DNA of 64,000 nucleotides from Cadophora sp. MPI-SDFR-AT-0126 (Eukaryota > Ascomycota > Leotiomycetes > Helotiales > Ploettnerulaceae). Shown here piece after piece: positions 1 to 64,000 of this stretch (position 1 is the stretch's first letter; each line of letters begins with the position of its first letter). The stretch is from the NCBI GenBank assembly GCA_020747065.1, contig JAGMVK010000002.1, positions 3,882,002-3,946,001 on the forward strand, in the 5' to 3' direction. The notes beneath the pieces were generated by a model. That model made no database searches, was not told the origin of the DNA, and saw nothing but the letters and a program-made list of their open reading frames with translations. A program made the position numbers and the translations under genes.

Positions 1-1165
1 CCTTTGCTCTGCCTTTCCCCTTATCGACGACAGAAGGCGTTCCAGGGTCAGATGTGAAGGCAGGTTCCGTACCCTCGGGTCCACTTGAGTTATTTGTCTC
101 AGAAGCTCTCAATGAGCCTGGCGACATAGACCGGCCAAGAGAATGCTTGAGAAGCTTGTGTCTTACAAGTACATCGTTTGTTGCGGACCTAGAGGGACAT
201 TCTTCCACAGAGCAGATGAAAGGCCGCGTGTGCTGGTTGACGTGTGTTCTATTGCTGTATGTTAGATATTTCTTCCCAAGTAGAACGTAAGAGAGGAGCA
301 GGGACTGAGGAATCACATAATGCCAATTTTAACGGATCCTGAAAGTTTTCTCATTGCTGCATCCGAAGCCAACGCATGTGTAATTTCCTTTCGCGTCTCG
401 AGGAGGACTTTCTAGCTGTTGTAGTGCTACCATTGACCCTCGTAAAGTCTGCCCTGAGAACTGTGGCTGTGAACTGCTACGACTCACTGCAGCTGGAGGA
501 TACGGTGCTGAATGGCGTTTATGATTTTCGGAACCTGCCTGTTGGTTGGCACTTGGCATCTGTGTCCGAAAATCTCCAATGGTGTCGTTGAGCATGACCT
601 GATCAACGTTCTCGATTCGAGTCAAGCCATTTAAAGAGTATTCAAAATCTGATCCAGTGTTCCTTGGTAAGTCGACGGCTGCCGATGACGGAAGTGGAGC
701 GAGGATCTCTTGATCAAATAGTTCTCCAGCAAAATCATTGTTCATGCCGTAGTTGCTATAATCCGTGGGAAGATGTGGTATAACTTGGCTTCCGATGTTG
801 TGCCGAAAATGATCATAATTCTGGGGAACAGATTCCAAATCTGGGTTCAGGGGAAATTCTATAATATCATGTCAGTGCTCAGGAACCTCAGTGCCAATCG
901 ATGTCATCGGCTTTGTGGGAACAGCCACGCCTGTCATTCGCCAAGATAACCCTCGAAATGGACATCGAGATGGCTGGCATCGTTCATGGGGACAGCAAAC
1001 ATCCAAAAGACGCCCCATAATATCATCAGTGATGGCCATATTGCCCAGGGCATCGTTGTGCATTTTGGCCGGCGACGATTTGGAAAACCTCCGAATTTGC
1101 TGCAATTTATCAAGAATTGTAGTAATCTCAGTAAGAGTAATATGAGGAATCGAAGATATTGCCAT
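1..1165 (-). CDS. C2H2 zinc-finger protein, partial (runs off left edge)
   Basis: Probable C2H2-type transcription factor on the minus strand. The main exon (838-329) encodes a Ser/Pro-rich stretch and ends in a finger start (YTCVGFGCSNEKTF). After a probable intron, the minus reading at about 290-1 continues with HVNQHTRPFICSVEECPSRS and VLVRHKLLKH, which are the C-x4-C...H-x4-H parts of C2H2 fingers, followed by a Ser/Pro-rich tail that leaves the window. An upstream reading (1165-872) contains a CCPHERC patch and is probably an earlier exon. The 3' end is missing and I could not fix the splice phases at 872/838 and at 329, so it may be damaged. DNA binding is inferred from the finger pattern only. 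The start is uncertain. Confidence 0.5.
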
Positions 1166-1508
1166 CGAAGAAGCAACTTTTTTTCTTCATCTTTTCTTGT
1201 CTTGCTTCAGGCCAATCTGGGTGGCTTGTCAGTGAATGCTCCCGCGATGCAGCAGACTACTGAGAAACCTACAGTTGAAGCATGAAGAAAGGCTTGCAAA
1301 ATTCCACGACCAGGATGACCAGGATGACCAGGGCTCCGTTTTGGCCTCATAAGGTGGTGGCTGACTCCGCTGATGTTCAAACCATCGCTCATCGGCATCC
1401 AAAAACTGGGATCGCGCTTCCCTCAGAGTTGCATTCATAACCGAGAAAGATATTTTCTCAATAGAATGGGATTGGTAATTTTCAAAATAAGATCTTGCTG
1501 TTACAATA

Positions 1509-2282
1509 ACGTCCCACCCCACCCTTCCGACCACCCTTTTACACCAAAAACAGCGTTTTTGAGGTATTAATATCTTTACAACGAATTAATAAAACTTTAT
1601 AATTTTTTTATATTTATATTTATTAGCTCTTACAGACTAACTTCACAAGAGCAAATGTAATTTGAATCATAAATTATTACATAATATTAAATTTAAGTTT
1701 TTACATACAAAAAACGTCAAAAATCACTTACTAATAACTTCTTGAATAATTAATATAATTATAAAAAAAATTAAAACACATGAAGATTAGATAGGGATCT
1801 TGAAGTTTTAAAAGTTTTAAAGTAAATGTATTAGTAGTTACTTTTTTATTAAGTAATTAATTTCTCTCATACAAATTTTTTGTATGGTGCTTTATATTTT
1901 ACTTAATTATAAAACTATTACTAATGGAATTAAGTTCAAACTTACAAATCCTAAAGTATTATATGAAATATAGTTTTATTTCAAGTTTCAAGTCCTTATA
2001 TTAATAATAAAGAAAGTTATTAACAAAATAAGAAAAATCATTTTTACACCAAATTTGTATAAGAGAAACTTTTGAACTTCAAATACTTAGTTTGTAATAT
2101 GACGTAATATGAAATAATTAAAATTATTATTATCTAAAAGACCTTATAAAAAATGTTCTAAACCTTGAATTTTAGCTTATTTCATTAATAAATGATAAAG
2201 ATATCAATTATTCAAAGTGATGAGTTTTGGTGTAAAAGGGTGGTCGGAATGAGGGGGTGGTCGGAAGGGTGGGGTGGGACGT
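1509..2282. mobile_element. TA-flanked MITE / non-autonomous DNA transposon
   Basis: Inverted ends begin ACGTCCCACCCCACCC and are flanked by TA on both sides (1507-1508 and 2283-2284), as in Tc1/mariner/Fot1-type elements. The outer arms read through TTCCGACCACCC to TTTTACACCAAAA on both ends, and weaker inverted similarity continues inwards for about 60 bp. The right end carries an extra partial copy of the GGTGGTCGG motif. The interior is very AT-rich with no open reading frame, consistent with RIP or with a MITE. No transposase is present, so it must have moved in trans. Confidence 0.8.
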
Positions 2283-2289
2283 TATTGAC

Positions 2290-4440
2290 GGTCAGACGTT
2301 GCCGGGTAATCTACATATAATACTGTATGAATGTGAAATGTAATGTCCAACCTGCACCTCGAAAGTTTTGCAAAGTTTCCACGTCACTTCAATGCACTGC
2401 AAATTACTGCAAAAGCCCAGGTGGACAAACCGGGCGTCTGTTTTTTGCAGTGCATATGCGAGGCGGGAAAGCTGACGAATGAGCGCCAGGTTTCACTCGG
2501 TGAGTAACTTCGGGTGTAAGGCTGCGTACCCGCCATATCGCCATAACTGTAGTATGTGCTCCTTGTGGTTTGACTGATTCTTGTGTCGGCGGCTCAAGAC
2601 ACACTAGTCCCTGTATACCACAGGTCCACAAGATTGGCGATACATATTCAGCAACGTGGCTACGCTGTGAAGCCCAGTTTAAAGTCCTGAATTAGTTTGA
2701 ACAGCGCAAAGAGTTTGGGTCTCAGATCCAGCCGGACGAGGCACATTTTCACTCCTCTTCTCCAGCCTTCTTACATTAGGGCTGTGTGTCTGGTTTGCGA
2801 TGCATCTTAATATTCTTTCACACGATAAACAGCTAGCATAAAGCTGGATGAAGAACTTCAAGTGGGGCTTGATAGGTGTTTTTGCTTCAGAACTTATCGT
2901 ATTCGCGGCCTGGAGATAGTATAATTCAGCAAAAGCGCTGCATGCTGAGATACAAGGATACTTGAATACGGAGCACCTGAAGCCGCGAAAGGACCAGGGA
3001 GATGGTAAATCCAAGGTAAATCTGCTGAACGATATTAGCTAGAGCTATTTGTATATATGCTTACTATCGTTTAAGGCCGAGTACAAGCCAGTAGATCGGA
3101 GAGTATCGAACAATCACACTCGTGGACGATAGTGCACAGCTTTTACGCCGGAATGGAAGAGTTCACTGCCGAACTAGACGTCTCTTTTGCAAATAGAGGC
3201 CTGAGTAAGCGTTTGACGCTGTCAGCACGCGGAGTTGCTTTCCTGGCAAGATGCGGCCATCTTCCTAATATAAATAAGGATGATATTAAGGATAAGAGCA
3301 AGGCAGATGGTCTCTCAAAATCCTTAGTCTGTGTTTAAGCCGGACAGATAGTAGTGCAAGTTATTAAACGACTTGCACTTCGTTTGCCCGTAACATTATT
3401 AGAAGTCAACATCTTAAGACATGTTCTTTGTGCTCTTGTTATCTACTTATTATAATGGCATAAACCGCGGTTAGTACATGAACCCACGAAACTGAAAAGC
3501 GATTAAGTAACACCCATATGTGCTTACATGTATATAAGCAGCTAAGTTAGTAGCTGGAGAAGTTCTCACGCAGGGATACTTCGGCGGACTTAGATCGATC
3601 CCGAATTATCTGCCCTCGCATTCTTTACGACTCAAGCCTAAAGTGAACTTGATGCTATAAAAGAGAAGAAGTCTACTGTTGCAAATATGCATCAGTATGC
3701 TTCTAGCTATAGATCTATTGATCTGTCGGACGTGGGTGACGAGGTTCCTGCTAGCAATAACAATTTGGGCTACTTTAGCCCTCATCCCTTTCCTTTAAAT
3801 CCGACGGGAAGCTTGCATTTTCAAGCACAGCGGAACAGGCTAAAATTCCAGGCACAACGCAGCTCACCCGATGGCGTTTGGCTGCTGATGCTATACGAAT
3901 GTACCCTACCATAAGACAACGTTTCGCTGCGAGTGTGACGGTACAAGAGCATGAACGTGGTCGAATGCGACTTGGGTAAAATGATTGTTTACAAGGAAGA
4001 AAGAGATTCGTAAGGAAATCTCTGACTTAAGCTATTTACACAATATTCATAAAGTGAGACTATTCACAAAATATGAACGTCACCTGATCATTCCCTCACA
4101 GCGAGCCACAGTCCAGAGGCCAGAAAAGATGGGTGTAACTAGCTGGAGCTAGTAATTAAGGAACTTGTGACGAAGTCAGCTAGTAACTAGCCAGGTAAGG
4201 ACCTCTTGCGTGGAACAGGAGGTCTCATCATAGGAATAGTGCTATAGTTTGCTAGTATGGCCTACGGAAGTCTAAATACCGGTATTGCTGCTTAGAACGA
4301 TTACTTTCCATCGACCTTCGACAACGACTTGGTGGCTGTTGAATGAATCTTAGATCCCGTGGATGGAAGATTGTGTAATTAGTTCAGTTTAGCTAGAAGT
4401 GGGGCTACATGGGCCAGCGGCCCTGAACAGCCAACTGGAA
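2290..4440. other. no gene recognised
   Basis: Mixed-composition sequence with only short open frames that match nothing I know. A 14-bp inverted repeat links 4319-4332 with 4464-4477. Part of the 5' region of the broken DUF3723 gene may once have lain here, but no convincing coding remains are visible. Confidence 0.5.
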
Positions 4441-4500
4441 TTCATCATCATCATCAACAGCCCCCAAGTCGTTGTCGGGCTCCTTTACTCTGTTCGTCCC

Positions 4501-5610
4501 TTATGCCCCAAACCGCTGGGAATTTTGTAAAAGTGATGCTAGAGAATGCGGGCCTAGCCTCTCTGTTTTCAACGCAAATTTAATCACGGTTCTAACCACC
4601 GTCAAGTTTGGTTTCCACTTGTCAATCGGTCCACCAAGGCTCGACCCATCAGGATTTAGGAGGGAAGATCTCCCTCCTAACATGTATGACAGATCACCAT
4701 AACGTCGCTTCCTTTCCATGATCATGTCTCCCCGCAGGTGTTGATATCGTCGACAGTGGAAGAGGAAATGTCGCGTGTCTTCCCTCCCCTGACCGCACTC
4801 ACATTGATCAGTCTCCGCAACCCTAATCCTCGCTAGGAAGCCTCGAAGTTTAGAGTGTCCAGTACGCAATTGTGATAGTACTTGAGATTCCGCTCTTGAG
4901 AGTATGTCGTAAAAGAGCCTGACGTGCTTTCCCAGCAATGCTGCGTCGATCATTTTGAGGTGTCTGCCTGTGGTCCATTCACTGATTGGTCTCGCGATCT
5001 GTTGAGCCCGGTTGACCCTCCCTGCTACAACCGACCTGAACTGGCCCTGGAACCATGGCAAAGTCGCAACCCGACTCCCGGGACTTGTGGTTGTGGCCGC
5101 CAGCTTATCAGCCGCCTCGTTACCTGGAACCCCGGCGTGGCTTGGGATCCACGCCAGCCGGATATATTTCCCACTCTCTTCCCGGTTCCATATGGTTCTA
5201 GCAATATGTCGAATGAATGCCTGGCCGCTCTGGTGTCTTGGCTTGGCGATGGCTTGGAGAGCTGACATGTTGTCCGAGTAAATGGTAACCCTTCGCGACT
5301 CCGCGACAGCGTTGAGTATCACATTCGCCCAGTCCACTGCCTCCATGATGGCCCCCAGCTCTACTATATACACATTCACTCCATTATCTGTACCGATTGT
5401 GCGCTGTACGTGGGTTTTTACAGCATTGTCCACCCATACCACCACGCTATAACCGACCTTGCCGTTTTTCATTGATCCGTCGGTGAATATCTGTACTTCT
5501 GTCTCCTCTGGATTGAGGCATTTCTCTACGGCTTCCTCCCTGTCCCGTGTGATGTCGACCATCCGTTCCAGTGATGGTTCCCATGGGGGAACCCAATCCG
5601 TTGATGATGT
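4501..5610 (-). pseudogene. LINE ORF2 C-terminal fragment: RNase H plus zinc-binding domain
   Basis: This is the C-terminal part of a LINE ORF2 polyprotein. The open frame extends upstream of the first Met (5562) through a PPW-E-PSLER segment to an in-frame TGA near 5610. The RNase H catalytic set is visible: D in FTDGS, E in VELGAIMEA, D in YSDNMSAL and the H...D of WIPSHAGVPGNEAAD. Behind it comes a CECG...TRHFLFHC zinc-binding motif typical of Tad/I-clade elements. No reverse transcriptase FADD motif or endonuclease precedes it. The stretch is probably not expressed alone. It lies antiparallel to, and probably inside, the DUF3723 gene. Confidence 0.88.
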
Positions 5611-5980
5611 TCATTTACGCCCGAGATAGGGCGAAGCCCATAGGCAGCTATCGAAGATCCGCTACGCCTACTCTAGCTACGTCCAAACTCGGTTCTGAGC
5701 CCAAAAACAGCAATATCTAAATAAACTCTCCAAACTGTTCTCTATAAGCGTTCTCTATTCCGTAAAAATTGTCTTACCTATCCTATCCCCATTCTATAGC
5801 CCGTAGCCCAGAGACAACGAAGACCTCTCTCTTGCACCTAATAATCCTCTACAAATGTTGAGTCGATGCAAAGTAAATCATCCTATAATAGACCGAAATA
5901 GCTAACCACCTAGATGCCGGCAACTGCATGCGGTGGTAGAGGGATTGTGCTGGATTGAAAATAGGCTGGAATAGATCGCA

Positions 5981-7162
5981 TTAGTCGTACGAATGTAATG
6001 GTAATGGTCGTAACTTGGCAAGCTCTCGTCGGTATACTGGACACCCTGGGTCAGTAGCCTTGTGGGCACCCTTTCCTCCACACGGTGCACACTTAAAAGT
6101 CGTCGAGGTGCATGTCGATGCCGAATGCCCTGGGAGTGCACACTGTCCACAGATTGGAGCCGGCGCTCGGCAACGGTAGTGTAAATGTCCGTAAAGATGG
6201 CAGCGATAACAGCGTGCAGGCTGACGGCCTATAACAAACGGACGAGTATATGCGCACTCTCCGTTTGCCATAGTAACCGTCATCTTTGCAAGAAGCCTAT
6301 CAACCTCCTCCTTCGTGTCCAAAAACACAACCATCGAGCGATACTCCTCGTCAATCGACACATTCCCAAGCCATCGCATCTTGTGAACCTTGACCCCATT
6401 CAGTTGACCGAAAATTGAACAACCTATCTCGTCCATTGCCACCTCGTGATATGCCCTGTCAACCCTCATTGGATACCATTGCTCTCCGTACAACGTTCCC
6501 CTATCAAAGTGTGTCCTAACCCAAGTGTCATCCCTCCGTACGTTGTCGATATCCTTGCCTTGGAAAAGTCGGTACCGCCCATTCCCCTTTGAATTGACTC
6601 CCAAGCATGTTATACCCCTCTCTTTCAAAGCCTTATTCACACGTCTACGCACAGCGCCTGCGTTTCCCTCCTTGATCTCCGGGATCGCCACTCGACTAAG
6701 GTCGAGTCCAACCCCCGGAATCTGACCTGGGGCTATCGATAGCGGTGGAGACGATGGAGGCGATGGTGGAGGTGGAGGACCCGTCGGGGGAGGTGTATTG
6801 ATTCGTGGGAAAAGCTCGTTTCGTATGAACTCTTCCAAGGACTCGATGCGCTTCTCTGCCCTTTCTGCTCGGTACTCCGCGGCTAAGAGGGCGGATTCGA
6901 CACGCGTAAGGAGGGCCTTGACTTGTGCCCACTGGTCGGTATCCACTGGCGTCGGTGCTGTCTGAGACGTTGTGGCCTTCGTAGAGTTGGCGCGCTTCGC
7001 ACGGGGTGGTGAGTTGGGCTCGAATGGCTGCGTGCGCTTCAGAGGCCGCCCCCGAGTGCTCGTAGTTTGGACCGTAATCGAGTCACCACCATCAGATTCG
7101 TCGAGCAACTCGAACGAATTGCCCTTCCGGCTGTTCACGTTGTTCTTGCTGTTCTTTGGCAT
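5981..7162 (-). CDS. LINE ORF1 (gag-like, CCHC zinc knuckles)
   Basis: A 393-residue ORF1 protein of a Tad-like LINE, which would bind element RNA in a ribonucleoprotein particle. Order of parts: a basic, Ser/Thr-rich N-terminus; a coiled coil around residues 80-115 (VESALLAAEYRAERAEKRI); a Pro-rich linker (PPPTGPPPPPSPP); a central RNA-binding-like region; then three Cys/His knuckles near the C-terminus (CYRCHLYGHLHYRC, CGQCALPGHSASTC, and a third CxxC...H...C). It is uninterrupted from Met to stop, unlike ORF2, so loss of the element was by internal deletion rather than by RIP. The start is the first Met of the frame and lies close to the element's 5' edge. Confidence 0.88.
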   Translation of the reverse strand: MPKNSKNNVNSRKGNSFELLDESDGGDSITVQTTSTRGRPLKRTQPFEPNSPPRAKRANSTKATTSQTAPTPVDTDQWAQVKALLTRVESALLAAEYRAERAEKRIESLEEFIRNELFPRINTPPPTGPPPPPSPPSSPPLSIAPGQIPGVGLDLSRVAIPEIKEGNAGAVRRRVNKALKERGITCLGVNSKGNGRYRLFQGKDIDNVRRDDTWVRTHFDRGTLYGEQWYPMRVDRAYHEVAMDEIGCSIFGQLNGVKVHKMRWLGNVSIDEEYRSMVVFLDTKEEVDRLLAKMTVTMANGECAYTRPFVIGRQPARCYRCHLYGHLHYRCRAPAPICGQCALPGHSASTCTSTTFKCAPCGGKGAHKATDPGCPVYRRELAKLRPLPLHSYD

Positions 7163-7626
7163 CCTTCTCGATCGGTCTCAACTTGCTAGGGTGACTCTGG
7201 GGTCTCGGCTGAGAGGCTGCTGAATAATCATGATAGCCCCCACCCAATTCTTAAATTTCCTGCGGGATTCCAACTCCATTGGGCAGCACCGCATTCAGGT
7301 CGCGCGCGAGATTCTCACCCCAAGAGAAAGATAGTGGACGGTAGATCTCTACCTCGCCGGTACGTGCATTCCCCTGAGTCGACATTGCCCTGAACTAACA
7401 CAATCATGCAGATGCCGACCATAGACTCAAGACCGCCCTGATCGAGGAGTACGCGAACGAGAAGCCGCCAACTGCTGGCGAGATCTACTGCAAGATCTCG
7501 AAGTACCGACGAGAGCGAGATTTGTATTCGGAAAGGAGGTGGTGGAGTCATCTGTCGAAGCATGAGACGCGATGTCTGAACGGGCTCTTTCGACACCGTG
7601 AGCTCCATACGGGATTCGATGATCTC

Positions 7627-10600
7627 TAGGGGTGATAAATGAAGGCGAATTTTTTGAAGATTTTGAATAAAGGACGAATCAAATGAATCGAATTTTTGGG
7701 ATCTTGATTCAAAATCTTCAAACCCTGATTGGCCCGATTCAAGTGGGGTTTTGACTAATTCGGGCTATTTATGAATGGGTTGAAGGAATCCTGAATGATT
7801 AATAAATTACAGTATTAAGTGACTGCAAAGATACCTCTAAAACGCCAAACACCCATAGTATATAGCCTTCGGAGAAGTACCTTGATAATCCTGAACATTA
7901 CAAAAAATGACATAAAATACTGGTCCGCTTGCCCTAGGCAAATCGACCGAATAAGCACTTTTCAAAGCTCTGTCGAATCCTCAAAATCTGTCGGTATACC
8001 GCGTTCAAGTCCGCTATTGTACACGCTTGCAGAGCCTTAATCTTCCGAGATCTCCATTGTATCTAGACTAGGGGTTAATACCGTAGACTCATCGGCTTAG
8101 GAGGCAGAAGGCTAGGTGGGAGCTTCCGCAGGAGCAGGAGGTTAAGGAGGATTCTCGCCTATACGTAGATTAGCATATACACATACAATGAGGATATATT
8201 CATACCATCTACCAACTTGCCCGGAATGTGGTCTAGTCTCTAAAGAATACTATTGGCGAAGGGTAGGATATCGTACTCCCTAGCCGCCTCGATCAACTTC
8301 TGATCGATCTCATCTTCCTAAGTATAAGCACTCCTTAAAAGTGTTAATACTCGCACTGTATCTGCCTTTAAAGCGTGACGGCGGATACTAAATTCGTCTC
8401 TATAACCACTAAAGAGGCGTTCTACGTTAACTTCGGAGCCAGAGACAGAGAGAAGATCACGCGCCGCCGCAGCTAAAAGTGGCTACTCGTCCTTATGTTC
8501 TTTCCATTACTTCCGTAAGAAGTCTGGAGACTTTGCAATAGACTTGTCGAACTCTGTTCGCGGAGTTGCAAACTAGTGTTTAAGCTCCGAAGTAGGGATC
8601 GCCGCGCCGGCATCCGCCTCCTTCGCCTTCTTCATTTGGATAGCTTTCCATTGCGTAATAGAGACTCCTTGAGGGCGCTCGGCCGGTCTAGATTAGCTCG
8701 GAGTTAAGCTTGTGATATTCAACGTTACTAGCTCCGGCTACTCTGTTTTGAAATACTTCTTGACTTTAGCTATAATCTCGGAGTATTGATCCGGTATTAT
8801 CATCTCTAATTAGTGAGTTTTATAACGCGGATCTAGGATATGAGCTGCGAATAGCATTATTTGATTATCAAGCTTCTTTATATATGTAACGTGTTTTGCT
8901 TTGCCCTTTGAGAACGCGTTTTGAATGGATATATTAAGGGCTGTAAAGTCGCTAACCCCTTCGATTACATTATCAAGGAGAGCCTCTAAATCCCAATAGA
9001 TATCGAGACTTTGTGAGATCGATGGCATAACTTCGGAGACTTTCAAAGTGTGGTCTTTAAACGGCTTTAGAACCTTCTGTAGTTAATAGAGAGCGATAAT
9101 CTCTTCCGATGAGGGCAGGAGGCACTTGACTTGCGGGTGAGTATTAACGAACTCTGTATACTCGGCTTTAAGCTTAAGGAATTGGTTAATTATATCGTAA
9201 GCTGAATTCCAGCGAGTGTCGATATCGTAAGTTAGCTTCCGATAGTGCGTGCAGGGCATGCTTTTGAAGTCTTACTCCCTAGACCCGGATCTCAATATCC
9301 AGAGATTGAGAAGGCGGATTTTGGCAATCGCACTTCGACTAGAGTCTCCCGGAATAGTGTAATTGTTGCTTTTATTCTCTTTATCCCACTTATTAAGTAT
9401 CTTCTTAGCTTCCTTCGCAGTGCCTGCCTTAAGATCTTGTAAGACGCCCTCATAAATGAGTGAGGTAACGTGAGCTAGACAGCGGATCTAACTCTTCCTG
9501 CCGTGAAAACGTATGCGGGGCCTCCCGATTGGGCTCACTTTATCGTCGAATTTGATCTTGAGAGAATCGTATAGAGACTAATAGAGCGTACTGTTGTTAC
9601 CGGCGTTGTCTCCCGTAATGGCGAGAAGCTTAGGCTTGAGCTTAAGCTCCTTAAGTGTCTTCTCAACTATCTTAGCTAGTTGTTCGCTAGTGTGAGATCC
9701 TTTGAGCTTAATAAACTTAATAACCTCCTCTCTCTCATTAAACTCCGGCGTAATCCAGTGCGTAATAATAGCGAAAATAGGTACCCGATTCGGTACTATC
9801 CAAATATCAAGGGTGAACGAGATAGTAGTGTAATTGTACTTAAGCTTAATTTTTAGCTTCCCCCTGCGTTCGATAAAGTCTGTATATATATGATTGCGTA
9901 AAGTAATACGACTTCTGTAGGCACAGGTTGTATTATGCGCTAAGAATATCTCTTGGAAAGCAGGAGTCTTAATAGCAGAGAAGGGTTGTCGGTGTTTTAC
10001 AAACTAATAGCGGATAGACTCCTTTACCGTGAGTCTTGCTCTCTGCCTAGGTCGACCGCTCCATGCGTCTGCCTCTGTATAATCTCCTCTACTAATAGCG
10101 CGGCCGTACCTATTAATCCGAGCATGGTAGGACTCCTTGGTAATACTGTGGGTTTTTAAATAGTCTCCTATACTAGAGGTAACCCCGCGGCGGTTCGATT
10201 CAAGGACCTGGAATCTCTTCCGAAGAGCATAAGGATTTCGAAGGCACTCTGTATAAGTCTACCGGAACTCTTGGAAGATCTTCGGTCTATCTTTATACTC
10301 TGAGTAAAAGCTTCCGTCTATAGCTTCCCTCTGCATATACTAATAAACGTGGCTGTTCTTATCTCTTTTCTTGCGAACGTACTTTTGTTTATTATCGGCC
10401 CACTTCTTAATAAGTTCGGTTTTCTCTGCGGGCGTTATATAACTACTATTCAATAGTGGCTCTAGTGTATCCGCGTCAAGCATATCATTATCTAACTCAC
10501 AGTCAAGATAGCCCGGAGGCGCGTAGACAATTGTATCTTCGCTAGTTAGAAGAGGAGAGGAAGGAGCGGGAGGAGAAGGAGCGGAGGTAGCAGGAGTCGA

Positions 10601-12015
10601 GGAAGGAGCCGGAGTTATGCTAGGATCAGGACGGACGCGCGAGGGATTCTGAGGGTTGAATTGAGGACGTTCGATGCGGGTATAATTCTGGGATGGCATA
10701 TTACGCCGGGTCCTAGGGGCGAAGAAATTCGCTGCGGCAGATGCTTTTGATTAAGCAGAAGCCATCCTATAATGTTATAATTAGCTATCGGTTTATAAAG
10801 TAATTAAATAAAGAAGAGTAGTTAGAGGAGTAGTAAAGTTTTACCTGCTCTCTGCTGAAGAGCTCGAGAATCGACGCGAAATAGGTAGTCGGAACGACAC
10901 TAAATAAACCATAATAAAGTATAAGGGAGAGTAATTTGAGCGTTAGAAATCAATATTTGATAGACAGCGGCCCTCCGGGCAAAATATTGAGATGCTTCGA
11001 TAATGTGGTAGTATCGAGAGAGGATGAGGAAAGGACGAGTTCACTCGCGTTTCGAGAATTTTAAATTGGTGAGTCGCGCTAGGGAAAGCTGTGTCCTTCA
11101 CCACATTCTATACCTTATAACTTCCCATTTTTCTTAGATACTTAAGAATTAAAATAGGTATTTACGTGTAAATAAGTTGGTGGAAGGCTCTTACTAAGTT
11201 TGGTGCATTTTAATTGAGTTTTGTATTGAAATGAAAGTTGCTTCAAAAAGTGTCTGTATACCTATAAACGGTTTTACTCATTTTCAAGAAGAAAGTTGTT
11301 ATAATACCAAAAAACGTCAGATCGAGCTAGAAATAATTTTCCTCGAAATCCGAAGGTCTGTTTATTAAATATTATGACTGGCAGGGCTATAGCTTTCAAA
11401 CGGCGTAGGGGACGAATTTTTAAATGCTAGGATATGGCTTGCAATAAAAAGATTTTGGCTAAACCTGTAATACTAGAGGCTACCTTGAGTGCTACTATTA
11501 TAAAAAATAGATCGAAGGCTCAATAAAAGTACAAAGAATCACCATATAAATAATTAAAGACTAAAATAAAACGTGCTGTTGTACACAAAGGATCCAAGTA
11601 GCTAAATACGGGGTGGATAAACACTTAACTTATACCCCGCACTGTATATCTCTGAATAACTTTGTCATTTTTGCGATAAATTGAGCTGCAAATACGGCGA
11701 ATGAAAGCTCTCTCTCTATAGGTTATGCTCTAAATACCTTCAAAGTATAGAGGAGTGTTTATGGCTTAATCATTTAGTGATAATTTATTGATGGCGGGGT
11801 AGAATTAATGACGTTCGGCAACCCGATAACACTAAACTTAGCAAACACGTGACGCGGACCGGTATTAGTCCGGCCTTTAAAATCATCCTGAATGAAGCAA
11901 ATGAAGGCTTTTTTTATTTAATTCGATGAAGATGAAGACCTTATTGGCTTCATCTTCATTTAATTCGAAGGTCTCGAGCTCGATTCGACTTCAAAATATT
12001 CAAATATCAGCCCTA
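7627..12015 (-). mobile_element. hAT transposon with perfect 8-bp target duplication
   Basis: A 4389-bp element flanked by ATGATCTC on both sides (7619-7626 and 12016-12023). Its ends are inverted: TAGGGGTGATAAATGAA at the left, and on the opposite strand of the right end TAGGGCTGATATTTGAA. The subterminal regions hold many short GAATC/ATTCG motifs and a hairpin (about 11926-11955). It carries a decayed hAT transposase in minus orientation. An 8-bp duplication and TAGGG ends are diagnostic of the hAT superfamily. Confidence 0.95.
8037..10765 (-). pseudogene. hAT transposase, nonsense-riddled
   Basis: Reading on the minus strand from a Met at 10765, the frame shows a Pro/Ser-rich N-terminus, then YWDLEALLDNVIEGVSDF and IMLFAAHILDPRYKT (around 8810-9046), and near the C-terminus the hAT dimerisation region (SEVNVERLFSGYRDEFSIRRH; about 8340-8480). 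Many in-frame stops sit where Gln or Trp is expected, for example TAG for CAG in the AYT-stop-EDEIDQKLIEAA stretch. That fits RIP-type CpA to TpA change. At least one frame change is also needed between the middle and the C-terminus. It is not functional. Its promoter side is the 1.2-kb AT-rich stretch 10770-12000. Confidence 0.87.
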
Positions 12016-13836
12016 ATGATCTCCTAGATCTGCCCAGGCTTTGGGGTGGGATGAGGATAAGCACACTGAACAAAATGATCAGTATGAACTTCCCCGAGGT
12101 GAGCCTTCCATCTGACGAGCAGGTGTGACTTGCTCACCATAGAAACAGGCAGTCGTACACTATCTCGAAGACATCAAAGAGTTCTGGTCTCAGCTCCTCG
12201 CCTACAACAAGCAAGCGATGCGGATGCTCGATAATGTCACGGTCAAGGCGGTAGAGCTTATGGCGCCTAGACATTCCAGGCGGGATGCGCAAAAACTACA
12301 CGGCCAGCTGGCCAGTGGCCAGATCTTCGCCGCATTCAATTCGGAGGACCGTGATGCGATCTGGAGTAGGTTGCGCACCGCTAGCGGCCTCATCCCATCC
12401 CTCTTCACCCTGTTTGAAGATCTCAAGTATTTGCAAGCCTGCGCGGGTAGCATGAGGCACTTGGTTGAGCCGGCTCCCGGGCAGACCTTGTTCGTGGCCT
12501 TGGATGACAAATTCTTTGGGAGCACAGAGGATTGGGATCTGGCGTATCGGCGGCTATGGCTTACTCCATGGAATACTACAGCAAGTTGCCTGCCCCACCG
12601 AAGGACACAAAGAAGAATCGTTTGGCCAAAGCGGGAACCACAAAGCCGGACGAAGTTGTCCTGTCGGACTTCGCTGCGCTCGCTAGCCAGCTGGGTTTTC
12701 AGTCCGACCAGATCTCGGCGTTGAAAGAACGCTCGTCAGATAGGGAGATCGCACGTGCTGCCTTGTTAAACGCTCGGAAACCAGACAGCTACGAATATAC
12801 TGGCCAGAGTCTCGAGTCTCACACTGAGCAGATCATAAGATTGTTTGCAACTGCCACACCCCTCACGCTGGAGCAGTCGTCCCCGGCCTTCGTCAGCGAT
12901 GATCCTGCCGCTGCAGGGGTCCGATGTGGATTCCCAGACGAAGAGGCTCACGCACGAGATGCCAAATCCCTTGTTATTGCCAACCTGCACGCAGAAGTGG
13001 ACAAGCAGGGCGAGAGCGTCACATCGTTCTTTGTGCGCAAGTCTGTGTATTTTGCATTTTTTGGTCGACCAAGCGAGACCACTACAAAACGTCGTTCGAA
13101 CCCTGCACCACACACAGGCGGAGGATTAGATCTGCAACAGGAGCGGCTGGGTGCTTTGGGCGGGGGAAGGAATGTATCGGGGCAAGGACACCCAACCCCT
13201 CAGGAGGTGGCCAGGATGGCGCAGGAGAGGCAAGCATCAGAGGAAGCCGGCAATAATTTACGAGAGGGGGGTGACGCTTCACAACCAACACAGAGAAATC
13301 AAAGGCGAGGTACTCACGTTAATCTTGAGAGAAGCATTGCGGATGGGCTCGCTCGCACCTCTGAACAACCAGAGGATCCACCACAGATGAGTTCGCCTGC
13401 GGCTGGTCGGGAAGCGCTCGTCAACTCCTCCCAGGATTTGATTCGTACCGACGACGTCGATTCGAGTGCTCACGGGCAACCATCCGAACAGAATCTGGAC
13501 AGGCAGCTGCAGATAATTCCTCCATCTTCTATGGTGCGTATTGAGTTCAAAATTTACGAGCGAGACGTTTGGAGGACCGAGCGAAGCCTTCTAGTGGACT
13601 CTTCTGACCCGTCCGAAGTCGAACGGGTGGCGAAAAAGTACATGAGGAAGCACATCCGGCCGTTTGATAGCTCGCTCAACCTGTTGGTCCCAAGAACGTG
13701 CTTCCAAGCCGCGATTGCGGATGGGTCGAACACTATACTTCTGGTTCCTGAGAACAGGATCCAAGTAAATAATCAGCTTGTGAAATATGTACCTGCCGTG
13801 ATGTCTGATGGGAAGCTTTCTACTGAGGCTGGGTAA

Positions 13837-14580
13837 GGAGAAATCGTTGATAATATGCGAGAGCCTATAACTACGCTATTCTCACTCAGCTATCACCGCC
13901 ACGCAGTCTGTCTAGATTGCTCGCTATGCGTTAAGTATTCAGAGATAGCAACCATCAATAAAATGAAATTTGATCCACATTATCTTTAAGTTATTGCCGC
14001 GTCCTCACAATGCCCTCGCTAAGCCTCTCCCGTTTTCATCAACCTTGGACGATTTTGACCGCTCCAGCTATTGACTGGAACGCATTGAGTGATTAAGATA
14101 CGAGTGACGATGCGTTATGCTGCCTAGTAACTCGAGCCCAAATTTGCAGCTATATCAAAGTTGAGATGTTTGCAGATAGGGTTCATTAATGGACCTGAAC
14201 ATTGCTCCATTTCTGACCCTGTAGACCTGGGCACAGACCACAGTCTCCGATATATCTCGACCTTCAATTTTGGCCGGGCAGCAGTTCTTGCTTTTGGTTG
14301 ATTTGTATTTCGGCTCCATTCGAGGTCTTTTGGAGGCATCTTTGCGCTTAAATTCAAGGCCAAAAGCTCCCTCGTCGCACGGCCGTCAAATCTGAACGGT
14401 GTTCAAACCTCTCCACAAGCAGCGTTCAACCTCATCCAGGAACAGAATCCAACTTCTCTACAAACAACATCCAATCTCGTCCAGATACTGCCTCCAACCT
14501 CACCGCAGACGCCACCCAGCTTCTCCACAACCCGCCCCTTCGAGCGACACAGAAACATGCCTTCGTGGGCACAACCTGCT
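13837..14580. other. intergenic, no gene seen
   Basis: Only short open frames on both strands without recognisable motifs. A His/Gln/Pro-rich frame at about 14400-14584 (+) is low complexity and I do not support it as a gene. Confidence 0.5.
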
Positions 14581-14584
14581 CTAA

Positions 14585-14971
14585 ATCTTGGTGGCGTTCA
14601 TGTCCATCTCTAAGTGCCTATAGGTCAGGTCTACTACATCGATAACTGGGTTCGTGGTGTTGAAATGAAAGGGACTCGCAACATGGTGAAAGGAGGGTTT
14701 GATCGTACAGCTTCATCAAAGGCGCCTCGAGCAGCAATATCTTCGACCAGTACGTATGAGAGTTGATCGGTGGACAATTGCCGATACCCATCGAGTATTC
14801 GCTGGCCCTTTTCGTGAGATCGAACGGTGGTAACAACGGTATGACTACGCAAAGCTGTCAGTCAACCTATCTAGTATAAGAAAGGCGAAGGTGCACACAC
14901 CCACGTTTGAGCAAGTACTCCAGACAATGGGCAGCAACAAAGCCACTTCCACCAGTCAGTAGGACTCTCAT
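14585..14971 (-). pseudogene. NAD(P)-dependent reductase/epimerase N-terminal fragment (GRP2-like)
   Basis: This is the N-terminal end of an extended short-chain dehydrogenase of the methylglyoxal-reductase / dihydroflavonol-reductase type. Exon 1 (from 14971) encodes MRVLLTGGSGFVAAHCLEYL, which contains the Rossmann TGGSGFxA nucleotide-binding motif. A short intron (GTGTGTG...GCGTAG) leads to exon 2 with HTVVTTVRSHEKGQRIL and LSYVLVEDIAARGAFDEA. After NPPF the frame shifts by one, and the expected ASPFHFNTTNPVIDVVD segment follows in another frame. Similarity then stops. The catalytic YxxxK region and the whole C-terminal two thirds are absent, so this is a dead fragment. Confidence 0.8.
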
Positions 14972-15815
14972 GATCTTTGATAAGTAGTTGTTACGAAGTG
15001 CAAGCTGGCGAGCTAGAATTGCTGAAGGCAATATTCTGTGCCAAGATTTATATGATCGCGTACTTTGAATACGAGGAAGTATGCCTAAGAAGCAATTTTC
15101 TGCGCGCTTTGCGGTGACGACGCTCAACACTTCGATTAAGGGCATGTACTGAGGTATTTGGCAATCGTGGCTCGACGGGAGCGTGCCGTACCGGGGCCAT
15201 GAGGACAACGGAGTCCGCCTGCTTTGGCAGGAAGTGATCTTGATAACACCGTCGTCGGAAAGAGTAATGGGTGCAGAGGAGTGGGAGGAGACTGTTGTGG
15301 TTGGTGACAAGTAATGGTTGCTACAGTTGGGGGAACGATGAGGAAATATAAGTATGTTCGAGGGGGGGAGGAGTCGAAGGTCGGAAGGTTGGCCGCCATG
15401 ACTGAGAAGCCCCCGTTTATGGGGGTGGATGAGGTGAATGAGGAAGGGCTAGTAGAGTGACCTTGAGGGGTGACGCTTAGTTGACGTTCAAGGCGCTTGG
15501 AAGCTTCCTGGTTCCGATGATCTGCCGACAGTCGACGCCAGGGCTCGACATGTGATGGGTGTTTTCTGGGTTTCGAGCCCGCGTAATGTACCTACTTCTC
15601 GATTAACAGAGATCAACCAGCCTTCCGGTGTTTACCGAGTAAATACCCGACTGTTACTTTTGACAGGTTCTGAATATATTGACTGAACTACTGCTCATCG
15701 TATGGACAGATCTCCATATAAATACAGTCTATCCGTAGTCATGTGCCTTGCACATGACTCATTATCACATGACTCATCTCACACTAACCTCTAGGCTTCC
15801 ACACCCCTTCAACAG
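14972..15815. other. intergenic, no gene recognised
   Basis: Contains open frames on the minus strand (15399-15136 and the upstream part of 15310-14975) without known motifs. They may be shadows upstream of the reductase fragment. Confidence 0.4.
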
Positions 15816-16058
15816 TTACACAGAGAGATCCATGCAACTTTGTGTATTCTTATCATCGTATGTGATTGTACCATTTGGCAGGAGACTGCCAACTTGAAAA
15901 TCCTCGACGAGATCAATCAAGTCGTTTGATTTTGGATCACTTTCTCGTATCGTCAGGCCGCCCCAAAGTTCGTGGTATAGGTTGAAATCACCCAAGATGA
16001 TTTGTTCTTCTTCCTGGTTGGCAGAGAGTGCCGTGCTAAGGTGTGGTAGGCAACTCAT
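15816..16058 (-). pseudogene. LINE endonuclease fragment
   Basis: About 80 residues of an apurinic-type endonuclease/exonuclease/phosphatase domain as found at the N-terminus of Tad-like ORF2. The diagnostic part is IILGDFNLYHELWGG (GDFN catalytic motif), followed by LIDLVEDFQVGSLLPNGTITY. Reverse transcriptase and upstream parts are missing. It belongs to a different LINE copy from the one at 4.5-7.2 kb, where the endonuclease is deleted. Confidence 0.75.
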
Positions 16059-16344
16059 CCTGTGGTCTGACGATCTTGGGGGTTATATGCGTTGTGTGTA
16101 CAGAACTTTGTTGCTGCCTCGGTGGCCGGGCGGGGGTTTTATCGTGATTTCAACATCGCAAATCCAGTTATAGATAAAATTCTTCAAATAGATAACCTGA
16201 TTGAATCGCAACTTCCGGTAGCATTTGGCTTGTACCCCAGTAAATACAGAACATGTATGTGCACTTGGCAAGCGCGCCTGCAGGAACCAGCCCGCAAAGC
16301 GAACCTGCACAGCCGACGCCACCTGACCGGACTAGGCTCTTTGG

Positions 16345-18098
16345 TTACTGTGGTCTCAGAGCACCCATCTCACTCATTCCCCATTTGTCATGAATCTGCT
16401 GCCTCATCTTCTTCCCCCAAAATGCGATAGGGATTGCGATACAACCCACAACGGCGATCAGGACCCCTATCTCAATATCCGCATTTGCATGTCCTTGAGA
16501 CCGAATCCAAGGAGGAATCGCAAAACTTATCCCAAAGCTTGTCATGTTGCTCACACTGCTTATTCCAGCCAAAGCTGGTGCTGCCCAACGAGGAAAAGCT
16601 TCGGTAACCCAGAGTGTATTTGCGGTGGCTAAGCTGACAAGCGTAAAGGAGTTGAGGCCGTACGCGAAATAGATCCACATGTAGTGCCATCTGTTCTCCA
16701 CAGCAACCCCGTAGATAATGATATTAGCAGTTCCAGTGAGGATTGGCAGTATGAAAGCTGGGAGGTAATGTTCTGCGTCGCGAACACCAAGATTTCTTTT
16801 TGCGAGGCGACAAGAGACAAACGAGACCATGAATCCAGATACTGGCCAAGCAATAAGACATCCAATGGCACCAGCCATGTGTATAAGCGCAAAAGCATCC
16901 GAGCTGAGCTTATAGCGTGGGTTAATCAAGATGTCAGTATACGTCTCCTTGATTGACAGCATGCTGGTGAAGACCAAAGCGTTGAGAATCGCAACCCAGA
17001 AGATCAGTGGGTTCAAAAGACAGCCAAGGACCTGTGAATAGCATATCCGCATAGCTCTCCAACCACCACGAGTGAGGCCCCAGAATTTCAGGTTACCAGC
17101 CCACGGAGATTGGTTCGGTGTCTCAGGTAGTGCTTTACCGTCTGGCACCTCCTCCCAGTCTTCGTAGACATGCACCTTTTCGGTAGCACTTTGGATGAGT
17201 ACCCGCCCATTAAAAGCAACCGGTGGGCGGACGAAATAGGTTTCTGGGTAGAAGAAAAAAGCCAGGACGACCGAAAGGAGAGAGGCAATCGCCCAGCTAC
17301 TGTAGAATAGGCGCCATGTCGACTCTCCCGATCCCTTCGGGACAAGCCGAGGAATGAGCGCGAGGAGGGTCGCGGTTATAGCTCCCACGCCGCACCATAT
17401 CATTGCGATTGCTTGGGGCCGTTGGTGTATGAAAGTGATGTCAATTACCATCAGGAGAGCCTATTCCACGTTAGACCAGTGACTGTGTGGTTGGTGGCAT
17501 GATAACTTGCCATGCTCGAACTGAGACCCTGCACTAATCCCATGAAGCAAGATGCTACCAGAAGCTGAGCGAAGTTGGTAATAAGACTTGCAAGCAGGGA
17601 AGACAAGAACAATATCACAGTGCATAACAGAAACACAGGCCTCCGCCCGACTGCCAAGGAGAGTGGGATCCAGATGAGTGCTCCGATCCCCATAAATAGC
17701 TTTGGCACTGAAATTATGTTCTCGACTCGAAAAAAGGTTGGATTCTTGCAAATCTTAGTACGTCGTCAAGTTATATTGGGGTATCGTACTTCCATGTGGA
17801 ATTCGGACCTCATCACGTAGGTGAGATAGGTTGGGCCTTGTATCAACACATCCGCGGAAATGGTGAAGATAAGGAGTGCGAGGAAGGCACGCGCCTGCTT
17901 CCATTTTGACCAGTTCAGTGGATCTTGAGCAGATTTGGTCGGGATTGGAAGATTGAGAATTTTCCCATCGGACGAGATTATGAACACGCTACCTGAAAGA
18001 TCGCAGGAGTCGTATTTGGACTTTGTAGACCTTTGGGGCGCGACAGAAGTAGTGTTAACCGGCAGAGACGCCATTTCCTCGTCATCTATCGTCGTCAT
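16345..18098 (-). CDS. MFS transporter (DHA1/HOL1-like)
   Basis: Predicted 552-residue plasma-membrane transporter in three exons: 18098-17790, 17744-17511 and 17460-16345, all in phase 0. The N-terminal tail has the PLNWSKWKQ signature seen in fungal drug:H+ antiporter-1 members, followed by helix 1 (AFLALLIFTISADVLIQGPTYL). Exon 2 holds a GRRPVFLL loop, the equivalent of the MFS GxxxDRxGRR motif between helices 2 and 3. A long central loop splits the two six-helix halves, and the C-terminus is KKMRQQIHDKWGMSEMG. Intron 1 (17745-17789) ends in a less common AAG acceptor with a TACTAAG branch site. Intron 2 (17461-17510) is a GC-AG intron with the strong donor GCAAGT. No stop or frameshift is needed, so it is probably functional. 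The substrate is unknown. Confidence 0.85.
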
Positions 18099-18796
18099 GT
18101 TGTGCTACGGCAAATAAGAAAAGTATAGGAGTGAAATGCCCTGAAACGAAGTGTAAGGGTTTACTTTCGCGCCGGCAGGAGGGCAGGGGTGTTTTTCTGG
18201 TCGAGAGTTGGCCCGCTGATAACACAAAAGCACGGCCAAGCCGTACCGTAAACGGCCACCAAGCAAGGCTTTTCATTGGCCCCAGTGACCCTAACCGAGG
18301 AGTTTTGATTCGCCAAAATTTTGTTCCTCAAACCTCCCTTATTTGCTCATTACGCGACCATCACGTGTTTTCAACCTCGCCTCCTGCTGGGGTCATCCTT
18401 CAACATCTTCTTAGCTGACTGCCACTGCTGGTTCCTGTTCTTGGGGTCCTCGCTGCGTGGTTTATGCCTGTCTGCCAATATGACCCCGCCTTTTCGAACC
18501 CCCTCGGCAGTTTCGCACGAGGCGGGGTACTACAACAGTTAGGGGATGGGGGTGCCTCGATCCCGGAGGCTGGGCTCCTGCGTAGCGGCGCGCTGAGTTC
18601 TGTGTAATCTGTCATCTGCTCACTGTTCTGCTTAATATGTGAATTTCTTCGCTCGCACTTCGAGGCGGGATAGCGCCAGCACCCCTGTACGCCATTCATT
18701 GCATTTACGCCTCATACACGCCGTCCTACTTCGCCGTAGTGACCCAGGACTGGCATTGTTCTCTCCTGGAGCTACTGGTTCCTGATTACATGCACT
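18099..18796. other. intergenic between MFS gene and Helitron gene
   Basis: No convincing gene. It probably holds the promoter of the minus-strand MFS gene near 18098 and the 5' part of the Helitron, whose left end could not be identified. Confidence 0.45.
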
Positions 18797-21700
18797 ATGT
18801 CTCCTTCTAGTATATGTCAGCATGTTCACGGCCCGGCGGCCGCCTTGGTGGAAGAGGCAGAACGACGAGAGCGTAAGGAAGCTCGGAGAAAATTCCTCCA
18901 ACTTCAGGAGCGGAAGCAGAGGGAGGAGATATCTGCGGTAGGCGAACTTACACAGACTGTTCGGGTATCCTAACAATCTATAGAACCACTATCGTCTTCT
19001 TCGTCTGAAAGTACTCAGACCTGTATCGATAGCACCAGCCACGTCCCGGAACCTGCTAGGGGAACTGTCAGCAACGCAGCATCCAGAATTTGCTTGCATT
19101 CTCCCAGAAGAGCCGTCAGAATCCCGCGATCCGCCGGTATGGCCGGCTCCTCAACGGATCCTGTCAAGAGAGCTACCGCGGTCACAACATCTACGAGACA
19201 CAGACCAGAATATGTCCTTTGATCCATTCCTAAATTCGATACCAATTGAACTACGAAAGGTAATCCCAAGTAAAAGGAGGAGCCCGCATATCAACCCTTC
19301 TTCGTCGGCAAATCTTCCCACGCCTCAGGATCCGAAGATCAAGAGACAAAGGACAACAGAACATGCTAGGGCGCTAGAGGCCGTTAAGCTTGCGGTGGGT
19401 TTGCTAGAGGAGGAATTCAACCTTCGAGAGGCCGCCTCTGAAGCGTTCCCGCCAGAGATCACGTCATCCCATATTCGAACTTCCGTTAGCAAATATGAAA
19501 ATGAGATGTCGGCTGCGTCTGAGAGGTCTGTGTGTTGCTGTTGTGGCAGGCTGATTGCCGCTGGGGATATCTGTGAGGTCGATGATGAGGCTGATTTCAT
19601 CCTACCCCCACGACATAGCCTCGATCATTGTGGCCATCAAGGAAACTCTTGGGACTTTTGTACATCCTGCCACACGGCCTTGCGTCGTGGCAAGATTCCC
19701 AAGTTCTCCGCCTTGAACCTCGTCAATGTGACGATTTGCCAGCACTATCCAGCTGCGCTGGAAGATCTGACGGCGGTTGAGGAGTGTCTCATTGCAAAAT
19801 CTCATCCTGTTGGCACTATCCTCAAATTGCGACCTGGGCGCCGTTCCTCTTCCGTTAGTTATAACGCATTGCGGGGCCACATGATCGTCATTCCGCAGGA
19901 CCCGGGTCCGCTTCTCCAGATCCTCCCCAGTCCCGAGCTGAGGCTGGATACTCTGATCAAGGTTTTCTGGCTGGGCAAACGGGCTCCAGTGGATGCGGAT
20001 CTGAGGCCTTTCTTGCAGGTGCGGAAGGACAAGGTGCTGGCGGCTCTGCAATATCTGGTTGGGCACAACCACCTGTATCGCGACCTCACTATCAACCATG
20101 ATTTGATGGACGGTTGGAACGCCGATTTTATCCCGCCCGAGATCCGGGATAACATCATCTGTCTTGGGGATTCGGACCATCACGAACGTGAGGGCTATAC
20201 GGTTAGCCTGCAGACCGGCAACTATGAGAATGATCTCCATGCCGCACAAGACGGAATTTTGGATGCGGATGACCAAGAAGCTTGTATAACAGGCTCTGTC
20301 TACACGGACGTCAACGGGGAGCGCCAGGATCCGAATGCACGATTGATAGACACCTTGCGAGGAATGATAGCTGATAACCGATATGGGGCCGATGAGAGTG
20401 CACGAGTTATAGACGAAACCGCAGATGAGTTCGGACAGAGGCGGGGAATTATCCCGACAATTTCTTTTGCCATACGCGGGCAATCCGCTTTGATGAACAA
20501 TTGGGAGGACCCTCACTACTTTACCGCCGCTTTCCCAACCCTGTTTCCGGGGGGAATTGGTGGCCACCAAGACCAGAGGGCGGTCCCGGTATCCCTCATG
20601 GCTTTCGCGGAGTGGGCATTAAGTCACCATAGCAGAAGGCAGGTGGTCCCCATCTATTTTACCCGAAGACCTAATAACTTTCGCAGGTTCGCACGCCATA
20701 AGACCTTCATGTACCTTCTTTATGACGTATTACAGCTCCGGAGCTCTTCCCTTGGGAATACGCTACTTGTGAAACGTCGAGACTGGAGGTCGGCCGAGAA
20801 CGATATAGCATCGTTGACGGTTGGCCAGCTCGAGGATGCCGCGAAGACCATTGCTGACGGAGGGATTGTTGAGAACCCTGTGATTCAGCGGCTACAGCGA
20901 ACCATCCTCACAATTGGCATGCAAGTGCCACAATCTTTCTCTCAGAAGCTGAAGATGCGCTCCAATATCAAGGGCTTGATCGCACGGCGTGGCATGCCGG
21001 CGTTTTGGGTGACCATCAATCCCTCCGACTTGAGCAACCCCCTTGTATTACTGTTGGCTGGCATTGAGTATTGCGGAGACGCCTTCCCGACCGCTACTGC
21101 AGCTATCCGGCACGCAGCCGCGACCTCTGACCCCGTCGCCGTTGCCCAGTTCTTCCACCAGACCTGTAAAGGGATCTTCGATGGCCTTCTCGGTACTAAC
21201 ACAGGCCGGATTGGAATCCTGGGGCAGGTCGAGGATCATTTTGCGGTGGTTGAGACGAATGGCCGTGGCATGCTCCATCTTCACGCGCTGGTTTGGCTCA
21301 CTGGCAACGTGGTATTCAGCACTCTGCGGGATCGCCTTCTCCAAGACAAGCCTTTCGCCTCTAGGATGATACGTTATCTGGAAACGGTCCTCGTGCAAAG
21401 CATAGACGTGGGTGTGGATGGCTGTCCCACCATGGAGCCGGAAACCGTGCCCCCCTCCTCCAAAACCCCCGAGACCGATAATGAATTTTACGCCAGGCTG
21501 TGCACCGACAGCAACGCCGTCGCCTGCAAGAAGCAGGTCCATTCATCCAACCACAACGCTACCTGCTTCAAATACAGTCAGAAGGGTCAAGGCGATGAGC
21601 CTTGCAGATTTGGCATGCCGCGCGACCTCCTTCCTACTTCCGAGGTCGATGAACTGGGCGTAATCCACCTGGCTCGGAACCACGGTTGGGTCAACCCGTG

Positions 21701-24700
21701 GAATCCGGTCATTGCTAGTTGCATCCGCTCGAATCATGATATATCTTGGATCCCGACGGTGGCAAAGGCTTTGTGCCTTATTTACTACATCACGACCTAC
21801 GCAACGAAAGATGATGTCTCCCCGTATCAAATGCTGGTTAAGGCTGCACTGTTGAAGCAGTCAATTGAGAAAGCAAAGGCCACTTTGACACCCGATGCTA
21901 CCGATATGCGGATTCGGAAGAAAGATATGGACCAGTTTGCCCTACGATGCTTCAACACACTCTCGCACGATCGAGAGATTAGCGGTGTGCAGATAGCGAG
22001 CTCCTTACTTCGGCTCCCGACCTACTATACAGTGAATAATAACTTTGTCCAAGTTAATCTGTGGTGGCTTAGGAAATATGTGCGGGCGGCTATGGACTTG
22101 GTAGAATCACAAGCCGACGACGACTCTACCGACCTAATGGGCGAGGAACAGTGTGCTTATCAGCCTGGGGCCAAGGCTCCTGTGAGCCGCTTCGACAACT
22201 ACAAATGGCGTGGTCCACACCTAGCCGATCTCCCATTCTTCGAGTACTCTATGCTGGTGCAGACCAAGTACGTACGTGACGCGACATCGGCAGATTTGGA
22301 ATTGGACCCCAAGCACCCAAAATACGGCATACACGTGCAGCGCCTAGCCCGCAAGAAGTCCCAGGTGGTTACCGTTACCTTCAACGGCCAGCTTTCCCGA
22401 TTCCAGGCGGAGGAGGAGGCCGTCCCAGGCGGCCACCCAGCCACGGCTGCGATACAAAACGACCTCGCCGAAGTGCTACTAGGCCTGTTTGTACCATGGA
22501 ACCATTTGCCAGACCTCTTTCGACATCATGCTGTATATTACGAAGTAAAACGTGCAGCCTGTGCCAGGATTTGGGCTGCGGTGGAGCCAGCACTTTCGCC
22601 ACACAACCGTAACTTTGCAAGCAACATTGAACTCCTGCGAAAGTCAAAAGAAGATAGTCGAATTGATGCTGCCCTGCGAGGATCAATGAACCGGCCTGAT
22701 GACTCATTTGACCGCGATGTCGATGATATGCCTCCCGATGTAGATTTAGACGCCGAAGACCATCTGGATACTGTGAATGAAGACTTCAGTACTGAGACCT
22801 TGATAGCGGCATACCATTCCATTGCAATGTCCTGGCGAAAGGAAAGTCTTGTTGCTGGAGAGCGTATTCGTACTTTATTGTCCAGAGCCAGCCAGGTACG
22901 GCCCCTACAGGCGGAAAATCTGCTCCCCCTCGACATTTTTCATCTTAGTACCTACGCAACTTCTGGCCTCAGTTTCTTCCCTCCGGCTACATTGCAACGC
23001 TGGAAGTCACAAATTAAAGGTCTTATTAAATTTGATGAAGCGGAAGACATAGGAGCCGAAGAACGCCTTGCGTATGAGATCGACGATTTCGATCTCGACG
23101 TAGGAGATGGAGCTTTGCATCCTATCCTAGCTTCACCAGAGAGCGCCCCGAATGTGGCGGACCGACGGTCTCAACTTGGCGACAATCCTACTGGCTCGAG
23201 TCTCACATTGCTTGTCAACGAAGATGTTCCTCTCAACGAAAAGCAGCGACTTGTTGTAGAAAGAGTGCTTTCACTTGCGCTGGCTTGGGCGACCCACGCT
23301 TACGATGCCTCCAAGCGGGACCAGAAACTCCTCTACGTTAGTGGCGAAGGCGGAGTTAGCAAAAGCCAAATTATCAAAGCCATCGTTGCCGGCATGGACC
23401 TTATATGTCGCAAAGAGGAGGTCATTCTGATGGCACCGACAGGAGCAGCAGCGGATAATATCAGCGGCAACACGTATCATACAGCCCTCGGCATTAGCAT
23501 CGCCAAAACCCAGAAGACAACAGTGAGCTCTCGTGTCAGGAAGCTGTGGTCCAGGAAGACGGTCATGATCATCGATGAGGTTAGTATGACGGATTTAAGC
23601 ATGCTGAGTACCATCAACAATCAGTGCAAGATTGCAAGGTCCCTCAAGAGAAGCTCTCCCGACCTCTTTAGTGGGCTGCCTATCGTTATCCTCATGGGCG
23701 ACTTCCACCAGTTCCCACCCGTTAGAGGCCCAGCGCTATGGAAGGAGCCAAGAACTGGGAACGACGAAGACGCGAACGGACAATTCATCTGGCATCAGTT
23801 CACGGACGTCATCATCCTAGACCAGCAGATGAGACAGGCAGAAGACCCTGCATTCCGGGATCTACTGGGTCGAGCGAGAGCGGCCACATTAACGGAAGAT
23901 GATCTAGCGTTATTGAACAGCAAGACAACAACGTCCCTCCTTGCACCGGATTTGGAAAACGCAACCACTGTTGTTAAGCTTAATGTTCTTCGTCACCACG
24001 TTAATCGCCTTCAAATGGAACACTTTGCCCGGACCCGATCCCAGAGGATTTACGTCTTCCCAGCGCTGCACAACCGGGTCAGGACTACGGGTCCGTCCCG
24101 TCTATACGCAGAGGACTTGCTGCAACAAACTGACCAAGGCACCCGGATCCCCTTCCCGGGTCTTTTTCTTTACACCCCACAGATGCCAGCTATACTCCTC
24201 ACCAACATCTGCACTGCCCTAGGACAGGTAAATGGTGCGCGTGGTATTGCCTCAGGTATCGTTGTTGATCCAACCGGCATGTCTCTCTACAGTTGACGAT
24301 ATGATACACAACTAACCATACGCATCTAGCGGAGTTCTTCGAGATGGATGATCTGTACATCTTGTGCACAAAACCTCCAGCGTGTGTTTTATTCCGGCGA
24401 GAGAATTCGGCGCACTCTAAGTTCGACGACCTCAGTGCCAACGTCATCCCTGTCTTCCCATTAGAAAGGTCAATCACCGTTAAAGGACACTCCGTGCGAA
24501 GGAGACAGGTGCCTATGTGCCCTGCATTTAGCCTGACAGATTATAAAGTGCAAGGGTCGACGCTTACGACTGCGGTTCTTGATCTCAAACACGACCCAAG
24601 TGCTAGAGGACAAGACGGTCACAAGAAATACTGCTCAACATATGTACAGCTATCACGACTCCGATCATTAGATGGACTCCACCTTCTACAAAGCATTACT

Positions 24701-24805
24701 ATGGAGGATCTTCAATTCCGCCCAGACGAGCGACTGCTCGTAGAAATGGAAAGGCTCAAGGGACTTGAGCGGGAAACGATAGCTGCATGGAGAGAGCAAA
24801 GTTAG
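18797..24805 (+). CDS. Helitron RepHel protein (HUH Rep + PIF1-like helicase)
   Basis: Rolling-circle transposase of a Helitron, about 1969 residues over three exons: 18797-18937, 18984-24276 and 24330-24805. N-terminus: CQHVHGPAAALVEEAERRERKEARR basic coiled segment; then a Cys/His-rich region (CCCCGRL...CGHQGNSWDFCTSCH). Helitron_like_N region: KMRSNIKGLIARRGMPAFWVTI. Rep HUH motif: GRGMLHLHALVW. Rep tyrosines: YYITTYATK. The helicase starts near 23240 with NEKQRLV, a P-loop read as GEGGVSKS, Walker B MIIDEVSM, GDFHQFPPV, and a C-terminal DYKVQGSTL motif after the last intron. That intron (24277-24329) is GC-AG with a CTAAC branch. The usual GKS glycine of the P-loop is Ser (codon at 23358). 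A fourth exon via an intron at 24801-24855 would extend it to 25064. The phase of exon 2 before 19212 is the least certain part. Confidence 0.9.
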
Positions 24806-25064
24806 TTGTTTGTCTCGCTACAAAATAGCCTTTCTAATTTTTCGTCACCTTGCAGGCACTTCTGCTCTCACGGCTGTGCTAATTCGCCAATATGATATTC
24901 GAACCCGATCAGCTCCTGACCATGAGTTACGAAAGCTGCTAAACATGAAACCGCTAGCGCCGTTGATAAGCTTTATTTTATCTGCCGTAAAGGTAATAAC
25001 CACGCCAGATTTTTGTCTTCCAATCCCTAATGAATCTACTAACAAGGACATGGCTTCAAGATGA

Positions 25065-26690
25065 GGGGTATTCGAACTCAATATTCGAACCGACGTACCT
25101 CATAGAAATGAAAGACGACAAGGCCTCCCCTTCCAGATAAGTCGTCTTCGCTAACATCTACTACTATATCCCATCCTCCAAACCCTGGCTTTTTACAAAA
25201 ACTGAAATAAATTGCAGGAGCTTCTGTATCAAATTATGTCGAAAGACACACATATTATATATATTGTCTTCCAACTCAAGCTCCCTCATTCTACCCATGC
25301 AAATATTAAGAGAAGAACCATTTCAACACTTTGTTAACACAGTAAACGCCACGACTCCCAATGATGCAGACCAGGCGCTCCACAAAAGAGACTTGAAATA
25401 TCAATATATCTAGACCCTGACCTCCCCGTACCAACGACGTAGACGATCCAGCTAGCCCCATCACCAGCATAGATGACTCTTCATCTGTTCACGCCGCAAT
25501 GCTTCCTTTATCGAATGAAGACCACATTCATCCCCGAACCTGCCCGTTTCAGGGCCTCGGCGTGCGAAGCGCGCGTTACCAGTTCAAATATACAGTTTTT
25601 CTTGCGGAACTGCAAGCTTAGGTAAGAATTGCATAGTTCGTGGCTGCTACACAGAATGTCAGAAGATTGCTATTTTCCTGTTGGGAGCCATTTAGCTGGT
25701 CTGTTCATTTTTAAATTTAGTGCCAGAATACTAAGCGGTTTGAACTTTCGCTTATTCAGACAAGTAGCGGGTGCTTATATACGATATAAAGTTCGATTCG
25801 CAGTTCCCGAATGAGCGACGAGCGTATATTTATGTTTCATCGGATGCTGAGACCGTTTCAAGTGAGCAAACAATGCTGAAGAATCTTTATAGTAGGCCAA
25901 TCGGTACGTGCGGAGGAAAGCTTAAAAGTCAAGTCTCCAAATCTAAACAGCACTTCAGACATGTGCTTGGACATGGCAGCAAAATGGGCTGGCCACACAA
26001 GATTTAATCTTTGTCCTGTTTATCCGGATCAAGCTGGATCAAGCGATGGATGTGACGGAATGTGGAAGGAATAATGTTTTACTACCGGTGATTCACCGGC
26101 TGATGGCCCGCAACGTGAGGAGAGGAGGCTCAAAGAGTTTGCATGCCTGCCTAATTGATGCGAATCGTTTCGCACCCTAGATATTTTCACAACTTCACCG
26201 TGAGAAAACACTGTGCTCAGCCTTAGCGTAAGCGCGAAGGGAAAGAAGCTTCCCATAATTTCTGCAGTTGACATGGCGTCGATGCGCATGAAGCCGTACT
26301 TGTTGTGTTCTGCCTTCTTCTCGGCTCTGCTGGACTTTTCTTTTTTCGTTGTGATGCCCGTTGCGCCACTCGAAACGCAAGTTTTCGCTTTTCCGCCGCT
26401 TAGGCCTGGATCTAGGCCGGCTCTACGAGCTTGAGACTGTTTCATGGTTACAGATTAATGCTCTAACGCTTGGAAAAGGAAACGGTTTCTTCTGGAAGTG
26501 GGGACGTGCATGACCTAGTAATCAAATGGATGGCCTAAAATGGATGCTTCGTAAAAGATGGCTCACAATTGATGGATGCTAAAATTTATACCACGAAAAT
26601 TGACAGATCCCGAAACGCTCCCATATTTAATGACTCCCAAGTTAGATGCCTCCAGAAACTGATGGCCGTCATTAGTTTGAGTCACCTTGG
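25065..26690. other. Helitron 3' flank and intergenic sequence
   Basis: A stem of 8 bp (AAGACGAC 25112-25119 with GTCGTCTT 25141-25148) is followed 2 nt later by CTAA, a weak candidate for a Helitron 3' end. A minus open frame (26445-26029) has no recognised motif. Nothing else is supported. Confidence 0.35.
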
Positions 26691-27192
26691 TTAAGCTAAC
26701 TGCGGACTTGTCAAGACCACCCACAGGTACTCTAATTTGTCTACCCTCTCACAACAATCTTTCCTCTTTACATCTGTTCAGCATGGCTTCCACCGACCCT
26801 GATCGCGGCACAAAGATTGACATAGATCTTGTACCTTCCATTGAGACAGCACAACAAAAACATACGCCTGAGCGCTCGTCACCCTCTCACGAGGTGATAC
26901 CAAGCTCGGAAAAAAAAAAGAGCATCTCATTTAGAGACGTACCGTGAGACGAAACATTCTATGGGTAAACAACTGCAACTTCAAACGTCGTAGCCAAACC
27001 TGCACCACACAGCCAGGCCCTGGCACTAGCTGCTGAAGCTATCGGGACGCCCGATACGATCTTGGAGTCACCGTGGATCATTACCGACAAGTCTTCGAGT
27101 TCAGTCTTGGTAGCTTTGTTATCGTTGTTTCCGGAAAGGCCACTCCTCACGATCTTAGCTGATCCAACCGACGAACCTGTACGCCGCGTACC

Positions 27193-27214
27193 AGTCAGAA
27201 CCAGGAACGTTACA
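27193..27214. repeat. 22-bp direct repeat, left copy
   Basis: Exact 22-nt match to 38346-38367; it includes GAACCAGGAACGTTACA. It lies 46 bp upstream of the open frame of the DUF3435-like remnant. It contains TTAC, a sequence often found at Starship insertion sites. It may mark the left edge of an old insertion. Confidence 0.7.
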
Positions 27215-27259
27215 ATTTAAAGTCATAGCTAGTTCTTTAGAATAGGAAATAGAGGTTAG

Positions 27260-27601
27260 AGATATAGAGGTTCAAAACCACCTCTTATCAAGGAGGAATC
27301 GCCCGAGCTCGAGCCATTCCCTATTAAGCTTGCCAAGGACCAGTGCCCGATCTGCATTGGCGACGAATCGAAGAGCTATGAGGAGCGGATGGGCTCTTTT
27401 TGCCGCCCTGCGAACATGATGGATCACGTTGAACGGATTCACCTCAAAGGAAGAGATCCACACGCCCAGATAGAGTGTTATCACCCAGTCTGCAAGTCTC
27501 AGAGGCTTGTTCTCCAACACTTAGAGCATTTCAAAGGCCACGTAGAGACAGTGCATGGCGTCAAGCTCCGGGAACCAAGGTTTGTGCGTTCGACAAAATA
27601 G
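27260..27601 (+). pseudogene. DUF3435-type (Starship captain-like) C-terminal remnant
   Basis: About 113 codons matching, as I know the family, the Cys/His-rich C-terminal region of fungal DUF3435/FluG-type proteins. DUF3435 is the tyrosine recombinase ('captain') family that mobilises Starships. Visible motifs: ESPELEPFPIKL, then DQCPICIGDES, ERMGSFCRPANMMDHVERIHLKG, IECYHPVCKSQ and VLQHLEHFKGHVETVHGVKLR, which form C-x2-C...H-x4-H type fingers. There is no start codon at the front, and the recombinase catalytic domain that should precede it is absent, so it is a truncated relic. It points rightwards, as a captain at a left boundary should. The assignment rests on remembered family patterns. 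Confidence 0.6.
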
Positions 27602-27843
27602 ACTGCGTTCTATTTCATATTAGATCATCAAATTGCTATCCCTATCTGATTTGATTCTTTTTGACCTTGCTAGTTACTTTATGCTATGTTTGGAGGTAAG
27701 ACCTTACTATCGTGATGCAAATGTTGTATCTTGCTAGTAACAGAGGGAAAGGACGAGGCAGTGGTTGTCTTGCTTGATACACTGATAACTCCTCTACTTT
27801 CCTATCTGCCTGCTCATCCATCTGCTTATCCATCTCCAGCTGT

Positions 27844-27990
27844 TTCGTCCGCTGAGACATTGACCGCGCTAGCAGGGAGTTCAACGACAAGCTGTTATTC
27901 GCTAGATAATAAGGCTCACTTGATATGTGGATTAGTTGGCTCTCTCTTCGCTTGACCCCTACTAGCGCGGTCAATGTCTCAGCGGACGAA
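27844..27990. repeat. 29-bp perfect inverted repeat
   Basis: Arms 27844-27872 and 27962-27990 are exact reverse complements (core GCTGAGACATTGACCGCG), separated by 89 bp. The similarity frays outside the arms. It could be the ends of a tiny MITE or a foldback footprint. No clear target duplication was seen. Confidence 0.7.
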
Positions 27991-28166
27991 GGGATACTTA
28001 CTGTACAAAGCTTAAAAGGGTCTCGGACCTAAAAAATAAGAGAACTCTGGGTCACATGATTTCAGTCCTTAGGGAGCTCAATCCATCTTGAATCGGTCTG
28101 AGGCGTCTTCGGAAGGCTACAGTACTATAGAATTAATACTATATAATTCTGGCATTAATACCACTG

Positions 28167-28765
28167 ATGCAGAAAGGCGGCTTGGCTAAGACGTCGAACT
28201 TCTCGGTCGACCTCCGTTCCACAATCCAAGTGGCACTCGCCCCTCAATGGGGAAGGTGGGGTAGGATTGCCGAGATTGCAACCATCAAGAATTGGAAGGG
28301 GATAGCCGGCGAGGGCGTGCTCCAGTTGGTCCAGCTTCGGCGCAAGTTGCCTAAGTGCGCCATACCATATTGGGTAATCGCGACCTCACTTCATCACTGA
28401 CGAAGGGATAGTCTATAGCAGCAACGGCTCAGGTCCAAAGACGGAAATAGAAAACGCTCATGTCGAGATTCCGATATCGAACTACCTGTATCAGCTCTTC
28501 GGGATTTTGAAGGAGACTGAGCTGGCTCGCCTGAAATATGTCGCGATTGATGAAGGGTATCTTGGGGACGGACTGGCCGGTTTTCAATCGACGGTTGCAG
28601 GCCTAAAGAATGGCTATGAAAACCCTGAAGGGGGATCGTGGTTCGTGATATCACGACTGATATGTCAAACGATAAAGTGCAGATGGCATTTTATGCTGAG
28701 TGCAGGCTAGGACAAAATGAAGCGGGTTGGCCCGTCAACATCGAGGAGCTTCCTGATGTCTAAAA
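28167..28765 (+). pseudogene. decayed coding region of unknown family
   Basis: Two open stretches (28167-28400; 28447-28710) followed by a third in a shifted frame (to about 28762; ends IEELPDV) have protein-like composition, for example NYLYQLFGILKETELARLKYV. I do not recognise the family. The frame changes and stops suggest a broken gene. The 12-mer GACGAAGGGATA occurs at about 27984 and again near 28399. Confidence 0.3.
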
Positions 28766-29327
28766 GGAGTATGCGGGATGGAAACTGTCGCAGACTGTGA
28801 AGATGACGGCTGTCTATGGATGGCGGGCAAAGTGAGGCAACTCTCTATATACAAGTCTTCACTCAATATTAGAAGATCTCCCCGTAGCCAGCGGAGAGCT
28901 GGAACTATTTGACAGTAGGAGGAATTGTCAGTCACAGGACAAGGGCGTTGTATTCCTTGAGATGTGAGGGTCAAATGATAGAAGATTTAGATAAATAAAA
29001 AACTGGCTCACATCTATCCTACATCATTTGGCTTAAGCTCTAACCCATCAACCCACTCGCATTATCTCAACTATTCAAGTACCCTCCGACATGTGGCGCA
29101 AGCTGCTGGGTGCGTATCCCACGCAGTCGAACATGGCGATGATCTTATAAGCTCCAAACGCAGAGTATGGCAAACCGTCAGGTCAAAATAGATATACGGG
29201 AGTCATTGAAAATTTACCATGTTCAACCATAAGCATAAATATTCATTAGCCCCCAAGGGCACGTTGGAACATAATGAGGAAAGTGACTGATGCATATCAA
29301 TATCGCTCAACTTGATTCTGCCCGGGC

Positions 29328-30962
29328 TCAAGTAAAAGCTACTAGTACGCCGCGCCCAGGTGTCCCAACAATCTCCGCCTTATGGAATTGCTTCTCCCAA
29401 TCCCCTCTATACTCCAATTTCTCATAACGCTGCAATACCCTCACCAACACGTACGCCATCTCTGTCAGCGCAAAGTTCTGCCCAATACAGATTCGCGGGC
29501 CCCCATTGAATGGGACGTATGTCCACGGCGGCGGGCTCCAGTGGTCCCAGCGATCGGGGCTGAATACCTGCGGCGGCGCAAATTCAGCGGAAGGGACAGG
29601 ATATAGGTCACGGCGACGCTGCATGACAAGTGTTGAATAGATGACAGCGTCGCCCGCGACTACAGTGATGTCTGGCTGGCCATGGGAACCAGGGAGCGTA
29701 GTATCGGTCAGTGCAAAACGTATGTTGAAAGGGACTGCTGGGTAGAGCCTTAACGTCTCGTTCAACGTGTGAGAAAGATACTTCATAGCCTTGAGGTCTT
29801 CGTAAGTTGGCTGCCGTGTGGGACCTACGACGGAGAAGATTTCTGAGCGTAGTTTGGCGTAAATGGCGGGATAGTGTGACAGCTCGTAAAGAGTCCAAGA
29901 CAGGGTGGCAGCGGTCGTATCACGGCCCGCAAGAAGAACGGCGATAAGTTGGTCCCGGATCACCCTTGGATCACGCGTGTATCTCGCAAGCGCATGCAGG
30001 AATGTAAAGGATTTCTCCGACTTGGAGACCTGATCGAGTTCGTAGTCGCTCAGGGCTAGCGTTCGGTCGATAAAGGGGACGATGAAATCTTCAATGACTT
30101 TGACTCCGCGATTGTATTTGCCGCGGGGCACGAATCGCTGGATTGGACTGCGATACTGAGTGTCAATTCAATGAATAAGAAGAATGAGTCTCACAATAAG
30201 CAAGTAAGCATCATCTGCGTGCGCTGAACTTCCGTAAATGCCTTCACAAACTCGGACTGGGGATTTTGGAGGCTGTCCACACTCTGACCAAGAAGAAATT
30301 CTGTGGCAACATCGATTGTCATCCGATAGAAGTAATCCATAATATCAAAAGTCTGTCCAGACTTTGGAAATTGCTTCAGCATGAGACTCGTTGACCTCTC
30401 GAAAATCGCCAAGTCGCTAACTCGGTTCTTAATGAACATAGGCCTGATTAAGTTCCGACTCTTCTGCCATTGATCGTGGTCTGTGGTGAAGATACTGTCG
30501 CCGAGAAAGGGTTTCCAAACGTGGTGGAACTCTGGCCCTTTACCATAGTCGGCAAACTTACCAGTTAGTATAGTCTTCACGTGCTCTGGTTCGCGAGTGA
30601 AGAAGAAGCGACGCCCTCCTGTTATATTGATTTCAACGAGATTGGGGCATTCTTGCGTTCCCCAATCATAGAGCGACTCAAACAGGGCTTGAAGTCGATT
30701 TTTTGCTTGTGCCATGCCAATCGCATAGAGCCAATAAAGTCCTAAAGACGTAGGTTAGCTGTGTAGACCCTCTAATTCACAACTCATTACCTGCGAATGG
30801 ACCTTTTCCAAGCCTTGCAGCATGGACATTGCCCGCTGATCTGACTTTGTGAGCGTAATGAAGTCGGACGAAAATTTGAAAGATGATGGCCCCGGTCAGA
30901 ATGGCGACCACCACTTCCCCCACATGTGGGAAGACATAGGAGAGAAAAGGTTGCCTCGACAT
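29328..30962 (-). CDS. cytochrome P450 (CYP52-like hydroxylase)
   Basis: Haem monooxygenase of 512 residues in three exons: 30962-30791, 30741-30195 and 30147-29328 (phases agree). An N-terminal membrane anchor (VVVAILTGAIIFQIFV) places it on the ER. FLGDSIFTTDHDQWQKSRNLIRPMF is the C-helix region typical of alkane/fatty-acid omega-hydroxylases. The I-helix oxygen-binding motif is AGRDTTAATLSW, the K-helix ExxR is ETLRLYP, and the haem-ligand motif is FNGGPRICIG with the Cys intact. Introns are 49 and 47 nt with GTAATG and GTGAGA donors. Length and all motifs are normal, so it is likely functional. An omega-hydroxylase role is inferred from the AGRDTT and haem region; the substrate is unknown. 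It lies in the segment bounded by the 22-bp direct repeats. Confidence 0.88.
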
Positions 30963-31429
30963 AGTCCAGTTGTTCTAGAAGTTGTCGAATACTATGTTGA
31001 GGAATTGCATAACAGCTATCTGACTTGTTCTCGGAGCAAGTGCTGTTTACATACAGCTCTGACTTGGTATCTGGGTTACCCCATAAAAGCACATGTTTTT
31101 CAAATCTCCGAGGTCCGCACAGATCTCAAGGCTTGTGACATCCCCGTCGAGTCAGTTGACGATCTGCAGCAGGGGTGCTCTGGTCACTTTGAGGAATAAA
31201 AATTGACTGTGTATCAAGCCAGGGGTGCACATAAAACGTTCACGAAGACCGTTTGATCTATCTCTATTACCGTTCTGTTCTGCCATCTCCCCAGGACATC
31301 TCAGACAAGAGCATCATATCGCCCCGGCGATTCTAAGCGCCCCACACTTTCAAGGATCATCCCCGGCAGCAATACTTTTGTCTTGGGATAAATACCGGAA
31401 TGTCTCCGGGCAGGGAGATTATTACTTAA

Positions 31430-31930
31430 GAAGATATTCAAGTAATTAACTAAGTTATATAGATATAATATTTCTTTTATAGCTTCTTTAAAGGTTATAT
31501 ATTTAGCTTTACAGCTTAATAAGGCTATAGTTTTTTTTAAAGTATACTAAGCCAGCTTATAATACAGTTATTTATAAAGAATAAAAAGCCGCTAGTACTT
31601 TTTCTAGAGCTTATATCTCTTCTCTAATCCGTATCTATATAGCCTAGTAATTCTAAGAAGGATTTATTATAATTATAAAAGGTGCCGATATTAGGATATT
31701 TATTAAGATATTTCTATATGCGATCTAAAGCTCTAAAATGACTTAAATTAAGATGAGATATATATCGAGCACATCGATTTATAGTAAAAGTTATATCAGG
31801 TCTAGTTTTAGTAGTTAAATATATTAAAGAAGCATTAAATTTAATAAGTAATCGCAAGTACTTAAAAGATTTTTTAAATTTTTTTTTGCTTAATAAAGAA
31901 TTAGTGCGTAAAGACGGTAAGACTTAAGAA
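31430..31930 (-). mobile_element. Copia-type retrotransposon relic (RIP-mutated)
   Basis: Very AT-rich. Read on the minus strand it gives the end of Ty1/Copia reverse transcriptase and the start of RNase H: LTTKTRPDITFTINRCARYISHLN, then HFRALDRI-stop-KYLNKYPN, LLGYIDTD and RRDISSRKSTSGFLFF. The stops fall where Trp (RIWKYL, DADW) or Gln are expected, so they fit TGG/CAG to TAG change. Only about 500 bp remains, with no LTR seen. Confidence 0.82.
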
Positions 31931-32993
31931 TAGTTTATATTATAATTATAGCGTTTATTCTTAAAAATATCGAAATTCGATATTCATGTATCATTGTGCG
32001 CAGCGAGGTAGCACGAATTTGGCCCTCAGACCACTGCTCTATTTCACAAGAAGGGTAACTCGGCTCGGGCAGCCTGGATGGTTCTCTTCGTGAATCATGA
32101 GTTCAAAGTGCATGTCCTATTTCCAGGTGGCTACTGCAGTCCAAGTTAGACAAGCTCCGGAGGGAGGATTTTTCAGAACAGCTGATTCCGAGAGACCTCT
32201 GATGCATCTGTAACTCGATACTTGTCTCCACAAAGTTTCGAGTTGGCTGCGCAGCAATTGTTCAAACCAGTGGAGATGGTGGCAGCTCCCCTCCACTATC
32301 AGTCGCAAGTCTCGCCTTCGATGGTGCTCAAGCCTTCGAAGGATTCTTGTTCGTGCGACACTCCTTCACGGCGACAGCTATTTCCTTTTTCCTTTTCCAT
32401 CCGTCAAACAAGTATGAGACCTCTAGCATCGAATTGGCTACTGCTTTGTTTCTTTATCCTGTCCAATCGAGAGATCCAGTTTTCCATCCAGGAACTGCGC
32501 AGTCAGCAGTCAGGTTACCCCTCTTCAGCTGAAACGCGGGCAGTGACATTCAGCTGCGCACAAATGCGCCAGCCTCTGCCAGTTGGGTGTCGTGACTTGG
32601 TTCTACGAAGTACCTGTGCGCTGTCCTGGTATTGGGCGCAGGGCACATGTTTTTCGTCCAACCATGGACGTGCGTTTGGGACGAAAACAATACTTAGTAC
32701 GTCGAAGTAATTCGTCAGGACCCCTCCCGTTGTCATTAGTGCTATACTACAGTCGACCTGGTCCATGAACTATTTGCCCCACAGACGTACCAGCTTCACG
32801 CTACCATTTGACGTCCATGTGGGTCGCAGCACTGGCCAGCAAGCATTCCCCAGTTCTCCAGTCGCGGGGAAACCTCCGTCTTGTGCCACCAAGAAATATC
32901 TTTCGACTTCGATATTCTTGATCCAAGAGCAGGACAGTTATTCGGAGAGGATATGAGGCTCTCTGCAGTTTACCTTTAACACTCCATCCCGCC
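31931..32993. other. no gene recognised
   Basis: Open frames on both strands (for example 32222-32710 + and 32766-32515 -) have no recognisable motif. It includes the upstream region of the CFEM receptor gene. Confidence 0.4.
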
Positions 32994-34550
32994 ATGCGTG
33001 CCCCTCTTTTCCTCGCGGCCGCAGCCCTGTTTGGTGCCGCCTTGGCCCGGCTCGACTACGCGTTATTGACGAAGCTCCCAAGCTGCGCTGTAGGTCTCTT
33101 ACCGCTGTCTAAATAAAGCATTGTTAACAGATGCCCCAGATAAAATGCGCCTCAATAATAATATTGCCTGCGTGTAGTATAACGGATTTGCCGAACTGTT
33201 TGTGCACGAGTGACGACCTCCAAAATCACATCTCGACCTGTGTAATAGGGGCGTGTAATGTCACAGAGCAATATGGTACATTCCCAACTGCCCATCACAA
33301 CCTTTTTTTAGACACTGAAGCTAATTATGCTTAGCTTCTTTGACGATTTTACAAGAAGGAATTTGCAAAGGGGTTCCAGTCTCATCTCAACAAGCGGAAG
33401 TTCGTCGAGTGGCTATTATCCTGGCAGCCTTCACATATCCGATCATAATCCTACGCTTCATTTCGAGGGTCATAATAGCTCGCAAGGTGTGGTGGGATGA
33501 CTGGACGATACTGGCTTGTGCTGTGGGTAATTCGATCAATCAATACGGACGACATGCTGATGCCATATCCAGGTCTTCATGATACCAATGACAATACTTC
33601 CAATCTATCGTAAGTATCTGCTTAAAGATGTGCTCGGATGATATTGATAGCCATCAAGCTGCTCCTGGGCTCGGTTTAGGAATGCACTTTTACAACGTAC
33701 CACCACCGAACATAATTTTCCTTTTGAAGGTAAGGAACCTCGGACATTCTCGAGAACGGGGAACTGACGAAAACCCTAGCTCTTTTACGCCGTGCAGCTG
33801 CTCTATGTTATCATCCAAACTCTGGCCAAGATGTCCATCCTTCTTCTCTACCTCCGCATATTTCCCAGTCAGCGCTTTCGGATGATTCTCAAGATATCCC
33901 TAGTCTTCATGGTGTGCCACGGCACTGCATTCTTCTTCGTTGTCGCCTTTCAGTGTGTTCCCGTTCGGTCAATCTGGGATCGTGAAATTGCAGGACAATG
34001 CGTCAACTCCCAGGCGTTAATTTATACTGGAGCAGGATTCAGTATCTTTGAGGACTTCGCAATCATGCTTCTTCCAATTTTCGAACTGAAAGGGTTGAAT
34101 TTGAGCCGCAGGAAGAGAGTTGCGATCGGTTTCATGTTTGCTTTGGGGTCATTGTAAGTTTTCTTCTGTCGGGGTAAGTTGGATGATACTAATGAATTGC
34201 AGTGCATGCGTCACAAGTATCATCAGAATCAAGTTCGTCACATCCTATGGTAATACTGTTGACGAGACTTGTAAGTTTCCCTCATCTCCCCGCCTCTGTC
34301 CAATCTGACATTGAAAACAGGGAATTACGTCGATGTCGTGATATGGTCATCGATCGAGACCTACACAGCTGTCATTTGCGCTTGCTTGATGTGTATCCGC
34401 CCACTAATAATGAAATACATTCCCGGCGCTTTCCCAGCAATGGCCAACTCCCGCAACAACACGAGCAAAAGCTGGGGTCAGAAGATCGGATCCCGAGGCC
34501 AGAATTCCCGAAATTTCGGCGGCGGTATCGAATTATCAGGCGAGGACTGA
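32994..34550 (+). CDS. CFEM-domain, PTH11-like rhodopsin-fold membrane receptor
   Basis: Predicted 402-residue cell-surface protein in eight exons: 32994-33089, 33131-33275, 33335-33522, 33573-33609, 33659-33729, 33780-34153, 34203-34270 and 34321-34550. A signal peptide (MRAPLFLAAAALFGAALA) precedes an eight-cysteine CFEM domain (LPSCA...KCAS...PAC...LPNCLC...STC...GAC...ICKG). Then come seven membrane helices of the fungal rhodopsin fold, with RKVWWDDWTILACA, LLYLRIFP, CVPVRSIWD, FEDFAIMLLPIFEL and WNYVDVVIWSSIE. The tail is short and Ser/Asn-rich, ending IELSGED. CFEM/PTH11 receptors are linked to surface sensing in plant- and insect-associated fungi. The exon 5 acceptor must be an AAG at 33656-33658 to keep the frame; the nearby TAG at 33648-33650 would give a stop. 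Confidence 0.87.
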
Positions 34551-34751
34551 TCCAAGAAGTCCAATCCAACCTTGCAGACAGAGAGGAGCCAGATCACCGT
34601 CACCACAGAAAGCCGAGTTTCTTTTGAGGCGAAGAGAGCCTCAGAATACAACGGCTTCAATCTCGATATGGACAACAACGAGACTCTGTCTAGCGAGGCA
34701 CGACTCACGAATACGAAGCGATAGAATTTGCAACGATTTGAAGCGTTCCTA

Positions 34752-35913
34752 TTATACTACATATTCCTTTCTCACCTCCCACGCACCGTCAGCAGTGCGA
34801 CTTGGCGTGAGCTGCAAGCCTACTTGTTTCATTCCTGGATCCAGGTCGACTTCTATCACTCTTTCCCCGGCAACATTGGTCACTTCTCGTGAATCGACGC
34901 TTACAGGACGTGGTGCACTGGTGATACACCCTGGAGCCGATTTGTCCAAAGGACGAGTGCCCGTGCTCTTAAGTCACCATCGGATGAGCACGTCACAATG
35001 TAATTTATCGTCGGCAAGAGGCCCTTGTTGAACAAGAAGGTTCCACCATATTGCTTAAGGCCGCTCAACTGCCAGCTCTCATACCTGATGAACGTCTCGA
35101 AGGTTCGGATTGGTTCTGGGGCTTGGGCAGCCGGAAATCCGGCGTACAGCCAAATTCGAGCCGAGAGGTGGAGGATACGGAGTTGGTTTACACGACCTTT
35201 GTCCTCTGTGGTTAGGAAAAAAACGGGATCTGCGATCATGGACTCGAATCTCGCTTGCCAGAGGGCAAGATTCGAGATGTGGGAAGCGACTTGTGCGTCT
35301 AGAAACTGCCGACCAGCGGTATCAGGCGTTTCCTTCGACACCACGACATCCATGCGAATCAAACGAAGACCTTCTTTCGCAAGAGCCTCCACCGCCGTCC
35401 CCGCCGCTTCCGAATCCTCAAAGTCAGTCAGATCAACATCGCCCCTCTCCTCAATCGGAACCGTCTCCTCCATCGCCTGGCCATCAAGACTAATCCTCTT
35501 CATCAACTCCACCAAATTCGCCTCCAACGAGCCCTCCGTCGCAGTCCTCCCAGCCCATTTCGTCCACCGACTCAAAATCTCAAGGCTATACTGCAGGTGC
35601 CAAACTGCCCTGGCGAAATTACCCCCAGACAGGACGTTAAACAAGACAAACATAGCACAATTCGTCAGCGCGACCTCTTGACTCGCAGTCCCCGCCGCCA
35701 AACTACCCGCCAAAGCCGAGACCGCAGACTGATAATGGCTTTCTGCGAATCGCTTGCGGAAGACGAAGGCGCTGTGCTCGAACCGTGGATCGTTCGGGAG
35801 TGCTTCACGGAGTAGTTCGATATTCTCGTGGATGGTGGAGATGGCGATTATGGCGTGTCGGGTGGAATGTTGCGAGTGCGCTAGCTGTGGGAGTTGTTGT
35901 GCCCAGAAGGGAG
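34752..35913 (-). pseudogene. fungal Zn-cluster regulator, C-terminal domain only
   Basis: Matches the C-terminal fungal transcription-factor domain (Fungal_trans_2 type) that normally follows a Zn2Cys6 finger: PFWAQQLPQLAHSQHSTRHAIIAISTIHE, then FVLFNVLSGGNFARAVWHLQYSLEIL and DAQVASHISNLALWQARFESMI. No Cys6 finger lies upstream. Similarity stops near 35913, just where an opposite-strand acidic repeat of the Myb gene begins. Near 34950 the frame appears to slip by one base in a T run, since a protein-like tail (VTNVAGERVIEVDLDPGM) continues in another frame to 34752. Loss of the DNA-binding part makes it a likely dead gene. Confidence 0.65.
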
Positions 35914-36037
35914 CCAGGAGCCAGCCGCCGACGACGATGACGATGACGATAGTGGGAAGCGCGAGCAGTGGGGAGAGAAGCGGCAGCACCAGGACGGAGG
36001 AATCAATAGTGACATCCACCATTCCGAGAGCGCAGCC

Positions 36038-36733
36038 ATGGTCATGACACAAATCGACGATGGTGACGAGGACGACGAGAACCCACGACCTACGAAGCAG
36101 CGGAGACTGCTCCCAGCGTCGCCTAATATGCCTCCAACGCCTCCCCTTGAACAGAGCTCACCATGGCCTTGCCTGGCACGGCCTCACAAAGTGACGCCAT
36201 CCTCAACCACGCAATTTGAGATCGGCGATGCGCAGTCCAAGACTGATCTGGCTCATCCGCCCAAGTCCGTAAATAATGACCACCACTACGCCCCACCAAG
36301 CTCTCGCAGTCCCTCGGATACGGAGGAGTCGGCATCAGCCGCGGAGTATAAGGAATGGCCCTTCCAAGGTTTCCTAAAGCGCGTTACGATTGGCAATCAG
36401 ATCACATACAATCTCGAGTTTTCGTTGTCACATGTCCCTGAGCACTTGGGCCTCTCACTTCATTGAGAAGTTTTTAGCATTAGCTCTAGGGAGTCGTCAG
36501 TGGAGGCTGCAGTCTCTCGCCGAGCTGCCACTTCTCGCAAGCCAGGCAAGGAGCTGACTAATAATCAAGAGAGTCTGTTGGCTAAGATGGTCCACAAAGA
36601 CAAGACCTGGGCAGAGATAGGACGGCATTTCCCAGGCCACACACTGCAGTCGCTGAAGGAGAACTTCTTCACGAAGCAAGGGGGGAAGCCTCGGAAGCGG
36701 GGTCAAAAGGCCGGGGTTAAGGTTCGTGTTTGA
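36038..36733 (+). pseudogene. Myb/SANT-domain protein (Starship-associated type), one in-frame stop
   Basis: Acidic, disordered N-terminus (GDEDDENPRPTKQRR), then a conserved block EWPFQGFLKRVTIGNQITYNLEF, then a C-terminal Myb/SANT-like helix-turn-helix (LTNNQESLLAKMVHKDKTWAEIGRHFP...TLQSLKENFF) and a basic tail GKPRKRGQKAG. The frame is the same on both sides of a single TGA at 36464-36466, so the gene is one nonsense change from intact. Myb/SANT genes of this sort are recurrent Starship-related genes. The start at 36038 or 36044 was chosen after the Asp repeat; an upstream Met at 35894 is also in frame. A nuclear DNA-binding role is inferred from the fold. Confidence 0.65.
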
Positions 36734-37725
36734 AGGATACAAGCTCTCCTCAAGGTAGCGGATGCATAGAATGTAAGATGCTTAACATTTTCTTTCCCAA
36801 CCCTAAGGTTGCTTGCATCTACGCCCAAATATGATTTCCTACTCTCTGATACTGCGCCTTCCATCATCTTCCATATGTACCTTCTGTTCAGTCCCAACCC
36901 TTGTGATCTTCTCGCGTATCATCTACTTGCATGCAACATAACGTATGCCGATGCATCCATTGAATACCCAGCCTTGTCGATCTCCTCTTCCGTCAAGCCT
37001 TGATTTCGGAGGCAGTGTTTCCAAGACTGAAGTTCTTCGTCGGTTGCTGTGGGAATCAAAGAACCGATGGTTGCATATTTTGCACCCATCTGCATGCCAG
37101 TGTATCCTGAGACTGTCAGTAGGTTCCCGTGAGAGAATGTGTGACGTGCCGCGAGAAATAATGAGCTTCCAGCCTAGTTGATTCTCTGCTTCCACTATCC
37201 CTTGGCTGAGTCTAGCCTCCAGATTGCTCTAAGGCATCGTGTATGATATCGACGAGAAGACTCGGGTCTGAAGACAGCGTATAAAGCAAGAATATCGCTT
37301 CAAGTCTTTTCTAGGAGAGGACAAGCTTTTTACTACAACGCTGGTTAGCTCTCCAAAAAGTATGTCTCCAACTTCGGAATTTCAACTTCGGCGAGGTGCC
37401 GAGGTCCGTCATATAATCGAATGCATGTGCACAGCTGGCAAATTAGTCTCACTAAGGAAGTGGCGACTATATACATGCGATAGTTTGCTTGGGGGTGTTC
37501 TTTGCCACTGTAAGTGCTGCTTCAATGTTACGAAGCTGTGGTGGGCAGCTTGAGTCATTGAGATGAGTTGCTCGTGGACGTATTACCTCGCACAGAAGAA
37601 TGTCACATAGTTCTTTCTCAATCCCCGAAGTTCCTGTCTAAGCTGGCTTCCTAGTTCGAGTCGATGCCATCATATCAGAAACGTAAGGGTGGGTATCACA
37701 CGTCACGTGTACAGAAATGGGTTGA
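36734..37725. other. intergenic, no gene seen
   Basis: Short open frames on both strands without recognisable motifs. Confidence 0.45.
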
Positions 37726-38343
37726 ATGATTATGCTACCTCCTTGCGGCATCTCTGCGGAGCTATTCGCAGCTAACTCAGAACTCATGAATCATACTTTC
37801 ACCTGCTTACTGGCTCGTGGATCTAACCTCGTGCGACAGCAGTGGGATCGACATCCAGAGAATAGCTTTCCCCCTGCGAGTTTGAAAAGACACCTTGTCT
37901 TGCTGGCCATGCGGTCCAGAAGTTCCGGCCTCTTGATCAGCTATCACCGTATCTACCTCCATCGACATCCCACAGTATTTGGACCGGATGCTGGAGCATT
38001 CAGACCCGAGAGAATGCTGGATGAACCATTCCACAAACTTCCGCCCAACTCCTGGAAGCCGTTCGGAAATGGTATACGTAGGTGCATTAGCAGGCCGTTC
38101 GCCTGGCAGGAAGCGCTACTGACTGTAGCGCTCCTGCTGCAAAACCTCAATTTCCGTTTCGTCGATCCTTCCTACCAGCTTCACATCAGGCAAACTCTGA
38201 CTCTCAAGCCAAAGGATTTCTTCATGCATGCCATTCTCAGGGACCATGTTGACCCTGTTCACCTGGAGAAGATCCTCCATTCCAACTTCTCTACAGAACA
38301 CCCGGCGATAGCAAAAGACTCTAAGATCAATTACGCTGCGTAG
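37726..38343 (+). pseudogene. cytochrome P450 C-terminal fragment (CYP505-like)
   Basis: The second half reads as the end of a P450 haem domain of the fatty-acid hydroxylase (P450foxy/CYP505) type: [36 protein letters not shown], then [21 protein letters not shown] and [12 protein letters not shown]. The Cys ligand is kept (GIRRC), but the following Gly of the FxxGxRxCxG motif is Ser. The I-helix and ExxR region are missing, and no reductase domain follows before the stop at 38341. It is a truncated relic ending immediately at the right 22-bp repeat. Confidence 0.75.
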
Positions 38344-38345
38344 CT

Positions 38346-38367
38346 AGTCAGAACCAGGAACGTTACA
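38346..38367. repeat. 22-bp direct repeat, right copy
   Basis: Identical to 27193-27214 in the same orientation, 11.15 kb away; it starts 3 nt after the stop codon of the P450 fragment. Confidence 0.7.
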
Positions 38368-38434
38368 CCTTACTCGTTCAACATTCTCATCGAACATTCT
38401 ACCTAAGTACATTCGTCCTAACAGACTTGAAATA

Positions 38435-39253
38435 CTATGCGCTCAAGCCCAACAACTCCTCTGGCAGTATAACAGGCTCTTGAAACGCCGTGATCGTCTC
38501 ATTGTGCCAATTGTCCTCCACGACTCCAATTGAAACAATCACGGCCTCTCCCCCAGCCGCCTTGCCCACCACCTTCCCCTCTACAACGACATTCGTCTCC
38601 CCTCTCACCAAGTAGGTCTTGCCTTGCTGCACCGCAATGACACTTCCATCCTTGTTCCTAAGCTCCTGCTTGATAATCCCAAGATCCAGTTCCAGCGGAG
38701 AGGGATTCACATACGTCAACGTATTCTTGAATCCTCCTCCCTCGACAACCGTCTTCGCAATACTAGTCTTCGGCCCGTTCATTCCTTTCAGCGGAACATC
38801 TTTGTTGTAATCAATCTCGGCTGACAGGCCCAGCAATGCCTTCACAGTCCCTTTCCCATTCTTCAATTGCAGGACCAGGGACTCGTCACGCAGGACAGCA
38901 GTGACGAAGGCTTTGAAGGCCGCTTTGTCGGTGATCTTGATGACTTGGGCGGGGATGTGGACGTCTGCTCCTGAAGAGCTGGTTTTGATGACTGGGAGGT
39001 CGAGTTTGCCAAAGGCACCACCGGATCCGACAAGGTCGACTGTCATGGGAGAGATGGTGGAGCTGATGGGACCGGTGTTCGTGACACGGGACTCGATGCT
39101 CATTTTGAAAGTGCTGTGTTGATATGTCAGAGTTGTCTTGTAGGGCAGGAATTGGGGTTGGAAATGGCCTTACTCTGGAGTAGCATCGGAGATTTTGATG
39201 AGGGATACCTCGAGTTGCGAGTTATTGACGATGTGTTGAGTGATGGCGTCCAT
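38435..39253 (-). CDS. DUF3712-family (LEA-like) protein
   Basis: Predicted 252-residue protein from two exons, 39253-39174 and 39113-38435, with a 60-nt intron (donor GTAAGG). It has the DUF3712 layout: an N-terminal beta-rich LEA-like half (LEVSLIKISDATPDTFKMSIESRVTNTGPI, SPMTVDLVG), a middle AFKAFVTAVLRDESLVLQLKNGKG, then LKGMNGPKTSIAKTVVEGGG and NPSPLELDLG. These fungal proteins usually carry a membrane anchor and are uncharacterised; here no clear transmembrane segment or signal peptide is present, so it may be cytosolic. The frame is intact. A perfect 40-nt palindrome lies about 230 bp upstream of the start. Confidence 0.82.
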
Positions 39254-39482
39254 GTTGACAGGTAGGAGTCTGAATTCTATCAAAGAAGAAAGTGGGAAAG
39301 TATGTAATATTACGTATGAAATGGTAAGAATAATTTGTTTGTGGATAGAGAGCTTGAGAACCCGAACAGGACGTCTTCGATGGGGGGTTTATACTCAGAC
39401 TCTCTATAATTTGATCTCGGTATTGGCATTCCGCTCTTTGCACCTTCTTCATGCAGATAAATAAACACAGCTATCTCAACGT

Positions 39483-39522
39483 CAGGTGAACGTGATAGAC
39501 CTCGGTCTATCACGTTCACCTG
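39483..39522. repeat. perfect 19-bp-arm palindrome
   Basis: Arms 39483-39501 and 39504-39522 are exact reverse complements (CAGGTGAACGTGATAGACC and its complement) around a 2-nt centre. It would form a strong hairpin or cruciform. It lies upstream of the DUF3712 gene and could be an operator, a foldback footprint or an unrelated relic. Confidence 0.85.
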
Positions 39523-41735
39523 AATACAACGCCCAATTCGTTCCTATTGTTTCTGATAATTCATGCTGGGAAGCAGCTGTACCCCGCGATTAGCGCTTTA
39601 GAGTTTCGCCAGGCGGGGGTGGCGTTGACTCTGTGAGTCGCTGCATAAGAGTTCTCTGAAAATAATTAATGTGCTACGTAATTACATAGGCATGCCTTAT
39701 GCCGAGGCTGAAAATGAATATTGGCAATGTCATCATATGTACTTGTTTGAGAAACTTTGTCATATGAAACAATCAACTACGGAGGGAAACGTGGCTCAAA
39801 CCATATGCATATATTGCCTGAGGCTCCAGGAGTGAAGAACCCTAATTTTAGTGATGTTGCGATGTCTCATCGCAAACAGAGCTATTGAAACGTCCTATGC
39901 AGCTCAGAAGTGCCTTGACATGAAGAACCAGAGCCCAAGTGGATAACAACAGTCTGCCTAAAGCAAGTTAGGTCTCCTACTTCCTACATGCCCAAATATT
40001 CCAACACTTGGCATCTGTGCGTCGTAACGTCCCACTGTAACGACACTAGCCAAGATAGCAGTGCAAGAGGTATATGGGAGTACATTGGCTGAGGCTATCG
40101 AGAACTAATAGGTCTGATACGAAGGAAACAAGAAGATAGGGAAGGAAAAGGAGTCTGAGGGAGGACCTCCTTATATACAGGCACCGAAACCCCCCTGGCG
40201 CTAGCTCAACTCGCTATGACCCTATTCCCCTGAATGCTAGAACACGTGGGCCGATCGTCACAATGCCGTTGCACAACAACCAGCAGCCATGATATCGTGC
40301 GTGATGCCCATGTTTGTGAAGAAAGAGCGGATTCGCACAGAATTGAGCGCATAGATCATCTAAATCAGAAATGAATCAAAAGGCAACCAGTCATTTGCCG
40401 AAATCTCGAATTCGGATTCTTGATGGAATTGAAGCCAGCAGCGACCGAACAGTTTGACTTATGAAAGTTCTCATTATCTTGTACTGCTGCCAGGGTTGCA
40501 TCTTACCAAAGATCTTCCTTATTAAAAGCTAGTTCCCCATACTCGTAGATTTGAGTTTAACTCTCGGACGCCGATTCGTTTGGTAGAACAATCCACGAAA
40601 CCTTGGTTACTATGTCTGGAAATACTAGTATTCCTCACTACTCTGCATCATCAACTACCAATCTGCCGATCCGAGGCTTGCGTGTGGCAGAGCGGATGAG
40701 ATGGCCAAATCTACCCAGCTTGCAGTGTATTAGGATCAGACAGATCACGAGATCAAGTGATTGGTGCTTGGAATCTTGGATCTCAACTGATGCTTTTTTC
40801 TATTTGCTGGAACTTGGTTCTTAGATATTAAGTGGGATTGGAATGCTGTGACTTAGTCTTAGCTTGGAATTAAGTTTTTCTATGCTAATTGAAGTACGGA
40901 TTAAGACTCTGATGACATCAACAAAAGACTTTGCGGACGCCCTCGGTTAATCGGCGTTTGGCACAAGCGGCCACCGCAGGTACGTAGGGGCTAAAGGTAA
41001 AGTCATATTTTGATTGGTTTTTGAAGATATTCAAGATATTAATGCTGCACACTTAAATGAGGGGGAGACTGCTGCATTATTAGAACCGTCACCCGTGAAG
41101 GCTCTATCGACGTAAGTGCTTAGAGCCCCTGATGGGGAAGATAGGACATTCACACTGCGTCCTGAATAGCCACTCAAGTACTACAAAGGAGTCCTCTTCA
41201 CTACCACCAACTGCGTCTCATTATTTGATCCAAATCTCGAATTTATCTCAATCTCAAGTCTCCAAACCTGGATGTTGATTCTCAGATTAATCGCTGCAAC
41301 TCGAAGGCTCCAAGATTCAGTGATAAGGAATTAGCGTCTTTTACGAAATATTCAAATGAATGGACGTGAGATCAAGAATGCTTTTAAAATAACCAGTTTT
41401 TTGGCTGGTAGGAAAAGAGAAACTTCAGCAGCTGGTCAGAGAAACTTCAGCAACTAGTCATGTGGAGAGGTTTGATAAGGCTTCAAAATGAGAGGTTAGA
41501 ATTGTGTCTAGAAAAGATTAAGAATGAAGCCAGTTAATCTCCTCTTGACCCTGTTAGATGACATATAGCAGTTAAGGAGTTAGTTGGGGAGGCTTAACTG
41601 CGGTATTACTAACTCAACTTGACGATCACCTAAACTCCCCTGTAAATTCATTATACTATCACCTCCAGGGTGGCTTTTAAAACAAAATACAAAAACTTAA
41701 ATAAACACCCTGTAATCTTACTATTGCCTCCATAT
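39523..41735. other. intergenic, no gene recognised
   Basis: A long stretch with only short open frames on either strand. No motif, transposon end or RNA gene could be supported. Confidence 0.5.
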
Positions 41736-43860
41736 CTATCGCAATATAAAGCGCTTCTTCGGACCTAAACGCCACGCCTCAACAGCACTTTTGCCGCTTA
41801 AATTCTCCAACGTAATCTTGATAAGTCTGTACCGCTCCGATATCCCATCCTTTGTCCCGACGACGAGATAGACGATCGCATCTGGTTCTTGACGCTTAAA
41901 TAGATCTATCCGACGCTTCTCGGCCTTCGGTGACTTCCTATCCGCGACCTGGATAGCCTTGTAGATATCCTTGCGTGGTTCTCCATATGTGCTAATGATC
42001 ACACACTCCAGTTTTCCCTTTTTCAACTTCTGCTGGAACTCTTCTAGTGAGCAGGGCCCCCGGGAGAGGTTCACCTGGATAGCCTTCGATAGGATCCGCT
42101 TAGATGGCGTTTCTGGGTCTCGCTGCCAGTATCGTAGCTTCTTGTGGTTAAGGACATGTGCGTTGAAGCAGAGCTCGTTGGCTGTGAGAAGTAGGTCTAT
42201 GATTAATTGCCTATAATGCTTAAGTTTAGTGAGCCAGGCGAAATTTCTGGGGGTATCCTTTTTGAAGCCGACTCGTACAGAGCTTAGGTAACTCGTTTAG
42301 CAATAGGGGAGGTCACTCTTGGATTTGATTCGACTGAACCAGCCAGCCTATGACCAGGATAGAAATCCTACTCTGCGTTGTGGCTTGGGATTTCTTAGCG
42401 TTGATATGCTGAAAGCGTGTACATGGTGTATCCAAGAAAGAGCGTAGCTGAGATGGTCCAAGTGAGCTCGTTCAACATCACCGGAGGTTGCGATTGGGGA
42501 AGGAATAGGTAAGCCGGCTAAGCTGGCTATCTTTGCAGTCGTCTGTGTGTAGAAGCGGGCAATACCTGCAAATGCGTTTAAGATATCGTCCTTGTTTGTC
42601 AATTCTCTTTTAGTGTACTCCTGTATATGGGTTTAGTATCTGCGCAAGTTATTAATCTTGCGATGGTTCGCTCCGTTGTGCTTCACATTCAGATGTGAGA
42701 ATTTGTTTGAGTTACCGTAAACATATTTTCCTGCACGGTGGAACGCTATCACGCGCTACTGACTTTGAATGTGGAGCTTTTCCGCGTCGGTCTTGAAGGC
42801 TTCCAAAAGATTCATTGAGTTACATTCAAAATAAGCTTAACTGTCAGTGAAAAACAGACTGCGAGTCGAGAAGATTCCTTCCTGTAACGTCCATCCTCTA
42901 GTCGACTATTTTGCATCGTTTATGGCTTTATGCGGGTCATCTATGGTAGAAATGATTTGGTACTTTCCGATTTTCGTACACTGTGGTTGCCAAAATCGAG
43001 GTCTCGAGCTTACACCTGGCAGTCCATATTCTGAGTCCTGTCCCAATGCAAATATTATCAACTGCGAGCCAGCATAGATGTCCCCTATACGACTGCACTG
43101 CTGTTGCTTTTCGATTTCGCTCTTTTGATTGATACAGTACGTATCCACCTAGAGGAACTGATAGCCAAGGTCCCTAGTAACTTAGATAGCATCTCGAATT
43201 GTCAGTAGAATGTCGTTAGGAAGCTTCGATAACAGTAGTTCATCGGTATATTTTGTGATCTCTATTTGCGGGGTCTCTTTTCTGCCTGTTGTCGAGAGTG
43301 GTGCCCTCTTTGCAGGTGGGTTACCCTAAACATAGCTAAGAGCTACATATTTGTCGCCATAACAATGTGCTATGATATCTCCGTCCTTAGAAAAACAGTC
43401 AATGACCTTCATTCCATTGACCTTGAGTGATTTTGGATTGTAATGGTTCTTGTGGTGATCTTTGCAATACTCCAGCTATGGCTTGACTATTTCAGGGTCA
43501 AATGTGGGAGATACTTGTTGGGGAGAGAAGATATCTGATTCCGGATGTCCGTCTGGTAAAACGATAGCTATTCCCCTCGATATTATATGCCGCCTGAAGT
43601 CCTCTTTCTACTTGCCCGCGAATAGAACAACAGCGATGTGAAATAGTGCATCATATGCTTTGAGTTTATTCCGCGAAGTCTGGAAATCGTTGACATGATT
43701 GAGATACCGGAGATACCGAAAGATATGTATTTCGTCTCGACGATCTCTTCCTTTCCAATGTGAGGGTTCTAACTTTCTCAGAAAGGATTCTATCTATGGA
43801 GCGTACAACTAGCGGCAGAGTGGGCAGGTCGTAGCAGGCGAGATATTTCGATAGTGTCTT
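41736..43860 (-). pseudogene. HET-domain (heterokaryon incompatibility) gene with multiple nonsense codons
   Basis: Reads as a complete HET-type protein on the minus strand, broken by stops. Order: CPLCR near 43830; HIFRYLRYLNHV; LEYCKDHHKNHYNP; then the HET core DKYVALSYV-stop-GNPP, TIRDAI-stop-VTRDLGYQFL-stop-VDTYCINQKSEIEKQQQ, IGDIYAG and DSEYGLPGVSSRPR. After a frame change comes RGWTLQE with STRSLFFTDS-stop-AYFECN, then LTNKDDILNAFAGIARFY, GFLSWS and a C-terminal VGTKDGISERYRLIKI ending at 41736. At least seven stops stand at positions where Trp or Gln is expected (for example ALSYVWG), as RIP makes by TGG/CAG to TAG. HET proteins trigger incompatibility cell death; this copy is inactive. 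Confidence 0.88.
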
Positions 43861-45461
43861 CCAACCTTTGATATCAGCATGCCATGCTAGTCAACTCTTC
43901 CCTCATAACCTATGCAATGATTAATTTTGTTCCAGGGTATAGTGGAACACTCCTCGCAAAGCTCGCTGTTTAACGAGAGTGAGAGGTGGCATGCACGCTT
44001 ATTAGTAGGATTGTTGGGGGCCTTAAAAGTCTCACGGCTATCATGCTGTGCCCTCTTCCCTAACGCTGAGTGCTGCGGTAGACCAGGACTATGCTTCCGG
44101 TGCTGGAGCTAGTGTTGGTTTTTTCTTGTATAGGTAGACATCTGTGTGAGGTTGTTAGCGACGTACATTTATAGGTTCCAGAACAGTCGTTGTAATTTGG
44201 CGTCGCTCAGACTTATACTGTACTATACAAGCAACATAGCCCTTACAATGTCTCTCTGCCTGGTGCGATTTTTACCGAACCTCTTCTGCGGAGAGTTAGG
44301 TGTTGTCGACGGTGAGGTCTTTCCAGGACGTCGGTTCGATTCCATGATATCTGAATGCGTTGTTTGTCACGGGCAACATTTGAACTTGATATTTAGGGGG
44401 AGAAAATATGGATTTCCTTGAACGATTTTTTAGTAGTTAAGGAGTAAAATTTGAGGTTGGAAAGAGATTCCAGAGGGAACAGTTATAAGGCTGCGAGGTT
44501 GGCTATTAAAGCCCTTTATCCATAAGTAACCTCTTCCCACCCACCACGCCCACCCCAGGGCCTCCGCTCTATCCTATTTGTTGGAATTGCAGCGAAGTAA
44601 AAAGAACGTTGTACTCCGAGAATCCAGCCATCCACAGGCCGGGAAACCATCCACAGGCCGGGAAAGAGGCCGCCCCCCCACACTATTATATTATCGTCCA
44701 ATCCATTCGTTCGGGACGGCGCGAGGCGGGCCTTAGGAAGGCAGACTTGCATTAGCGAGGCTCCCCCAGAAAATAAGAAAGTGCAAAAAATCATATCCAA
44801 ATCCTTGTGTTTTGGCTTGAGAGTGTCTCGTGCAGCGACTGAAATCAAGGAATATCTCCTTCAATAACTCAGTCTACGCCTAGTAAATATGTCAGGGGTT
44901 CCGGCTTGATTGCGACACGGCCGCAAGATGAATAAATTCCAACAACCATCTCTCCTCTGATGACGACGCACCTCCCTTTCTGTTGAAGTGGGGTTCCCGT
45001 TAGCGTGTATTGCTTCTTATCGGGTGGAACCTCTGACGCTCCTCTATATAATTGTCGCTTTCCCACCCTCTTAGAAGGGTATGCTCAATCAAGATCATTA
45101 TCAAATCATACCTATTTTTAACACTTTCGACATTGAGAAACTCCTCTAAAGCATGCGGAATCTAATCATCTCACTTTCTTTGCCCTGGTCTACCGGCAAA
45201 ATGGGTTTCAGGAGCACTGTCTTGATTTCGACGTAATCGTGTGTCGAATGGATCTTCAAGAGCTGTTACGCTTCTGCTTACTACACACCATCTTTTCGAT
45301 ATTGCGAATCTCACTTGGAAGAAAGCGAAGAAGAAAAAAGGATACCTAGTCCAGGCATTTCAAACTGATTTCAGTTAGGATATGATTGTAAATTATGGAC
45401 CTGTTTCGGTGAAAAGCGAAAATGTGCACGTGTAATTGGCCCAATTTTTAGAGTTGGGTCT
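43861..45461. other. intergenic, no gene recognised
   Basis: Contains a short tandem duplication (CCATCCACAGGCCGGGAAA, twice, about 44628-44665) and small open frames without motifs (44848-44516 and 45066-44869, minus). Confidence 0.45.
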
Positions 45462-46166
45462 GTGCACACGTTTCTTACCAGAAAAGGGCGTAGCATACAG
45501 AGCCGTAGGACGAAGAAGCTCGACAAACCCGCCGTCGCGCGAACTACACCACCTCCTGGGCAACGCGAGAGAGCTCCATCAGAAGAAACTAGTTCATTTG
45601 CGGTAACTGGTACGGAAGCTATACTAGGGCCATCCGTGAAGCGAGATACGACTATTCACCTCCAACTCGACGTTGAGCATGATCTTGAGAGCCGTCTTGA
45701 AGAATTCTCTCGATTGAAACGGCTTGGAGATTTTCTAGGTGCAAATAAATACTTTGAAGCAAACCTCCAGGAGTTTATTCATATTTCGCCCGTATCTGTC
45801 GAGTTAGCAGACATGCTCCTTGCACAGGGTGCGTACAAGCGTTTGAAAGAACTTCGAATGAGGAACGAGCTGAACCCGCCGCTGAACCCGGATGAGCTGA
45901 TCAGTCACAAGTCTGAGTCTAGGTCCGATGACCACTTCAGATCACTGTCAAATACTTCATATCCGAGAACTCAGACATCCAGCATGGCTAAACAGCCCGA
46001 TAGTGGTGTTGACAGATTTGACATCACGTTCCTCCTGATTGAGGCTACTTCTTCCATGTACTCAGAAGGTTCACTAAGGCGGGCGCTCAGATTGGCTAAA
46101 CCCGACGATACTCGAGCTGAACCCAAACTCAACTTCAGTAAGATTTTTGGAAGTCTCTTGTCTTGA
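45462..46166 (+). CDS. N-terminal part of a conserved fungal hypothetical protein
   Basis: An open frame of 234 codons with the block DLESRLEEFSRLKRLGDFLGANKYFEANLQEFI followed by VELADMLLAQGAYKRLKEL. I recognise this as a helical, TPR-like N-terminal segment of large uncharacterised proteins repeated in many Pezizomycotina genomes, usually far longer than 234 residues. Here it ends at SLLS without a continuation in any frame that I can see. It has no ATG at the front (45462 is GTG), so its first exon is missing or lies upstream across an intron. It is probably a truncated copy. No function is known. Confidence 0.5.
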   Translation: MHTFLTRKGRSIQSRRTKKLDKPAVARTTPPPGQRERAPSEETSSFAVTGTEAILGPSVKRDTTIHLQLDVEHDLESRLEEFSRLKRLGDFLGANKYFEANLQEFIHISPVSVELADMLLAQGAYKRLKELRMRNELNPPLNPDELISHKSESRSDDHFRSLSNTSYPRTQTSSMAKQPDSGVDRFDITFLLIEATSSMYSEGSLRRALRLAKPDDTRAEPKLNFSKIFGSLLS

Positions 46167-46186
46167 TGACATCTGCTGATATCTAA

Positions 46187-46408
46187 AGTTGCACAGCATA
46201 CTGCTTTCTTTGGAAATCCTGACATATAATCTCTTCGACTTTCTTAACCTCAAAATCTCGGTCAAACGCGTTGAAAAAGCGGTCTTTCGTGGGTGTATCG
46301 TATTCTTTGAGGTCTTCTTTCCATACCGGAGGCTTCCTTTTGGATGCGCTGCGTAGTTTTCGTGCTATCGTGTTGATTTTAAAAGTTGGTGTTGTTGACG
46401 CGTTATTT
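46187..46408 (-). pseudogene. short coding remnant, unknown family
   Basis: The minus frame is open for about 70 codons with ordinary protein character (ARKLRSASKRKPPVWKEDLKEYDTP, DRFFNAFDRDFEVKKVEEII). It has no Met at the start and no recognised domain. It may be the last exon of a lost gene. Confidence 0.3.
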
Positions 46409-47635
46409 TAGAAAGGGGAAAATTAGCGTCCCACGAATTCCTGCACCCCCTGGTGGACCGGCCTCTTTGTAAAACACCTACCTCCAGTTGCTAGCCCTTA
46501 CACCGGTGGTACAGGTAGCTCTTGACAAGCAGAACCCCATACTGGTGCGAGTAAAGCCACATTACGTTCTTGGGTAATTTCTCATCATCCTTCTTGCTGA
46601 TCCTGTGACTCAGAAGAAATTGCTTCTAGAATGAATCTCACGTGGACTTGAGCTTCGACAATCCCAGTCCGAACTTCTCGATAGTCTCGGTAAATGATGG
46701 GTTTAACTGTTCGCTCATCATCCTATAGTTGCCGACAACAAAAGATGTGACTTAGTGCTCAGGGGTGTAAATGGCGGCAATCTCTCCCATAATGTGGTCA
46801 TGGATCTCTTTCGCTATCATGGCTTCTGAATAGTTAACGAGACAGTCAGTATACATCCATATTACCTGAATGGGCTGGCAGGCTTCGGATTTTTCCAGGG
46901 GGGACAAATGTCAACGTCTTATCAGCTACCAGCATGTCTATTAGAGGTTATAGGGATGCGATAATATAAGCAACGCTGACAAGCTGACCAAGTTAAAAAC
47001 TACCGTCTCCAGGGGGGAGGGGGGATAGTAGCATATGAGGCCTATGGAGCTCGTCGAAAGCCAACCCCGCTGCCAAGCTGAACTACATCAGGCCGCGATA
47101 AGGAGTAGCAAGGACAAGCCGAACCTACCATCCCATTCCTGTGCTTGATAGTCACATAGCAAGGTAGCAATAACGGTACAGGACAATAATTTGGGGATAG
47201 AGTGAGCAACGGAGAGGGCATATCTAGCACTTCTACAACAAATCAAGAGTCGCTAATCTGGTCAGCGTGCAATTGGAGCTTTTTCAAGAAGCCTGCTGAA
47301 GTTATACAGCAATGTATTGGGCCTTCAACAATTATGGCGGAACTGGTTCTACTACACAACGTAGAGAGGTTTTGACGCGTTCCGTCACAGGGGATCTGGG
47401 AGGCACACGGAGGAAAAGTGTATGTTACTTTATAACGCCACTAAGACTTAGTCCAGAAGTGGTAGAAATGACAGGTCTATAGCATGGACCTGCATCCTTT
47501 GACGTGAGATGAATGCCTCCTCCTCTCGTGCTCCAAAGTAGAACGTTTCAGGGTTCAACTGCCAAGAATAGGTGATGAGGAACAATTCGGTCTAACTCGG
47601 CAACATCGTCGCTCAGCATGCATTTCTCTGCAGCT
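46409..47635. other. intergenic, no gene recognised
   Basis: No supported gene; possible 3' region of the downstream minus-strand hypothetical gene. Confidence 0.4.
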
Positions 47636-48863
47636 TCAGACTGGACTGTTGTGGGTTCTTCGTCGTTTCCCTCCCATAGCCTTAGCGTTCTCAACCATGG
47701 CTTTCCGCTTCCTTGGAGTCCGTATTGCAGCTGGGTTGGTCGTGGATGCATCAGGCGGACTCATAGACGACAATTCACGCCGCTCAAAGATCCCCTGTAG
47801 TATCTGTCGTTGGCTAGCCTCCTCAAGGAAGTTCAGCCACGGGCTACGACATATTTCTACCCTCCCGACAAGCTCCCCCTGCCCTTGTATGATCGACCGC
47901 AGGTATGAGGATGGAATTTTCGCAGTGATCCGTTGCACCCAATGGGAGTAAAATGACAACATCTCGACCTAATATGTACGTCAGCTTGTTTTTAACGTTA
48001 GAGATGATGTAGTCAGACCTGATATACAGCAGTGTCCTCAACAAACGGTTGTGCAGAGTGTTTCCTAGCCGCTAGTGCAAGAAGAGTATACAGCTCCGTA
48101 GCTGTAAGCCCTTCATTGAGAGGCTGCTTTCTTCGAACAAATGATATCAGCGGCCGTTGAGTATTTTGTTTCGGAACTATCGTCAGGGTGGAAAGAACAC
48201 CGCGCGTATGTAAGTCCGCCGTAACGTGAAGGGGATGTGCCCTAGTAGATAAAGTGAGCGTCCATTGTATCTAGAGTATCAGGATGGAGAAGTGGAGATA
48301 TTTACCTTAGAAATTCGACCTGATCGCCGGCTTGTTTCGCTAGGACCTCAGTCCAATCCACCAGTAGGGCTGATATATATGCAGCGCAACTCTTGGATCT
48401 ACCGGTTCTTCTTTGAAATCCCATCGCATCTAGACATCGCATCTCTGAGTGGTAGGCCTCAGTTTGGAAGAATGCAATGATAGTCGCAGTCCCTGCTATA
48501 GACGAGAATCCAGCCGGTGGATCCTGTAGCTCAGAGATTGTAACATTGAGGTCGAGCAGTTCTTCATCGCGCACGAAACGTTTAGACAGGCTCCGAAGCA
48601 ACTTTCGGGCCGTCTGTAGCCATTGTGAATGTGTCGGCAGATGAGGTTGTGTGCTCTTCGGGCCCCCAATTGTCAGTTGGGGACTTAGAGCTCGATGTTC
48701 GCTGTCGTCATTGCCGTTATTGGTCGTGGTATTGTTGTCGTCGTCGCGATCGCAGGATTGGGCTAGCAAAGGCACGAGTGTCAGACAATGCCACCCCATG
48801 TCATTGCTCCAAGGGGTAGATACCTTCGGATAATCGTGTGCTGATATAGAGGTTGGCAGACAT
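47636..48863 (-). CDS. hypothetical protein, four exons
   Basis: Predicted 350-residue protein of unknown family from exons 48863-48824, 48762-48306, 48241-48019 and 47968-47636. All three introns (61, 64 and 50 nt) have GT-AG ends, and the reading frame is kept across every junction. It begins MSANLYISTRLSEAQSCDRDD, with an Asn/Asp/Thr-rich linker, then helical segments (LLRSLSKRFVRDEELLDLNV, LTATELYTLLALAARKHSAQPF, EMLSFYSHWVQRITAKIP) and ends in a basic tail (RTPRKRKAMVENAKAMGGKRRR) that looks like a nuclear localisation signal. It is head-to-head with the gene at 49053, only 189 bp apart, so the two may share a promoter. Confidence 0.6.
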
Positions 48864-49052
48864 CTGTCTACATTTGGTGTTCTGGCTTGTGATGATGATT
48901 GATTAATGATGTTTGATAGTGATTAGGCAGAGCCTCATTGGCGGACGGGGGAAAATACCGCCGTCCCACTAGCGCCCGCTTAGGGAATGTCTCTGGAAAT
49001 CATCTGTATTCTTATTCTATTGTTATTGCCATTCATCCATCTATCATCGTAA
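48864..49052. promoter_or_regulatory. shared divergent promoter region
   Basis: A 189-bp gap between two start codons that face away from each other (48863 minus, 49053 plus). It contains direct TGATGATTGATTAATGATG-like A/T runs and no gene. Its promoter role is inferred from position only. Confidence 0.4.
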
Positions 49053-50321
49053 ATGGCTTTTCTAAAAACTCCGGAAGATGCCCCCCAGTTCTTCGCTTGC
49101 TTCCCCAACTGGCCTGCCGACTCACTCGAGCACAGAACAGACATCGAAGCTGGAAGTAAATGGGGGTTGCGTGAAATTGGAAGCTTCAAACTCCTGCGTC
49201 AAAGCCGCGGCCTTCGTTTCCCAGTCTTCCTCGAAGACGATGCCGCAGAGGCTATACGCCGGGTTGAAGAGAGCCAAGATATCCAAACTGCTGTCAATCT
49301 TCTCATATCGGACTGGCAACGGCACAATCGGTCGGAACTCCTCCGCTTGGCTGGCATATTTGCCCCTTTCTTCAGCCTCCTGGCCGAGGTTCTCGAGCAG
49401 CCTCCCACGCCAAACCCCGATCGCTATTTTCGAAGGGCAGATGATGCCCCTGATGCACTCCCCGAAGTAGTAGGCCAATCCAGCCAGTCCTCGTCATTTT
49501 CAGCCCCACTTTCCTCACCACTCGAACCTCCAGCAAAGAGATTCCGAGAAACCCATTCCGCAGACAGTTACCACCCTTCGCACCAATCCGATCAATCAAC
49601 ATATGACAGACAGATAAAGTCAGAGTTTACAACTAATGCTTGTGCCTTTTATTTCCTGCAGTGTGTTACAGAGAGCACCCGGAATGATGGTGATAGGGCT
49701 TCTTTTCGTCTGGAATGGGCCTTGACGCAGGATACGTTCACTGTAGAAACTCCACGAGGTCAATTCTCCTCGACGAATGATGGCAATTTGGTGTATCGAG
49801 ATGGTTCGTCGGGGGAAAAGACGCACAAATCTCTCGTACTGCTCTGTAGAGGTAATCCTTTACGGTGATATCCCTATCCCTAGACCAGTGCTGAGAGTGA
49901 GTGTAGGCTAAGTCACGATACAACCTAACCGCGAATACCTTGTCAATCGAAGCACAGGAAGGGGCACATATGATAGGCATGTTATCCCAGCGACTATCGA
50001 GTCCACAACGGCAAGGTAGTATAAGAGCCTCGGACATGTTTGTGGCCGTGCAACGGACAGTCTCGCGATGGAATGGCTGACGATGATAGTATTCCTGTCA
50101 TCTCTGCCCGTCAGAATATGTTCTATGTCGTTGTCGGTACTTTTCCTGAGGCTTACTGGCATTACTTACAGACAGGGCTAGAAACGGAGCCATCGGTTTT
50201 TGGTCAGCTGGATGAGTATGGGCCGTTTGATATGAGGGATGCAGAGGATTTTGAGACCATGTGCAGTATTTGCGTTGCTCTAGTCCTTCATGTCGAAAGG
50301 CTTTTTGCTCGTCAGGGATAG
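49053..50321 (+). CDS. conserved fungal hypothetical protein, multi-exon, possibly frameshifted
   Basis: Exon 1 (49053 to about 49851) encodes MAFLKTPEDAPQFFACFPNWP, a helical middle (TAVNLLISDWQRHNRSELLRLAGIFAPF), a Ser/Pro-rich linker, and SFRLEWALTQDTFTVETPRGQFSSTNDGNLV, a block I associate with an uncharacterised multicopy family in Pezizomycotina. A second part (about 49905-50075) reads IEAQEGAHMIGMLSQRLSS, and the end (50070-50321) reads FYVVVGTFPEAYWHYL and EYGPFDMRDAEDFETMC. The junctions between these three parts do not share a simple frame; the last one needs a one-base shift near 50074. The gene may therefore be damaged, or have an intron I placed wrongly. Function unknown. Confidence 0.5.
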
Positions 50322-51460
50322 TAGACGTGAGACTAAGTCTATATAGTTTGTTTCTGCTTCGTAACTTGAACTCAAAGGAACTTTGAAGGAAAGAATCAGT
50401 TTGCTCGGAACCAGCAAGGTAATTATTGTTAGGTATGAAGTCTAGTAAAGAATTCCAGGCAAGGACGAGAAGGGAAGACCGAATCCCACTGTGAAACGAA
50501 GAGGATTTTCTCTTTAACCGAGGTGTTTTTGTTAGAGTTAATGGAAATACACCCGTTCATCACTATATCACTAATGAAATGGAAAGGGGCCACTGAGGAA
50601 GCGACTTCTTTTTTAAAGCCAAAATTGTCGGACTAACTCATAGACAGTCATTTGATCTGTACAGTCAAACCCAATACCGTACATCCCGGTACCTCCCGTT
50701 GTTCGCTTCATATAATTGCGTTGCTATCAGGAGTGCGGTGTTCTGAAACTTATCCACCGAATAGGCGTCGGAGATGGAGGAGGTTCGAGGAAATCTTATT
50801 TGGAGCTGTCAAAGATTCGGACAGCAAACTCGCCTCCTTCCCGTTAACAAATGTAAAGCTATCGCAGTAGTCATGCATTAAATCCATAGCGAATTGAGGT
50901 GCTTTGGGTTCGAAGTCCGTTGTTGATTGGTATGAGTCACATGATGAGTCATGAGTATTATTTCTACCTAGCTTATAGTATTGGAGCCTATGGCTGCCTA
51001 TCGTTCAGATGGCTTATATGAAGCATCTACAGCTGTAGTCTTAATTAATCAGTCGAATACTGTTTACTGCTCACAATCCCGCCAACTGACACATATGCTG
51101 CTTCAAGGATGACCTCATTTTTCACTATTGGGCTGTACTTTTTGTTTACTCAGTAATATATGGTTAAGCAAGTAGTTTTATTATAACAAACGTACTCTAT
51201 TGGGTTAAGTTAAGACTTAAATTTACTTTTACTAATCCGCCTAGCCATAAAAGCTGCGAAGGATGGAGCGAAGAGCACCTCGGCTCAATTCACATTTGAA
51301 AGATTGGGGGGTTTTTTTTTTGTTTCAACGCTTCTCCGAACTCAAAAAGTACGAGAGGAAGATACTATGATTAATGCGTCAAATCTATAAATTGCAAAAG
51401 CGAAGCTGGGATTATGCAAATGTCCCAGCCGTAGCATGCAACTCTCGCAAATATTCTCTA
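50322..51460. other. intergenic, no gene recognised
   Basis: Small open frames only, with a T-run at about 51310-51320. It ends at the left boundary of the pogo/Fot1 element. Confidence 0.45.
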
Positions 51461-51539
51461 ATAACCGGTTCCCCTTCTCTTGCTCGGGGCTCGCTTAGAG
51501 TCGGTGAAAGCAAGTGTAGCAGGAAAGCAAGTGTAGCAC
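51461..51539 (+). repeat. pogo-type TIR, left
   Basis: Reverse complement of 54715-54793 except at one base; starts ATAACCGGTTCCCCTTCTC. Confidence 0.93.
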
Positions 51540-52273
51540 AAAAGATAGCCGAGGCGTAGTTTTCTAAGGGATTCCTCACCAAAACCCCCTTTTCCCCTAT
51601 CACGATTTCTCTAATCAACCCTCAATTGCAACAATTTTTCATCCATCTTCATTTAATGGCGTATCCTACGACTAATTATTATCGGTGCCACGCAACAAAA
51701 GTAGAGTACGACGCGGCCTTTCAAGAGGCACGAGAATGGGCTATTCAGCATCCAGAGGAGAAGCCCAGCTTCTCCGCACGCATACATTTTGTTAAGGAAC
51801 GAGCCTTGCGGCAATCAGTACTTCGTGCAAAGAAGCCGAAGCTACGGAATATTCAAGGAGGTTTTAATACCTATGGCGGAAACAACAAAATCCTCTCGCC
51901 ATGGCAGGAAGAGGCCATTCGGCAATACTGTTACGAACAATGGGAAGCAGGAATGGGTGCGACGCATGCCATGGTTTGAGGTGCAATCGAGCACCTACGA
52001 GCTGTAAATCCCCTATCCTATTGCTCTATAGATTATTAACTTCAGTATAGCAAATGGATCCTCCCTTACCACCTCCCTCGACTCGCTGGTTCCACTCTTG
52101 GTTAAAACAAAACCCCCTTCTCCATACAATCCATACGAAGCCAATTGCATATGCCAGAGTGGAGATTCACACGGAAAATGACGTACGGGCATGGTTTTTA
52201 GAGTTAGAATCTTTGATAGAAGAGTATAATATCGATTCAGGCAAGAAGCTCTTGAATATGGACGAGTCTGGAG

Positions 52274-53119
52274 CAGTGTAAGGAATAGTCCATGACGTAT
52301 GTAGTATTACTGCAGTATTATTATATAGTTCCAGTCCCAACATGGTGCAGTCCAATATAATATGGGGGGTTTGGACTGCAGTTCGATGTGATTTAGAGGG
52401 TCCAGACTGCAGTATTATTGGACTGAATGCAAGTATTTTAGGGGCTGGTATGCCGGTCTTTAGGTCATTTATACTACAGTTCCAAGGGTTTTAGGGGCTG
52501 GTATTTGTTTTTTTTTGGGGTCATTTATGCTACAGCTCCAAGGTAAAGTTAATTCCTACGCCATTCGGCCGACTTTTACTACAGTTCCAGCCGTCCTTAG
52601 GACAAACTGCTCGCATATCGGTCACATGACTTAGGTCACATGAATGCCAATCCAACAGAGCTCCAACCGAAACCCTCCCTCCCGTCTCACCTATAGTTTA
52701 GAATCCTTCCTTCTTTGCTTCTTTTCTCTTTCCGTTTATATCGCTTTTTAATATAACGGTTGTAGTTGCCTTGCGCTGCTTGTTCAAAACAAAACGTCAC
52801 CTGACTAAAACGCTCCCATATCTGTAACTCGACCGCCTTTTGTCATAACTCGCTCTTCTTTAATGCCCCCACAGCTTCCAAAGGGCTATAGTGCGCTTGG
52901 CCATGGTCTACAACTAGACGCGCAATTGCAGGCAATACAGGAGGCGGAGGACCGAGAAAAGGGGTCTGAATAGAGGTAGACTGCAGTCCAGACTGCAGTT
53001 CAAGCAATCTAGTCTTTCCTTCTTGAAAATGGTCTAGTCTTAACCCTTTGGACTGTAGTCCTACACCAAAAATTAGGACTGCAGTTCTTAAACTGCAGTC
53101 CGGACTATTCCTTACACTG
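52274..53119. mobile_element. hAT-type MITE nested in the pogo transposase
   Basis: An 846-bp element with inverted ends CAGTGTAAGGAATAGTCC and a perfect 8-bp target duplication GTCTGGAG (52266-52273 and 53120-53127). Removing it with one duplication copy restores the transposase frame exactly (DESG-VRVGC). Seven copies of the palindrome ACTGCAGT cluster near the two ends (52309, 52375, 52406, 52980, 52992, 53078, 53092). An internal tandem GGGGCTGGTAT motif is also present (about 52441, 52493). Confidence 0.95.
52863..52973 (+). CDS. 36-codon frame inside the MITE
   Basis: ATG to TAG frame beginning MPPQLPKGYSALGHGLQ, with a GAG-GTAGAC donor-like sequence just after its stop. It could be the surviving first exon of the parental hAT transposase from which the MITE was derived, or chance. 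No domain is recognised. Confidence 0.25.
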   Translation: MPPQLPKGYSALGHGLQLDAQLQAIQEAEDREKGSE

Positions 53120-54714
53120 GTCTGGAGTGAGGGTTGGTTGCCCTACGGGAGAGAAGGTTGTCGTTCCTTCAGAAATCAAGGAGTTATATACTTCTAGTCC
53201 TGAGAATCGCAAATCTATAACGATTATTGAGACAGTGCGTGCAGATGGGCAAAAGCCGTTGCCTCCATATATTATTGCGCCAGGGAAGAAGATAATGGAT
53301 AATTGGATTCATACGAATTTGAATGGAGACGAGCGTATTGATTGCTCTGATACAGGGTATATTAACAATCGCATTATTATGGAGTATGGAGACCACTTGA
53401 TCGAGCACTCTCGAGCCGGTCCAAATAAGCCATGGAAACTCTTGCTTTGTGATGGTCACGAGTCTCATCGATTCGATCCATTCGTTCTTAAGTTAGCAGA
53501 GAATCACATTAAGATCTTTTGGTTTCCCTCCCATTTGACGCATATCTTACAACCTCTTGATGTCGGCATCTTCCGTCCTTGGAAGCATTTCCATAACTTA
53601 TGTATTCAAGCCGCCTTGCGAAACCTCGATTTTGAGTACACGATATCTTCGTTCTTCCGCGATTTGACGACAATTAGAAAGCAAGCTTTGAAGCCATATA
53701 CCATTAAGAACGCGTTCCGAGAGGCAGGAATGTGGCCACTCTCGTTGAAGGCCGGGTTATTAAAAATGCGGTCTTATCAAAAGAAGAAGAGATCAATTCA
53801 AGACGTGGAAAATGAAGACCAGGACCTGGATCTACCAAAACTACCTCCATTGCGCCCAGATCAGCTATGGAGTACTGTATCCGCTGTCCAATCCTTCATT
53901 GGAAGAGACCCTACGCAATTCTCTGATCCTTCAAGAGAGCTCTTCCAAAAGACGATGGTTAACACTGCGGTGAGCCTCTACAAGGCGCACCTTACTACGA
54001 TCGAGCACGCGTCACTTCAAGAGAAAATCAAGGCAGATAATACTCGCAAGAAGACGTCACGTCGTAGTATCCACAAGGGAGGCGCCTCAGCAAATATAGG
54101 TGATTTGAGGCAAAGGATACGTATACGTGACGAGGCAGAGCGAGGGGAGGCTTTGCGAAAAGCTCGGAAAGCTCTTCAACAAGCCATCAATCGATCAACT
54201 GAGGCTCTTCGTACCGCTGGGGTTCAAGCTAGGAAGGTCAACAAGGAAAAGAAGAAACGACTGGCAATTTGCAAGGCAAATGGTATACCTCTGGCAGCTG
54301 AGGATTTGATTCCTTGTCGTGAGCCTGACAAACAACCCACTATACTTGAAGCCGCCAGTAAGACGCCAGAGGGCCACCCCGAATATCTCCATATGGTACT
54401 ACAACTCGAGAAGGACTACAATGGAGAACTCGTAATCGACAGAGAAGGAGAAGGAGAGGATATAGAATTCAAGATAGGAAACACACACAAACAAGAGGGG
54501 ATTAGTATCGTGTACCCAGAATCCAGCCCTCCACGAGAGTTGTATAAGGAGAGCTCTGATTCCGAGTCAGATGCGGGTTCAATTGACTCAATTTCACGAA
54601 ATGCAGATTTTGTACAATTATTTAAAGAATGAGAAATCGGACGTAGAATCGTTTTTTTGGAGATCTGGTTTGAGTGGGGAATGCACCTAATTTTGATGAG
54701 GTAAAAAAAAAACC

Positions 54715-54793
54715 GTGCTACACTTGCTTTCCTGCTACACTTGCTTTCACCGACTCTAAGCGAGCCCCGAGCAAGAGAAGGGGAACCGGCTAT
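54715..54793 (-). repeat. pogo-type TIR, right
   Basis: Pairs with 51461-51539 with one mismatch; ends ...GGGGAACCGGCTAT before the TA. Confidence 0.93.
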
Positions 54794-54795
54794 TA

Positions 54796-55288
54796 GATCT
54801 AAACTTTATTTGATGCCGCTCAGATAATTTCCGAAGATCCGAAACCACCCCAAAATACCTACCCCAGCCTCAGCCTGCCACCCCCCTTGTTAAGGCTAGG
54901 CGGAGCACTCCCCACAGGCTAGGAGTAGGCAGGCTAAGATGAATTGATCAAGGTTTAGGAGGAGGCAGGCAGAGGCAGGCTGATCAAGGCTGATCTTGGG
55001 CTGGGCGTTTTAGTACGCTGAGCAGTTGGGGCATGTTTGGTAGGTTAATAAAGCTCTGTTTCACTCGACTCTCCCCAAACTGAGGTTTATCAACACCGTT
55101 TTCTAACTCAACATGTAGTCCACACCCAATGATCAAAATATTATGATAGATAAATCCATCTCCTCTTGGCCATCACCCCTGAGTTCCCGGCTATGCTCTG
55201 GCCTCATCAAAACCTTCGTAGGAAAAAGAGTACCAGTTCAGTGCCTTTCAAGCGCTAGACAAGACAAGATAGCGTTTGCCACTTCGCC
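54796..55288. other. intergenic with AGGCAGGC-rich imperfect repeats
   Basis: Between about 54890 and 54990 the motif AGGCAGGC / AGGCTAGG recurs in imperfect copies together with TGATCAAGG. No gene seen. Confidence 0.45.
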
Positions 55289-55699
55289 TTAGGCGGGGCA
55301 GGGACGGCCGAAGCCAGTCGAGATACCGCAGCAGTCGGCGTCCTATAAAGATTCTTAGTCAAAGAATGCTTGAAATTAGGGGAGATTAAAACTTACGCAT
55401 TGTTCGGGGGGTGACACCGTGATCGCGACAGTATGACATAGCGGGACAAATGGTTGTGCCAGCGTCGGGGCCAGCGTCAGTATAGACGCCATAGCAGGCA
55501 GCTTCGTTTTGGAAGCAGCAGTCTTCTGTCGCGTCACACTTCAATCAACGTTAGCTTTTATATCAAGTTATATAGATAGTATACTTACGAGGTTGGGGCG
55601 GGGCCTCCCTTGCTGCCTAGCCTCGAGGGCGGTAGGACTGGCCATGGCGGCTCCAACAAGGAGGGAGACGACGCCGGAGAGGATGATAGAGGACTTCAT
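55289..55699 (-). CDS. small secreted cysteine-rich protein (effector-like), apparent 1-bp frameshift
   Basis: Three exons, 55699-55589, 55538-55397 and 55342-55289, with introns of 50 and 54 nt. A signal peptide (MKSSIILSGVVSLLVGAAMA) is followed by a short propeptide-like stretch ending near EARQQGRP. The mature part is about 60 residues with roughly ten cysteines, including paired CC in exons 2 and 3. Such small secreted Cys-rich proteins are typical effector or antimicrobial candidates; no family was recognised. The exon 2 and exon 3 frames disagree by one base, and a run of six G on the + strand (C on the coding strand) at about 55406-55411 just before the exon 2 end is the likely slip site. 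It is thus a recent pseudogene or a sequencing slip. Confidence 0.65.
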
Positions 55700-56222
55700 G
55701 GTGATGGTTGAGTTGGTAAAGAGGGTCGAGACTGTAGTGTAGATATGGGAAAGTATAAATGGATATCGAGATGTCGATGAAGGGAAGGACTGAGACGAAG
55801 ATGCTTTTTAGTGAAGAAATGAGAAAGAAAGACTAAATGATGGTCGGCGGTCTCGAGCTATATATACGTTTTCTCTAGGACATAACATAATACGTGTCTT
55901 CATTCTTTAAAGCAGTCGTTAACCTACTCAATACTCTCTACCTTAGAATAGGCAGCCATCTTGTTTCACTCATCAATAGTGTGACCCGGAAGACCCGGGT
56001 GAGACCAAACGTCGCCCTCTGCACGTTACCACATATGGACAGCTCCGAGCAGCTGAAGTTAGTTTAAGGTTTAGGATCCTGTTTGACCGACCGGTCAACC
56101 CCTGCCTTGCGCTCACTAGCGTGTACCAGGCCCTCGGGGCAAGGTCGTTTTTCATTTACGAAACCTCGTCTCAAAATAAACGTTGATGCCATAGATGCCA
56201 GAGACGCGGGAGGTTCCATAAT

Positions 56223-56250
56223 ATTGATTGATTGATTGATTGATTGATTC
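56223..56250. repeat. (ATTG)n microsatellite
   Basis: About seven tandem copies of ATTG. Confidence 0.95.
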
Positions 56251-57481
56251 CTTTTAACGTGCTGTGTAAGTTGATGACTATAGTAGCACGGCTAGGACCC
56301 TCAGGCCTAACGATCCGGTAAGGTGGGGTCTTATACAAAATTACAAAGTCTGAGAGTAAAAAAAAAGGAAGGCAGGAGCGCAAAGCGCCCTGAAGGACTG
56401 TACCAGCCAAGCCCTAACATACTTCCCCTAAAAACCCCTCATGTGTTCCCGGAGACATTGGGGATCAGCTCCCAAGCAGGCCCTTCCACCTGCTGCATAA
56501 CCAAAGTAGACATCTGTTCTCCTCTCCCTTCTCTCCTACTGCCCCTACTCCGCAAGCAGCCCCTCCCCTAACCCCCTCAACCCCTTTCCTTCCGAATATA
56601 CCGCATTTTCCCACTTAACCCTCTGCCAACCCCACACAAGACTTACCTCCTCGGTGGTGTCCCTTCCACTTTCGGGTATGTATATGTCGATATAGCCGGG
56701 CGCACCAAGACAGGCGGGAGAGGTAGTATGATATATAGAGAACCGAAGGTCGAGAGAGCCACAGGAAAGAACGCCTTTTGTCGTACACGTAGCGAGTCAT
56801 CCCGCGGATCCTGAGCTCGTGTTAGATTCGAAACGAAGTGAAAAACTCTGCGTCGCTACCCCAGAGGGCTCCGACCGATCGATCGTACTAGGCAATCAGT
56901 TCCACTGAACACCTCGGTGTGGTCCTGTTCCCTACACAAATTCTTAGTCGCTATCTATTAATGAACTACTGGCCGAATTAAGAGCTCCATGCTCCCCTCG
57001 AATAATGATCAGTAATAATATTTGGCTAGCCACGTAACTGTTTGGGGCCGACTGATCCGTCTGTGCTTGCATTACGGAGGTACAGACCAGGAGTAACTGA
57101 ATACGGCTAGCCTTGATGGGAGGAGGGGAGCCTGGAGTCAACACCACTTTACCTAAGGGAGCTAGCCCCCCTGAACAGGGTGAGAGGATGGAACCTGTAA
57201 CTCTCGTATTCGGCCTTATCCTAGTAAATCGTTCGCAAATATACTTTTTAATCCGTAGGCATTTCGTATACACAAAGATCCGAAGACCATTAACAAAGCG
57301 CCGGTCTCAGAAAAAGGTTTGTAGCCGACGCTTTTCGCCGCAGCCTCCGAAGCAAGATTGGGCTCAACTATTTAAGAGGTTGGTCTCCTTTTCTCGATAG
57401 AGCTCCATCTTCAGAGAACATTCCAACAATCACTTCGAATTTTTACATCCATCTCAACATCTTTATCTATCCAAGCTGAGG

Positions 57482-57582
57482 AAGTCGGGTTGACTCAACC
57501 CGACTTTATTTCCCATATGAACTTTTAGCGTAGAATTGCCGAGGGAGCCAACCCGACTTAGCCAACCCGATTTGTTAGGGTT
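57482..57582. repeat. palindrome plus AACCCGACTT repeats
   Basis: A 12-bp-arm perfect palindrome (57482-57493 / 57495-57506, one-base centre) built from AAGTCGGGTT, followed by two more CAACCCGA(C/T)TT copies at about 57549-57580. It lies just upstream of the CT-poor block and could be a recombination or protein-binding site. Confidence 0.7.
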
Positions 57583-57931
57583 ATGTCCAAATAAGCTCGG
57601 ATGCGGCTCAAACTCGAGTATACGTTGGTCCCGGTATAAGCGACGTCAACTCCGCCGAAACCCCCACCAGAACCCCATTATTAGGTGAGTTTTGCGAGCA
57701 AGTAGTTATCGTCGTCGAGTTTTGATGGGGGAAGCAAATGCACAGGCCAAGTCAGCCAAAATGTCGATCCCAAGCATAAAGTGAGTATAAAAGCATAAAA
57801 GTATAAAATCGGAAATTACAGCCAGCCATCACACGCATGGGGGGCAGAGCGTGGATTCCGAACGCGTAAAGCAAGGAAGACGCATAGATTAGAAGAGAAA
57901 GAATCAAGCCAACCCAATTTACATTTCGATT

Positions 57932-60900
57932 ATGGATCCATTCGTGCATTTCCCAAGTCAGCGTGTGGTTGTGTGTTCCCAGTGTAAGCATGCAGTGTTA
58001 CCCAGCCATATCAATACGCATTTGAGGGATGAAGACAAGCATAATTTGCCCCAGGAGGATCGGGCGCGTATTATCCAGCAAATCCAGGCCATTGAAGGGT
58101 TAATTACAGATCGAGCAGAGTTGAATCAATTGGTTTTACCGTTAGCAAGTAGTCCCCCCATTCCCGAGTTACAACCACCAAGGACAAATGGAATGCAATG
58201 TCAATTACACGATGAAGCCCAAAGGCCGTGCCGATTTGTTATTTGCAACGAAGACGAGATCCGAAAACATTGCCGAAAGAAGCACGGATGGGAGAATAAG
58301 CAGAAGGGTAGGCCCAAAGCAGGAACAGAGCAGGATTTCCCGTGGAGAACCGGAGTCCATTGCCAGCATTTTTTCGTCCGTGGACCAGGAGCCCAGTTTT
58401 TTGAGGTCCACGCAGCAGAGCCCAGCCCAGCCATGCCATCCGGAGACGTTGATTTGGAGGCCATCAAGAATGAATTAGGACGGGTCATGAAGCAAGCCGC
58501 CGAAGAAGAACATCGTCAAATTACCGAACCCGAAGAAGCCAGAGAACCAAATTCATGGTTGTGTCGAGTAGGGTGGGTAGATCATTTGGGACATTTCGAC
58601 AGGAAGGCATTAGGGGAATTGGTTGCACCAGTCAAGGAAGATGAACCGGAGTTGCAGATATTATGCACGGCATTTGATTGGTTGATTCAGGATGCACAGT
58701 ACCATGCCGTTCGGAAAGTGGTGGGTTTAGAAGCATTGTTCGAGGCCAATAAGAAGGAAGTGAACAAGGAGACCCAGATGCCGTTTAATAGTTGGATGGA
58801 TATTACCACCGTCAAGACGTATACGGATGTATGCAAGCAGTTGTTGCGTTATATATTCCGGTCCAAAGACGTTGAACCCGAGAAGCGGCCGGCATATGAG
58901 TTGACGGAAAGTCAGCAGATGTGTATTGAAGATGTATGGACCAGTATTGAGGAATTGGTATGGTGGAAGGAGGAACAAATGGGAGATTCGGAAAGCAGGG
59001 AAGAAGAGGAGGAAGAAGAATCAGACGAGGAGATCGAAAGGATGGGCCGGATCCAGCGGAAGATTTTGCGGTTGTGGATTGCATTATTCAACCAGCCATT
59101 GCAGGACGACGAGTACAAGAGTGTTGTGATCAGTGGGGTGGCCGTTTTGGGAATGCGGGAAGACGATGGGTGGTTGGATGCCGAGGATTATACGCCCAAA
59201 TATTCGGCCGTGATCAAGTTGGCCCGGTTGATGGTAGTTCAAGAGGCGTACGAGAGGCGACGGGAAGCCATTGAACAGTATGAGAACCGCGGTTTGAGTA
59301 GGAAGAGAGCCAAGGAGAAAGCGTCCAGCCATTATGTTTTGACGCGGGGTTTAGTTCGTGCGTTTATGACCATGGCCCATGACGGGAAGGATCCCACGCC
59401 CATGCAATGGTTATACCGTAGCCGGTCATACGGGTTCAAGATCCGGTACACCACCACCGCCGAGGGGAAGATCCAGTGGATTGGGGATGACATTTTATAT
59501 CCGCATATGAGATTCAGCATGACGAAGTTCCGCAGTATGGTTCATGGGTTGGTTGGAGAGGCCAGAGAGGAGTTGTTTGGGAAGTTAATGATGGTAAAGA
59601 TGAGTGCAGACCAAGAAGTGGATATGAAGCAGGTCCCCCCGATCCATTGGGATAAAATGGTGGACCAGCCATCCGAAACCAAGGTGGGGTGGTCATTTTT
59701 AGACGATCAGCGGAATCAGTTTGCAGCATGCAAGCAGTGGTGGTTGTATGAGCGGATGTATAAAGAAGCCGGATTGCGGGAGCATTTCATGGACCAGGCC
59801 GGGAGGTTGAAGAAGAAAGCCGTGGCCGCATACCAGCGTCATGTAGAGCGGTTTCAAGAGTTGTTATGGGGTTTGATGCATTTATGTGGTGGGCAGCCGG
59901 CCAGAGCACCGGAATTGTTAGGGATGCGGTGGAAGAATACGGCGTATGGTGGGGTCCGTAATATTTTCATCGAAGAAGGGTTGGTGGCATTCGTGGCCCA
60001 GTATCATAAGGGGTATCGGAGCAGCGGGAACATCAAGATCATCCACCGGTATTTGCCCCGGGAGGTGGGAGAGTTGTTGGTGTATTATTTGTGGTTGGTT
60101 TTGCCATTTTGGGAGAAGTTACAGTTCCAGATGACCGGAAAGCCGAGTTCAAGTCCATTTTTATGGGGGGATGGCCAGAAGAAGGAGCACCGACAGTGGA
60201 CGGGACCCAAGCGGAGGCAGCCCAAGGCGGCAGAGATGGATGATGTCCCCGAAGAGAGGAGAGCAGAATTAGAAGAAGGAGATGGGGATGAGAGCAGGCA
60301 ACAAATGAGGTTGTTGTCCCAGCGTCAAGCACGCGCATGGACATCCGAACGAGCCCGGAAGATTTTGAAAGAAGCAGCCATGAGGTGGATGGGTGTAGAT
60401 GGGTTGAATATTAGCAGTTACCGCCAGATTGCCATTGCGATATCCCGGCGGTATTGCCGAGAGGACCGATTTGAGGAGGAGAAGACGAAGTTGGAAGAGA
60501 TTGAGGGTTGGGACGAGGATAATGCCGATGGGGACGATCCATGGGATTTGCAAGCCGGCCACGGGACCCATGTTGCAGGCATGATTTACGCCAGGGAGTT
60601 GATGGAAGGTGACAATTCCATCATCAGCCGCCGTGAGAAGTTCCGACGAGTCAGCCATGTGTGGCATTGTTTTTTGGGGTTTCCGTCAGCACATCAAGGT
60701 GTCGGGATGAGTGGGAGAGCCAAGAGGAAGCGGCAGGCGTATGAAGAAGAGATGCAGGATGCACAGATGGCCCGGTGGAAGCGATTACGGGGTGTTGACA
60801 TCCATGCGGAGTTGGAGAAGATGTTGGGGAGTGAGGCACGGTTCCGTGGATTGCAAGAGCCCGTGTTGCAAGCCATCATGAAGCACCAGAGCCCCATTTT

Positions 60901-62935
60901 AGGCGTGATGGCGACGGGGGTTGGGAAGACATTGTTGTTCCAGTTACCAGCCAAGAGCATGCATTCCGGCACCACCATTGTCATCAGCCCATTGGTTTCA
61001 TTACAAGAGCATATGGTGGAACGATGTCAGCAATTGGGCATTTCATGTGTGAAATGGGATCCAAGGCAATGCCATTCCCCCAGCCAGATTGTCATCGTCA
61101 CGCCCGAGTCAGCGGTCAGCAAGACATTTGGGACGTTTTTGGACCGGTTGCAAGGGTTGCATCAGTTGGACCGGTTTGTATTCGATGAGTGTCACACGGT
61201 TTTAGACAGCACCCCCGAATTCCGTCCGAAGATGAGGCGATTAGGCGAGTTAGTGGAAAGGGGGGTGCAGATGGTTTATTTGACGGCGACATTGCTACTA
61301 CATGCCGAGCCAGAATTCATGAATATCATGAAGGTTCGGGCCGAAGATGTTCACATATTCCGAGCACCCACCAGCCGTCCCAACGTTGCGTATTCCGTGG
61401 TTGAGTACGAGGCGGATGAGTTTGGGAGAGGGGATATTACAGCTGTTTGCAAGTTAGTGGAAGAGAAGTTGGAAGAATACCCCGCACCAGCTAAAATCAT
61501 TATATACAGCAGTAGTATTGTCACCACCCAGGAGGTGAGTAGTGCATTAGATTGCCACGTATATTACCGAGATGTAGGTGATGCAGTCGTCAAAGATGAG
61601 ATCCGGAAGGCGTGGGAGAGTTCAGATGGACGTGTTATTGTTGCCACCAATACATTTGGATTAGGCATTGACCGGCCAGATGTTCGGGTAGTGATTCATA
61701 TTAGGCCTATTTACTAGATGCGGAATTATAGCCAGGAGAGTAGGCGAGCCGGGCGGGATGGGTTAAGGAGTCAAGTCATTATCATGATGCCTGTTGGAAA
61801 GTAAGAGGTATTGCAAAAGTCGCATGAGCAGTCACAAAGACAACCGCCCAAGTTTCATATTAGCATGACGGCGAAGGAGAAGGAGAAGATTGAGAGGCAG
61901 AAGGTTGAGCGATTTATAAGTAGTGCCAAATACCGACGGATTTATTTGGATCAGGAGATGGATGGGAGGATTGATCGAGTGAAGTGTGAGGACGAGGAAG
62001 AGCGTTGCGATATGTGTTGCGAGAGTGATGCCATGATGGAAGAATTAGAGGCCAAGCGGCAAGCACATGTTGAAGAAGCCCGGAAGGAGCAAGAGAAGCA
62101 AGGCCGGTTGATGGATAGTGCCATTGATATCCCATCCAGCAGTATTCGAGTTTCCAGCGTCCGCAGCAACGGATTAGACAGCAGCGATGGTCCATTTCCC
62201 AGTTCGCCCTCAGCATATTCACAGAGCAGCACCGTGAGTTTTAATCAAGGGTTTGCGGCAGATCAGATTAGTCCAGCAGAACGGGAAGAGTTCCAGTCCC
62301 AGCAGATCCAGCGGCAGCAGCAACGGTTATATGTTCAAGAACATAATCAGCAAGAAGGCCATGACATATGGGATTTGGAAAATCGATTGGATATGTGGGT
62401 TAGGAAGTGCCCGTTGTGTTACGTCCGACGGTGTGCGGGCCATTCAGTTGAGATCTAGCATACGTTGGACGAGTGCGTCGATCCGGAGAAAGGATTAGTT
62501 GCCAGCGAAGTCGAGGCATTAAAGGGCATTCATTTCGAGAGATATGCAAGTTGTTATGATTGCGGCGTTGCGCAGCAGATTTGTACAAGGTGGGAGGAGA
62601 TCCGTGAAGGGAATAAGAAGTTTCAGCGGATCCCAGAGGGGGTTTGTCAGTATAATCAGATCGTACGGCAAGTGGTAGCCGCTATTATGGTTGCAGGGCC
62701 GTCAGAGGTAACGGATCAGGAGGTTTGGTCACATATGCGGACAATAGGCATTTGGGGAGTCAACCAGCAGTTGGATCCGGGTGAGAAAGCAGAAGTCAAG
62801 AACGGGATATTGAAGTAGTTTGGGCAGAAGGTAATTTAGGGGTCGATTGAAGCGAGTGTTTTGTTGCAAGTGTTTTACCGGTTAACAGTTGGATTAGAAG
62901 ATTGGAGGAGAAGAGTTAGAGTAGGTAAACGATAG
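57932..62935 (+). pseudogene. DUF3505 / tyrosine-recombinase-like / RecQ helicase fusion (telomere-linked-helicase-like)
   Basis: A single intronless frame of 1667 codons with five premature stops at 61715, 61802, 62456, 62816 and 62837. Residues 1-165: DUF3505 (OrsD-type) Cys/His region with CSQCKHAVLPSHINTHL and EIRKHCRKKHGW. Residues 500-890: a recombinase-like core with R658 (GQPARAPELLGMRW), K693 (YHKGYRSSGNIKIIHRYLP), R831 (SSYRQIAIA) and H877...Y886 (GHGTHVAGMIY). Residues 965-1290: RecQ-type helicase with Walker A ATGVGKT (K999), DECH (D1085), TATL, and SSGRVIVATNTFGLGID-like motif VI region, then QESxRAGRDG beyond the first stop. The C-terminus is Gln-rich with a CPLCYVRRC motif. Helicases of this kind are usually subtelomeric. 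The stops fit CAG/CAA/TGG to TAG/TAA. The start is the first Met of the frame. Confidence 0.88.
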
Positions 62936-62954
62936 AATAGAATATTAAGGGTTT

Positions 62955-63123
62955 AAGCCGATTTAAGTGCCCGCGGTAGGATGTGAAGCGTTTAGGAGCA
63001 AGCCGATTTGAGTTCCCGCAGTAGAAGATTGGGGTTAAGGGACAAGCCGATTTGAGTGTAAGGGGTTAAGCCGATTTAAGTGCCCGCGGTAGGAGGATCG
63101 GGGTAAGGGGACAAGCCGATTTG
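62955..63123 (+). repeat. AAGCCGATTT(A/G)AG short repeats
   Basis: Five copies begin at 62955, 63000, 63044, 63068 and 63113. Two carry the longer form ending TGCCCGCGGTAG and one the variant TTCCCGCAGTAG. They directly follow the helicase gene and resemble, loosely, the AACCCGACTT repeats upstream of it. Confidence 0.85.
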
Positions 63124-64000
63124 AGGACCAAGCTGTTGCACGCAGCGCCATGAGAGGAAGCCCCCGCCGGCGAGGCGGCAGTCCAAAAGGTAGTAGGGTG
63201 TTAGTTTTAAGATATGGGACAACCCGTTGTATTATGGGAGTGTATTTCATAGGGGCAGGTAGAAAAGGCAATAGTAGATTTGACGTAACCCGAACCGGTT
63301 CATTTAAGTGGGATTATTTATATCCCGATAGAACACGTTTCCAACAAGAAAGGAAAGATTATTTGATCGGGTTAGTATTGATTTATGTCCCGTGAGGGAA
63401 TATAGTTGTATAATGCAGAGAGGCAGACGGATTTGAAAGGGGTGAGTAAGGGCGGTAGTCAAGGAAAGCAAAGGGTTGAAGTATTAGAGGACAGTCAGTA
63501 GAATAATATTCAAGGGTTATAGGGATTTTATGAGAAGGGGTCATGATTTAAGGTAAAGGTTAATGTTATTAGATGCTAAAGAATAGTGAGGGTTAAAAGG
63601 GAGTATGGTAGGGTCGATGGATTTTGGGATCATATGTCCGAATCAAAGAATTTAGCGCGGTTCGGTTGATTAATTCAATTCGTAAGTTGATTTATATGTT
63701 TGATCGGATATATATAAAAGGAATTTCACGTAATCGTAGGTCGGATAATATGGATAAGGAGTAGTTGGGCAGGAGAAGGGGCGGGTTTGGTGTTTTAGAT
63801 GCGGGGCGCGTCGGATTACATAATCAAAACAATGGAATTTTAGTGGTGGGCGGGGTTAATAGAAGGGGTTTGCAGTGATTTTAATCGATATAATATTAAT
63901 ATAAGGGGTGGGAATGAATAAATACGAGATAGGGTATCGAGGCAATTTTTGATCGGACGATTATCAGTTATGGTGGTGGAATAATGGGATAAATTAGATT
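63124..64000. other. non-coding tail of the CT-poor block
   Basis: AT-rich with G-rich patches and no gene recognised. It keeps the CT deficit (two CTs in nearly 900 bp), so the block continues past the window edge. Confidence 0.7.

What the first reader, a model, noticed from the sequence alone, without database searches (positions are those of the whole stretch)
57652..64000. A 6.3-kb block whose + strand is almost free of the dinucleotide CT
No CT occurs for 3643 consecutive bases (57652-61294) and only about 12 in 6.35 kb, where several hundred would be expected from base composition. The complement AG is frequent, so the effect is strand-specific. It spans promoter, gene, repeats and non-coding tail, starts abruptly, and is absent from the rest of the window. 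That rules out simple codon preference or ordinary RIP (which acts on CpA on both strands). Possible causes, all inference: a strand-biased cytosine deaminase acting on CpT in a single-stranded or R-loop intermediate; selection against AG on the antisense strand (no 3' splice sites there); or evasion of a host recognition system.
Basis: seen in the sequence. Interest (0 to 1): 0.97.

Follow-up and report, generated by a model that had tools for sequence, protein, structure and literature searches.

The report
Telomere jumper purged of CT
A fungal mobile element at a chromosome end has no CT over 3.6 kb of one DNA strand, and because related copies sit at CT in the targets that can be read, it has probably purged CT so that its own kind cannot land in it.

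Summary
In detail: 0 CT on the + strand in 57652-61294 (152 expected), 12 in 57652-64000 (254 expected), AG not depleted. The block is the body of a mobile element whose protein joins an OrsD zinc-finger domain, a tyrosine-recombinase fold (predicted model) and a RecQ helicase. It lies at a contig end; sister copies run into TTAGGG repeats. The ban is ancestral: RIP-decayed copies carry CT mostly as CTA, where the window has CC, and a distant relative (36% protein identity) on another contig is nearly CT-free. CT-normal paralogues sit at telomeres in the same orientation. Codon statistics fit rejection of CT, not CT-to-TT mutation. The element's 5' end is CTATCC. Where the target can be read (2 insertions with empty sites, 4 nested ones), CT stands at the join or fits it. 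Best reading: CT is the landing dinucleotide, purged from the strand on which a newcomer could insert in a viable orientation. Sequence facts are shown; recombinase action, loss of the distal end and selection are inferred. Few empty sites could be read.

The parts
57467..57660 (+). 5' end zone of the element: terminal CTATCC (57467-57472), inverted repeat 57482-57491 / 57497-57506, two further half-sites 57550-57559 and 57564-57573; contains 10 CT
   Evidence: sharp start of homology between copies behind different flanks; repeats and CT positions; CT at 57596 in 11 of 11 rows
57652..61294 (+). stretch without any CT on the + strand
57652..64000 (+). CT-poor body of the element, to the contig end (12 CT)
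57932..61717 (+). ORF of 1,261 aa; closes short of the family's usual length
   Evidence: most full-length relatives are about 1,540-1,730 aa
57938..58288 (+). OrsD zinc-finger domain (PF12013), residues 3-119
   Evidence: E 4.8e-17
59465..60589 (+). tyrosine-recombinase fold (about residues 512-886), with invariant H877 and Y886
   Evidence: predicted model of residues 370-935 aligned to XerH, Cre, XerA; invariant columns
60812..61702 (+). RecQ helicase domain, residues 961-1257
   Evidence: TIGR01389 span; PDB relatives RECQ5, RECQ1, BLM
62946..63125 (+). short direct repeats in the tail
   Evidence: families D1-D3
62930..64000 (+). C-poor non-coding tail (C 0.11, G 0.31), 2 CT

Best explanation
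This is a chromosome-end mobile element whose copies sit at CT in the targets that could be read, and it has likely purged CT from the outward-pointing strand of its body so that newcomers of its own kind cannot insert into it. Shown: the 5' end CTATCC, the CT-free body, copies that run into the telomere, CT at the join in the readable targets, and body hits only in RIP-decayed copies (2 of 2). Inferred: the tyrosine-recombinase domain joins the element's terminal CT to a CT in the target; the DNA distal to the join is lost, and the element with its telomere becomes the new chromosome end. A CT on the same strand inside a resident element would then be a landing site that truncates it, so CT is selected out of gene, promoter and tail alike. 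AG would be tolerated because an insertion at CT on the other strand would point inward and leave a fragment without a centromere.
For: Empty sites: C37 GACGAC|CTATCC against GACGAC|CTATGT on C2; C4 GGTACC|CTATCC against GGTACC|CTAGGA and AGTACC|CTAGGG. Nested: C34 copy 2 in copy 1, where five other copies read TATCCTAAG, two TATCTTAAG and L016 TATACTAG; C37 copy in copy at GGTT|CTATCC, where L008 has CTTAAT; two 47-bp 5' stubs on C37 joined at CC|CTAT. 18 of 19 listed junctions begin CTATC; the base before is C 13, T 5, A 1. Five copies identical over 4,264 bp lie behind five different flanks and end in only two telomere junctions, so the moving unit runs from CTATCC to the telomere. 7 of 7 copies that run into TTAGGG point to it. 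Recombinase fold. Ban ancestral. Rejection rather than directed mutation. CT-normal paralogues at telomeres exclude position alone.
Against: The ban covers CTG, CTC and CTT, while the clearly readable targets are CTA. Only 2 of 19 junctions have empty sites in hand; one more distant homologue of the C4 site reads TT; at C37 copy-in-copy L003 reads CCTAG, which fits less well; window, L009 and L033 show no CT at the nested places, so the target copy's state is taken from decayed sisters. Junctions were found with a pattern that allows only C or T first, so 18 of 19 is partly by construction. RIP-decayed units with over 100 CT still moved, so CT does not stop movement and the cost must fall later. 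L071 is not fully CT-free in its 5' 2.7 kb. Microhomology joining at CTA is not excluded. Catalysis, loss of the distal end and strength of selection were not tested.
Confidence: 0.5

Rival explanations
1. Strand-biased mutation: a cytosine deaminase acting on CT of the displaced coding strand (R-loop or telomere-end single strand) turns CT into TT.
For: Strand-specific, G-rich coding strand, C falls towards the telomere in L071 and L036.
Against: Third bases before T-starting codons show no shift from C to T (14 T of 57, 15 of 69; lnL +3.23 and +4.39 for rejection; 4 C cells of L071 left out of the likelihood). CT-normal paralogues in the same orientation near telomeres.
Confidence: 0.05
2. 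RNA-level ban: the sense transcript, read through to the telomere, is cut or sensed at CU, or its antisense must lack AG splice acceptors.
For: The ban follows the coding strand and starts near a TATA-like conserved stretch.
Against: It begins upstream of the TATAAAAG repeats at about 57786-57811, runs through the whole tail to the telomere, and does not spare CTC (antisense GAG). It does not predict CT at the joins.
Confidence: 0.1
3. A host DNA-level system (nuclease or surveillance of the 3'-ended strand) recognises CT as non-telomeric, and the element mimics the CT-free TTAGGG strand.
For: TTAGGG has no CT; the ban extends to the telomere.
Against: CT-normal paralogues persist within about 0.7-3 kb of telomeres in the same genome. 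It does not predict CT at the joins.
Confidence: 0.12
4. CT is a stop signal for the RecQ part, which tracks inward along the 3'-ended strand from the telomere to the element's 5' end.
For: RecQ helicases move 3' to 5' (recalled), that is along the banned strand.
Against: RIP-decayed units with over 100 CT between telomere and 5' end were moved with their full 5' end, five times identical.
Confidence: 0.05

Closest known systems
Telomere-linked RecQ helicase genes of fungi, and yeast Y' elements
   Same: RecQ-type helicase gene repeated at chromosome ends; PMC4522978 (passages read) describes such a family in Mycosphaerella graminicola
   Different: No CT ban and no recombinase domain are mentioned in the passages read; here the unit has a defined 5' end and moves
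Cryptons and other tyrosine-recombinase DNA transposons (recalled; PMC3212892 seen in a listing)
   Same: Tyrosine-recombinase fold, joining at a short shared core
   Different: Here fused to OrsD and RecQ, with one defined end and a telomere as the other
Target immunity of Mu and Tn7; self-insertion of Sleeping Beauty and piggyBac (PMC3952818, passages read)
   Same: The problem of inserting into oneself; that paper reports self-insertion at the TA and TTAA targets
   Different: Known immunity is protein-based, and that paper found neither eukaryotic transposon immune; here immunity would lie in the absent target
Restriction-site avoidance in phage genomes (recalled)
   Same: A recognised motif is purged, sometimes by orientation
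   Different: There the opponent is a host enzyme and the motif is longer; here it would be the element's own kind and a dinucleotide

Membership tests
Telomere-linked RecQ helicase | RecQ helicase domain | tested here: met
Telomere-linked RecQ helicase | copies at chromosome ends | tested here: met
   7 copies run into TTAGGG; others lie inside contigs
Tyrosine-recombinase transposon | tyrosine-recombinase fold | tested here: met
Tyrosine-recombinase transposon | catalytic R, K, H/R and Y residues | tested here: inconclusive
   invariant R676, K693, H877, Y886; the assignment to catalytic roles is recalled, not tested
Tyrosine-recombinase transposon | two defined ends with a short core | tested here: inconclusive
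   one defined end with CT(A) shared with the target; the other side is the telomere
Telomeric retrotransposon | reverse transcriptase domain | tested here: not met
   no such Pfam match in the ORFs of the window, L071, P0001 or P0060
Transposition target immunity | insertions into own copies are rarer than expected | tested here: inconclusive
   4 nested insertions found; the 2 in bodies are in RIP-decayed copies; numbers too small for a rate
Repeat-induced point mutation (RIP) | CA to TA change on both strands | tested here: not met
   CA is high (O/E 1.41) and TA low in the block; RIP is seen in sister copies

The most novel reading that the evidence does not exclude
A class of telomere-capturing recombinase element, with zinc finger, tyrosine recombinase and RecQ in one protein, moves whole chromosome termini by joining its CT to any CT, and has made itself immune to its own kind by erasing that dinucleotide from the outward strand of its body: self/non-self discrimination written as the absence of two letters.
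Probability: 0.45. Interest if true: 0.95.

Novelty: new variant of a known kind. Interest (0 to 1): 0.9.

Why it matters
If right, a mobile element can gain immunity to self-insertion by base composition alone, with no immunity protein, and fungal telomere-linked helicase genes of this clade are mobile chromosome ends driven by a tyrosine recombinase. It would give a simple sequence test (CT on the outward strand) for members in any genome and a handle on how chromosome ends are replaced. Even if the mechanism is wrong, a dinucleotide missing from kilobases of one strand in two distant relatives needs an explanation.

Tried and rejected
Rejected: protein or codon effect; RIP as the cause; telomere position and orientation as sufficient cause, since paralogues L026-L028 are CT-normal there (L153 of the second source is CT-normal too, its place relative to a telomere unknown); the domain set as the difference, since the CT-normal paralogue on C2, C7 and C9 also has OrsD in its frame; CT-to-TT mutation; CT as a stop for a tracking helicase. 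The AT-rich tail of L151 has little C at all and is not a CT-specific ban.

The first structure model, of a shorter relative, matched nothing. Leftover CT along decayed copies showed no trend. In the tree three forks are open, one row (P0071) is very long and the CT state of the protein-only rows is unknown.

Paper searches that listed no report of such a CT ban: (listings seen; passages read only in PMC4522978, and PMC3952818). Subscription papers and preprints are mostly outside that library.

Full report
CHECK. The finding is correct. Between 57652 and 61294 the + strand has no CT (152 expected), and 12 to the contig end (254 expected), while AG is slightly above expectation. The CT-free run of 3,643 bp compares with a longest run of 205 bp elsewhere in the window; no other dinucleotide behaves so. 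Recoding the ORF with synonymous codons gives 182-190 CT instead of 5. With CT set to zero, the other dinucleotides of the ORF lie at 0.65-1.35 of expectation.

FAMILY. The genome holds about twenty further copies or fragments, most of them RIP-decayed. Seven of seven copies that run into TTAGGG at a contig end point towards it (C1, C4, C8, C14, C15, C34, C37). Others lie inside contigs. Homology between copies starts at a sharp point, CTATCC, at window 57467, behind different flanks. The first 200 bp carry an inverted repeat and further half-sites whose sequence differs between the window copy and the others. This zone contains CT (57596 in 11 of 11 rows, 57661 in 10 of 11, not the window). 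Further in, no non-CTA CT is shared by more than 3 of 11 rows.

THE BAN IS OLD. Decayed copies do contain CT, but 65-100% of it is CTA (19% in the rest of the window), and most aligns to CC in the window copy (94 of the 116 places shown for L003): RIP turned CCA into CTA. Non-CTA CT is 0-12 per kb in 18 family loci (expected 25-49) but 40-69 per kb in 4 paralogue loci (expected 54-63). Some of the 18 are pieces of one copy, and identical sister loci were left out. Of the window's 12 residual CTs, 11 align to copy L033 and 10 are CC there. A contig filed under an Erythrobacter MAG (L071), taken as fungal from its gene content, encodes an intact 1,583-aa relative with 36% identity in the best segment: 21 CT in the ORF against a null of 206-219, and 1 CT in 2,567 bp of tail; its 5' 2.7 kb are leaky. 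Its upstream RecQ neighbour is CT-normal (O/E 1.14) and groups with this genome's CT-normal paralogue (support 100/100), apart from the two CT-poor genes.

NOT POSITION, NOT DOMAIN SET. The paralogue on C2, C7 and C9 also carries OrsD and RecQ, ends 2.2-3.1 kb from the telomere in the same orientation, and its flank (C7, L027) has no CT deficit up to about 0.7 kb from the telomere.

REJECTION, NOT MUTATION. If CT were turned into TT, synonymous third positions before T-starting codons should move from C to T. They do not: A, G and T keep their ratio (14 T of 57 in the window gene, 15 of 69 in L071; lnL +3.23 and +4.39 for rejection, the 4 C cells of L071 left out). CT-bearing variants look lost rather than converted.

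WHY CT. The insertion sites give the lead. Two copies have readable empty sites: C37 GACGAC|CTATCC against GACGAC|CTATGT, and C4 GGTACC|CTATCC against GGTACC|CTAGGA and AGTACC|CTAGGG; a more distant homologue of the second reads TT. On C34 a second copy sits inside a first one where five other copies read TATCCTAAG, two TATCTTAAG and L016 TATACTAG, while L009 and the window have CC. On C37 one copy sits inside another at GGTT|CTATCC, where L008 has CTTAAT and L003 CCTAGT. Also on C37 two 47-bp 5' stubs are joined at CC|CTAT; the same place is CCCTAT in the complete unit and CCCCAT in two other copies. Of 19 junctions listed, 18 begin CTATC (the search pattern allowed C or T first), and the base before is C 13, T 5, A 1; a twentieth, on C10, with G before CTATCC, is visible. 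Both hits in element bodies are in RIP-decayed copies; the stubs are too short to judge.

HOW IT MOVES. Five copies identical over 4,264 bp, with the same RIP scars, lie behind five different flanks. Two share one telomere junction (one base different) and three another. The moving unit is therefore the stretch from CTATCC to the telomere, moved after RIP and so in trans. I infer that the recombinase joins the element's CT to a target CT and that the distal piece is lost. Only insertions near chromosome ends on the outward strand would then be viable. Newcomers that hit a resident truncate it, so a CT-free outward strand is protected, and AG is free to stay.

LIMITS. The ban includes CTG, CTC and CTT although clearly readable targets are CTA. 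In L071 1 of 21 residual CT is CTA, suggestive at best (P 0.017 from base frequency, 0.14 from the base after T). CT-bearing units can still move, so the cost must fall later. Catalysis, loss of the distal piece and selection strength are inferred, and microhomology joining is not excluded by so few empty sites.

VERDICT. Real, old, strand-specific, tied to one clade of chromosome-end elements, and best explained by purging of the element's own landing dinucleotide.

Noticed in passing
window 8001-12000: CA O/E 0.48-0.68 with raised TA: a stretch with the look of RIP on both strands.
   Followed up: no
window 57482-57573 against L050-L060 5' ends: The inverted repeat and half-sites near the 5' end keep their layout but have a different sequence in the window copy (AACCCGACTT) than in sister copies (AGATTCATT), as if recombinase binding sites had switched specificity.
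   Followed up: partly
L003-L007 (C8, C34, C4, C14, C37): Five RIP-decayed copies identical over 4,264 bp behind five flanks, with two telomere junctions: recent movement of dead units.
   Followed up: yes
L057 at 552 (C2 about 2,128,085): A 26-bp stub of the element's 5' end followed at a CTA by unrelated DNA, perhaps another element using the same site.
   Followed up: no
L071:7218-9784 and L036 tail: C falls towards the telomere until almost none is left, and G and A rise.
   Followed up: partly
G000 search: TTAGGG arrays occur only on the + strand of contigs (172 forward, 0 reverse): no contig starts with a telomere.
   Followed up: no
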